From a bacterium (lineage in GTDB: Bacteria > Patescibacteriota > Patescibacteriia > Patescibacteriales > VMTK01): a stretch of 33,919 nt of DNA. Where the stretch lies: positions 1 through 33,919 of the forward strand of contig JAUYAT010000011.1 of NCBI GenBank assembly GCA_030693295.1, in the 5' to 3' direction. Position 1 is the stretch's first letter. The number at the start of each line of letters is the position of its first letter. This document shows, piece after piece, positions 1 to 33,919 of this stretch. The notes under the pieces are model-generated. The model did not search any database and had not been told where the DNA came from. It saw nothing but the letters and a program-made list of their open reading frames with translations. A program made the translations under genes and the position numbers.

Positions 1-2
1 AC

Positions 3-1649
3 CAAAAACCGAATATTACCTCAACCCCGGTAACCAACGCCACGGCCTGCGTGGATTATTCATACGATGTCAACGCCATTGACCCGGACAGCCACATAGT
101 GGAATATTTTGATTCAACCAATTCTCTTCCTGCCAATCTAATAATCAATCAAGCAACCGGTTTAATCAGCGGCCAAGTCCAAGCTCAAGGCAATTACAAC
201 ATAACTATTGAAGCCAGAGACCAATATTACGGCCAGACAATCGCTCCGTATTCAGCCCAAGCCGGCCAGACCTACGCTCTTAGTGTTGCCAATGAGGTGT
301 TTACGGTAACGGCGCCAAATGACGATACGATTTGGGTATTTGCCAATGGCTTTAGTCCACCCATCGCCTATCCCACCCAGTACAACGGCTCAGTTAGCGT
401 CAGCACTTCTAATACTGTAACTTACAAACTGTCCACGACAGCCAGCCCTATCCCTGCCGGAACCGTTAGCTTAACCCCTTCTTTTTTCTTAACCATAGAC
501 AGCAACGGCATTATCCAAGGCACGCCGACCGACAGCGCGGTTGACCCGGGAACCTATACCATTACAGTAACCGCCATTAACGCCTGCGGAGCAAGCTACA
601 GCGATGATTTTAAAATAACGGTTCTTAGTTTTGATGAGGATAAAGATGGTTTTATTGATATTATTTATGGAGGAGATGATTGTTATGACGGCCAGGAAGG
701 AGCAGATGGTATTTTAGGCACTTTAGACGACGGGGTAAATATTAATCCTAGCCAGCCGGATGATTGCACGCAGTACGATGGTATTGACAATGATTGCGAC
801 GGCCTAATTGACAATCATGCCAATACCAGTAATGTATTAACTAATACTGATTTTGAATTAGGTCCGGTTGGCGGGTTTCCAGCTAACTGGTCTGGCGGCG
901 CGCAATCGCGCGCGTATGTTGGCATTACCCAAGCTGAAGCCAAGTCCGGAATTCAAAGTATTTTAATAAAACAAGACGCGAATTTGCCATGGCCTGGAAC
1001 ATGTACACAAGCCCTTTGCGCAAGCAATCCTTTTGGTTGCACTTGGCTTGCCGCTACAAACCAGTGTAGTTTTCCAAAATCAGATCTGTGTCATGCTACT
1101 GCTCCTTCAATTTATAATCAAGGAGAAACGTTTTGCTGGCAAAATTCAAATAATGTGATGTGGGGGTATTTAACTTATAACGCGTCTCCTTTGCCTTTTC
1201 AAGTTGGCAAGACATACTTAGTTCGTTATTATTATAAAGGCAACCCTGACTTTAATGGCGCTATAAGAGCAAGTCTTAGTTATAACCCAGGATGGCAATC
1301 TCAATGTTTCCCCTTAAGCTGGACTTGGCTGAATTGCGCGGCCTATGCCTTCGGGGCTACTTGCGCTAATGACCCGACAAGTTGCTGTTTGCATGCCAAA
1401 TCTATAGCAAATCAAACAGAATGTTATTCTGCTGTTGGTTTTTCTGCCGTAGCAGATGGCAATTATCCTAACTGGACGCTGTATTCAAGCAGTTTTGTTT
1501 ATACCGCTGATTTAACTAAATTGCTTGATGATTTGGGCAATATCACGCATCTATATGGCATAAGCTTTGGTTATAACAGCACCGGGCCCTTGGGCAGTAA
1601 TATTTATATTGATGATTTTCAATTATTAGAATGCGTTAATATCCCTTAA
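3..1649 (+). CDS. Secreted surface protein with Ig-like, MopE-type and carbohydrate-binding-like domains (5' truncated)
   Basis: The frame is open from base 3 with no stop upstream, so the gene begins outside the window; the GTG at 51 is probably internal. About 548 residues are visible. The first ~200 contain two stretches resembling bacterial Ig-like (He_PIG) folds, with phrases such as LIINQATGLISGQVQ and FLTIDSNGIIQGTP. An acidic segment around residues 211-278 (DEDKDGFID, GGDDCYDG, DDCTQYDGIDNDCDGLID) matches the MopE-type putative metal-binding motif. The C-terminal ~270 residues start NTDFELGPVGGFPANW and end YIDDFQLLEC, the usual frame of a CBM4/9-like beta-sandwich, but carry two cysteine-rich inserts. 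It is probably exported and cell-surface bound; the ligand is unknown. The next gene starts one base after its TAA, suggesting co-transcription. Confidence 0.8.
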   Translation, partial: QKPNITSTPVTNATACVDYSYDVNAIDPDSHIVEYFDSTNSLPANLIINQATGLISGQVQAQGNYNITIEARDQYYGQTIAPYSAQAGQTYALSVANEVFTVTAPNDDTIWVFANGFSPPIAYPTQYNGSVSVSTSNTVTYKLSTTASPIPAGTVSLTPSFFLTIDSNGIIQGTPTDSAVDPGTYTITVTAINACGASYSDDFKITVLSFDEDKDGFIDIIYGGDDCYDGQEGADGILGTLDDGVNINPSQPDDCTQYDGIDNDCDGLIDNHANTSNVLTNTDFELGPVGGFPANWSGGAQSRAYVGITQAEAKSGIQSILIKQDANLPWPGTCTQALCASNPFGCTWLAATNQCSFPKSDLCHATAPSIYNQGETFCWQNSNNVMWGYLTYNASPLPFQVGKTYLVRYYYKGNPDFNGAIRASLSYNPGWQSQCFPLSWTWLNCAAYAFGATCANDPTSCCLHAKSIANQTECYSAVGFSAVADGNYPNWTLYSSSFVYTADLTKLLDDLGNITHLYGISFGYNSTGPLGSNIYIDDFQLLECVNIP

Positions 1650-1650
1650 T

Positions 1651-1998
1651 ATGTTTAATGAAAATAATAACAATAAAAAATATTTGCTTGCCGGGATTTT
1701 AATTATTTTGGTTATTATTTTTTTAGCGCTAATTCTTAAATATTATAATCAAGCAAAAAGTTTAAAACAAATAAAACAGAATATATCTAATAATATTATT
1801 GATTTGTCTGATAAAAATAAACAAAGCATAGATGCTTCAACAAGCTCTTTGGCTGATGAAAATTTAGACGCAAACAAGCCGGAAGAGTATGTTGGGCCAT
1901 GGGTAGGATATGAAACTATGGGCATGGATCAAGACGCGGACGGCTTGTATGATTTTGAGGAAGAAGAAATTGGCGCTGATCCGGCCGTAGGAAGCTAA
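1651..1998 (+). CDS. Small membrane-anchored protein with a calcium-binding-like acidic tail
   Basis: 115 residues, starting one base after the stop of the preceding surface-protein gene. After a short Asn-rich N-terminus there is one hydrophobic helix (about residues 11-30, LLAGILIILVIIFLALILKY). A polar linker follows, then DQDADGLYDFEEEEIGADP near the C-terminus, which resembles a thrombospondin type 3 / EF-hand-like DxDxDG calcium site. Such repeats usually continue, but here the frame stops directly after GADPAVGS. If one T of the TAA region were absent, the frame would continue for 15 more residues (NFCVFDDSEYDNCIFQ) to a TAA at 2042-2044, so a frameshift is possible. Function unknown; probably part of the same surface locus. 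Confidence 0.7.
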   Translation: MFNENNNNKKYLLAGILIILVIIFLALILKYYNQAKSLKQIKQNISNNIIDLSDKNKQSIDASTSSLADENLDANKPEEYVGPWVGYETMGMDQDADGLYDFEEEEIGADPAVGS

Positions 1999-2066
1999 TT
2001 TCTGCGTGTTTGACGATTCCGAATATGATAATTGTATTTTTCAATAATTTATTTAAATAAAAAAAT

Positions 2067-2486
2067 ATGAAAGAACAAATTAAAAAATTAAGTAAATTTA
2101 TCGCCTCCAGAATGTTTTATTTAATTCTGGGAATATCCGTTGCTGTCGCCATTCCCATCGCTTACGCGGCCTGGAACAGCACGGTGTCAAGCGGACAAAC
2201 CCTTACAACAGCTTTGTGGAATGATATGGTGGCCAAGCTGGTGGAGTTGAACAACAAAATTGACAGCTGGCCGCCTGGCAGTTATTGCATTTTTATGGGT
2301 GGCGGTTCTTGTCCAACCGGATTTACGCAAAAAAGTGGATATATGAGAGCGATCTCTCTTTACGCCGCTAACAGTAGCTATATCGTGCCGGTAACTTTTG
2401 GTAATAGCAATATTCAATGTCATGGCGCTTGCGGACAATACGGCAACTGGATTGGTGAATTAAATCTTAATATTTGCTGTAAATAG
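2067..2486 (+). CDS. Exported cysteine-containing protein with N-terminal membrane anchor
   Basis: 139 residues. A basic N-terminus is followed by a hydrophobic segment (about residues 17-34, YLILGISVAVAIPIAYAA) that could be a signal anchor or a cleaved signal ending AYA-A. Next comes the stretch AAWNSTVSSGQTLTTALWND and a short amphipathic region (VAKLVELNNKI). I recall this arrangement from predicted surface proteins of Parcubacteria-type genomes. The C-terminal half has seven cysteines, including the pattern GSCPTGFT, QCHGACG and a final CCK. It may form disulfides outside the cell. No enzymatic motif is seen. It follows two other surface-protein genes on the same strand. Confidence 0.7.
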   Translation: MKEQIKKLSKFIASRMFYLILGISVAVAIPIAYAAWNSTVSSGQTLTTALWNDMVAKLVELNNKIDSWPPGSYCIFMGGGSCPTGFTQKSGYMRAISLYAANSSYIVPVTFGNSNIQCHGACGQYGNWIGELNLNICCK

Positions 2487-2513
2487 AGAAAATCGCGCTG
2501 AATTTATTGCGGC

Positions 2514-2616
2514 GGCTCCATAGTCCCGATAGGGCTGTGGAGCCAAACTGCAAACCATTTTATTAACAGTTTGCATTATGGCTCCATAGGGCTCCTTGCG
2601 TCGCCACTATGGAGCC
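2514..2616. repeat. Pair of GC-rich hairpins sharing the arm GGCTCCATAG, with a third stem between
   Basis: The arm ggctccatag occurs at 2514-2523 and again at 2580-2589. Each copy pairs with a downstream complement: ctgtggagcc at 2535-2544 (one G-T wobble) and ctatggagcc at 2607-2616 (perfect). Between them, tgcaaac at 2549-2555 pairs with gtttgca at 2569-2575. The region 2500-2690 is clearly richer in GC than the spacer after it. The block could end transcription of the surface genes, but no U-tract follows, so a repeat or structured RNA is equally possible. Confidence 0.6.
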
Positions 2617-2744
2617 GGCGATTATAAAAGCGGACGGGATACGACGAAGGAGCAGCCCATCAGCGTTATGCGATGTTCGCGAGCGGAACCAGTACACTAT
2701 AATATTTACTTTGTTAGAGTGAAAATTAAATTTTAAATCCTTGA
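2617..2744. other. Intergenic spacer with no convincing gene
   Basis: This is the rest of the 359-base gap between the surface locus and the ATPase gene. The left part (to about 2690) is GC-rich and continues the composition of the hairpin block; the right part is A/T-rich. A TATAAT is present at 2697-2702 but has no matching -35. A minus-strand frame runs through the region into the neighbouring gene and looks like a chance frame. I see nothing else. Confidence 0.4.
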
Positions 2745-2802
2745 CCCCGTTAGTTAGTTTTTTATCTAACGGGGTTGACAAAAATATAGAATATATTATA
2801 AT
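2745..2802 (+). promoter_or_regulatory. Strong sigma70-type promoter with an adjoining inverted repeat
   Basis: TTGACA at 2775-2780 and TATAAT at 2797-2802 are separated by 16 bases, a consensus match in both hexamers. Directly upstream, ccccgttag (2745-2753) and ctaacgggg (2766-2774) form a 9-bp inverted repeat with a 12-base loop ending at the -35 box. This placement suggests an operator, although a terminator remnant is possible. The predicted transcript starts near 2809 and leads into the ATPase gene at 2846. Confidence 0.7.
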
Positions 2803-2845
2803 AACCGATACATAGTTTAAAAACTTTAAATAATAACCGATAAAT

Positions 2846-4165
2846 ATGATAACTAATGAAAAAATAATAGAAATTCTTAATGAATGGAATTTTTGGGATA
2901 AAAAGCGAGATATAGGAATAATTCGGCCAAAATACCTGAATAAATTGATAGAATATTTAAAAACCGATGAAATTGTAGCTATGGGCGGCATAAGAAGGTG
3001 CGGCAAGTCCACAATAATGCTGCAGTTGATAGATTATCTCATCAATCATAAAAGAATCGGCTCGGAACAAACTTTATATGTTAATTTTGAAGATCCTAAA
3101 TTTTTCAATTTTTTGAATTTGGATTTTTTGGATAAAATATTGGAAGCGTATTATGAAATTGTAAACCATTCCAATAAAAAGACTTATTTATTTTTAGACG
3201 AGGTTCAAAAAATTAAAGGCTGGGAGCATTGGGTTAGGGCGCATTATGACAAAAAATCAAATATAAAGATTTTTGTTACAGGGTCGTCAGCTGATTTAAT
3301 GAGTTCGGAATTTTCCAGCCTTCTTACCGGAAGACACTTGGAACTGCCGGTATACCCGCTTTGTTTTAAAGAATATGCCGAATTTAATAATGTAACAGCC
3401 AACAATAAATTAGAAGCCATTAAAAAAAGAAAGGATTTAATTAAATTGTCAAAGCAATTTATCAGGCAGGGAGGATTTCCTAAAATAGCCGTTATTAGCG
3501 ATGAAAGCTTAAAAAAGGAGTTATTAACCCAATATTTTAATGATATTGTTGTTAAGGACATAGGAGAGAGGCATAAATTAAAAAATATTGCCCAGTTGAA
3601 AACTTTGGCGTTATTCTACGCTAATAATTTTTCAAGCTTAATATCATATAATAAAATAAAAAAAATGCTTGATATTGATATTTCTTTAGATAGCATTGAA
3701 AGATTCAGCGGCTATTTAACAGAGTCTTATTTATTTTATTTAACGGCTAAATTCAGCTATTCTTTAGCCGAGCAAATTAAAAATAATAAAAAAGTATATA
3801 TAGCTGATAATGGCATAAGAGACGCGGTATCTTTTAAATTTTCCAATGATTACGGAAAATATCTGGAAAACGCGGTTTTTTTAGAGCTTAAAAAAGAAGG
3901 AACGGAAATTTATTATTTTGAAAAAGGCAAAGAAGTTGATTTTTTAGTTAAACAGGGAAATAAAATATGCCAAGCTATTAATGTTTGCTATGATTTAAAC
4001 GATAAATTAACAAGGGAAAGAGAAATTAAAGGATTAGCGGACGGAATGGATAGTTTTAATTTGAAGCAAGGATTGATAATTACTGAAAAGGAAGAAGGCG
4101 AAATAAAACAAAATAACAGAAAAATTATTGTTAAGCCTTTTTGGAAATGGAGTTTAGGAATTTAG
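2846..4165 (+). CDS. AAA-family ATPase with C-terminal DUF4143 domain
   Basis: 439 residues, a usual length for the AAA_14/DUF4143 family. The Walker A motif is GGIRRCGKST (residues 47-56) and the Walker B is LFLDEVQ (about 115-121). VTGSSADLMSSEFSSLLTGR is the family's sensor region. The C-terminal part ends with a conserved segment around KGKEVDFLVKQGN, characteristic of DUF4143, whose fold is thought to be nuclease-like. The biological role of the family is poorly defined; copies are often solitary and patchily distributed among bacteria and archaea, and link to mobile or defence functions only by association. The gene has its own strong promoter and is followed at once by the nusA promoter. 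Confidence 0.85.
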   Translation: MITNEKIIEILNEWNFWDKKRDIGIIRPKYLNKLIEYLKTDEIVAMGGIRRCGKSTIMLQLIDYLINHKRIGSEQTLYVNFEDPKFFNFLNLDFLDKILEAYYEIVNHSNKKTYLFLDEVQKIKGWEHWVRAHYDKKSNIKIFVTGSSADLMSSEFSSLLTGRHLELPVYPLCFKEYAEFNNVTANNKLEAIKKRKDLIKLSKQFIRQGGFPKIAVISDESLKKELLTQYFNDIVVKDIGERHKLKNIAQLKTLALFYANNFSSLISYNKIKKMLDIDISLDSIERFSGYLTESYLFYLTAKFSYSLAEQIKNNKKVYIADNGIRDAVSFKFSNDYGKYLENAVFLELKKEGTEIYYFEKGKEVDFLVKQGNKICQAINVCYDLNDKLTREREIKGLADGMDSFNLKQGLIITEKEEGEIKQNNRKIIVKPFWKWSLGI

Positions 4166-4194
4166 TTGACACGAAATATTAACTATGTTAACAT
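4166..4194 (+). promoter_or_regulatory. Predicted nusA promoter
   Basis: TTGACA at 4166-4171, starting at the base after the ATPase stop codon, is followed after 17 bases by TAACAT at 4189-4194 (4 of 6 consensus). The start site would lie near 4201, 65 bases before nusA. Confidence 0.5.
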
Positions 4195-4202
4195 ATTATT
4201 AA

Positions 4203-4233
4203 GGCTGGTTGTTTATAACAATTAGCCTTTTTT
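4203..4233 (+). terminator. Intrinsic terminator hairpin between the promoter and nusA
   Basis: ggctggttgtt (4203-4213) pairs over 11 positions, with two G-U wobbles, with aacaattagcc (4217-4227) around a 3-base loop, and six T residues follow (4228-4233). It begins at or next to the predicted start of the nusA transcript. It may simply end the ATPase transcript, but any RNA from the promoter at 4166-4194 must also pass it, so it could attenuate nusA. Confidence 0.65.
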
Positions 4234-4265
4234 CTTACTAAATAATTAACTAATAAATTCTACAT

Positions 4266-5567
4266 ATGTCGGAAATATCCAACGCGATAAAACAAATCTG
4301 CGATGAAAAAGGCCTGAGCTACGCGGCTGTCATCGTCACTATTGAATCGGCTTTAGCCGCGGCTTACCGCAAAGACTTCGGCGAAAGAAACCAAAATATT
4401 AAAGTTGAATTTGACCCGGAAGACGGCAAATCCAAAGTTTTTGATATGAAAACCGTGGTTGAGGATATGCCGGAAGAAGTTGAAAGTGAAAAGTTAAAAG
4501 TTGAAAGTGATGAAGAGAAAAAAGCGGAGATTGTGGCGGCTGAAGCTGACCGGGAAGCGCCCGAGGAAGAAGAAAAAAGAAGATTTAATCCCAAAACCGA
4601 AATTCAGCTGACAGACGCTAAATTAGTTAAAAAGACGGCAAAAATAGGCGATGAAATCAAGACGAAATTGCCTGTGCCGGACGCTTACGGCCGCATGGCG
4701 GCGCAAACCGCCAAACAGGTGATTATCCAAAAACTGCGCGAAGCCGAGCGCGAAATGATATTCAATGAATTCAAGGAAAAAGAGCATGAAGTCGTAGCCG
4801 GCGTGATCCAGCGCCATGAAGGCAGGATTGTTTTAGTGGACCTGGGCAAGACCGCCGGGATTCTGCCCGGCGATGAGCAAATCCGGGGAGAGCAATACAA
4901 TCCGGGCCAAAGAATCAAGGTTTTTATCAAAGAAGTCAACATCACTTCCCGCGGCCCGGAAATAATTTTATCCCGCACTTCCGACGAAATATTGAAAAAA
5001 GTGTTTTATTTGGAAATCCCCGAAATATCAAACGGATTGGTGGAAATAAAATCGGTCGCGCGCGAAGCCGGCAGCCGCTCTAAAGTCGCCGTATCCGCCA
5101 CTGGCGAAAATGTTGATCCGATCGGCTCGTGCGTAGGCCAGCGCGGCGCCAGAATTCAAACAATAATCAGCGAATTAGGCGGCGAAAAAATTGATATTAT
5201 TGAATATAATGAAAACCTCGCCAAATTCGTCGCCAACGCCTTGTCGCCCGCCAAAACACTTTCGGTTAATATTGACGAAAAAAATAAAAAGGCCTTGGTC
5301 AATGTTGCCGAAGACCAGTTGTCTCTGGCTATCGGCAGAGACGGGCAGAATGTCCGCCTGGCGGCGCGCTTAACCGGCTGGAGAATTGATATAATTGGAG
5401 AAAAGGCCAATGAAATTAAAACTGCTCCTGAAAACGCCGATGATAAAAAAACAGAGGAAGAAAAAAAAGAGGAAAAGCCGCAGGCGGAAGATGAGCCGAA
5501 GAAAGAGGAAAAGAAAACTAAAAAGAACAAGGAAAAAATGAAGGAGAAAAAAAGTAATAAAATTTAA
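4266..5567 (+). CDS. nusA: Transcription termination/antitermination factor NusA
   Basis: 433 residues. NusA binds RNA polymerase and modulates pausing, termination and antitermination. The N-terminal polymerase-binding domain (ISNAIKQICDEKGLS...ESALAAAYRKDFG) is recognisable. An S1 domain follows (about 175-245, VAGVIQRHEGRIVLVDLGKTAGILPGDEQ is split here by description only), then KH domains with GSCVGQRGARIQTI and LAIGRDGQNVRLAARLTGW. The N-terminal domain contains an acidic insert at about residues 70-105 (EEVESEKLKVESDEEK and following), whose DNA holds an imperfect tandem repeat. The C-terminus is a long Lys/Glu-rich tail after about residue 380. No rimP precedes it and no infB follows, unlike the common rimP-nusA-infB order. 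No clear Shine-Dalgarno precedes the ATG. Confidence 0.95.
   Translation: MSEISNAIKQICDEKGLSYAAVIVTIESALAAAYRKDFGERNQNIKVEFDPEDGKSKVFDMKTVVEDMPEEVESEKLKVESDEEKKAEIVAAEADREAPEEEEKRRFNPKTEIQLTDAKLVKKTAKIGDEIKTKLPVPDAYGRMAAQTAKQVIIQKLREAEREMIFNEFKEKEHEVVAGVIQRHEGRIVLVDLGKTAGILPGDEQIRGEQYNPGQRIKVFIKEVNITSRGPEIILSRTSDEILKKVFYLEIPEISNGLVEIKSVAREAGSRSKVAVSATGENVDPIGSCVGQRGARIQTIISELGGEKIDIIEYNENLAKFVANALSPAKTLSVNIDEKNKKALVNVAEDQLSLAIGRDGQNVRLAARLTGWRIDIIGEKANEIKTAPENADDKKTEEEKKEEKPQAEDEPKKEEKKTKKNKEKMKEKKSNKI
4479..4510 (+). repeat. Short tandem repeat inside nusA
   Basis: gttgaaagtga occurs at 4479-4489 and again at 4500-4510, a 21-base (seven-codon) period, with the related aaagttaaaag between. 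It encodes the VESEKLKVESDE part of the acidic insert, so the repeat keeps the frame. Confidence 0.55.
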
Positions 5568-5582
5568 ATAGCAAGTATTATA

Positions 5583-5700
5583 AATGCCAAATTACAAATA
5601 TCAAATGACAAATCAATGTCAAAGCTCAAAGCTCAAATTTAATCCGGTTTATTTTTGACATTTGGATTTTGGATTTGATTTGGCATTTGTAATTTGGATT
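5583..5700. repeat. A/T-rich imperfect inverted repeat in the nusA-ppaC spacer
   Basis: The left part (about 5583-5625) is built of aaatgccaaattacaaat, caaatgac and caatgtcaaag. The right part (about 5655-5700) reads tttgacatttgg, ggatttgatttggcatttg and taatttgg, which is approximately its reverse complement. aagctcaaagctcaaa between them is a short direct repeat. It is probably a low-complexity intergenic repeat; it carries no ORF. Confidence 0.5.
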
Positions 5701-5725
5701 TTGAAATTAAAATTAATTTTGATTT

Positions 5726-5754
5726 TTGAATTAATTAGCCAAAAAACATATAAT
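5726..5754 (+). promoter_or_regulatory. Predicted ppaC promoter
   Basis: TTGAAT (5726-5731), a 17-base spacer and a perfect TATAAT (5749-5754). The start site would fall near 5761, leaving a leader of only about 9 bases before the ATG at 5770, consistent with the absence of a Shine-Dalgarno. Confidence 0.6.
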
Positions 5755-5769
5755 TAATTATTAAAAACT

Positions 5770-6702
5770 ATGCCAAATATAATATATATCATCGGCCACA
5801 AATCTCCGGACTTGGACAGCGTTGCCGCGGCCATAGCTTACGCTGATTTAAAAAATAAAATGGAGAGCGCGGACAATTACGCGCCCGCGCTTGCCGGCGC
5901 AATCAACAAGGAAACCGAGTTCGCTTTAAAAAAATTCGGTTTTGAAAAGCCGGAAATTTTAAACAATGCTAAAGAAAAAAATATTATTTTAGTGGATCAT
6001 AACGAATTCTCTCAAGCTGTTGACGGCATAGCCGAGGCAAAAATAATTGAAGTTTTAGATCATCATAAAGTTAATTTTAAATACGGCGAGCCGGTTGCCG
6101 TTAAAATCTTGCCGTGGGGAGCGAGCTGCACGATAATAGCCGATGAATTTTTCGCGCGAAACATTGAACTTGATAAAAATTTAGCCGGCCTTATGCTTTC
6201 CGCCGTTTTAGTTGATACTGTTATAACCAAATCCCCCACCTGCGCGGAAAAAGACAAGGAAATAATTACAAAACTGGCTGGAATAGCGGGCATAACAAAT
6301 TGGCAAGAATTCGGCATGGAATTATTTAAAATCCGCTCAACCGTAAGCGAGCTGTCCGGCGCTGAAATAATTAAAAGCGATTTCAAAGACTTTAATTTCA
6401 AAGCCGGAAAATTCGGCATCGGCCAGGTTGAAACCGTTGATTTAAATGAATTTGCCGTTCGCGAAAACGAAATTATCAACGAATTAAACAAATTAAGAGA
6501 AGCCGAAAATTATCACAGCGTCATTTTATTTATTACCGATATTATTAAAGAAGGTTCAGAATTTTTAGTTTCAACCGTTGACCGGCTAAAAGTGGAAGAG
6601 GCGCTGGGAGTCGAATTAAAAAACGGCAAAGTTTATATAAACGGAATGATTTCGCGCAAAAAACAAGTCGCGCCGAAATTTTCCGCGATTTTTGACAAAT
6701 AA
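5770..6702 (+). CDS. ppaC: Manganese-dependent inorganic pyrophosphatase (DHH family, class II)
   Basis: 310 residues, matching family length. It hydrolyses pyrophosphate to two phosphates in the cytosol, pulling biosynthetic reactions forward. Metal-binding motifs are intact: GHKSPDLDS (H10, D14, D16), LVDHNE near residue 75, LDHHK near 97 and DTVITKSPT near 150. The DHHA2 substrate-binding motif SRKKQVAP is close to the C-terminus. The ATG at 5770 directly precedes the first motif, which fixes the start. It appears monocistronic, or is followed 21 bases later by a small gene with its own strong ribosome-binding site. Confidence 0.93.
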   Translation: MPNIIYIIGHKSPDLDSVAAAIAYADLKNKMESADNYAPALAGAINKETEFALKKFGFEKPEILNNAKEKNIILVDHNEFSQAVDGIAEAKIIEVLDHHKVNFKYGEPVAVKILPWGASCTIIADEFFARNIELDKNLAGLMLSAVLVDTVITKSPTCAEKDKEIITKLAGIAGITNWQEFGMELFKIRSTVSELSGAEIIKSDFKDFNFKAGKFGIGQVETVDLNEFAVRENEIINELNKLREAENYHSVILFITDIIKEGSEFLVSTVDRLKVEEALGVELKNGKVYINGMISRKKQVAPKFSAIFDK

Positions 6703-6710
6703 ATTTACAA

Positions 6711-6716
6711 AGGAGG
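6711..6716 (+). promoter_or_regulatory. Strong Shine-Dalgarno AGGAGG
   Basis: AGGAGG lies seven bases before the ATG at 6724. It decides the start of a 56-residue gene and contrasts with the core genes nearby (nusA, ppaC, tig), which show no Shine-Dalgarno. Confidence 0.75.
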
Positions 6717-6723
6717 GATTAAA

Positions 6724-6894
6724 ATGATTATTCCGGAAATGGGACAGAAAATTTTCTGCGAGAAGGGGCAGGGCGAAATTGTGTCTATCAATTTTGACAG
6801 AGAAACTTGCGTTGTCGCGCTGCGCAAGCCAAAAAACAAAAAGGTGGAAATTTTATTTCATCAAATTGAAACAACGGAAGAAAAACGCAAATAA
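6724..6894 (+). CDS. Hypothetical 56-residue protein, possible small beta-barrel
   Basis: The product is 56 residues, starting MIIPEMGQKIFCEKGQGEI. A perfect AGGAGG with 7-base spacing supports the start. The pattern GQGEIVSINFDRETCVVALRKP...KVEILFHQIE alternates hydrophobic and charged residues and looks like a small SH3/KOW-like barrel, but this is shape recognition only. Two more very small genes with strong ribosome-binding sites follow within 20 bases of each other, making a compact three-gene cluster between ppaC and tig. Function unknown. Confidence 0.6.
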   Translation: MIIPEMGQKIFCEKGQGEIVSINFDRETCVVALRKPKNKKVEILFHQIETTEEKRK

Positions 6895-6913
6895 GCGCAA
6901 GGGGGGCGATGGC

Positions 6914-7105
6914 ATGGATCAAATCACAAGAAAGGAACTTGAAAAATCCAAATACAAAGAATGCAACAAAAAGGAATACAATGATTTTTTTGCGAGCTTA
7001 AGAAACCAGGCAATTGTTTTGCACATAATACAAGAGATGCAAGAATATAAAAAGACTTTCAATGTAACTAATGGCAAGTATATCATACCAGCGGGAAAGG
7101 AGTAA
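6914..7105 (+). CDS. Hypothetical 63-residue protein
   Basis: 63 residues, starting MDQITRKELEKSKYKE. The ATG at 6914 is chosen because a G-rich ribosome-binding stretch (aagggggg, 6899-6906) lies about 7 bases upstream. A longer frame extends back to 6779, but it would overlap the previous small gene and has no such signal. The protein is charged and rich in Lys/Glu/Asn, probably helical, with no family motif I recognise. It sits 19 bases after the preceding small gene and 5 before the next. Confidence 0.55.
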   Translation: MDQITRKELEKSKYKECNKKEYNDFFASLRNQAIVLHIIQEMQEYKKTFNVTNGKYIIPAGKE

Positions 7106-7110
7106 AAAGA

Positions 7111-7272
7111 ATGGCTGAAAAAATAGAAAAAAGTAAAATTGAACATGATAAATGCGTAAAGTGCGGAGGGGAAACTGAATATCCCAAAGATACCCGTGTG
7201 GATTTTAGAGAGGGTTATATAGAGGGGGCGGGGCAACTTTGCGAAGATTGCCGTAAAAAAATTTATGGATAG
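7111..7272 (+). CDS. Hypothetical 53-residue zinc-ribbon-like protein
   Basis: The product is 53 residues, beginning MAEKIEKSKIEHDKCVKCGG and ending LCEDCRKKIYG. Two CxxC pairs (CVKC and CEDC) separated by about 28 residues form a plausible zinc knuckle or ribbon. An AGGAG at about 7089-7093 lies upstream of the ATG but is rather distant (about 17 bases). It is the last of three tiny genes; a GC-capped hairpin follows 13 bases after the stop. Such small zinc-ribbon proteins are common in mobile and regulatory settings, but no specific role can be assigned. Confidence 0.6.
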   Translation: MAEKIEKSKIEHDKCVKCGGETEYPKDTRVDFREGYIEGAGQLCEDCRKKIYG

Positions 7273-7285
7273 GACAAGAACCCGG

Positions 7286-7313
7286 GGGGAGAAATTTAAT
7301 GGAATTTCTCCCC
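7286..7313 (+). terminator. Hairpin after the three-gene cluster
   Basis: ggggagaaatt (7286-7296) pairs perfectly over 11 bp with aatttctcccc (7303-7313) around a 6-base loop. Only a weak T-rich tail (tatctaattt) follows, so termination may be partial, and read-through into tig at 7347 is possible. Confidence 0.5.
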
Positions 7314-7346
7314 TATCTAATTTAACAAATAACTTACATATTATTT

Positions 7347-8633
7347 ATGAACATACAAAAAAAAGATTTGGGCAAATCGGAAATTGAATTAACCGTTGAA
7401 TTGCCGTTTGATGAATTCAAGCCGTATATCAAACAAGGGGCGGAAAAAGTTTCCCGCGAGATTAAAATTGAGGGCTTTAGGCCGGGCAAAGCTCCTTACG
7501 AGATTTTAAAGCGAAAAATCGGCGAAATGGCGATTTTGGAAGAAGCGGCGCGTATCGCCATTAATAAAACTCTTGAAACCGCGATTAAAGACAATATAAC
7601 CGGCCAGCCGGTAGGCCAGCCGCAGATTAACATCACCAAGCTGGCTCCGGACAATCCGATGGAATATAAGGCGGTTTTGGCCATATTGCCCGAGATAAAA
7701 CTCGGAGATTATAAAAACGCCAAGGTCAAGCTGGAAAAAACAGAGGTTGCGGACGAAGAAGTTGAAAAAATGATTAATGACCTGCGCGAAACGCAGGTTA
7801 AAGAAATAATCGCCGACCGGGAAATAAAAAACAACGACAAGGCGGTTGTTGACATAGAAATGTTTTTGGACAAAGTGCCGGTTGAAGGCGGACAAGGCAA
7901 AGGCGCGGGGGTGATAATCGGGAAAGGATACATTGTCCCGGGCTTTGGCAAAAAATTAATCGGCGGGCGCAAAGGCGAAATCCGCGAATTCAGCCTGCCC
8001 TACCCCGAGGACCACCATCAGCGAAATTTAGCCGGCAAATTGGTTGAATTCAGAGTTAAAATTAAAGAAGTTTATGAGCGCCAACTGCCTGAAATTAACA
8101 AAGAATTCGCTAAAAGCTTCGGCTTAAACAGCGTTGACGGCTTTAAGGAAAACATTAAAAAGGGGCTGGCCGCTGAAAAACAGCGCAAAGCCGGGCAGAA
8201 AGCGGAAATCGCCATGCTGGACAAGATTATTGAAAAAACAAAATTCGGCGATATGCCGGAAATTTTAATCCGCAATGAAGCTGAAAATATGATTGCCGAA
8301 CTTGAAGCAGGCGTTGCCGGCCAAGGCGGCAAGTTTGAAGATTATTTAAGCCATCTTAATAAAACGCGCGACCTGCTCGCGCTTGATTTGTTGCCGGACG
8401 CGGTAAAGCGGGTAAAAACTTCTCTGCTGATGCGGGAGATCGCGCTGGCTGAAAAAATAAGCGCCGAGGACGGAGAAATTGACAAGGAAATAGAACACAT
8501 ATTAAACCATTACAAAGACAGCAAAGGGATTGAGGAAAAAGTGAAATCGCCGGCGCACAGGGAATATCTGCGAAATTTAATAGGCGGCCGCAAAGTAATT
8601 GATAAATTGAAGGAATGGAATATGGAGAAATAA
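7347..8633 (+). CDS. tig: Trigger factor (ribosome-associated chaperone, peptidyl-prolyl isomerase)
   Basis: 428 residues, close to the usual ~430. Trigger factor docks at the ribosomal exit tunnel and shields nascent chains. The ribosome-binding signature GFRPGKAP is at residues 43-50. The FKBP-like isomerase domain follows at about 150-240 (NDKAVVDIEMFLDKVPVEGG, IVPGFGKKLIGGRKGEIREF), then the helical C-terminal chaperone arms. The stop is four bases before smpB, so the two are probably co-transcribed, and the tmRNA gene follows: a compact nascent-chain quality-control block. No Shine-Dalgarno is visible before the ATG. Confidence 0.95.
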   Translation: MNIQKKDLGKSEIELTVELPFDEFKPYIKQGAEKVSREIKIEGFRPGKAPYEILKRKIGEMAILEEAARIAINKTLETAIKDNITGQPVGQPQINITKLAPDNPMEYKAVLAILPEIKLGDYKNAKVKLEKTEVADEEVEKMINDLRETQVKEIIADREIKNNDKAVVDIEMFLDKVPVEGGQGKGAGVIIGKGYIVPGFGKKLIGGRKGEIREFSLPYPEDHHQRNLAGKLVEFRVKIKEVYERQLPEINKEFAKSFGLNSVDGFKENIKKGLAAEKQRKAGQKAEIAMLDKIIEKTKFGDMPEILIRNEAENMIAELEAGVAGQGGKFEDYLSHLNKTRDLLALDLLPDAVKRVKTSLLMREIALAEKISAEDGEIDKEIEHILNHYKDSKGIEEKVKSPAHREYLRNLIGGRKVIDKLKEWNMEK

Positions 8634-8637
8634 TAAT

Positions 8638-9108
8638 ATGCCGATATTAGCGACAAACAAACGAGCCAATTTTGACTATGAAATTAAGGAAAAATTTGAA
8701 GCCGGGATAGTTTTGCTCGGCCATGAAGTTAAATCCGTTAAAACCGGCCATATTAATTTAAAGGGCGGTTTCGTAACTTCAAAAAGAACCGGGCGCGAAC
8801 TGCCAGAATTATATTTAACCAACGCTCATATACCTTTATACAAATTTGCCGGCGTGATAAAAAGTTATGATCCTTACAGGCCGCGCAAATTGCTGCTTAA
8901 AAAAAATGAAATCAAATATTTGGTCGGCAAGAGGCAGGAGCAGGGCTTGACATTAGTGCCTTTGAAAATATATACTAAGCATAGCTTAATCAAGCTGGAA
9001 TTCGGCATCGGCAAAGGGAAAAAGAAAGTGGACAAGAGAGAAGCTATAAAGAAGAGAGATGTTGAGAGGGAGATGAGAACTTTGACAAAACAAAGACAAA
9101 AATCCTAA
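8638..9108 (+). CDS. smpB: SsrA-binding protein SmpB
   Basis: 156 residues, the normal length. SmpB binds tmRNA and brings it to stalled ribosomes for trans-translation. Recognisable features are the N-terminal LATNKRANFDYEI, FEAGIVLLGHEVKSVKTGHINLK, the middle YLTNAHIPLYKFA and DPYRPRKLLLKKNEI. The C-terminal tail is basic (GKGKKKVDKREAIKKRDVEREM), the part that reads the empty mRNA channel. The gene lies 4 bases after tig and 12 bases before its RNA partner ssrA, whose likely promoter lies in the last 30 bases of smpB. Confidence 0.96.
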   Translation: MPILATNKRANFDYEIKEKFEAGIVLLGHEVKSVKTGHINLKGGFVTSKRTGRELPELYLTNAHIPLYKFAGVIKSYDPYRPRKLLLKKNEIKYLVGKRQEQGLTLVPLKIYTKHSLIKLEFGIGKGKKKVDKREAIKKRDVEREMRTLTKQRQKS

Positions 9109-9111
9109 ATT
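9082..9111 (+). promoter_or_regulatory. Predicted ssrA promoter inside the 3' end of smpB
   Basis: TTGACA (9082-9087), an 18-base spacer and TAAATT (9106-9111). Transcription would start about 7-10 bases later, at or beside the tmRNA 5' end at 9121, so little or no 5' trimming would be needed. Confidence 0.5.
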
Positions 9112-9120
9112 TAAAAATTT

Positions 9121-9509
9121 GGGGATGCAAGGCATCGATAATAAAATTTTTTAAAAGCGCTCGGGACGTGAGTTTTCAGCAGTCACGAAAATCACGCTGA
9201 AATTAAAATAAGTGCAAACAACTTATTAGCTAAAGTCAAGTACGCGTTTCGCGTTCCGGCTTTAGTGCCTGCCGTAGCTTAACAAAAGCCATGGCCATCC
9301 GCCCGGCGACTCCTGATAACCGCAAGCGGGTGTCATATTTTCAGGATAGGTTAATAGGATGTTCTTGCCTGTTATCCAAAATTAAAAAGAACTAATCATT
9401 GCCGATTTTGTTCAGTTTCCACGGCGGTGATGAATAAACAAACTGATCTATTTCCGTAAAAACGCTTTTAAAAATTTATTAGACGCGGGTTCAACTCCCG
9501 CCATCTCCA
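9121..9509 (+). ncRNA. ssrA: Transfer-messenger RNA (tmRNA)
   Basis: About 389 bases. The 5' GGGGATG pairs with the 3' CATCTCC as an acceptor stem (one G-U). The T arm gcggg-ttcaact-cccgc precedes the 3' end; the discriminator A is encoded but the full CCA is not. The 5' strand aataaaatttttt...aaaagcg pairs with cgctttt...aaaaatttatt as helix 2. A pseudoknot follows (tttcagc/gctgaaa crossed with gtga/tcac), and about 11 bases later the resume codon GCA (9214-9216). The tag frame reads ANNLLAKVKY then AFRVPALVPAVA and stops at TAA 9280-9282. ggcttt...aaagcc encloses the stop, as helix 5 does in other tmRNAs. At 22 residues the tag is long and ends AVA, not the common ALAA. Confidence 0.93.
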
Positions 9510-9515
9510 CATTTC

Positions 9516-9545
9516 AAAAAGACCGCCTAATCAGGCGGTCTTTTT
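9516..9545. terminator. Bidirectional terminator between ssrA and typA
   Basis: gaccgcct (9521-9528) pairs with aggcggtc (9533-9540) around a 4-base loop, flanked by five A residues on the left and five T residues on the right. It can stop ssrA on the plus strand and typA, which ends at 9564, on the minus strand. Confidence 0.9.
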
Positions 9546-9563
9546 AAATTTGGTGGTGTTTTT

Positions 9564-11354
9564 TTATTTAGCCCTGCCAGCCCTTACCCTCGCGATATCC
9601 GTTAAAAACTTTTTTCTTAATCGTATATTTTTTGGAGTAACTTCCAAATATTCGTCCTCGTTCATAACACTCATTCCTTTTTCAAGAGTTAATTCCATGG
9701 GCGGAGTAAGGCGGATGGCCTCGTCGGATCCCGAAGCCCGCATATTTGATAACTGTTTTCCTTTTATCGGATTCACGGTCAAGTCATTGCCTTTTGACAC
9801 ATTGCCGATAACCATTCCTTCGTAGATTTCCGTATTGGCTCCGATATATAAAACGCCTCTGTTTTGAAGATTAAAAAGAGAAAACCCAAGAGCTTTGCCG
9901 GTTGCCATGGAAACCATTGAGCCGACTTGATGTTTTTCAATATCCCCGACATAAGGCCTGAAACCGATGACTCTGGCGCATAATATCCCCTCTCCGCGCG
10001 TATCAACCACAAACTCATTTTTATATCCGAGCAAGCCGCGAGTCGGGATTTCAAAAACAATTTTAACATTGCCGCGCTCGGGCTTCATCTCAATTATATT
10101 GCCGCGGCGGCTTGAAAGTTTTTTAATTACCGTGCCGGCCATTGCTTCAGGCGCGGTAATCGTCGCTTCTTCAAACGGTTCAAGTTTTACCCCATTTTCT
10201 TCTTTGATAATTACATTGGGCTGGGAAATTTGCAGTTCATAGCCTTCGCGGCGCATATTTTCAAGCAGAATCGCGATGTGCATTTCGCCTCTGCCGCAAA
10301 CTTTATAATAATCAGTCGGCGAAAAATCAATTTTCAAGCCGACATTGATTTCCAATTCTTTTTCCAATCTTTCTTTTATTTGCCTGTTAGTTACGAATTT
10401 ACCTTCTCGTCCGGCAAAAGGGGAATTGTTGACAAAAAAATTCAATGAGATTGTCGGCTCGTCAATGTTAATGGCCGGCAAAGCTTCTTGGCCGTTATTT
10501 TCACAAATAGTTTCTCCGATATAAATATCAGGCAGGCCGGCAATCATCACAATATCTCCGGCGCTCGCTTCTTTGATTTCTTTTCTGGTTAATCCTTCAA
10601 AAGTGAATAATTTCGCTATTTTCCCTTCCCTTGTTTCATTGTTCATGTTTTTTATAACAACCTTTGACCCGTCTTTAATCTTGCCCTCGTAAATTCTGCC
10701 GATTGCCAAGCGCCCGAGAAAATTATCATATCCGAGATTAAACGGCTGCACGAGCAAGGGCTTATCGCTTGCTTCTTTACTGGAAGAGGAGGGAACTTCT
10801 TTTAATATAACATCAAGCAGAGGAGTCAAGTCTTTTGAACTGTCTCCGATTTTATTTTTAGCTATACCCTCGCGCGCTATGGCGTAAACCGTGGTGAAGT
10901 CAAGCTGTTCATCGTTCGCGCCAAGATCAAGAAATAATTCAAAAATCATTTCCTGCACTTCGTCCGGCCTTGCCGCCGGCTTGTCTATTTTATTGATAAC
11001 CACAATGGGCTTTAAACCCAATTCAAGCGATTTTTTTAAAACAAATTTTGTTTGCGGCATCGGCCCTTCTTGGGCGTCAACGATTAAAAGCACTGAATCA
11101 ATGGAGCGCAGAACACGTTCAACTTCCGAGCTGAAATCAGCATGGCCCGGCGTATCCACAATATTAATTTTTGTGTCTTTATAATATACAGAGGTATTTT
11201 TTGAATAAATTGTAATGCCTCGTTCTTGTTCCAGCGCGTTGCTGTCCATGCTTACTCCGGCTTCCGCCATTCCGGTTTGCTGCATCAGCGCGTCGGTTAG
11301 GGTGGTTTTACCGTGGTCAACATGGGCGATAATCGCTATATTTCTAATTTCCAT
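9564..11354 (-). CDS. typA: Translational GTPase TypA/BipA
   Basis: 596 residues, slightly shorter than the usual ~605-615. TypA is a ribosome-binding GTPase involved in stress adaptation and large-subunit assembly. G motifs are intact: AHVDHGKTT (residues 10-18), DTPGHADF, and NKIDKPAARPDEV. Domain II and the EF-G-like domains III/V follow (GRGEMHIAILLENMRREGYELQ is the typical segment, here abbreviated to CGRGEMHIAILLENMR). The TypA-specific C-terminal domain contains GLLGYKNEFVVDTRG and LTPPMELTLEKGMSVM. It is transcribed convergently with ssrA and divergently from the helicase gene. Confidence 0.96.
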   Translation of the reverse strand: MEIRNIAIIAHVDHGKTTLTDALMQQTGMAEAGVSMDSNALEQERGITIYSKNTSVYYKDTKINIVDTPGHADFSSEVERVLRSIDSVLLIVDAQEGPMPQTKFVLKKSLELGLKPIVVINKIDKPAARPDEVQEMIFELFLDLGANDEQLDFTTVYAIAREGIAKNKIGDSSKDLTPLLDVILKEVPSSSSKEASDKPLLVQPFNLGYDNFLGRLAIGRIYEGKIKDGSKVVIKNMNNETREGKIAKLFTFEGLTRKEIKEASAGDIVMIAGLPDIYIGETICENNGQEALPAINIDEPTISLNFFVNNSPFAGREGKFVTNRQIKERLEKELEINVGLKIDFSPTDYYKVCGRGEMHIAILLENMRREGYELQISQPNVIIKEENGVKLEPFEEATITAPEAMAGTVIKKLSSRRGNIIEMKPERGNVKIVFEIPTRGLLGYKNEFVVDTRGEGILCARVIGFRPYVGDIEKHQVGSMVSMATGKALGFSLFNLQNRGVLYIGANTEIYEGMVIGNVSKGNDLTVNPIKGKQLSNMRASGSDEAIRLTPPMELTLEKGMSVMNEDEYLEVTPKNIRLRKKFLTDIARVRAGRAK

Positions 11355-11428
11355 AAAAAATTAAAACCGCTCTCTGCGAAAGCGGATATTCATTAATAAT
11401 AAATATGCTTTGTGTTTCCCCTATTATA

Positions 11429-11457
11429 TTAATAACGCAAAACAGGCAAAAAGTCAA
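11429..11457 (-). promoter_or_regulatory. Possible typA promoter
   Basis: On the minus strand, TTGACT (11457-11452), a 17-base spacer and TATTAA (11434-11429). The leader to the ATG at 11354 would be about 70 bases. A better-looking TATAAT lies at 11428-11423 but its spacing from the -35 would be too long (23 bases). Confidence 0.4.
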
Positions 11458-11541
11458 TAGCATTTCGGCGCAAAAATTTTTATTTGATTTTTTGGATAAA
11501 AAGATGTAAATTTGTAAGCATAACGGATAAAAATAATAATT

Positions 11542-14004
11542 ATGGAATTTAACGAACTTCAACAAAAAATAATAAAAAATATTTACGGCGCGTATTTGGT
11601 GTCGGCTCCCGTAGGAACCGGCAAAACTATGGTTTTGGCCGAAAGGGTTATTCAGGCGCTGGACAGCGGCATTAAGCCGGAAGAAATTTTGTGCCTTACT
11701 TTTACCAACCGGGCGGTTGAAGAAATGACGGAAAGAATAAAAAGGCGAATCGGCAAAAAAGAAATTTATGACAGCGTCACGATTAAAACATTTCATGGCT
11801 TTTGCGCTTTTTTCGTCAGGGCGGAAGCGAAAAGCATCGGCATAAGCCCTGATTTTGTCGTGTTTGATGAATCTGAACAGTTTGAAACTATGAAAAATAT
11901 TTTAGATGAATACCCCGGAATATCAATGAACGGCCAAAACAATAAAAGGCAAGTTATGGATTTAATTGAAAAAATTTATTTTTACAGATTAAATAAATTA
12001 GAGCAAGAAATCGGCTGCGCGGTTAATGACTTTCCGCTTGATAAAACATTGAAAGAAATCGGCGGAAAATATATCAAGGCGTTAAATGATCAAAACGCGC
12101 TTGATTTTAACGAACTGGTGCTTTTAACCATTGAGGCTTTATATTTGGACAAAAAAACAAAAAACAAATGGGCCGAAAGGTATAAATTTATCCAGCTTGA
12201 CGAATTTCAGGATACGCATTTATCCGAGTATTTGGTTTTGAAAGAATTGGCGAAAACCCATAAAAATATCGCCTTGATAGGAGACTTGGACCAGACAATA
12301 TACAGCTGGCGCGGATCCATGCCCTTTTTTATCGCCAAGCTTTTTAAAAAGCATTTCGCGCCGGTTGCAGAATTGAACTTGGAAATAAACTACCGTTTTA
12401 ATAAAAATATTCTGGGGGCGATAAAATCTTTTTTGGCTAATTTTGAAAAGCCGGCGACAAAAGAGATTAAAAGCTTAAACAACGAAAAAGAGGAAAAATC
12501 CGTTGATCTGTTTGCCGGCTATAATTTAAGCGAAGAGATAGGCTGGGTGATTGATAATATTAAAGATATAAAAAATAATGAAAAAGGCGCCAGTATCGCT
12601 GTTTTGGCGCGCTCCAATTATTTAATCAATCAGGTTGCCGATATTTTTGCTGAAAAAAATATCGCCCATATTACGGTTGATAAATATGATTTTTTCAGGA
12701 GGCAGGAAGTAAAAGACATTTACGGTTATTTAAAAATAATTTTTAATAAGTTTGACCTTGAAAGCGCCTGCCGCCTTGTTATGCGCCCCGCCCGCAATAT
12801 CGGCATTTCCACTTTAAAAAATATAAGAGAGAAAGGCGCGCCTGTCGGCTTAAAAGTTTCTGATTTTCTTAATTTTAAAAATTTCAGTTTTCCCGAGCCT
12901 TTCAGCGGCTTGATAGAAAAATGGCATAGCGGAAGAATTATTGTTTTAGACACTGAAACAACAGGCACTAACGCGTTAAAAGACGATATAATCCAAATTT
13001 ACGCGGTTGAAGTTGTTAACGGCCGCAAAGGCGAAGACTTTCATTTTTATTTGAAAAACAGCATTCCGGTCGGATATTCGCGCGAGATCCATGGAATTGA
13101 TGATGAATTTTTGCGAGAAAACGGCAGGGAAGCAAAAGCGGTATTGCAAGAGCTGAAAGAATTCATAAAAGGCGGCGCGGTTGCCGGGCATAATATTAAT
13201 TTTGATTTGTCAATGATAACGGAAAACGCGAAGAGAAATAAAATAACTTTTGAATTTAAAGAATATTACGACACATTGGATATCTCTCGGCGTTTTATTG
13301 AGTCGGAAAGCTACAAATTAACATCTATCGCCAAATTATTGGGGCTGGAAGGCGCCACCCATGACGCCAAAGACGATGTTTCGGCAACAGTCGGCCTTTT
13401 GGAAATATTGGTCAGCAAGCTTAAAACAGGGCGCCGGCAAAGAAGCGCTCTTTTCAAAGAGCACGGAAAAAAGTTTATTCAATTAAGCAACCTGATAAAC
13501 TCATGGGAAAAAATCGCCAAGGAAAAAAGGCCGGCTGATTTTTTGGATTATGTCTGGGAAAGTTCCGGATTAAAAGAATATTACGGCAAAGATAAGGAAA
13601 GCCGAAGCCGTTTAAAATCAATGGAAACTTTGCGCAATTTATTTAAAGAAAAGGATGATTTGAGCAAACAGCCGGAAGTTATGCTTCGGGAGTTGATTAA
13701 TTACGGATCTTTAGTCAAGGATATTAATTTTTTAGGGCTGGAAAAAGGAAAAATTCCCGTTATTACCGTGCATCAGGCAAAGGGGCTTGAATTTGATTAT
13801 GTTTTTTTAATAGGAATTAACGAGTCTAAATTTATGACAGACAAGGACGGCATGGAAGAAGAAAAAAGAATTTTTTATGTCGCCATGACTCGCGCCAGAA
13901 AAAAAATTTTTATTTCTTACAGCAACTTTGATAATTACAACAGGCCTTTGAGCAAGAGCCGCTTTATAAATTTTATTGACCGGAAATATATTAATTATTT
14001 ATGA
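11542..14004 (+). CDS. UvrD/Rep-type (SF1A) DNA helicase with an embedded DEDDh 3'-5' exonuclease domain
   Basis: 820 residues. Helicase motifs: Walker A APVGTGKT (22-29), CLTFTNRAVEEMTERI (Ia), FIQLDEFQDTHLSEY (II), LIGDLDQTIYSWRGS (III), INYRFNKNI (IV), TVHQAKGLEFDYVFL (V) and RIFYVAMTRARKKIF (VI). Between motifs IV and V, at about residues 465-640, lies a full DnaQ-like exonuclease. It has DTETTG (D470, E472), AGHNINFD (D555) and HDAKDD (H607, D612), so all five catalytic residues are present. The insert sits where the 2B region of UvrD would be. The enzyme could unwind DNA and degrade a 3' strand, perhaps in repair. No AddB/RecBC partner is adjacent. The gene is divergent from typA. Confidence 0.93.
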   Translation: MEFNELQQKIIKNIYGAYLVSAPVGTGKTMVLAERVIQALDSGIKPEEILCLTFTNRAVEEMTERIKRRIGKKEIYDSVTIKTFHGFCAFFVRAEAKSIGISPDFVVFDESEQFETMKNILDEYPGISMNGQNNKRQVMDLIEKIYFYRLNKLEQEIGCAVNDFPLDKTLKEIGGKYIKALNDQNALDFNELVLLTIEALYLDKKTKNKWAERYKFIQLDEFQDTHLSEYLVLKELAKTHKNIALIGDLDQTIYSWRGSMPFFIAKLFKKHFAPVAELNLEINYRFNKNILGAIKSFLANFEKPATKEIKSLNNEKEEKSVDLFAGYNLSEEIGWVIDNIKDIKNNEKGASIAVLARSNYLINQVADIFAEKNIAHITVDKYDFFRRQEVKDIYGYLKIIFNKFDLESACRLVMRPARNIGISTLKNIREKGAPVGLKVSDFLNFKNFSFPEPFSGLIEKWHSGRIIVLDTETTGTNALKDDIIQIYAVEVVNGRKGEDFHFYLKNSIPVGYSREIHGIDDEFLRENGREAKAVLQELKEFIKGGAVAGHNINFDLSMITENAKRNKITFEFKEYYDTLDISRRFIESESYKLTSIAKLLGLEGATHDAKDDVSATVGLLEILVSKLKTGRRQRSALFKEHGKKFIQLSNLINSWEKIAKEKRPADFLDYVWESSGLKEYYGKDKESRSRLKSMETLRNLFKEKDDLSKQPEVMLRELINYGSLVKDINFLGLEKGKIPVITVHQAKGLEFDYVFLIGINESKFMTDKDGMEEEKRIFYVAMTRARKKIFISYSNFDNYNRPLSKSRFINFIDRKYINYL

Positions 14005-14016
14005 GTTATACTTATC

Positions 14017-14045
14017 TTGAAAAAAATTTGATTGTCTGCTATAAT
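14017..14045 (+). promoter_or_regulatory. Promoter-like sequence after the helicase gene
   Basis: TTGAAA (14017-14022), a 17-base spacer and TATAAT (14040-14045), 12 bases after the helicase stop. The predicted start (about 14052) coincides with the first base of a small terminator hairpin, so productive transcription is uncertain. Confidence 0.4.
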
Positions 14046-14051
14046 AATTTT

Positions 14052-14074
14052 GAAGCATAAAACCGCTTCTTTTT
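14052..14074 (+). terminator. Short intrinsic terminator after the helicase gene
   Basis: gaagc (14052-14056) and gcttc (14065-14069) form a 5-bp stem with an 8-base loop followed by five T residues. It most simply ends the helicase transcript. Confidence 0.5.
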
Positions 14075-14134
14075 GTTTATCAATCTTCTTATCGCCTCAA
14101 TGCAGTGAAATAGGCAGACGCGAAGAAAGGTATA

Positions 14135-14166
14135 TTGCGCAACATTTACCATTATGCTATAATGTT
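14135..14166 (+). promoter_or_regulatory. HNH gene promoter overlapped by a palindrome
   Basis: TTGCGC (14135-14140), a 17-base spacer and TATAAT (14158-14163). The -10 lies inside the inverted repeat cattat-gct-ataatg (14150-14164), itself nested in aacatt...aatgtt (14141-14166). The start site would fall at about 14170, the A of the gene's ATG, implying a leaderless mRNA. The palindrome could be an operator. Confidence 0.5.
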
Positions 14167-14169
14167 GGT

Positions 14170-14640
14170 ATGAGAACAAAAACTTGGACGAAACAAGAAT
14201 TAAAAAAAGCGGCTAAAAAATCCACAAGCATTAGGCAGGTTCTTGGCAAGCTTAATTTAAAGTTAGCTGGCGGAAATTATACTCAAATTAAAAAATATTT
14301 AAGATTATATAAAGTAAACACAAATCATTTTAAAGGTAAGGCGTGGAATAAAGGATTAAGAGGTATCGGCAAACCCAGAATTGCGTTAGATAAAATTTTA
14401 ATTCAAAACAGTGATTTCCAAAGCTACAAATTAAAAAAACGGCTCTTTGCAGCCGGATTAAAATTTCCAAAATGCGAAGAATGCGGCTGGGCCGAAAAAT
14501 CAATTGACGGCCGAATCCCATTGGAACTTGATCATATTAATGGCGATAGTAGGGATAATAGATTAGAAAATTTACGCATCCTCTGCCCTAATTGCCATAG
14601 TTTAAAACCAACTCATAGAGGCAGAAATCGTAAAAAGTAA
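14170..14640 (+). CDS. HNH endonuclease family protein
   Basis: 156 residues from the ATG at 14170. The frame stays open upstream to 14032, but the promoter's -10 box lies in that extension, so the later start is preferred. The N-terminal half (KTWTKQELKKAAKKSTSIRQ, then LGKLNLKLAGGNYTQIKKYL) looks like a DNA-binding helical domain. The C-terminal half is an HNH nuclease with zinc-binding CEEC and CPNC pairs and the core LELDHINGDSRDNRLENLRI. Such proteins are often free-standing homing-type or mobile nucleases. It lies between the helicase gene and two tRNA genes; its stop is 4 bases from tRNA-Leu. Substrate unknown. Confidence 0.85.
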   Translation: MRTKTWTKQELKKAAKKSTSIRQVLGKLNLKLAGGNYTQIKKYLRLYKVNTNHFKGKAWNKGLRGIGKPRIALDKILIQNSDFQSYKLKKRLFAAGLKFPKCEECGWAEKSIDGRIPLELDHINGDSRDNRLENLRILCPNCHSLKPTHRGRNRKK

Positions 14641-14644
14641 GCAA

Positions 14645-14727
14645 GGTCCAGTGGTGGAACTGGTATACACGCAACACTTAAAATGTTGTGCCCAAAAGGC
14701 ATGTGGGTTCGACTCCCACCTGGACCA
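14645..14727 (+). tRNA. tRNA-Leu (UAA)
   Basis: The acceptor arms ggtccag/ctggacc, the anticodon stem caaca/tgttg with loop cttaaaa (anticodon TAA), a leucine-type long variable arm (tgcccaaaaggca) and the T arm gtggg-ttcgact-cccac are all visible. Discriminator A is encoded; CCA is not (acat follows). It lies 4 bases after the HNH gene and 5 before tRNA-Gly. Confidence 0.95.
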
Positions 14728-14732
14728 CATTC

Positions 14733-14804
14733 GCGGGCGTCGTATAATGGTTATTATATTACCTTGCCAAGGTAGAGACGGCGGTTCGATTCCGCTCGCC
14801 CGCT
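14733..14804 (+). tRNA. tRNA-Gly (GCC)
   Basis: Acceptor gcgggcg/cgcccgc, anticodon stem ttacc/ggtag with loop ttgccaa (anticodon GCC) and T arm gcgg-ttcgatt-ccgc. Discriminator T; no encoded CCA. infC starts 22 bases downstream, so this tRNA pair and infC may share a primary transcript. Confidence 0.95.
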
Positions 14805-14826
14805 CATAATTCATATAACATGCAAT

Positions 14827-15384
14827 ATGCGCAGAATTTGGAGAAGAGCACAACCTAAACCGGAAAAAAGATTTCGGATTAACGAACAAATCAAAATTCC
14901 GAAAGTTTTTTTAATTGACGAAAACGGCGAAAATGTCGGCGTAGTTGACACCCAGAAAGCGTTAGACATGGCGAGAGAAGCCGGCTTTGATTTGGTGGAA
15001 GTTAACCCGAAAGCTTATCCTTCAGTCGTTAAAATTATGGATTACGGCCAATTCAAATATGAAAAAGACAAGCAAGTCCAAAAGCAAAAAACAAAGCAGA
15101 AAAAAACCGAAACCAAAGGCATAAGGCTGTCTGTCCGCATCAGCAAGCACGATTTTGATTTTAGAGTTGAACAGGCCAAGAAATTTTTGGCGAAAGGCAA
15201 TAAACTAAAGCTGGAATTATTGCTTAAAGGCCGCGAGCGCCAGCATCCGGGCAAAGCCGTTGAAATTATTAATAGCTTTACGGACGCCTTAAGGCAAGTT
15301 GAGGGTTTAAATATTGATGTTGAGCAAGACTTGACAAAAATGGGGGGAAAGTTTAGTATAATATTAATTAACAAAGGTCAGTAA
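14827..15384 (+). CDS. infC: Translation initiation factor IF-3
   Basis: 185 residues, typical of IF-3. It binds the 30S subunit, prevents premature 50S joining and checks the start codon. The N-domain hallmark RINEQIKIPKVFLIDENGEN is present with VDTQKALDMAREAGFDLVEV. A lysine-rich linker follows (KQVQKQKTKQKKTETKGIRL), then the C-domain RISKHDFDFRVEQAKKFLAKG and GKAVEIINSF. It heads the conserved infC-rpmI-rplT cluster. The ATG at 14827 is the first in frame; there is no obvious Shine-Dalgarno. Confidence 0.95.
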   Translation: MRRIWRRAQPKPEKRFRINEQIKIPKVFLIDENGENVGVVDTQKALDMAREAGFDLVEVNPKAYPSVVKIMDYGQFKYEKDKQVQKQKTKQKKTETKGIRLSVRISKHDFDFRVEQAKKFLAKGNKLKLELLLKGRERQHPGKAVEIINSFTDALRQVEGLNIDVEQDLTKMGGKFSIILINKGQ

Positions 15385-15397
15385 CAAACCAAGGGAT

Positions 15398-15418
15398 CAG
15401 GTTTTCGCCTGTTTTTTT
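15398..15418 (+). terminator. Weak terminator-like hairpin after infC
   Basis: cagg (15398-15401) and cctg (15408-15411) form a short stem followed by seven T residues. Lying between infC and rpmI, it may partially stop or attenuate transcription into the ribosomal protein genes. Confidence 0.45.
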
Positions 15419-15449
15419 ATTAATTTAAGGAATTTCAATTCCGCGCAAT

Positions 15450-15523
15450 ATCTGCGTAGTAATCTGCGTTAATTCCGCGTTAAAACGGTTGTCCGCGGAT
15501 TGTACGCGGATTACTACGCGGAT
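15450..15523. repeat. Large imperfect hairpin in the infC-rpmI spacer
   Basis: The left arm (about 15450-15480, atctgcgtagtaatctgcg then ttaattccgcg) is nearly the reverse complement of the right arm (about 15493-15523, ccgcggattgtacgcgg then attactacgcgga). Each arm is made of ATCCGCG-like units. It could fold into a stem of about 28 bp in the leader of rpmI, so it may be a regulatory structure or a repeat element. Confidence 0.65.
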
Positions 15524-15554
15524 GGGTCGCTGATAATAATAAGTTGAAATTAAT

Positions 15555-15752
15555 ATGCCAAAAATTAAAACGCATAAAGCTACCAGTAAACGTTTTACCA
15601 TAACAAAAACCAAGAAAGTAAAGCGTAGAAAAGCGGGGCAGGGCCACTTTAACGCCCGAGAATCCGGGGTAATTACGCGGCGCAAACGCCGCGATGTTAA
15701 TGCCGATAAAGGCAGCGTCAAAACCATTAAACAATTAATGCCATACAATTAA
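15555..15752 (+). CDS. rpmI: 50S ribosomal protein L35
   Basis: 65 residues, the normal size. The start MPKIKTHKATSKRF and the basic core KKVKRRKAGQGHFNARESG are typical of bL35; a family-like KRRDVNADKGSVKTIKQLMPY end follows. It is the second gene of infC-rpmI-rplT and precedes rplT by 74 bases. Confidence 0.96.
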   Translation: MPKIKTHKATSKRFTITKTKKVKRRKAGQGHFNARESGVITRRKRRDVNADKGSVKTIKQLMPYN

Positions 15753-15790
15753 AATTTTAAAAAATGCTTCAAATACAATCCTAATAATCA

Positions 15791-15822
15791 TAATAATCCT
15801 AAATATCTTAATAATCCTAAAT
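15791..15822 (+). repeat. Short direct repeat before rplT
   Basis: taataatcctaaat occurs at 15791-15804 and 15809-15822, an 18-base period, with a partial copy just upstream (about 15777-15788). It is an A/T-rich spacer with no clear function. Confidence 0.5.
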
Positions 15823-15826
15823 AAAT

Positions 15827-16189
15827 ATGTCTAGAGTTAAACGAGGAACAACCCATGTTAAAAAACGAAGAAAATTGCTCAAAAAAGTCAAAGGTTTTAA
15901 ATGGGGCAGAAAAAAATTAATACGTTTGGCTAAAACCGCCGCCACCAAAGCGGGAGCGCATGCTTATGTCGGCCGCAAAAAGAAAAAAAGAACTAATCGC
16001 GGGCTTTGGCAAATTCAAATTAACGCTTTTGTCAGAGAGCATGGCTTGCCGTACTCAAAATTTATCAATGTTTTAAAAAAGAATAATATAGAGTTGGACC
16101 GAAAAATTTTAGCTGATTTAGCGGCGAACAATAAAAAAATACTGGCGAAGATAATAGAGCGGTGCGAAAAAAATGATTTGACTAAATAA
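15827..16189 (+). CDS. rplT: 50S ribosomal protein L20
   Basis: 120 residues, typical of bL20. The start MSRVKRGTTHVKKRRKLLKK, then GFKWGRKKLIRLAKTA and the C-terminal LWQIQINAFVREHGLPYSKF are diagnostic. L20 binds 23S rRNA early in 50S assembly and in several bacteria represses its own operon through the leader, which makes the hairpins between infC and rpmI noteworthy. The usual RNA-contacting basic N-terminal arm is intact. Confidence 0.96.
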   Translation: MSRVKRGTTHVKKRRKLLKKVKGFKWGRKKLIRLAKTAATKAGAHAYVGRKKKKRTNRGLWQIQINAFVREHGLPYSKFINVLKKNNIELDRKILADLAANNKKILAKIIERCEKNDLTK

Positions 16190-16206
16190 AAAATTCATGA
16201 TATATT
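16178..16206 (+). promoter_or_regulatory. Predicted secG promoter overlapping the end of rplT
   Basis: TTGACT (16178-16183), a 17-base spacer and TATATT (16201-16206). The start site would be near 16213, giving a leader of about 24 bases to secG. Confidence 0.6.
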
Positions 16207-16236
16207 ATATTTCATCCTCTTCTCTCACTATCCACT

Positions 16237-16455
16237 ATGAAAATAATACAAATTGTTCAATTGACTATAGCGGTATTGCTGATAGCGGCGATCTTATTGC
16301 AAAATAGAGGCGCGGGCCTTTCGGGCATATTCGGCGGCTCCGGCAATGTCTACCAAACAAAGCGCGGCATTGAAAAAACTTTGTTTATCGCGACTATTGT
16401 TCTCGCCATATTATTTTTTCTTATTTCTTTCGCCAGTATTATCTATAAAGGATAA
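16237..16455 (+). CDS. secG: Preprotein translocase subunit SecG
   Basis: 72 residues with two membrane helices (about 2-20 and 48-68) joined by the conserved loop NRGAGLSGIFGGSGNVYQTKRG. SecG assists the SecYEG channel in exporting unfolded proteins. It is followed 6 bases later by a peptide-binding protein gene with which it is probably co-transcribed. Confidence 0.93.
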   Translation: MKIIQIVQLTIAVLLIAAILLQNRGAGLSGIFGGSGNVYQTKRGIEKTLFIATIVLAILFFLISFASIIYKG

Positions 16456-16461
16456 GATTAA

Positions 16462-18423
16462 ATGGACTCATCTAATAATTCCAAAATTATTTATTTTTTA
16501 AATAAAGCAAGAAAAACTTTATCTAATTTTAGTTTGTCCGCTAAATATTTAAGCGGGCGCGGGCTCGCCTCGCTGAAGCTCTGGCGAAGCGGGCAAGTAA
16601 ACTTTGACAAAAAGCTGGTTTTTTCATTATCTAAGGCAAGAGTGCCGAATTTCAAGCAGCTTAAATACATTAAAAAATTCTTAAACCGGCAAGAAATTTG
16701 GATTATCGGCATTTGCTTTGCCGTGATTATTGTTAATCTGTTTCTTTTAAGCGCGAGATTTCTGCAAGCCCATCTGCAAACCGTGCCGATCAGCGGAGGA
16801 GAATATACTGAAGGGCTGGTAGGGGCGCCGAAATATATAAATCCGCTATACGCGAACGTAAGCGATGTTGATAATGATATTGCCGGCCTGGTCTTTTCGT
16901 CATTATTCAAGCATGACGGCAATGGCGAATTGGTAAATGACTTGGCTGAAGAATATAAAATAAGCGGCGACAATAAAATTTACACCTTTAAAATAAGGCA
17001 AGATGTAAAATGGCACGATGGCAGCGACCTGACGATTGATGACGTAATTTTTACCTTTAACGCCATTAAAGACAGCCAGTATAAATCGCCTTTAAGGGCA
17101 AGCTTCGGCGGCGTTGAGATTAAAAAGATTGATGAAGAAATTATGGAATTCACTCTGAGCGAACCGTATGCCGCCTTTTTGGAATTATTAACTTTTGGAA
17201 TTTTGCCGCAAAACTTATGGCAGCAAATCCCGCCCGGCGCGGCGAATCTGGCGGAATTAAACTTAAAGCCTGTCGGCTCCGGCCAATATAAATTCAAATC
17301 ATTGGTCAAGGACAAATCCGGAAATATCAGATCTTACAATTTAGTCGTTAACGACAGCTATTACGATAAGGAGCCGCATATAGAAAATTTAAACTTTAAA
17401 TTTTTCCCCGGCTTCTCCGAGGCGGCGGCGGCTTTAAATGAAGGCCTTGTTGACGGCATCAGTTATTTGCCGAGGCAAATCAAAGAAGAAATAATAGCGC
17501 AAGACCATTTGAATTATTATCAGCTAAACCTGCCTCAATTAACCGCGCTATTTTTTAACGAACAATCCGATTCGGCTCTGAAAGATAAAAAAACGCGCCA
17601 AGCGCTCTCAATGGCAATTGATAAAAACAAAATAATCAGCCAAATCTTAAATGACGAGGCGCGGCTTGCGGACAGCCCTATCTTGCCGGACAGTTTCGCG
17701 TATAACCCTGAAATAAAAAAATATCAATACGACAAAGAAGCCGCGGCTAAATTACTGGATGAGGCGGGCTGGATCGCGGCGGAAATAACAGACGAAGATA
17801 TTGCCAAAGCGAAAGATGACGCTAATTCGGATGATGAAAATAAAAAGAAACAAGCGGAAGCCAAATTAGCCATGGGCAAAGGCAAGTGGCGAAGTAAAGA
17901 TAATAAATTTTTAACCGTTGATTTAACCACGGTTGACAACAAGGAAAACAACGAAGTGGCGAAAATTATTAAAAATTTTTGGCAAGAGCTTAACATTAAA
18001 ACCAACGTTGAAATTATCGCCGCCAGCCAAATTCAGAATGATATAATTAAGCCTAGAAATTTTACGGTATTGCTTTACAGCATAGTTGTCGGCGCCGATC
18101 CCGACCCTTATGTTTTTTGGCACTCGTCTCAAATCAACGAAAGAGGCTTAAATATCACTAATTACAGCAACAAGGAAGTTGACCAATTGCTGGAAGACGC
18201 GCGCTTAACCAATGATATAGAAGTTCGCAAAGAAAAATATAAAAAATTTCAGGAAATTATCGCGGAAGACGCGCCGGCTTTTTTCCTCTACAGCCCTGTC
18301 TACACTTACGTCCAGGCGAAAAAAATCAAGGGGTTCGCGGTAAACATCATCTTGATGCCGCGCGACCGTTTCGCTAATATCGCCGACTGGTATGTGAGTA
18401 CGGGCAGGAAGATAATTTGGTAA
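16462..18423 (+). CDS. Family 5 extracellular solute-binding protein (oligopeptide/dipeptide type), membrane-anchored
   Basis: 653 residues. This is the substrate receptor of a peptide-type ABC importer (SBP_bac_5). Instead of a lipoprotein signal it has a ~78-residue cytoplasmic lead and one membrane helix (about 79-99, IWIIGICFAVIIVNLFLLS). The binding domain starts at EYTEGLVGAPKYINPLYANV and includes YTFKIRQDVKWHDGSDLTID, the classic family signature, and KTRQALSMAIDKNKI. A charged insert near residues 440-475 (EDIAKAKDDANSDDENKKKQ) is unusual. No peptide permease or ATPase genes lie nearby, so the partner is elsewhere or it acts alone. A palindromic element sits in the N-terminal coding region. 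Confidence 0.9.
   Translation: MDSSNNSKIIYFLNKARKTLSNFSLSAKYLSGRGLASLKLWRSGQVNFDKKLVFSLSKARVPNFKQLKYIKKFLNRQEIWIIGICFAVIIVNLFLLSARFLQAHLQTVPISGGEYTEGLVGAPKYINPLYANVSDVDNDIAGLVFSSLFKHDGNGELVNDLAEEYKISGDNKIYTFKIRQDVKWHDGSDLTIDDVIFTFNAIKDSQYKSPLRASFGGVEIKKIDEEIMEFTLSEPYAAFLELLTFGILPQNLWQQIPPGAANLAELNLKPVGSGQYKFKSLVKDKSGNIRSYNLVVNDSYYDKEPHIENLNFKFFPGFSEAAAALNEGLVDGISYLPRQIKEEIIAQDHLNYYQLNLPQLTALFFNEQSDSALKDKKTRQALSMAIDKNKIISQILNDEARLADSPILPDSFAYNPEIKKYQYDKEAAAKLLDEAGWIAAEITDEDIAKAKDDANSDDENKKKQAEAKLAMGKGKWRSKDNKFLTVDLTTVDNKENNEVAKIIKNFWQELNIKTNVEIIAASQIQNDIIKPRNFTVLLYSIVVGADPDPYVFWHSSQINERGLNITNYSNKEVDQLLEDARLTNDIEVRKEKYKKFQEIIAEDAPAFFLYSPVYTYVQAKKIKGFAVNIILMPRDRFANIADWYVSTGRKIIW
16563..16594. 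repeat. Palindromic element inside the peptide-binding protein gene
   Basis: gctcgcctcgct (16563-16574) pairs with ggcgaagcgggc (16583-16594) with one mismatch and two G-U pairs. The core cgctgaagctctggcg matches 13 of 16 bases of the perfect palindrome at 18533-18548, and both are followed by GGGCAA. It encodes part of the cytoplasmic lead (about LASLKLWRSG), where an in-frame insertion would be tolerated. Confidence 0.6.
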
Positions 18424-18439
18424 TGGATAATAAAACTTC

Positions 18440-18523
18440 GGGGATGTGGCGGAATTGGTAGACGCGCTAGCTTCAGGAGCTAGTGGCAGCAATGTCGTGA
18501 GAGTTCAAATCTCTCCATCCCCA
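18440..18523 (+). tRNA. tRNA-Leu (CAG)
   Basis: Acceptor ggggatg/catcccc, anticodon stem ctagc/gctag with loop ttcagga (anticodon CAG), a leucine-type variable arm and T arm gagag-ttcaaat-ctctc. Discriminator A, followed by cct, so CCA is not fully encoded. It lies 16 bases after the peptide-binding protein gene. Confidence 0.95.
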
Positions 18524-18532
18524 CCTTCGCTT

Positions 18533-18548
18533 CGCCGAAGCTTCGGCG
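18533..18548. repeat. Perfect 16-bp palindrome after tRNA-Leu
   Basis: cgccgaag (18533-18540) and cttcggcg (18541-18548) form an uninterrupted palindrome. It is related to the element inside the upstream gene at 16563-16594. No T-run follows, so it is not an ordinary terminator. Confidence 0.7.
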
Positions 18549-18602
18549 GGCAAAGCCCACAAAACCAATAATTATAAAAAATTAACAAAACAATAAAAAC
18601 TT

Positions 18603-20417
18603 ATGATTACAAAGTATAAACCTCTCGCCTCAAGCCGAGGCGGGAGAACAACAAAAACACAAACAATTAAAACCAACGTCAAGCCGATTGCCCGGCCTTT
18701 CAGAAGCGTCCGAGCGAAGCCGGAGCATATCATTGATTCCAAAAATAAATTAAGAATAATGTGCTTGGGCGGGCTTGAAGAAGTCGGAAGAAACATGACC
18801 GTGATGGAATACGATGATGATATTATTATTATTGATATGGGACTGCAGTTTCCGGAAGAGGATATGCCCGGCATTGATTATATTATTCCGGATATTTCGT
18901 ATTTAAAAAATAAAGCCGACAAAATCCGCGGAGTGATTATTACTCACGGGCATTACGACCACATCGGGGCGATTCCGCATTTAATCGGCCAACTAGGCAA
19001 TCCGCCGATTTTTACGGGAAAACTAACCGCCGGCTTGATACGCAAGCGCTGCGAGGAATTCAGGCAATGCCCTAAATTAAATATCGCCGAAATCAATGAA
19101 ACTTCAAGCATACAGCTTGGCAAGATGTTTAAAGTTGAATTTTTGCGCGTCAACCATTCTATCCCTGATTCTTTCGCTGTTGTTGTCAATACTCCGATAG
19201 GCGTTATTATTCATACCGGAGATTTTAAAATTGATTATTCGCCGGTTAACGACAAGCCGGCGGACTTGAACAGAATCGCCCAAATCGGCGGCAAAGGGGT
19301 TCTTTTTTTGATGTCCGATTCCACCGATTCAACTGAATCGGGCTATCAGATTTCAGAATCGTCAATCGGCGATGAGATTGACAAGTTATTTGAAAAAATA
19401 ACCGGCCGCATTATTATCGGCACTTTCGCGTCCCAGTTAAGCCGCATCCAAAAAATATTTGATTTAGCCCATAAACACGGAAGAAAAATTTATCTTCAAG
19501 GAAGAAGCATGAACGGCAATGTGGAAATCGCGCACCAAATCGGTTATCTTAAATTTAATCCGCGCATTTTAATCCGCGATGCCGAGCTTAGGCAATCGCC
19601 TGATGATAAAATTATTATTTTAGGCACAGGCGCCCAAGCCGAAGCCAACGCTTTTTTAATGCGGGTGGTCAACAGGGAGCACCGCCTTATTTCTTTAAAG
19701 CCGGGTGATACGGTTATTTTTTCCTCATCAATCATTCCGGGCAACGAGCGAACCATCCAGAACTTGAAAGATATGATAGTGCGCCAGGGCGCGAAAGTTA
19801 TCCATTATATCATGATGGATGTGCATGCCGGCGGACATGCCAAACAGGAAGATTTAAAATTAATGATGCGTCTTTTAAAGCCCAAGTATTTTCTGCCCAT
19901 AGAAGGCAGCCACTATATGCTGCGCGCCCACGCCGAGCTGGCCGAGCAAGTCGGCATAGCGAAAGAAAATATTTTCGTGGCTGACAACGGGCAAATTATT
20001 GAATTTTCAAAGCGCGGCGAGGAAACCGTCGGCCGGCTTACCGAAGAAAAAGCGCCGACCGACTATGTTATGGTTGACGGGCTCGGCGTCGGCGATGTTT
20101 CAAACATAGTCCTGCGCGACCGCCGCGTTATGTCCGAGGACGGCATGATTGTGGTTATCGCCACGATTGATTCAAAAACAGGCGAACCCATCGGCAACCC
20201 CGATATTATTTCCCGCGGCTTTGTTTATATGAAAGAGAACAGGGAGCTGATTGAAAGCACCCGCATGAGAGTTAAAAAAATAGTGAAAGAGCATGATCCG
20301 CGCGTTCCGGCCAATGACGATTATATTAAAAACAAGATAAGAAACGATGTCGGACAATTTTTATTCAGCAGAACCAAGCGCAGGCCAATGGTTCTGCCGG
20401 TGGTGATAAAAGTTTAA
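18603..20417 (+). CDS. rnj: Ribonuclease J (metallo-beta-lactamase exo/endoribonuclease)
   Basis: 604 residues. RNase J combines endonuclease and 5'-3' exonuclease activity and takes part in mRNA decay and RNA maturation. The metal-binding motif HGHYDHIG is intact, and GTFASQLSRIQKI (beta-CASP) and DVHAGGHAKQEDLK are typical. A ~45-residue basic, low-complexity N-terminal extension precedes the domain (starting about LRIMCLGGLEEVGRNM), and part of it is encoded by a palindrome. RNase Y is also in the window, the usual pairing in organisms without RNase E. The stop lies only 4 bases from the convergent livF stop, with no terminator between. Confidence 0.95.
   Translation: MITKYKPLASSRGGRTTKTQTIKTNVKPIARPFRSVRAKPEHIIDSKNKLRIMCLGGLEEVGRNMTVMEYDDDIIIIDMGLQFPEEDMPGIDYIIPDISYLKNKADKIRGVIITHGHYDHIGAIPHLIGQLGNPPIFTGKLTAGLIRKRCEEFRQCPKLNIAEINETSSIQLGKMFKVEFLRVNHSIPDSFAVVVNTPIGVIIHTGDFKIDYSPVNDKPADLNRIAQIGGKGVLFLMSDSTDSTESGYQISESSIGDEIDKLFEKITGRIIIGTFASQLSRIQKIFDLAHKHGRKIYLQGRSMNGNVEIAHQIGYLKFNPRILIRDAELRQSPDDKIIILGTGAQAEANAFLMRVVNREHRLISLKPGDTVIFSSSIIPGNERTIQNLKDMIVRQGAKVIHYIMMDVHAGGHAKQEDLKLMMRLLKPKYFLPIEGSHYMLRAHAELAEQVGIAKENIFVADNGQIIEFSKRGEETVGRLTEEKAPTDYVMVDGLGVGDVSNIVLRDRRVMSEDGMIVVIATIDSKTGEPIGNPDIISRGFVYMKENRELIESTRMRVKKIVKEHDPRVPANDDYIKNKIRNDVGQFLFSRTKRRPMVLPVVIKV
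18622..18646. repeat. Palindromic element in the 5' coding region of RNase J
   Basis: ctctcgcctc (18622-18631) pairs with gaggcgggag (18637-18646), nine of ten positions plus one wobble-type mismatch, around a 5-base loop. It encodes part of PLASSRGGRT in the basic extension. The GC-rich inverted design resembles the other palindromes in the window. Confidence 0.55.
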
Positions 20418-20421
20418 ATTG

Positions 20422-21123
20422 CTATTCGCCCAAATAAATATTTTTTATTCTTTGGTCGTTTAAAATCTCTTTTCCGCCAACAAAAACAATTTTCCCGTTT
20501 TCCATAACATAAGTTTTGTCCGCTATGGCAACGGCTTGTTTGGCGTTTTGCTCAACCATTAAAATTGAAATGCCTTCGTTTTTAATCTCAATAATTTTTT
20601 CAAAAATTTCCTTTCTTGTTTTGGGCGCCAAGCCCAAAGACGGCTCGTCTAAAAGCAAAAGTTCGGGATCTTGAATTAGGGCTCTGCCGATAGCCAGCAT
20701 TTGCTGCTGGCCGCCGGATAAAGTAAAAGCGTAGTCATCCTGCTTTTCTTTCAAGGACGGAAATTTATTGAAAACATCGGCTATGTTTCTTTTAATCAAC
20801 TCATCATTATTTAAACTGAAAGCGCCCATTTCCAAATTTTCCAGCACAGTCAAATCGGAAAAAACCTGCCTTCCTTGCGGCACATAGCTTATTCCTTCAT
20901 AAATTAAACTATGGGTTGGCAATTTTACAATATCTTTGTCTTTAAAAATAATTTTGCCGGAATAAATTTCAGCCAAATTAAAAACGCTCTTTAACAGAGT
21001 TGATTTACCGGCGCCATTGGGGCCGATTAAAGCCGCAATCTCCCCCGGCTTTATTTCCAAATCAACGCCGCGCAGAATTTCCATTCCATTGTACCCGGCT
21101 TTTAGATTAACTATTTTAAGCAT
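20422..21123 (-). CDS. livF: Branched-chain amino acid ABC transporter ATPase LivF
   Basis: 233 residues, the normal LivF size. It energises import together with LivG. Walker A GPNGAGKST (about 34-42), signature LSGGQQQ and Walker B LLLLDEPSLGLAP are intact. The LivF-type IALIGPNGAGK start and VPQGRQVFSDLTVLENL are characteristic. It is the last gene of the minus-strand liv operon, 9 bases after binding protein 1. Its stop lies 4 bases from the convergent RNase J stop. Confidence 0.93.
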   Translation of the reverse strand: MLKIVNLKAGYNGMEILRGVDLEIKPGEIAALIGPNGAGKSTLLKSVFNLAEIYSGKIIFKDKDIVKLPTHSLIYEGISYVPQGRQVFSDLTVLENLEMGAFSLNNDELIKRNIADVFNKFPSLKEKQDDYAFTLSGGQQQMLAIGRALIQDPELLLLDEPSLGLAPKTRKEIFEKIIEIKNEGISILMVEQNAKQAVAIADKTYVMENGKIVFVGGKEILNDQRIKNIYLGE

Positions 21124-21132
21124 ATTTCATCA

Positions 21133-22290
21133 CTAAAAAGAAACAATCTCTCCGTTTTTTACAGTTTTTGCTTCAACATTAGTTATAGCATCACCGTTTT
21201 GATCAAAGCTAAATTTACCAACCGCACCCTCCCAATTTTTTACCGTATAAAAATAATCCTTTATTTTATCCGTATTATCCCCAACTTTCTCTAATGCTTC
21301 ACCTAAAAGATACACCGAATCGTAATAAGTCGCGATGTAAACTGGTGGTATCGGGCCTTCAGTTGAACCATATTTTTCTTTGAATTTTGCCAAAACATCG
21401 CTTGCCTTAGGATTGCTTTCGTCAAACTTTGGCTGAGTAAATATTGCGCCTTCAACTAATCCTTTGCAGATAGGATCATAATATTTTAGTGCTTCTTCGC
21501 TAACTGTCACCTCGTTCGTATAAAGCATTGGACTATAATTTAACTCTTTCATTTGTTTAAGAATCAAAGCGGTTGTTTTATAAGTTTGAGCAACAAGGTA
21601 AAGTTGATTTACATCTTGGAACTTAGCTTTCGTAATAATCGTCCTGAAATCAGTTGCGCCCGAGCTAAATGTTTCATCCAACTTTATCATCCCACCCTGA
21701 GAAGTATAGTAATCTTTAAAAGCTTTTTTTAAGGTTTGCGGATAATCTAAATTTTCAGTAATTAATCCGATTTCTTTATCGTTATTTTTTATCGCAATTT
21801 TAGCGATTTCTTTAGCAGTATAATCATCTGAAGCTAAGTTTCTAAAAATATAATCGCCAGCATTGGTAATGTCAGGACTACCGGAACCAGGAGAAAAAAG
21901 AATGATTTTATTGCTCTCAGCTACCGGTGCCATCGCCAATGTCTCACTACTACAAAGACCGCCAATTACATATTTTATTTTGTCAACATTAATTAATTTG
22001 TTTATGGCGGTAACGGCTTGGCTCCCGTCGCATTTCCCATCTTCGTAAATGACTTCAAAATTTAAATTTTTGTGTGTGCTATTATAATCCTCTATGGCTA
22101 GTTTAAATGATTTAACGACAAACTCGCCATAACTCGCTGCTTCTCCACTAAAGGGAGCAACGAACCCAATTTTAATTGTAGTCAATTCGTTATTAGCGGC
22201 TTGCTCTTGGTTTTTGTTGGAATACCAAACAAATCCAATTATTAGGATTAAAACGACTACTCCGACAATGATTTTCGCGTTTTTTGTCAT
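21133..22290 (-). CDS. Branched-chain amino acid-type substrate-binding protein 1 (LivJ/LivK family)
   Basis: 385 residues from the ATG at 22290. The frame is open to 22395, but that would overlap livG and include a palindrome, whereas the start at 22290 gives MTKNAKIIVGVVVL, matching the paralogue at 26705 (MTKNAKIIIGAI). A membrane helix (about 6-22) replaces a lipobox; no cysteine follows it. The periplasmic-binding fold begins IKIGFVAPFSGEAASYGE, then YVIGGLCSSETLAMAPVAES and LFSPGSGSPDITNAGDY, typical of type I binding proteins. Ligand assignment is only by family and operon. A hairpin lies 12 bases upstream of the start. Confidence 0.9.
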   Translation of the reverse strand: MTKNAKIIVGVVVLILIIGFVWYSNKNQEQAANNELTTIKIGFVAPFSGEAASYGEFVVKSFKLAIEDYNSTHKNLNFEVIYEDGKCDGSQAVTAINKLINVDKIKYVIGGLCSSETLAMAPVAESNKIILFSPGSGSPDITNAGDYIFRNLASDDYTAKEIAKIAIKNNDKEIGLITENLDYPQTLKKAFKDYYTSQGGMIKLDETFSSGATDFRTIITKAKFQDVNQLYLVAQTYKTTALILKQMKELNYSPMLYTNEVTVSEEALKYYDPICKGLVEGAIFTQPKFDESNPKASDVLAKFKEKYGSTEGPIPPVYIATYYDSVYLLGEALEKVGDNTDKIKDYFYTVKNWEGAVGKFSFDQNGDAITNVEAKTVKNGEIVSF

Positions 22291-22301
22291 AAGTTTGCCT
22301 G

Positions 22302-22335
22302 CCCCGTAGTTCCGCCATTGGCGGATACTTCGGGG
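22302..22335. repeat. Hairpin upstream of binding protein 1, containing TCCGCC-ATT-GGCGGA
   Basis: ccccgtagttccgcc (22302-22316) pairs with the complement ending cttcgggg at 22335, with two mismatches. The core tccgcc-att-ggcgga belongs to the same palindrome family as the elements inside livG. On the minus strand it sits in the leader just before the start codon, where it could limit translation or stabilise the mRNA. Confidence 0.65.
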
Positions 22336-22356
22336 TAGATTATTATTTAATAATAA

Positions 22357-22385
22357 ATTATGCTTTGATTTTACCCCACCCTCAA
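22357..22385 (-). promoter_or_regulatory. Possible internal promoter for binding protein 1
   Basis: On the minus strand, TTGAGG (22385-22380), 17 bases and CATAAT (22362-22357). It would allow higher expression of the binding protein than of the membrane components, but both boxes are imperfect. Confidence 0.35.
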
Positions 22386-22391
22386 AAAAAG

Positions 22392-23189
22392 TCAATTTCC
22401 CAAATACGCCTCCAGAACTCGGGGATTGTTTTTTATTTCCTCCGGCTTGCCTTGGGCGATTACCCTGCCTTTTTCCAAAACTACCACATCATCGGAAATC
22501 TTAAAAGCGAAATTCATATCATGCTCTATTAAAAGAATGGTTTCGCCTTTTTCTTTTAACACGATTAAAATCTCCTTGATTTTTTCCCGCAATCGCGGAG
22601 CCACTCCGGAAACCGGCTCATCCAGCATTAAAAAATTATGAGGATTTAAAATCGCTCTACTTAATTCAATTAATCTTTTTTGGCCATAGCTCAAATCTCG
22701 GGCTAAAACATTTTGAAATTTTGCTCCGCCCGAGGCGGATCCGCCTTGGGCGGACAACCCGACCAATTCCAGCATTTCTTGAATTTTTTCCTCAAACTTA
22801 TTTCTTTTATCCGCCGAAGTCCCGCGGTATTGCGGGACGAAGGCGGACAAAAATTTCGTGTCTTCATTATCAATCGCCAAAAGCAAATTTTCCCTTACTG
22901 TTAAATTATTAAATAATCTTGTCTGTTGGAACAACCGGGATATGCCAAGATTTGAAATATCTTCTATTGATTTATCAGTGATATCTTTGCCGTCTCCGCC
23001 CGAGGCGGAAAATATTATTTTGCCGGAATCAGACTTTAAAATTCCCGATACCAAATTAAAAATAGTGGTCTTGCCCGAGCCGTTCGGCCCGATTAAAGCC
23101 GTAATGGTTTTTTCTTTAATTTCAAAAGAGCAGTTGTCAACCGCCTTAATTCCCCCGAAAGATTTGTTTAAATTCTCTATTTTTAACAT
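22392..23189 (-). CDS. livG: Branched-chain amino acid ABC transporter ATPase LivG
   Basis: 265 residues. Walker A GPNGSGKTT (about 34-42), signature LSYGQ (166-170) and Walker B FLMLDEP (186-192) are intact. LSYGQKRLIELSRA and the C-terminal EHDMNFAFKISDDVVVLEKG are LivG-like. Three unusual segments interrupt the usual sequence: SASGG at 61-65, SAFVPQYRGTSAD at 115-127 and SAQGGSASGG at 146-155. All are encoded by GC-rich palindromes built on TCCGCC...GGCGGA, all read in the same frame. The canonical motifs lie between the inserts, so the protein may well remain functional. Confidence 0.92.
   Translation of the reverse strand: MLKIENLNKSFGGIKAVDNCSFEIKEKTITALIGPNGSGKTTIFNLVSGILKSDSGKIIFSASGGDGKDITDKSIEDISNLGISRLFQQTRLFNNLTVRENLLLAIDNEDTKFLSAFVPQYRGTSADKRNKFEEKIQEMLELVGLSAQGGSASGGAKFQNVLARDLSYGQKRLIELSRAILNPHNFLMLDEPVSGVAPRLREKIKEILIVLKEKGETILLIEHDMNFAFKISDDVVVLEKGRVIAQGKPEEIKNNPRVLEAYLGN
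22725..22754. repeat. Two tandem TCCGCC/GGCGGA palindromes inside livG
   Basis: tccgcc-cga-ggcgga (22725-22739) is followed at once by tccgcc-ttg-ggcgga (22740-22754). On the minus strand they encode SAQGG and SASGG. The perfect stems and the GC content contrast with the A/T-rich surroundings. Confidence 0.75.
22810..22847. repeat. Nested palindrome inside livG
   Basis: tccgcc (22810-22815) pairs with ggcgga (22842-22847). Inside, gtcccgc (22819-22825) pairs with gcgggac (22832-22838), separated from the outer stem by gaa on each side. It encodes SAFVPQYRGTSAD on the minus strand and shares its outer arms with the simpler palindromes in the same gene. Confidence 0.7.
22995..23009. repeat. 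TCCGCC/GGCGGA palindrome inside livG (5' copy)
   Basis: tccgcc-cga-ggcgga, identical to the copy at 22725-22739, encodes SASGG at residues 61-65 of LivG. It lies in the loop after the Walker A helix, a place where small insertions are often tolerated. Confidence 0.7.
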
Positions 23190-23206
23190 AAATTTAGCGC
23201 GCGGAT

Positions 23207-24079
23207 TTATTCCAATTCAATTTTGCCATAAAATCCTTTCGGCTTGTAAACTAAAATTAAAAGCAAAAGCAGGGCGTAAATCATCTGCCTGGCCGGACCC
23301 ACGATTGAAGACGGAAATCCGATAAAGCGCAAGGGCTCCGGCAGAAGAACTAAAACAACGGCGGCGATAACGGTCCCCTTAAGCGATGCCAAGCCGCCGA
23401 TAATCACAATCGCTATTACCGGAATTAATTGAAGTAATGTGAACGAAGACGGGTCAATAAAAGTAATATAATGGGCGTAAAGCGAGCCGGCAATGCCGGC
23501 GAAAAAAGCGGAAATTCCCAAAGCATAGCTCTTCATTTTAAAAGTATTCTTTCCCAAAACCCTAACGGCCAACTCATTGTCTCTAATCGCTTCCAAAACC
23601 TTGCCGAATTGAGAAGAAGTGATTTTCTTGATAATAAGATAAGAAATTAAAGCGACGGCAAGAGTTAAAAACAGGAAACTTAAATTACCGGAAAAAACAA
23701 AGCCGAACAAGCTTGGTTTGGGAATGCCGGGCAAGCCCAGCGGCCCCCGTGTTAGTCCTGTCCAATTTAAAGCAACCGCGTAAATTACAAAAGAAAATCC
23801 CAAAGTGGCTAACGCCAAATAATCGCCTTTAAGCTTGTTGGTCGGAATAGCCAGCAAAAAACCGAACAACATCGCTCCGATTCCGGCCGATAAAAAACAA
23901 AACCAAAAAGGCCAGCCGGCCAAAGCGAGCAAAGCGGAAATATACGCGCCAACGCAATAAAAAGCGATATGGCCGAGATTAAGCAAGCCGGTAAACCCCA
24001 TTGCCAACTGCAAAGCAACGGCCAAAATCGCGTAAATCCCGACAAGAATTAATAAATGGATTAAATAAGCGGAAATCAT
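23207..24079 (-). CDS. livM: Branched-chain amino acid ABC transporter permease LivM
   Basis: 290 residues with many hydrophobic helices. The family motifs NLGHIAFYCVGAYISALLAL and GLTRGPLGLPGIPKPSLFGF are clear, as is the AIRDNELAVRVLGKNTFKMK loop that contacts the ATPase. It forms the membrane channel with LivH. Its ATG overlaps the stop of the toxin gene by ATGA, which implies translational coupling to an unrelated gene. livG follows 17 bases later. Confidence 0.93.
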   Translation of the reverse strand: MISAYLIHLLILVGIYAILAVALQLAMGFTGLLNLGHIAFYCVGAYISALLALAGWPFWFCFLSAGIGAMLFGFLLAIPTNKLKGDYLALATLGFSFVIYAVALNWTGLTRGPLGLPGIPKPSLFGFVFSGNLSFLFLTLAVALISYLIIKKITSSQFGKVLEAIRDNELAVRVLGKNTFKMKSYALGISAFFAGIAGSLYAHYITFIDPSSFTLLQLIPVIAIVIIGGLASLKGTVIAAVVLVLLPEPLRFIGFPSSIVGPARQMIYALLLLLILVYKPKGFYGKIELE

Positions 24080-24804
24080 AAATATTTTTTAATTTCCTCT
24101 TTTAAAATATTCCTAAAATTTTTTAAAAGCGCCTGATGGCTGATTGGCAAGAATTCTTTAAGCTCTTTTCTAATGTCTCCCCGATAATTTTTAAATTTTT
24201 CTAAAACTTCGCCTAATAATTTTTTTTGCTTGTCGTTCAAATAATTGTTTTTCAGCAAAAAATATAAATCATACCAGTCGCGCGGCTTGCTTCTTGACAA
24301 TAAAGCCGCTAATTTGCCGCCAACGATTTCTTCTTGAGATAAATGGACAATATCATAAGCCGGCAAAAATTCATTTCTTATTTGGCTGATTTCCTTATTT
24401 ATTTTTTTGCGGCTTTGCCTGAATGAAATTTCAATTTTTAAATTTATTTTATAGCTATAAAAAGAAACAATGGTTTTAGCCAAATAACCGCCTGTTGTTT
24501 TCTTGGCTTCCTCAATATCTAAAATAAACCCCCAACTGTTAAGAATTGAATAAACATCTATAAGCAAGCTTTCTATTTCCTGATAGCTGATATTTTTTGC
24601 GGCTGTAAAATCCAAGTCTTCGGAAAATCTGGGGCTGTTATAAATAATGCGCAAAGCAGTGCCCCCCTTAAACAACAGCCTGTCTGATCCGGCTTGTTTG
24701 TATAATTCGGACAAAAAACTATGCTGCAGATACTCCCTGGCCGCGGTTAGGTCGTTTGTTTGCATCCTAGTGGATAATCTCTTTATTTCTTCTTGAGTTA
24801 TCAT
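24076..24804 (-). CDS. AbiEii/AbiGii-type nucleotidyltransferase toxin
   Basis: 242 residues. AbiEii-type proteins are nucleotidyltransferase toxins of type IV toxin-antitoxin (abortive infection) systems; some modify tRNA. The core RLLFKGGTALRIIY and RFSEDLDFTA carries the GG...SEDLDF catalytic pattern. RDWYDLYFLLKN is a conserved C-terminal motif. The start at 24804 overlaps the antitoxin by 38 bases, and the stop overlaps livM, so the gene is embedded in the transporter operon. This could be toxin activity or a domesticated function; the catalytic residues look intact. Confidence 0.85.
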   Translation of the reverse strand: MITQEEIKRLSTRMQTNDLTAAREYLQHSFLSELYKQAGSDRLLFKGGTALRIIYNSPRFSEDLDFTAAKNISYQEIESLLIDVYSILNSWGFILDIEEAKKTTGGYLAKTIVSFYSYKINLKIEISFRQSRKKINKEISQIRNEFLPAYDIVHLSQEEIVGGKLAALLSRSKPRDWYDLYFLLKNNYLNDKQKKLLGEVLEKFKNYRGDIRKELKEFLPISHQALLKNFRNILKEEIKKYL

Positions 24805-25396
24805 AAATTTCTTGAGCTAATTTTTTTAATGAAGCTCTGTTAAAAAGCTTGATAAAATTCATTAATTTTTTATAATTTATCCCGCTTGCGTTAATCCTGT
24901 CATACAAAGACTTTTTTCTTAAATCAACAAAATAAAGATAATCAGCCAAAGCTTTTTCCGGTTCGGCCAAATATATTAACTGGCCTTCAATATTTTTTTT
25001 AATGTAGCCGGTAAAAGCTTCTTTTTTGATATGAAAAAAACTGTAATTTATTCTTTCAACAATAAAACTCCGCGTTGTTTTTGAAGAGGCTGATGTTATG
25101 GAATATACGGTATCGGGAATTATTCCATAATAAGAAAGGGCGTATTCAAAAGAAATATAAGAAGGGTAATATAATTTATTGGCGATTTCCAGCTCGGACG
25201 GCTTAAAATTTTTATCAAAATACAGCCCTCTTTTTATTTTCGTATAAATATTTTTTTTAACATTTCTTAAAATAAATTTTCTGGCCGTTCCATAGCTAAC
25301 ATTAAAATGCCTTTGCAAATCCAAAGGAGTGAAAATATATTTGCGCTTCTCTCTGATAAAATTTTGCGTCCCGATAACGCTCAACTTTCCTTTCAT
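24767..25396 (-). CDS. AbiEi-type antitoxin / transcriptional regulator
   Basis: 209 residues. The N-terminus (FTPLDLQRHFNVSYGTARKF then KIKRGLYF) resembles the winged-helix domain of AbiEi antitoxins, with the C-terminal AEPEKALADYLYFVDL segment often seen in that family. AbiEi-type antitoxins neutralise the partner toxin and repress their own promoter. A palindrome in the leader fits this. It is followed by the toxin gene with a 38-base overlap. The ATG at 25396 follows the promoter and operator. Confidence 0.8.
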   Translation of the reverse strand: MKGKLSVIGTQNFIREKRKYIFTPLDLQRHFNVSYGTARKFILRNVKKNIYTKIKRGLYFDKNFKPSELEIANKLYYPSYISFEYALSYYGIIPDTVYSITSASSKTTRSFIVERINYSFFHIKKEAFTGYIKKNIEGQLIYLAEPEKALADYLYFVDLRKKSLYDRINASGINYKKLMNFIKLFNRASLKKLAQEIYDNSRRNKEIIH

Positions 25397-25412
25397 AGTA
25401 TTGTTTATTTAA

Positions 25413-25430
25413 TGGGACAATTATGTCCCA
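25413..25430. promoter_or_regulatory. Perfect palindrome, candidate antitoxin operator
   Basis: tgggaca-atta-tgtccca is an 18-base perfect inverted repeat. It lies in the leader, 14-31 bases downstream of the predicted start site and 17 bases upstream of the antitoxin start codon. Partially matching A/T-rich flanks extend the symmetry. Confidence 0.65.
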
Positions 25431-25450
25431 TAAATGAATTATCTATTTTT

Positions 25451-25479
25451 AGTATAAACAATCTTTTTATAACCGTCAA
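25451..25479 (-). promoter_or_regulatory. Promoter of the antitoxin-toxin-livM-livG operon
   Basis: On the minus strand, TTGACG (25479-25474), a 17-base spacer and TATACT (25456-25451), five of six consensus in each box. The start site would be near 25444, upstream of the palindrome. Confidence 0.75.
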
Positions 25480-25499
25480 GGCCTTCTTAATGATAAACC

Positions 25500-25529
25500 A
25501 AAAAGCCACGCGGCGCCGCGTGGCTTTTT
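25500..25529. terminator. Strong palindromic terminator behind binding protein 2
   Basis: aaaaagccacgcggc (25500-25514) is perfectly complementary to gccgcgtggcttttt (25515-25529), with A and T runs at the ends. It ends the transcript of the 73-aa gene, livH and binding protein 2 (stop at 25593), isolating them from the operon that follows. It lies directly upstream of the toxin-antitoxin promoter. Confidence 0.9.
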
Positions 25530-25592
25530 AGTTTTACTTAAATCCGAAATATCTATTCCTCATACGGGACAAACTGGCCGTTTTAAATGGCT

Positions 25593-26705
25593 TTAATCAT
25601 CAATTGTAATCGGCTTACCATCTTTTATCATTCGTACTACTGCTTGAGATATGACAATGCCTTCTTCATCAACAGATAAATTACCAAGGGCGCCATTAAA
25701 ATCTTTTATTTTTTTTAATTCACTCGCAATAATATTAGTGGCTGGCTTTATGGATGATTCTTTTTTTTCAGAAGCAGCAACAATCAAATTAAAGATGTCG
25801 TAACCATTTGCCGCTCCAATAGATGGATTTTTGCCTATTTTTTTATTAAATTTATCAACAAAATCTTCTGTTGGATCAGCGGCGTTTACATACCATTCTC
25901 CTTCGAAAAGACTCAATTGATCGGTTAGTTCAAAAGACTCAATTGATGTAATAGGTATATTTATACCAGCTTCTTTTATTTGTTTTGCTAATATTTCTAA
26001 TTCAGGAGGGAATATTAATCCTAATAAATAAATTTCTGCATTAGCCTGTTTCGCTTTAGCAATAATAGTTCTAAAATCTTTTTCACCGAAATTAAAATTT
26101 TGATGTGAGACAATTTTAATATCAGTTTCTTTTAACCGTTCTTGCAATTCATCTATCATGGCGGTTGCGCCTTGTTGATTTAATTCAAATATTCCTAATT
26201 TTTTAATTCCTCTTTTTTGTAATTCTGCAATAAAAACTTGGATTTCTTCAGAAGGTTGCGTCCAATGAATAAAGTTATAATCACCTTTTGCCATATTTTT
26301 ATCAGAACCAATAGCAAAATGTATAATTTTATTTTGTTCCGCGATTGGAGCAACAACATTTCCAGGGCCAGAATTTACAGATATAAGGATGTTTACTTTA
26401 TCAATGTTTATTAGTTTATTCGCAGCGCTTGCAACTTCTTTTAAATCTGACGATTGATCATCTTCAAAAATAACTTCATAATTATATTGAGTATCTTTTA
26501 AATTTTCTTTGGCAAGTAATATGGCGTCTCTTATCCCCTCGCCTAAAAATGCGAAGTCTCCTGTCAACGGCAAAATCGCCCCGATTTTAATCGGCTCTTT
26601 TGCGGTTTCGGTCGGCGCCGGCTTTTGGCCCGCCCCGTACCAAATCCCTCCAACCGCGATAATGGCAATAATTGCGCCGATAATGATTTTTGCGTTTTTT
26701 GTCAT
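25593..26705 (-). CDS. Branched-chain amino acid-type substrate-binding protein 2
   Basis: 370 residues. It is a paralogue of binding protein 1: same N-terminus (MTKNAKIIIGAIIAIIAVGG), a membrane helix instead of a lipobox, then IKIGAILPLTGDFAFLGEGI of a type I periplasmic-binding fold. IIAKAKQANAEIYLLGLIF and the Asp-rich tail are characteristic. The sequences differ enough to suggest different ligands, perhaps another amino acid. It follows livH by 19 bases and precedes the strong terminator. Confidence 0.9.
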   Translation of the reverse strand: MTKNAKIIIGAIIAIIAVGGIWYGAGQKPAPTETAKEPIKIGAILPLTGDFAFLGEGIRDAILLAKENLKDTQYNYEVIFEDDQSSDLKEVASAANKLINIDKVNILISVNSGPGNVVAPIAEQNKIIHFAIGSDKNMAKGDYNFIHWTQPSEEIQVFIAELQKRGIKKLGIFELNQQGATAMIDELQERLKETDIKIVSHQNFNFGEKDFRTIIAKAKQANAEIYLLGLIFPPELEILAKQIKEAGINIPITSIESFELTDQLSLFEGEWYVNAADPTEDFVDKFNKKIGKNPSIGAANGYDIFNLIVAASEKKESSIKPATNIIASELKKIKDFNGALGNLSVDEEGIVISQAVVRMIKDGKPITIDD

Positions 26706-26724
26706 AAGTTTTATTATTTATTAA

Positions 26725-27594
26725 TTAATTATTCCTCCTAATTCCCAGTATACCATAAGGCCTGAATAAAAGAAAGATGAATAAAATTACAAAAGCGATG
26801 GCATCTTTATAGCCGGACGGCAAAAACCAGATGCCGTAATTTTCCGCGAAACCAAGCAAAAAAGAGCCTAAAATCGCGCCCGGAACCGAACCGATTCCGC
26901 CGATAATCGCGGCAGTAAAGCCCTTAATCATTAAATTAGTCCCCATCATCGGCTCCAAGTTTTGCTCCAGCCCCACCAAAATCGCGGCAACGCCGGCAAT
27001 CGCCGAGCCGATGATAAAACTTCGGGAATAAATTTTCTCCGCGGAAATCCCGACAATCTCGGCCGCATCCTTGTTATCAGCCACGGCCCGCATCGCTTTG
27101 CCGATTTTTGTTTTTTTCATAAACAAATAAAGAGCAACAAGCAGGACAAGCGAAACTATCACAATAACTATCTGCAAGGGAGTAATAATGGCTCCGAAAA
27201 ATTCCAGACCTTTGGCTATTTTAATATAGCCGATTGTTTTGACATCCGCGCCAAACATCATTAATATCAATGCCTCAAAAAAAATTAAAAGAGCAAAGCC
27301 GGCAATCAATAAAATAACATTGCCTGCTTTTCTTTTGCGAAATTTTTTATAGACAACTTTATTCATCAGCCAGCCAAGGAAAGAAGCGAAAATAACGGCA
27401 AGGATTGCCGACGGCCAGAAATTCAAGCCCAAACCAACGAGAAGAAAATAAAAAAAATAGGCGCTGAAAGCGATTGTCGCGCCATGGGCAAAATGAACAA
27501 ACTTGCAGGTTGAATAAATTAAAGAAAAACCGGAAGCGACCAAACCGTATATCGCTCCGGCGATTAGACTATTGACAAAAAGTTGGTTAAACAT
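26725..27594 (-). CDS. livH: Branched-chain amino acid ABC transporter permease LivH
   Basis: 289 residues of mostly hydrophobic helices. The start MFNQLFVNSLIAGAIYGLVA and the motif FVHFAHGATIAFSAYFFY are characteristic of LivH. AVADNKDAAEIVGISAEKIY is the cytoplasmic coupling loop and GGIGSVPGAILGSFLLGFAE is conserved. It is the partner of LivM but lies on a separate transcript upstream of the terminator. It starts 5 bases after the 73-residue hypothetical gene. Confidence 0.93.
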   Translation of the reverse strand: MFNQLFVNSLIAGAIYGLVASGFSLIYSTCKFVHFAHGATIAFSAYFFYFLLVGLGLNFWPSAILAVIFASFLGWLMNKVVYKKFRKRKAGNVILLIAGFALLIFFEALILMMFGADVKTIGYIKIAKGLEFFGAIITPLQIVIVIVSLVLLVALYLFMKKTKIGKAMRAVADNKDAAEIVGISAEKIYSRSFIIGSAIAGVAAILVGLEQNLEPMMGTNLMIKGFTAAIIGGIGSVPGAILGSFLLGFAENYGIWFLPSGYKDAIAFVILFIFLLFRPYGILGIRRNN

Positions 27595-27599
27595 GTTAT

Positions 27600-27821
27600 T
27601 TAATATTTTTTTCTCGCGAATTCATCGCTGACAATTTCCCACATATCCATCAGCTGGTCTTCAATAAACTCATCATTGTCATCATCGGTAAGCTTTCCTC
27701 TCTCGCGAAAATATTCAATTGTTTCCTCAACTAATTGTTTATAGGCATCGCGGTCGTAACCGCTTTGCTCAATCATTTTTTTCTTAACTAGCTGCAGGAT
27801 TTCATCAACAAGGGATTCCAT
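27600..27821 (-). CDS. Hypothetical acidic 73-residue protein
   Basis: 73 residues, highly charged and probably all helical (MESLVDEILQLVKKKMIEQ, then LVEETIEYFRERGKL). No signal or membrane segment, no family I recognise. It is the first gene of the livH transcript, 5 bases before livH, and has a good promoter 35 bases upstream. A role in the transporter is possible only by position. Confidence 0.7.
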   Translation of the reverse strand: MESLVDEILQLVKKKMIEQSGYDRDAYKQLVEETIEYFRERGKLTDDDNDEFIEDQLMDMWEIVSDEFARKKY

Positions 27822-27855
27822 ATGTTTAGGTTAAATTTAAAATTTTTATGCTTCT

Positions 27856-27883
27856 ATTATAACATAAACAAACAAAATATCAA
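27856..27883 (-). promoter_or_regulatory. Promoter for the 73-aa gene, livH and binding protein 2
   Basis: On the minus strand, TTGATA (27883-27878), a 16-base spacer and a perfect TATAAT (27861-27856). The start site would be about 7 bases downstream, near 27849. Confidence 0.7.
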
Positions 27884-27887
27884 CTGC

Positions 27888-27916
27888 TTGACTGGCGCGT
27901 TTTTTAATGTTATTAT
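27888..27916 (+). promoter_or_regulatory. Promoter for the LysM/M23 hydrolase gene
   Basis: TTGACT (27888-27893), a 17-base spacer and TATTAT (27911-27916). It is back to back with the minus-strand liv promoter, only 4 bases between the -35 boxes. Confidence 0.65.
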
Positions 27917-27995
27917 ATTGTTGTTGGTTTTAACAAGTTAAATAAACCATATATCCAAAAAATTTAAAAATATATCGGTAAATATACTGATATGT

Positions 27996-29318
27996 TTGGT
28001 AAAATTAATAATTTTTCTAAAGAGGTTAATAGCCGCTTTTTTTATTAATATAATATGGAAGCCGGCGCGGATTTTATTGCGTTTTGTTTTTTATAAGATA
28101 GTCGTCAAGGCGTATCGGCTGTTATATTATTTTATTAAAAAATTGGGCTGGACAAGCGGCCGTACAGACAGGCTGTTTGCTGTTTTAATCAGCCAAAAAT
28201 TGGTTCATTTCACGGTTATCGCGCTGACAATTTTAATAATCGGCTTTAATTTCACGAGCAAAACCCAGGCCGTTTCCCCGGAAGAATTGGCGGGCAAAAC
28301 ATTTTTATCCGAATTGGTATCAAGCGAGTTCGGCGAAAACGATGAATTAATTGAAGAATACTTTGATGAAGAGTTTGAAATATCGCCGGTCCAGCAAACT
28401 TACTTGGACAGCTTATCCAGCGTCAAAAGCCAGCCGACGGCTGAAATGAAATCAATTAATGAAACGGAGCCGGCTGAAGAAATAACCGGCTTAACTCAGG
28501 GCGGAAGCGCGCTCGTTAAGCCGGGAATTGCCGCGACAAGCAAAATTAAGCGCCAAAGGGATGGAGTTGTCAATTGCACGGTTCAACCGGGCGACACAAT
28601 AAGCACAATCGCGATGGAATTGGACATTAGCGTTAACACTGTTTTATGGGAAAATAATTTAAGCGCCTACAGCATAATCAGGCCCGGCGATGAATTATCC
28701 ATTCTGCCCGTATCCGGCATCACCCATAAAATAGAAAAAGGCGAAAATTTGGGAAAAATCGCCGCAAAATATAATATTGGAGAAGATAAAATCATTGAAA
28801 TCAACAAAATAGCCGACGCAAGCAAGCTAACTGTCGGCGAGAAACTGATTATTCCCGGCGGCAAAAAAATATATTACGCAAGCGCGCCCGCGCCCAGCTA
28901 TACCGGCATATCGGCTATCAAAGATTTGGTAAGCCCCTCGGGAGCGGCTCCGGTAAGCGGCAACAAGATGAATTGGCCGACCCAGGGCTATCGCATTACC
29001 CAATACTATTCATGGCGCCATTACGGAGTTGATATCGCCAATAAATTAGGCACGCCGATTTACGCGGCCGATGCCGGCGTTATAGAATATGTCGGCTGGG
29101 GCACGGGCTATGGCAACCAGATTGTCATAGACCACGGCGGCGGCAAAAAAACCAGATACGCCCATTTGTCAAAAGTTTATGTCGGCAGGGGGGAGGCGGT
29201 AAGCAAGGGCCAATCAATCGCCGCCATGGGTTCAACCGGCTGGTCCACCGGCCCGCATCTGCATTTTGAAGTGATAATCAACGGCAGAAAGTATAATCCG
29301 TTGAATTACATAAAATAA
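27996..29318 (+). CDS. LysM-M23 peptidoglycan hydrolase, membrane-anchored; apparent N-terminal frameshift
   Basis: 440 residues in the continuous frame, which would need a TTG start at 27996. The ATG at 27992 is one frame off: it reads MFGKINNFSKEVNSRFF and then stops (TAA at 28046-28048) just after a run of seven T residues (28037-28043). With six T it would join INIIWKPARILL of the main frame, so a frameshift is likely. A membrane helix (about 70-87) is followed by a linker and two LysM domains (about 190-235, VQPGDTISTIAMELDISVNT; 243-290). The C-terminal M23 metallopeptidase has HYGVD (zinc ligands H, D) and GPHLHFEV. It probably cleaves cell-wall cross-links outside the membrane, for example during division. 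Confidence 0.88.
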   Translation: MVKLIIFLKRLIAAFFINIIWKPARILLRFVFYKIVVKAYRLLYYFIKKLGWTSGRTDRLFAVLISQKLVHFTVIALTILIIGFNFTSKTQAVSPEELAGKTFLSELVSSEFGENDELIEEYFDEEFEISPVQQTYLDSLSSVKSQPTAEMKSINETEPAEEITGLTQGGSALVKPGIAATSKIKRQRDGVVNCTVQPGDTISTIAMELDISVNTVLWENNLSAYSIIRPGDELSILPVSGITHKIEKGENLGKIAAKYNIGEDKIIEINKIADASKLTVGEKLIIPGGKKIYYASAPAPSYTGISAIKDLVSPSGAAPVSGNKMNWPTQGYRITQYYSWRHYGVDIANKLGTPIYAADAGVIEYVGWGTGYGNQIVIDHGGGKKTRYAHLSKVYVGRGEAVSKGQSIAAMGSTGWSTGPHLHFEVIINGRKYNPLNYIK

Positions 29319-29325
29319 TAACATT

Positions 29326-29583
29326 ATGCGTATTATTCTCGGCTTAATAATGATCGCGATTGGAACGCTGATAGTGATAAAATCGGAAAAATTGCTTAAC
29401 GCTTTCGGCAGAATCGGCTGGTTTGAACAGCATTTGGGCACGGAAGGCGGCTCGCGGCTGGGCTACAAATTAGTCGGCTTATTTATTATTTTTATCGGCA
29501 TTTTGATTACAACGAATTTAATCGGCGAATTCTTGCAGTGGGTTTTATCGCCTTTGTTAAAGTATAGCGCGCCGGCAAAATAA
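29326..29583 (+). CDS. Small conserved-looking membrane protein
   Basis: 85 residues with two hydrophobic helices (about 1-20 and 47-70). Between them is the loop LNAFGRIGWFEQHLGTEGGS. I recognise it as a type seen in Parcubacteria-like genomes, function unknown. It begins 7 bases after the hydrolase gene and is probably co-transcribed. Confidence 0.7.
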   Translation: MRIILGLIMIAIGTLIVIKSEKLLNAFGRIGWFEQHLGTEGGSRLGYKLVGLFIIFIGILITTNLIGEFLQWVLSPLLKYSAPAK

Positions 29584-29593
29584 ATCGCAAATC

Positions 29594-29691
29594 CCCGGCC
29601 CGCCTCGCGTTAACTGGTCTGCTAATAATTACTCAACTATATCTGTCAAACAACTTAAATTGATATACAAGTTAAAGGCGAGCGGGGCAGG
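29594..29691. repeat. Imperfect inverted repeat upstream of tRNA-Ala
   Basis: A GC-rich arm (cccgcctcgcgttaac, about 29598-29614) is nearly complementary to gttaaaggcgagcgggg (29671-29687). The A/T-rich loop contains aactt...aagtt (29652-29674). It has no ORF. It may be a repeat element or part of the tRNA leader. Confidence 0.45.
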
Positions 29692-29718
29692 TTGAAATCG
29701 TAAATCAAAAATATATAC

Positions 29719-29791
29719 GGGCCAGTAGCTCATCTGGTAGAGCGCCTGCTTTGCACGCAGGAGGTGGCGGGTTCAAGTCCTGTCTGGTCCA
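29719..29791 (+). tRNA. tRNA-Ala (UGC)
   Basis: Acceptor gggccag/ctggtcc (one G-U), D arm with gctcatctggtagagc, anticodon stem cctgc/gcagg with loop tttgcac (anticodon TGC), T arm gcggg-ttcaagt-cctgt. The discriminator A is followed by ccg, so CCA is not fully encoded. A terminator follows 11 bases later. Confidence 0.95.
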
Positions 29792-29800
29792 CCGCCAATA

Positions 29801-29833
29801 AAAACAATCCGCCCCGGGCGGATTGTTTTTTTG
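29801..29833. terminator. Bidirectional terminator between tRNA-Ala and HU
   Basis: aacaatccgcc (29803-29813) pairs with ggcggattgtt (29817-29827) around a 3-base loop, flanked by A residues on the left and seven T residues on the right. It can stop tRNA-Ala (plus) and HU (minus, stop at 29859). Confidence 0.88.
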
Positions 29834-29858
29834 TTTTTGGAATTTCAAATGGTGGAAA

Positions 29859-30140
29859 TTATTTTCCCTTTAACGCGTCTTTCAAGGTTTTGCCGGTTTT
29901 AAATTTAGCCACTGTCACTTCCGGAATTTGAATCCTTTCTGTCGGCTTTTGCGGATTGACGCCGCCTCGGGCATGGCGCGTTTTCGCCATAAAGGTGCCA
30001 AAGCCGGTGATTGTCACCTCATTGCCCGCTTTAAGTTCGCCGATAATAATTTTTACCAAGGCTTCCAGCATATTTTCGGCTATTTTCTTGGTAACCGCCG
30101 TTTCAGCGGCAATTCTTTCAATAAGAGATGCTTTATTCAT
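29859..30140 (-). CDS. hup: HU-family DNA-binding protein
   Basis: 93 residues, typical HU length. A histone-like dimer that bends and compacts DNA. MNKASLIERIAAETAVTKK, then EVTITGFGTFMAKTRHARGG is the arm region and NPQKPTERIQIPEVTVAKFK follows. The beta-arm is intact. It is the last gene of an rny-ymdB-hup run on the minus strand, 55 bases after ymdB. Confidence 0.95.
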   Translation of the reverse strand: MNKASLIERIAAETAVTKKIAENMLEALVKIIIGELKAGNEVTITGFGTFMAKTRHARGGVNPQKPTERIQIPEVTVAKFKTGKTLKDALKGK

Positions 30141-30195
30141 AAATTTTGGCCCATACTTATTGTTTTAATGTAGGGCATATTATTAGAATTAATTA

Positions 30196-30999
30196 TTAAA
30201 TTTCCGCAAACCTTATAATCGGCTTTATCGCTGCGGCTTTGGCAGTTTTTGGATTAATTGTTACTAAAATCGCGCTTAAAATCGTTTTGCCTTTTTCCGG
30301 CAGCTCATGGGTATATTTAATCTGCGTCAAAAAACTTTTAATGATATTTTCTTTATCAATGCCTATTACTCCGTCGGCAAGCCCTGTCATGCCGACATCC
30401 GTAATATAGCCGGCGCCCTTTTCGGTTATTTGGCTATCGGCTGTCATAACATGGGTATGCGTCCCCAGAAGAGCGCTTACCCTTCCGTCCGCGTAATGTT
30501 TCAAAGCGATCTTTTCCGAAGTCGCCTCGGCGTGCATATCAATAATTATAGCAGACAAATTTTCTTTTGCCAAATCAGGGTTGGCTAAAATCTCATCTAA
30601 TTTTCTAAAAGGGCAGTCATAATCCATTTTCATAAATACCCTGCCTATTAAATTAATCAGAAGAATTTTATGTTTTCCCGCTTTAATTACCGCGCACCCC
30701 TTGCCGGGAACGCCGCTGGAATAATTGGCGGGCCGTAAAATCGGCGGCTCGCCGCTATAAATCGCTTCAATTTGTTTTTCCCTGCTAAAAGCATGGTCGC
30801 CGTTGGTAAACCAATTAATGCCGGCTCCCATCATCTCTTCCAAAGCGCTTAGGCTAACGCCCTTGCCATGGGCAAGATTTTCCGCGTTGGCGATTGTTAA
30901 ATCCGGCTTAAGATCCTCTTTAAGCCCGGGTAGTATTTTTTTAATCGTTTCGCGGCCGATTTTGCCGACGATGTCGCCGATGAATAGTATTTTTAACAT
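30196..30999 (-). CDS. ymdB: YmdB-type metallophosphoesterase (TIGR00282 family)
   Basis: 267 residues. YmdB hydrolyses 2',3'-cyclic nucleotide monophosphates and affects RNA turnover in Bacillus, where it is next to rny, as here. The metal ligands FIGDIVG (D9), ANAENLAHGKG (E40, N41), DMHAEATSEKIA and GTHTHVMTADSQI are intact. The normal GNH metal motif reads GDH here (D68, H69). D can replace N as a ligand, but this could alter activity. rny lies 11 bases upstream; HU follows. Confidence 0.93.
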   Translation of the reverse strand: MLKILFIGDIVGKIGRETIKKILPGLKEDLKPDLTIANAENLAHGKGVSLSALEEMMGAGINWFTNGDHAFSREKQIEAIYSGEPPILRPANYSSGVPGKGCAVIKAGKHKILLINLIGRVFMKMDYDCPFRKLDEILANPDLAKENLSAIIIDMHAEATSEKIALKHYADGRVSALLGTHTHVMTADSQITEKGAGYITDVGMTGLADGVIGIDKENIIKSFLTQIKYTHELPEKGKTILSAILVTINPKTAKAAAIKPIIRFAEI

Positions 31000-31010
31000 A
31001 AAATTATAAT

Positions 31011-32525
31011 TTATCTCGCGTATTCCGTCACCCTCATTTCCCTAATCACATTAACCTTGATTTCGCCCGGATATTTCAATTCCTGTTCAATTTTTTGGGC
31101 TATATCGCGGGCAAGATTATGGGCGGCCAAGTCGTCAATTTCTTCGGGAGTGACAAAAATCCTAACCTCGCGGCCGGCTTGGATAGCGTAAGATTTTTCA
31201 ACGCCGGCAAAAGAAGAAGCGATTTTTTCCAGTTCTTCCAAGCGCTGGATATATTGTTCAAAAGTGTCATGCCTGGCTCCGGGCCTGGCCGATGAAAGCG
31301 CGTCAGCCACCTTGACAATGACGGAAATAATTCCTTCCGGCCGATCATCATGGTGAGTTTTTATGGGAGCGATTATTTCTTCCGGCAAGTTGAATTTTTT
31401 GGCGATATTGCCGCCGATCTCAGGATGAGTTCCCTGCACTTCGTGGTCAACCGCCTTGCCGATATCATGCAGCAGTCCTCCCTTTTTGGCAATAGTAACA
31501 TCAGCGCCCAGCTCCTCGGCCAAAAGCGCTGACAAATGCGCCACTTCAATTGAATGCCTGAGAGCGTTCTGGCCGTAGCTGGTGCGGTATTTAAGCCGGC
31601 CTAAAATTTGAACCAATTTGGGGTCAAAACCGGTTACGCCGACTTCGTACATAGCTTCCTCTCCGGCTTTTTTAATGTCCAAAGCCAGCTCCTTTTTGGC
31701 CTGTTCAATGGCGTCTTCAATTTTAGTGGGATGGATTCTGCCGTCCTTGATTAAATGGTCAAGCGCTCTTTTAGCCACATGGCGCCTGATTGGAGAAAAG
31801 CCGGAAATAGTGATGGCGTTAGGCGTGTCGTCAACGATTATTTCCACGCCGGTTAATTGCTCAATCGCTTTGATATTTCTGCCTTCGCGGCCGATAATCC
31901 GCCCTTTCATTTCATCGCTCGGCAAATCCACGGTGGTAGTCGTGATTTCCGCCGTATAAGTTGACGCCAATCTTTGCATCGCCCCGGCCATCAAATCGCG
32001 CGCTTTTTCATCCAAAACTTCGCTGGCTTCTTTTTCCAGCTTGTTAATGCGGATTATTAAGTCGTCTTTAGTCTGCGATTCAACATTTTTGAACAGCACT
32101 TCTTTCGCTTCTTCTTTGTTCATGCCGGCAATTTGCTCCAGCTTGGCCAATTGCTCTTCTTTTATCTGTTTTATTTTTTCTTTAACTTCCTCAACTTTGC
32201 CGACTTTGTCATAAAGCTGCTGCTGCCTGTCCTGCAGTTCCAGCAGTTTTTGCGAAAAAGCGGTTTCCCGTTTTTCCAATCTGGCTTGCAGATTGTTTGT
32301 TTCTTGCCGTCGTTTTCCATCTTCCTGTTTGGCTTCATCAATAATTTTTAAAGCCTTGTCCCGGGCCTCAAGCAATAATTCCTGCTGTTTGGCTTTGGTG
32401 TCGGTTAAAATTTTCTTCGCCTTGGCTTCGGCGCTGTTAATTTGGGTTAAAGCCAATTGCTTTCGCGCCAAATAGCCGATAAAAAAACCGCCCGCGGCCA
32501 AAATAACATACAATATGTATTCCAT
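31011..32525 (-). CDS. rny: Ribonuclease Y
   Basis: 504 residues, the normal size. RNase Y is a membrane-bound endoribonuclease that starts mRNA decay. An N-terminal membrane helix (about 2-20, YILYVILAAGGFFIGYLA) is followed by a long coiled coil (about 30-160). Next are the KH domain (GRIIGREGRNIKAIEQLTGV) and the HD domain with LRHSIEVAHLSALLAEELGA and LLHDIGKAVDHE, so the catalytic HD pair is present. It is co-oriented with ymdB, 11 bases apart, a conserved arrangement. Confidence 0.97.
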   Translation of the reverse strand: MEYILYVILAAGGFFIGYLARKQLALTQINSAEAKAKKILTDTKAKQQELLLEARDKALKIIDEAKQEDGKRRQETNNLQARLEKRETAFSQKLLELQDRQQQLYDKVGKVEEVKEKIKQIKEEQLAKLEQIAGMNKEEAKEVLFKNVESQTKDDLIIRINKLEKEASEVLDEKARDLMAGAMQRLASTYTAEITTTTVDLPSDEMKGRIIGREGRNIKAIEQLTGVEIIVDDTPNAITISGFSPIRRHVAKRALDHLIKDGRIHPTKIEDAIEQAKKELALDIKKAGEEAMYEVGVTGFDPKLVQILGRLKYRTSYGQNALRHSIEVAHLSALLAEELGADVTIAKKGGLLHDIGKAVDHEVQGTHPEIGGNIAKKFNLPEEIIAPIKTHHDDRPEGIISVIVKVADALSSARPGARHDTFEQYIQRLEELEKIASSFAGVEKSYAIQAGREVRIFVTPEEIDDLAAHNLARDIAQKIEQELKYPGEIKVNVIREMRVTEYAR

Positions 32526-32884
32526 AAGTTTATTATTCGCCGTTTTGGAAGGTTGATTGAGTTATGCGATTAAAACCGCCGACTCTGAGAATTATACAAA
32601 CAAAAATATCCGCGTCCCGTTTGAATTTTCGCGGTTGATTAATGATTCATTTTTGTTTGTTGAGGATAATTTGTTATTTAAGTCCATTTTCTTTATTATT
32701 ATCGCAAATTTTCTTGTTTCAATATTTAGCTTTAATAAAGCAAAATATGATCAATTCTCACCTTAAAACTTCTTAAACGGCATTTAATTTTTAATTATGA
32801 GACCGTTGCCAGTCTCTGTAATATCCTTTCGTGAAGACATTACATTTTTAACTTATCATAAAGTTTTAATTTTGGCAAGGGCGG
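32526..32884. other. Intergenic region upstream of rny
   Basis: About 360 bases between divergent rny and the small-peptide unit. A minus-strand TATAAT (plus ATTATA, 32591-32596) could be the rny -10, with no good -35. A 5-bp stem gagac/gtctc lies at 32799-32816. A 69-residue plus-strand frame (32557-32766) has no ribosome-binding site and overlaps this presumed promoter; I do not call it a gene. Confidence 0.4.
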
Positions 32885-32913
32885 TTGACAAAATTAGCAT
32901 TATATGGTAATCT
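32885..32913 (+). promoter_or_regulatory. Promoter of the 32-residue peptide unit
   Basis: A perfect TTGACA (32885-32890), a 17-base spacer and TAATCT (32908-32913). The start site would be near 32920. Confidence 0.6.
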
Positions 32914-32947
32914 GAAATATGGTTCTTTTTAATCTTTAATTCAAAAA

Positions 32948-32959
32948 AAGGGGGGTGAT
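32948..32959 (+). promoter_or_regulatory. Near-complete Shine-Dalgarno
   Basis: aaggggggtgat differs by one base from AAGGAGGTGAT, the complement of the usual 16S 3' end. It ends a few bases before the TTG at 32963 and decides that start; very few genes in this window have such a signal. Confidence 0.7.
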
Positions 32960-32962
32960 ATT

Positions 32963-33061
32963 TTGGATATCTTGCACATTTTGATGCAGTTTGCGGCCGG
33001 CATCGGCCATGTTGCCACGGTCGGCGTTATCGCGATTGCGGCGATTGCTATGGTAGCGTGA
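32963..33061 (+). CDS. 32-residue hydrophobic peptide
   Basis: Starting at TTG 32963, it reads MDILHILMQFAAGIGHVATV and then GVIAIAAIAMVA before TGA. Almost all residues are hydrophobic or small, enough for one membrane helix, with a few His near the N-terminus. A consensus-like promoter, a near-perfect ribosome-binding site and a strong terminator bracket it, so it is an independent, probably well-expressed unit. It could be a small membrane peptide, a type I-like toxin, a pilin-like subunit or a signal peptide; the family is unknown to me. An internal ATG at 32984 would give 25 residues. Confidence 0.6.
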   Translation: MDILHILMQFAAGIGHVATVGVIAIAAIAMVA

Positions 33062-33082
33062 TAGCAACCCGCCGCCAAAAAC

Positions 33083-33116
33083 AAAACGGACAAGGAGTTG
33101 ATTCTTGTCCGTTTTT
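33083..33116 (+). terminator. Intrinsic terminator of the short-peptide unit
   Basis: aaaacggacaag (33083-33094) pairs perfectly with cttgtccgtttt (33104-33115) around a 9-base loop, with T residues following. It can also act for the convergent Bro-N gene ending at 33167. Confidence 0.9.
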
Positions 33117-33166
33117 CATTTTTCAGCAACCGCGCATATTTATTTCGTAATAATATGGCCGATATT

Positions 33167-33919
33167 CTATTTAATTTGTTTTTTATTTTTTAAAAAATTA
33201 TTATTTGATATTATTGATCGTCCCAGCTTCCTTTCAATCTGTTTTCTGGCTGTGCCGGCAATCTGGCCGCCGACTCTGGCGTCGTCTTTTAATTTAGGCA
33301 CGCCTTGAGAATCTTTTACGCGGTGAATTTCAGTCGTCGTCCTTTCGCCGAGCATAGTTAAAATAAGTTCAAAATCATCCATATGGTCGCGCAAATTCTC
33401 TCGCTTCAATCTTTTTAATTTTTTGTATTCATTCGGCTTTATCCCGAAAGTCGCCTGCGAAATTTCCGCAGTTAATATTTCAAAATCTTTTTGCTCTTGA
33501 GCCCCGCGTTTCTGCCATTCGTCAGTCAATTCCTCTCTAACAGCAATCCCTCGCATTCTTTTTTCAATCCAGTCTTCGGGGTAGCCTTTTAGTTTATAAA
33601 GCATTTTTGTTCTTTTAGTTGCCAATTCCGGATTTTCAATTTCTTGCACTCGTTCATAGCCGACTTTTGCCAACCAACGCTTAAGCGGCTCGGCTTTCGG
33701 CGATGGAATTGACTGTATAATACGAAACATGCCCTCGGTGTTGGCACAGTCAGTTTCCCGCATTTTTCCGTCAGGAGCTAATAATTTCAACCGGTGACAA
33801 TTTGTCACCACTTCGCTTCCTTCTTCTCTTAAGCGCTGGGCGAGTTTATTCCAATATTTTCTCGCCGTATAATCATCTGCTTGATCAATAAGGGCTTGCG
33901 CCACATCAACAACCGAAAA
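33167..33919 (-). CDS. Bro-N domain protein (phage antirepressor / DinD-like), 5' truncated
   Basis: The minus-strand frame is open to the window edge (the GTG at 33904 is probably internal, since the frame reads FSVVDVAQALIDQADDYTAR through it). At least 250 residues are visible. FSVVDV and ARKYWNKLAQRLREEG belong to a Bro-N domain. SIPSPKAEPLKRWLAKVGYE is diagnostic of this group, and the C-terminal half (GIKPNEYKKLKRLKRENLRD, then GVPKLKDDARVGGQIAGTAR) is the usual companion of antirepressor-like or DNA-damage-inducible D proteins. Such genes occur in prophages and accessory regions, consistent with the edge of the window. Confidence 0.8.
   Translation of the reverse strand, partial: FSVVDVAQALIDQADDYTARKYWNKLAQRLREEGSEVVTNCHRLKLLAPDGKMRETDCANTEGMFRIIQSIPSPKAEPLKRWLAKVGYERVQEIENPELATKRTKMLYKLKGYPEDWIEKRMRGIAVREELTDEWQKRGAQEQKDFEILTAEISQATFGIKPNEYKKLKRLKRENLRDHMDDFELILTMLGERTTTEIHRVKDSQGVPKLKDDARVGGQIAGTARKQIERKLGRSIISNNNFLKNKKQIK

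Follow-up and report, generated by a model that had tools for sequence, protein, structure and literature searches.

Helicase-nuclease fusion as a kind of arrangement is already known, with RecB, AddA, UvrD-Cas4 and DinG as familiar chains. The protein described here is closest in its motor to the PcrA/UvrD/Rep helicases (SF1A), with which it shares the complete motor, a full 2B subdomain and the conserved motifs. However, those helicases are without the DEDDh domain of about 160 residues that the fused protein carries in 2B, and they lie on the opposite side of a helicase-only tree. The fused protein also stays below the NCBIfam equivalog cut-offs for PcrA (TIGR01073, 342.1 versus 911.2 bits), UvrD (TIGR01075, 279.4 versus 1144.45) and Rep (TIGR01074, 282.4 versus 951.45).

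Other described systems combine similar parts in different ways. The UvrD-Cas4-like, RecB and AddA fusions (pfam12705) likewise join a UvrD-like helicase to a nuclease, but theirs is a C-terminal PD-(D/E)XK domain rather than a DEDDh domain inside 2B; the UvrD-Cas4-like members are described in PMC5704561. ExoDinG, as presented in PMC11981726, also unites a DEDDh exonuclease with a helicase, but its motor is of the SF2 (DinG/XPD-like) type and its exonuclease is N-terminal. The fused protein falls outside that group because Pfam assigns its motor to PF00580 and PF13361 and places its exonuclease internally. MrfA and MrfB again pair a DEDDh exonuclease with a helicase, but as separate proteins, according to PMC10889028.

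The same architecture, insertion site and five catalytic residues occur in the public records WP_258920683.1, WP_237827911.1, WP_004363497.1 and WP_181715756.1. Moreover, the PADLOC model RTasHel (PDLC03802, DRT) matches the full length of the fused protein and, at the corresponding position, contains a segment that fits the exonuclease, although no reverse transcriptase or defence genes are recognised beside the fused gene here. The architecture is therefore already covered by generic public records and by a PADLOC model. In the CC-licensed PMC literature searched, we found no account of a DEDDh domain placed within the 2B subdomain of a UvrD helicase, an arrangement in which the regulatory arm of the motor itself contains a nuclease. 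The family is old, patchily spread and apparently unstudied.

The fused gene and its inserted domain

The window, by which we mean the whole 33,919-nucleotide stretch of DNA analysed, carries an open reading frame on the plus strand (11542-14004) that begins with ATG and encodes a UvrD-type helicase and a DEDDh exonuclease in a single chain of 820 amino acids. All features below lie on the same strand. The 42 positions before the gene (11500-11541) form a very A+T-rich leader without a clear Shine-Dalgarno sequence ahead of the ATG. Pfam recognises UvrD-helicase (PF00580) over residues 4-269 (5e-63, 213.7 bits versus a cut-off of 23), which corresponds to motor domain 1A/1B (11551-12348), and UvrD_C (PF13361) split over residues 279-795 (1e-78, 265.7 bits versus 25.6). 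The start of the split PF13361 match is the first part of 2A (residues 279-383, 12376-12690, with a boundary that is approximate from Pfam and a PcrA alignment). The second part of 2A (13750-14001) holds motifs V (residues 742-750) and VI (residues 779-785), as placed by Pfam, the orthologue alignment and the translation.

All helicase motifs are found in the translation, among them Walker A (APVGTGKT, residues 22-29, 11605-11628) and the acidic pair of motif II (D220 and E221 in DEFQDT, 12199-12204), both located by translation and orthologue alignment. The motifs are invariant across an alignment of 11 orthologues, comprising the window protein and ten others from the order that are 49-67% identical to it. 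Further away, the five fused members from Bacteroidota do not keep R257 (L, I, L, M, M at that position), and one of them has Q in place of E750.

The exonuclease domain spans residues 465-625 (12934-13416), as delimited by Pfam RNase_T and a fold match. The RNase_T/DEDDh profile itself matches residues 467-619 (1e-27, 98.1 bits versus a cut-off of 24). Alignments and translation place the catalytic residues D470 and E472 in DTETTG (12949-12957), D555 at 13204-13206, and H607 and D612 in HDAKDD (13360-13377), with the five codons starting at 12949, 12955, 13204, 13360 and 13375. Pfam and the translation thus bear out the preliminary description, which had noted all helicase motifs and all five exonuclease residues in one 820-residue chain. 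All 11 order-level orthologues share these five residues without change, and the D-E-D-H-D set is intact in all 20 aligned fused proteins, which come from three phyla. Mean pairwise identity among the 11 orthologues (55 pairs) is 62% for the exonuclease and 60-64% for the motor, whereas the first part of 2A and the second part of 2B reach only 49%. With conservation equal to that of the motor and above that of these neighbouring parts, the exonuclease is a constrained domain and not a chance occurrence.

DEDDh enzymes are 3'-5' exonucleases. A second structural model, built for residues 380-745 with exonuclease homologues, reaches pLDDT values of about 88-98 across most of this domain. Its best solved match is S. 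aureus DinG (Z 24.1, 1.6 Å over 169 residues), and the other top matches are PolC, DnaQ domains and E. coli epsilon (Z about 22-24), with the S. aureus DinG and PolC matches at Z 23-24 and 1.6-1.9 Å. From the conserved residues and this fold, we infer that the inserted domain is probably active as a DnaQ-like 3'-5' exonuclease.

When Listeria PcrA and a phage UvrD are aligned to it, the fused protein shows one insertion, and the 2B subdomain of PcrA continues on both sides. The first half of 2B (residues 384-446, 12691-12879, boundary approximate from the PcrA alignment) includes an RNIG segment aligned with RGVG of PcrA. The insertion starts past the stretch of 2B that ends in LKVSDFLN (LSLFEVLN in PcrA) and closes before the second half of 2B (residues 626-736, 13417-13749, boundary approximate from the PcrA alignment and the models), and the exonuclease lies in one 2B loop about 25 residues past the RNIG segment. 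A linker precedes it (residues 447-464, 12880-12933), of which residues 447-453 have pLDDT below 50 in the full-length model and are poorly ordered or flexible there. On the far side, both models predict a helix of about 50 residues (609-659) that leads from the exonuclease into 2B.

The full-length AlphaFold2 model, made from a 29-row alignment, has a mean pLDDT of 80.5 and a pTM of 0.73, with parts of the exonuclease below 50. It superposes on D. radiodurans UvrD (4c2u_A) over 612 of 658 residues (3.1 Å, Z 43.2), and the full 1A-1B-2A-2B fold is present in this predicted structure. Since both halves of 2B are seen in the PcrA alignment and in the AlphaFold2 model, the exonuclease is, on the modelled fold, an addition to a full-length 2B and not a replacement for it. 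It had been proposed that the exonuclease sits where 2B is expected. The domain does fall at the location of 2B, flanked by motifs IV and V, but a full 2B is retained around it. A full 2B is one half of the outcome that the preliminary description had itself counted against its proposal, the other half being a nuclease that faces away from the DNA exit.

In SF1A structures, 2B faces the duplex ahead and the 3' tail exits on the side of 1A. With 2B ahead of the motor in this geometry, it is not obvious how the 3' strand would be fed straight to the exonuclease, nor how unwinding would be coupled to trimming. It is therefore doubtful that the exonuclease receives the 3' strand directly from the motor, as had been suggested. 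Access would instead need rotation of 2B or a second 3' end, for example one supplied by a fork or by a released oligonucleotide.

Distribution and origin of the fusion

The survey of homologues that the preliminary description had proposed returned full-length fused relatives in the order, in Clostridia and in Bacteroidota. A junction-region profile (E up to 1e-30) finds the fusion in 19 of 111 genomes of the order, the source genome included, and not in the other 92; the one other family member tested (G001) is without it. The junction lies on one contig, in a single open frame of 806-872 amino acids, in 16 of the 19 carriers. The fusion is cut by a contig end in G016 and is in two pieces at contig ends in G019. 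In G030 (contig C103), the gene is in two pieces through a frame change within the exonuclease, near residue 495, that reflects either assembly error or decay.

An evenly drawn sample of the phylum gave three matches in 379 genomes, namely the fused proteins of the source genome and G220 and an exonuclease alone in G305. The last of these is a helicase-free frame of 197 amino acids (C3, 72743-73246) that resembles the inserted exonuclease, scores 106 bits on the junction profile and is possibly a close stand-alone relative. A genome-wide DNA scan with short peptide patterns found only three relatives.

Outside the phylum, there are at least six complete single-ORF fusions, in Acetoanaerobium noterae, Chryseobacterium, Phocaeicola vulgatus and three Prevotella, and Bacteroides fragilis carries a frame-broken copy. 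These relatives from Bacteroidota and Clostridia are 24-34% identical to the window protein and are annotated as '3'-5' exonuclease' or 'ATP-dependent helicase', apart from those of Acetoanaerobium noterae and Prevotella F0039, which are unannotated. Because the junction profile was built from CPR sequences and scores the Bacteroidota fusions at only 83-137 bits, some distant members would be missed by it. A search of a plasmid collection returned 1708 matching records, and seven matches among 15 of them, together with one fusion-free phage record, were examined.

A maximum-likelihood tree was computed from 604 columns, with the inserted region removed, for 20 fused proteins and 36 non-fused UvrD, PcrA and UvrD-PDDEXK_1 proteins. 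One branch of this unrooted tree splits the fused from the non-fused proteins (ultrafast bootstrap 100, SH-aLRT 96), every one of 200 bootstrap trees repeats the split, and the five Bacteroidota copies group on a branch of their own. The identical insertion site, the similar linkers and this split fit together, and the sequences are consistent with a single old fusion, judged on an unrooted tree with a small non-fused sample. Independent, repeated fusions are disfavoured because the fused rows all fall on one side of the 100/96 branch (36 non-fused rows, unrooted).

We also considered a phage origin and rejected it, since none of 160 viral ORFs was seen to have both parts and a full-length CPR alignment matched no viral relative. 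These ORFs came from viral contigs, as the top 80 among 161 relatives of the exonuclease and the top 80 among 257 relatives of UvrD. Of the 160, none was classed as having both parts, 54 have helicase motifs only, 77 have the exonuclease only and 29 are unclassified.

Companion helicases and probable function

The companion helicases of the source genome bear on the suggestion that this compact enzyme could stand in for RecBCD or AddAB by resecting double-strand breaks for RecA. A helicase and a nuclease in a single chain, in a reduced genome of 1.06 Mb, would suit such a role. However, the source genome encodes on contig C47 a separate chain of 1071 amino acids with UvrD-helicase, UvrD_C and PDDEXK_1 domains, which is its only PDDEXK_1 match, while Pfam finds no PD-(D/E)XK nuclease domain in the fused protein. 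Such a chain accompanies the fusion in 18 of the 19 carriers, where PDDEXK_1 and a PcrA-profile match fall in the same ORF when compared by contig and ORF length. The exception (G011) has a UvrD ORF of 793 amino acids lying 34 bases from a contig end. Across the order, PDDEXK_1 is present in 103 of 109 genomes.

The expected polarity is also wrong for this role. RecBCD and AddAB must produce the 3' overhang on which recombination depends, and a 3'-5' exonuclease would be apt to degrade it. We therefore regard the stand-in role as very improbable. Given the separate UvrD-PDDEXK_1 chain, the fusion adds to a RecB/AddA/UvrD-Cas4-like enzyme and does not replace it. These small genomes thus keep two different single-chain helicase-nucleases, not one.

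A PcrA-profile match at 1e-40 is found in 100 of 109 genomes of the order, but a stand-alone PcrA-like helicase (at least 840 bits) in only two of the 109. Frequent separate genes in relatives, which had been named as evidence against the proposal, are thus not what the order contains. Because stand-alone PcrA-like helicases are rare, most carriers have no well-scoring UvrD-like helicase other than the fusion once the PDDEXK chains are set aside. The source genome follows this pattern, with the fused protein as its only strong UvrD-helicase match besides UvrD-PDDEXK_1 and with a third match, on C20, of only 51.7 bits.

On balance, we lean toward the reading that the fused protein is a UvrD-like SF1A 3'-5' helicase/translocase with a DEDDh exonuclease in 2B, serving most likely as a single-chain enzyme that unwinds and trims DNA during excision repair and when 3' ends are cleared at forks. 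The motor would start opening DNA at a 3' tail, a nick or a stalled fork, and the exonuclease tethered to it would shorten whatever 3' end is available. Escherichia coli has UvrD and a separate DEDDh exonuclease (ExoI/ExoX) for these activities, and here a single chain might do the job of both. The likely setting would be alongside UvrABC and the separate RecB/AddA-like enzyme. We infer both activities, and with them the polarity, substrate and pathway.

UvrB is present in the source genome (962 bits), which makes a UvrD-like partner for excision repair plausible. In contrast, MutS was not found in this genome, which is 90% complete, and a mismatch-repair role is therefore unlikely here. The absence of the gene from 92 of 111 genomes of the order indicates that it is not indispensable, and most such genomes have the UvrD-PDDEXK_1 chain.

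Perhaps the enzyme is instead a replication-linked editor of 3' ends, that is, a proofreading or 3'-flap exonuclease brought to forks by an accessory helicase. The exonuclease fold is closest to PolC, DnaQ and DinG, and PcrA/Rep-type motors act at forks. Nevertheless, the second of the two DEDDh domains in the source genome, in a separate ORF of 274 amino acids on C61, could be the proofreader, and no polymerase gene is recognised beside the fused gene in the window or in relatives, judging from 25 of the 71 Pfam families matched. This makes an editing role quite unlikely in our estimation.

A swing of 2B is known in UvrD-type helicases, and the orientation of this subdomain has long been discussed as a regulator of UvrD, Rep and PcrA. 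It is conceivable, although we offer this only tentatively and think it more apt to be wrong than right, that the fused proteins are an undescribed, ancient and self-contained helicase-exonuclease family whose mobile 2B carries the nuclease along. The swing would bring the nuclease to, or away from, a 3' end and so switch between unwinding and strand removal, the fusion having arisen once before it spread to CPR, Clostridia and Bacteroidota. A catalytic domain mounted on 2B, with catalytic residues kept across three phyla, is a natural tool for asking what 2B does.

Gene neighbourhood and defence systems

The neighbours of the fused gene in the window are translation and RNA-processing genes, including TypA/BipA, an HNH endonuclease, IF3, SmpB, trigger factor, L20 and RNase J. 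No conserved operon partner appears among 17 clustered neighbourhoods; six of these share the ribosomal S4-rpoA region, which is distant rather than adjacent.

A different reading would make the protein an anti-phage component, carried as mobile defence cargo and related to the RTasHel helicase that PADLOC places under DRT. PDLC03802 is its best PADLOC match (510.4 bits, one stretch over residues 2-818), and positions 399-506 of the model match the exonuclease alone. Nevertheless, plain Listeria PcrA reaches 455.5 bits on the same model, so the match is weak proof. The literature searched gave no origin for the RTasHel model, and the accessible text of PMC12632851 makes no mention of a helicase.

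The patchy distribution is also in keeping with mobile defence cargo, as are the plasmid copies. The frame-broken Bacteroides copy and the intact Phocaeicola copy share a Fic / hypothetical / RhuM / HTH context, which suggests mobile cargo, and the Chryseobacterium plasmid copy comes after two large helicase/AAA genes. Against this stand the housekeeping neighbours in the window (TypA/BipA, SmpB, IF3, L20 and RNase J). In addition, 56 neighbour proteins at 16 relatives matched only three PADLOC models, with one protein each and none of them a reverse transcriptase, and no reverse transcriptase was found among these proteins or among the window neighbours scanned. The only one found in the source genome (PF00078) is on another contig, C56. 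Taken together, these observations make an anti-phage role unlikely.

The C56 reverse transcriptase has 388 amino acids (1297-2463), and its motifs look to us like those of a diversity-generating retroelement enzyme rather than a defence reverse transcriptase. The HNH endonuclease ORF of the window (14032-14640, plus strand) begins 28 bases past the helicase stop, at a TTG that is probably too early, and is followed by tRNA-Leu and tRNA-Gly; the relatives whose neighbourhoods were clustered do not keep it next to the helicase. In one carrier (G043, C11), an ORF of 249 amino acids with a weak PDDEXK_1 match (6735-7481) is found upstream of the fused gene, at a distance of about 600 bases.

Follow-up and report, generated by a model that had tools for sequence, protein, structure and literature searches.

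In-frame hairpin repeats of 15 and 30 bp in livG and other genes of a Parcubacteria genome, probable copies of a dispersed mobile-type element

Rickettsia palindromic elements (RPEs) are palindromic repeats of 105-146 bp that lie in frame in Rickettsia genes, and the example of gmk indicates that a host protein can tolerate such an element (PMC2229807). REPINs are mostly extragenic, show REP-to-REP distances that peak at 71 and 110 bp, and are associated with RAYTs, the REP-associated tyrosine transposases (PMC3116915). Hairpin elements of Allomyces have been reported without flanking duplications (PMC2800124). The repeats described here, which measure 15 or 30 bp, resemble the palindromic elements of Rickettsia and Wolbachia in being stem-loop palindromes that occur both between genes and in frame inside conserved genes, where they are tolerated. 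They are unlike RPEs in their far smaller length, in their occurrence in another bacterial phylum, and in a TN^NA target that is not duplicated; this comparison is drawn from descriptions. With REPINs they share an arrangement as two inverted short hairpins (loops NRA then TYN), compensatory changes, dispersal, and an abundance that varies between relatives. Unlike REPINs, their hairpins abut at zero spacer, carry no GTAG or CGTC tag at the hairpin end, lie largely within genes in the source genome (15 of 18 in ORFs), and have no cognate RAYT whose flanks bear matching hairpins. The target-site duplication of MITEs is likewise absent (0 of 118 doublets). The hairpin elements of mitochondria (RHE in sponges; those of Allomyces) are also short, dispersed, and occasionally found in genes; they differ in being mitochondrial and mostly intergenic or located in rRNA. 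The very small mobile repeats of cyanobacteria, reportedly ~20-30 nt in length, are alike in size and likewise contain conserved hairpins; they are attributed to Elhai et al. (2008), a paper cited in PMC3733652. RPEs are thus the nearest system in behavior and REPINs the nearest in architecture, and the repeats belong fully to neither. A literature search of limited coverage, in which absence is no proof of novelty, returned no report of such elements for Patescibacteria. In-frame mobile palindromes are known; we rate the ultra-short, genome-wide form as new.

The window is the whole stretch of DNA that was analysed (33,919 nt; contig JAUYAT010000011.1, assembly GCA_030693295.1), and its source genome is a Parcubacteria assembly of 1.06 Mb in 62 contigs that is ~90% complete. 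The features considered are as follows.

22392..23189, minus strand: gene for a livG-like ABC transporter ATPase of 265 aa (ORF; Pfam ABC_tran and BCA_ABC_TP_C; 1g9x/1gaj).
22725..22754, minus strand: 30-bp doublet, TCCGCCCAAGGCGGA/TCCGCCTCGGGCGGA on the coding strand, encoding SAQGGSASGG (10-aa insertion by orthologue alignment).
22995..23009, minus strand: 15-bp single hairpin TCCGCCTCGGGCGGA, encoding SASGG (5-aa insertion at ATATTT^GAC by orthologue alignment).
22810..22847, minus strand: 38-bp nested hairpin which, with one base more, encodes SAFVPQYRGTSAD (decayed form in the orthologue of genome G011).
22311..22325, no strand assigned: related hairpin TCCGCCATTGGCGGA nested in CCCCGTAGT..TACTTCGGGG (pattern match).
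29808..29822, no strand assigned: AAAACAATCCGCCCCGGGCGGATTGTTTTTTT, terminator-like hairpin following a tRNA-like sequence (pattern match).

The LivG protein matches ABC_tran and BCA_ABC_TP_C in Pfam, its closest solved relative is the LivG-type ATPase of M. jannaschii (1g9x/1gaj), and the NCBIfam LivG model matches it with a score under the cut-off of that model. Judged by Pfam and the solved homologue, the identity of the gene is clear. An AlphaFold2 model has the fold of an ABC ATPase and places SAQGGSASGG and SASGG both in predicted loops, with pLDDT <50 at residues 149-155 in the region of SAQGGSASGG. The initial annotation had described four palindromic units in frame inside livG, lying in segments not expected in LivG and leaving the ABC-transporter motifs untouched. 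All four segments are present at these positions, in frame, and encode the peptides listed above, and the motifs are undamaged despite them. Their number needs revision. The abutting 15-bp hairpins at 22725-22739 and 22740-22754 are a single 30-bp element, leaving three events in livG. The hairpin at 22311..22325 immediately precedes the ATG at which a substrate-binding protein gene probably starts, and that at 29808..29822 has the same consensus as the livG hairpins and a different role.

Orthologues of LivG with 60-70% identity were available from G011 (L033) and G001 (L034), as well as from four records of Parcubacteria type (L062-L065). Aligned with these, SAQGGSASGG is a clean insertion of 10 codons, GTC GGG TTG [30 bp] GCA AAA TTT, at a site where G011 reads ATT ACA ATG GAA AAT TTT without an insert. 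Similarly, SASGG is a clean insertion of five codons, ATA TTT [15 bp] GAC GGC, compared with ATT TTT AAT AAC in an orthologue. The same two gaps open opposite these segments in the solved M. jannaschii homologue 1g9x. A search for the same residues encoded by non-palindromic DNA found them absent from all six orthologues and from 1g9x, so that the placement of the SAxGG segments outside the expected LivG sequence, as lineage-specific additions, holds. The SAQGGSASGG site is a permissive loop, since different inserts, unrelated to the doublet, are present there in G001 and L063. The 38-bp unit, laid out as TCCGCC-TTC-GTCCCGC-AATACC-GCGGGAC-TTC-GGCGGA, fared differently, and exact boundaries were obtained for the 10-aa and 5-aa inserts only. 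G011 has TCCTCCTTCATTTCGCTTCGCGAAACTTCGGCGGA at the corresponding position, with a right end identical to that of 22810-22847; at two pairs of its inner stem T:A replaces C:G, both sides having changed so that pairing is maintained. The other orthologues have ~9-11 codons there, ~2-4 fewer than the 13 of the source livG. A clean insertion at 22810-22847 was rejected on the decayed form in G011, a distant relative, and the near-equal length in other orthologues, and the nested unit is an older or composite feature.

The hairpins of livG belong to a family dispersed throughout the source genome. When up to one mismatch is allowed, the window contains 6 matches to TCCGCCNNNGGCGGA, whereas dinucleotide-shuffled sequence gives 0.12 on average. 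Genome-wide, the exact sequence occurs 41 times and its backwards reading 0 times. The unit is therefore not, as had been proposed at the outset, one repeatedly used in a single gene, and the RPE precedent raised with that proposal is right in kind while the elements of the source genome are far shorter and genome-wide. Within the source-genome stretches, perfect tandem 15-bp hairpins number 19 at spacer 0 and 0-1 at each of spacers 1-7, which makes the 30-bp doublet the unit, with 22725-22754 as one example. The consensus of the doublet is 5'-TCCGCC-NRA-GGCGGA/TCCGCC-TYN-GGCGGA-3' (slash at the junction), with arms of 6 bp, loops of 3 nt, and zero spacer. Read from outside, the loops of both units are NRA, their third base being A in 91%, and the doublet therefore consists of a single unit repeated in inverted orientation. 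TCCGCC is the usual sequence of one arm, and the partner can be TCAGCC, CCAGCC, CCCGCC, TGCGCC, or CGCGCT, each with its own complement. The arms covary: among 152 pattern matches in 7 genome sets, the three outer arm pairs, which the search pattern left free, are paired in 90% as compared to 64% with shuffled partners, with T:A, C:G, G:C, and A:T all seen. Rfam returned no family above threshold for the hairpins. TCCGCCAGCTGGCGGA, a form of 16 bp and hence one that would disrupt a reading frame, occurs five times (G000:C8:1343, C13:10750, C27:4761, C37:33338, and C37:44962).

Of 18 doublets analysed in the source genome, 15 fall in frame in ORFs of ≥120 aa and the remainder lie outside, counts that cover copies found by the pattern, in the stretches around them, and are not an unbiased repeat search. 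Besides LivG, the products include RpoB, AlaRS, ProRS, MetRS, and a Cdc48-like ATPase, named by searches, and IleRS, SecA, glycosyltransferases, a small heat-shock protein, and a protein of gas-vesicle type, named by sequence reading. When RpoB, Cdc48, and ProRS are aligned to solved structures, a gap opens opposite the insert; the alignments for MetRS and AlaRS are less clean. Relative to G001, of the same family, the small heat-shock protein shows an exact 10-aa gap and the Cdc48-like ATPase a 10-11-aa gap, while alignment of the copies in DnaJ and an S1 protein to G001 revealed no gap. At several sites orthologues bear other inserts, and some of these loops are therefore simply length-variable. 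Low-complexity inserts of the KHKNTKTQKH type are present in the G001 livG (L034), L267, and L273 at loops that bear doublets in the source genome, pointing to sites that may be permissive in both. The majority of copies in G142, G208, and G051 lie outside ORFs. As to reading phase, 31 of 49 coding copies are read as SAxGG against 42% predicted from TN^NA sites (p=0.003), and 11 of 14 in the source genome alone (p=0.02); the p-values are approximate, as the counts are of related sequences. We read this bias as likely selection on the protein.

Other repeats were also encountered. A second in-frame palindromic repeat, TCCCCCCTAACCCCCCTTGCGAAGGGGGGC, is shared with identical DNA by the genes of three unrelated proteins, in which it specifies SPLTPLAKGG (L108, L111, and L112; G000:C61, C13, and C14). 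The repeat CTTCGCC(R)RAGCTTCAGCGAGGCGAGC encodes LRQSFSEAS and is found at five places within long reading frames; another in-frame repeat, CCTTCGCCAAGGCT.., encodes SFAKATE. These two occur in a minus-strand frame of 162 aa in the window and at L101, L102, and L111. A/T-rich 7-bp tandem arrays of the AAAATTC / GAAAATC type cross proteins in frame (KIQNSKFKIQNS) and often flank doublets (L111, L116, and G066 loci such as L236 and L230). Several intergenic doublets are found inside CGTAGTT..CAATGGATA, a tRNA D-arm-like sequence often next to a tRNA gene (L305, L332, L309, L318, L336, and L109:8058).

The sequences flanking the doublets reveal the target. Among 236 flanks of 118 doublets, T occupies position -2 in 85%, with A in 2% and G in 3%, and this holds for both sides after folding; 81% have T or C at position -1. 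The left flanking dinucleotide equals the right one in 0 of the 118 doublets. From the T bias and the flanking dinucleotides that are never equal, it follows that the target is TN^NA and that it is not duplicated. At 4 of 4 empty sites (two in livG, one each in the heat-shock protein and Cdc48), T at -2 is already present in the orthologue. Extension of the stem by the flanks was rejected, as -1 and +1 pair no more often than when shuffled. The 24-bp core pattern of the doublet is present in 130 of 241 related genomes, others of the same class among them, all of the compared genomes being metagenome or draft assemblies, and the backwards control mostly gives 0-2. The highest count, 42 copies, is in G066, where ~12 near-identical copies of one variant lie inside a longer repeat and suggest a recent amplification. 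Alignment of the G066 copy sites to ~250 kb of G047 was uninformative. A doublet of G208 is missing from the matching intergenic site of the congeneric G142.

The two SAxGG segments of livG are thus quite probably copies of an ultra-short dispersed repeat of mobile type, whose main form is the 30-bp doublet. According to this explanation, the doublet would insert exactly at TN^NA and leave the target unduplicated. An insertion in a gene would add 5 or 10 small, flexible residues, and the length of 15 or 30 bp, together with the lack of stops, would keep the frame. Selection at the protein level would then retain copies in permissive loops, mostly in the Ser-Ala-x-Gly-Gly phase. The element may have moved as a single-stranded hairpin that serves as substrate of an enzyme acting in trans. 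Because the hairpins are short, the target is T-rich, and duplication is lacking, the closest analogy for such movement is the HUH chemistry of the IS200/RAYT type, to which we give somewhat less than an even chance. We infer that the segments are translated and tolerated, not useful.

Movement by the RAYT of the source genome, with the repeats as its REP or REPIN elements, is an unlikely alternative. The genome does encode one true RAYT (NF047646, 88 bits, cut-off 80), doublets of inverted hairpins look like REPINs (PMC3116915), and among 241 genomes RAYT-family matches are commoner in those with at least three doublets (odds ratio 4.8, p=5e-7). However, this association is gone at ≥8 doublets within the class, seven genomes with ≥8 doublets have no NF047646 RAYT match, and G142, G175, G208, and G223 contain doublets and no detectable Y1 transposase. 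Conversely, close homologues of the RAYT occur in G004, G011, G014, and G025, genomes without doublets, and no doublet was found at any of 30 loci of RAYT homologues. Other hairpins, of the AGTCTCC..GGGACT type, flank both the RAYT gene and its close homologues, and the flank consensus of the doublets is devoid of the GTAG/CGTC tag. After these tests of flanks, homologues, and presence or absence in 241 genomes, a RAYT/REPIN origin is weak, and the RAYT of the source genome is probably not the mover. The RAYT gene itself (G000:C8:30316-30867; L157) has its own REP hairpins, CGGCACAGTCTCCTCGCAAGGGACTGTGCCG, with covarying versions in the homologues of relatives.

Slightly less likely again is a functional RNA or DNA hairpin (a terminator, an mRNA stabilizer, or a replication or recombination site) that is held by selection and preserves the frame incidentally. 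Strong folding, computed for the stable double hairpins of livG, and covarying arms would fit such a role, as would some intergenic copies of the same core that resemble terminators (29808 in the window; the flanks of C37:24808 and C38:682). Yet the majority of source-genome copies are within genes, their positions are not conserved among orthologues, and the SAxGG phase bias is unexpected for a pure nucleic-acid signal. The form of a Rho-independent terminator, a GC hairpin followed by a T-run, is seen at 29808; the livG copies have no T-run on the coding strand, on which a terminator role was ruled out, and give one antisense match. Improbable, too, is a local origin, with immobile hairpins formed in place by template switching or slippage. 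Many G066 copies do lie in or adjoining the A/T-rich 7-bp arrays, but the same 30-bp design recurs in unrelated genes of one genome, the core is shared by more than half of the relatives compared, and G066 holds its near-identical variant copies. Hardly credible is a bypass of the hairpins by ribosomes that would leave them absent from the protein, as for the byp elements of Magnusiomyces mitochondria (cited in PMC6649704): stable double hairpins in essential genes would suit it, but all elements are stop-free multiples of 3 that make bypass unnecessary, and the phase bias implies selection on the encoded peptide.

A mobile-type repeat thus remains the preferred reading. Tentatively, the doublets may represent an undescribed class of double-hairpin mobile elements of ~30 bp, among the smallest known, that move in Paceibacteria/Parcubacteria at TN^NA and, being stop-free, 15n in length, and frame-neutral, steadily supply essential proteins with flexible loops. 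Bacteria with streamlined genomes and a dependence on hosts would be expected to rid themselves of junk DNA, but in this genome tiny repeats sit in RNA polymerase, tRNA synthetases, SecA, and a transporter with the frame unbroken. This would be a second case, independent of Rickettsia, of mobile DNA creating protein segments. The minimal unit, the clear target motif, and the many pairs of occupied and empty sites would make the movement and the tolerance of coding palindromes testable. For annotators, SAxGG-type loops in these proteins would be insertion scars, not conserved domains.
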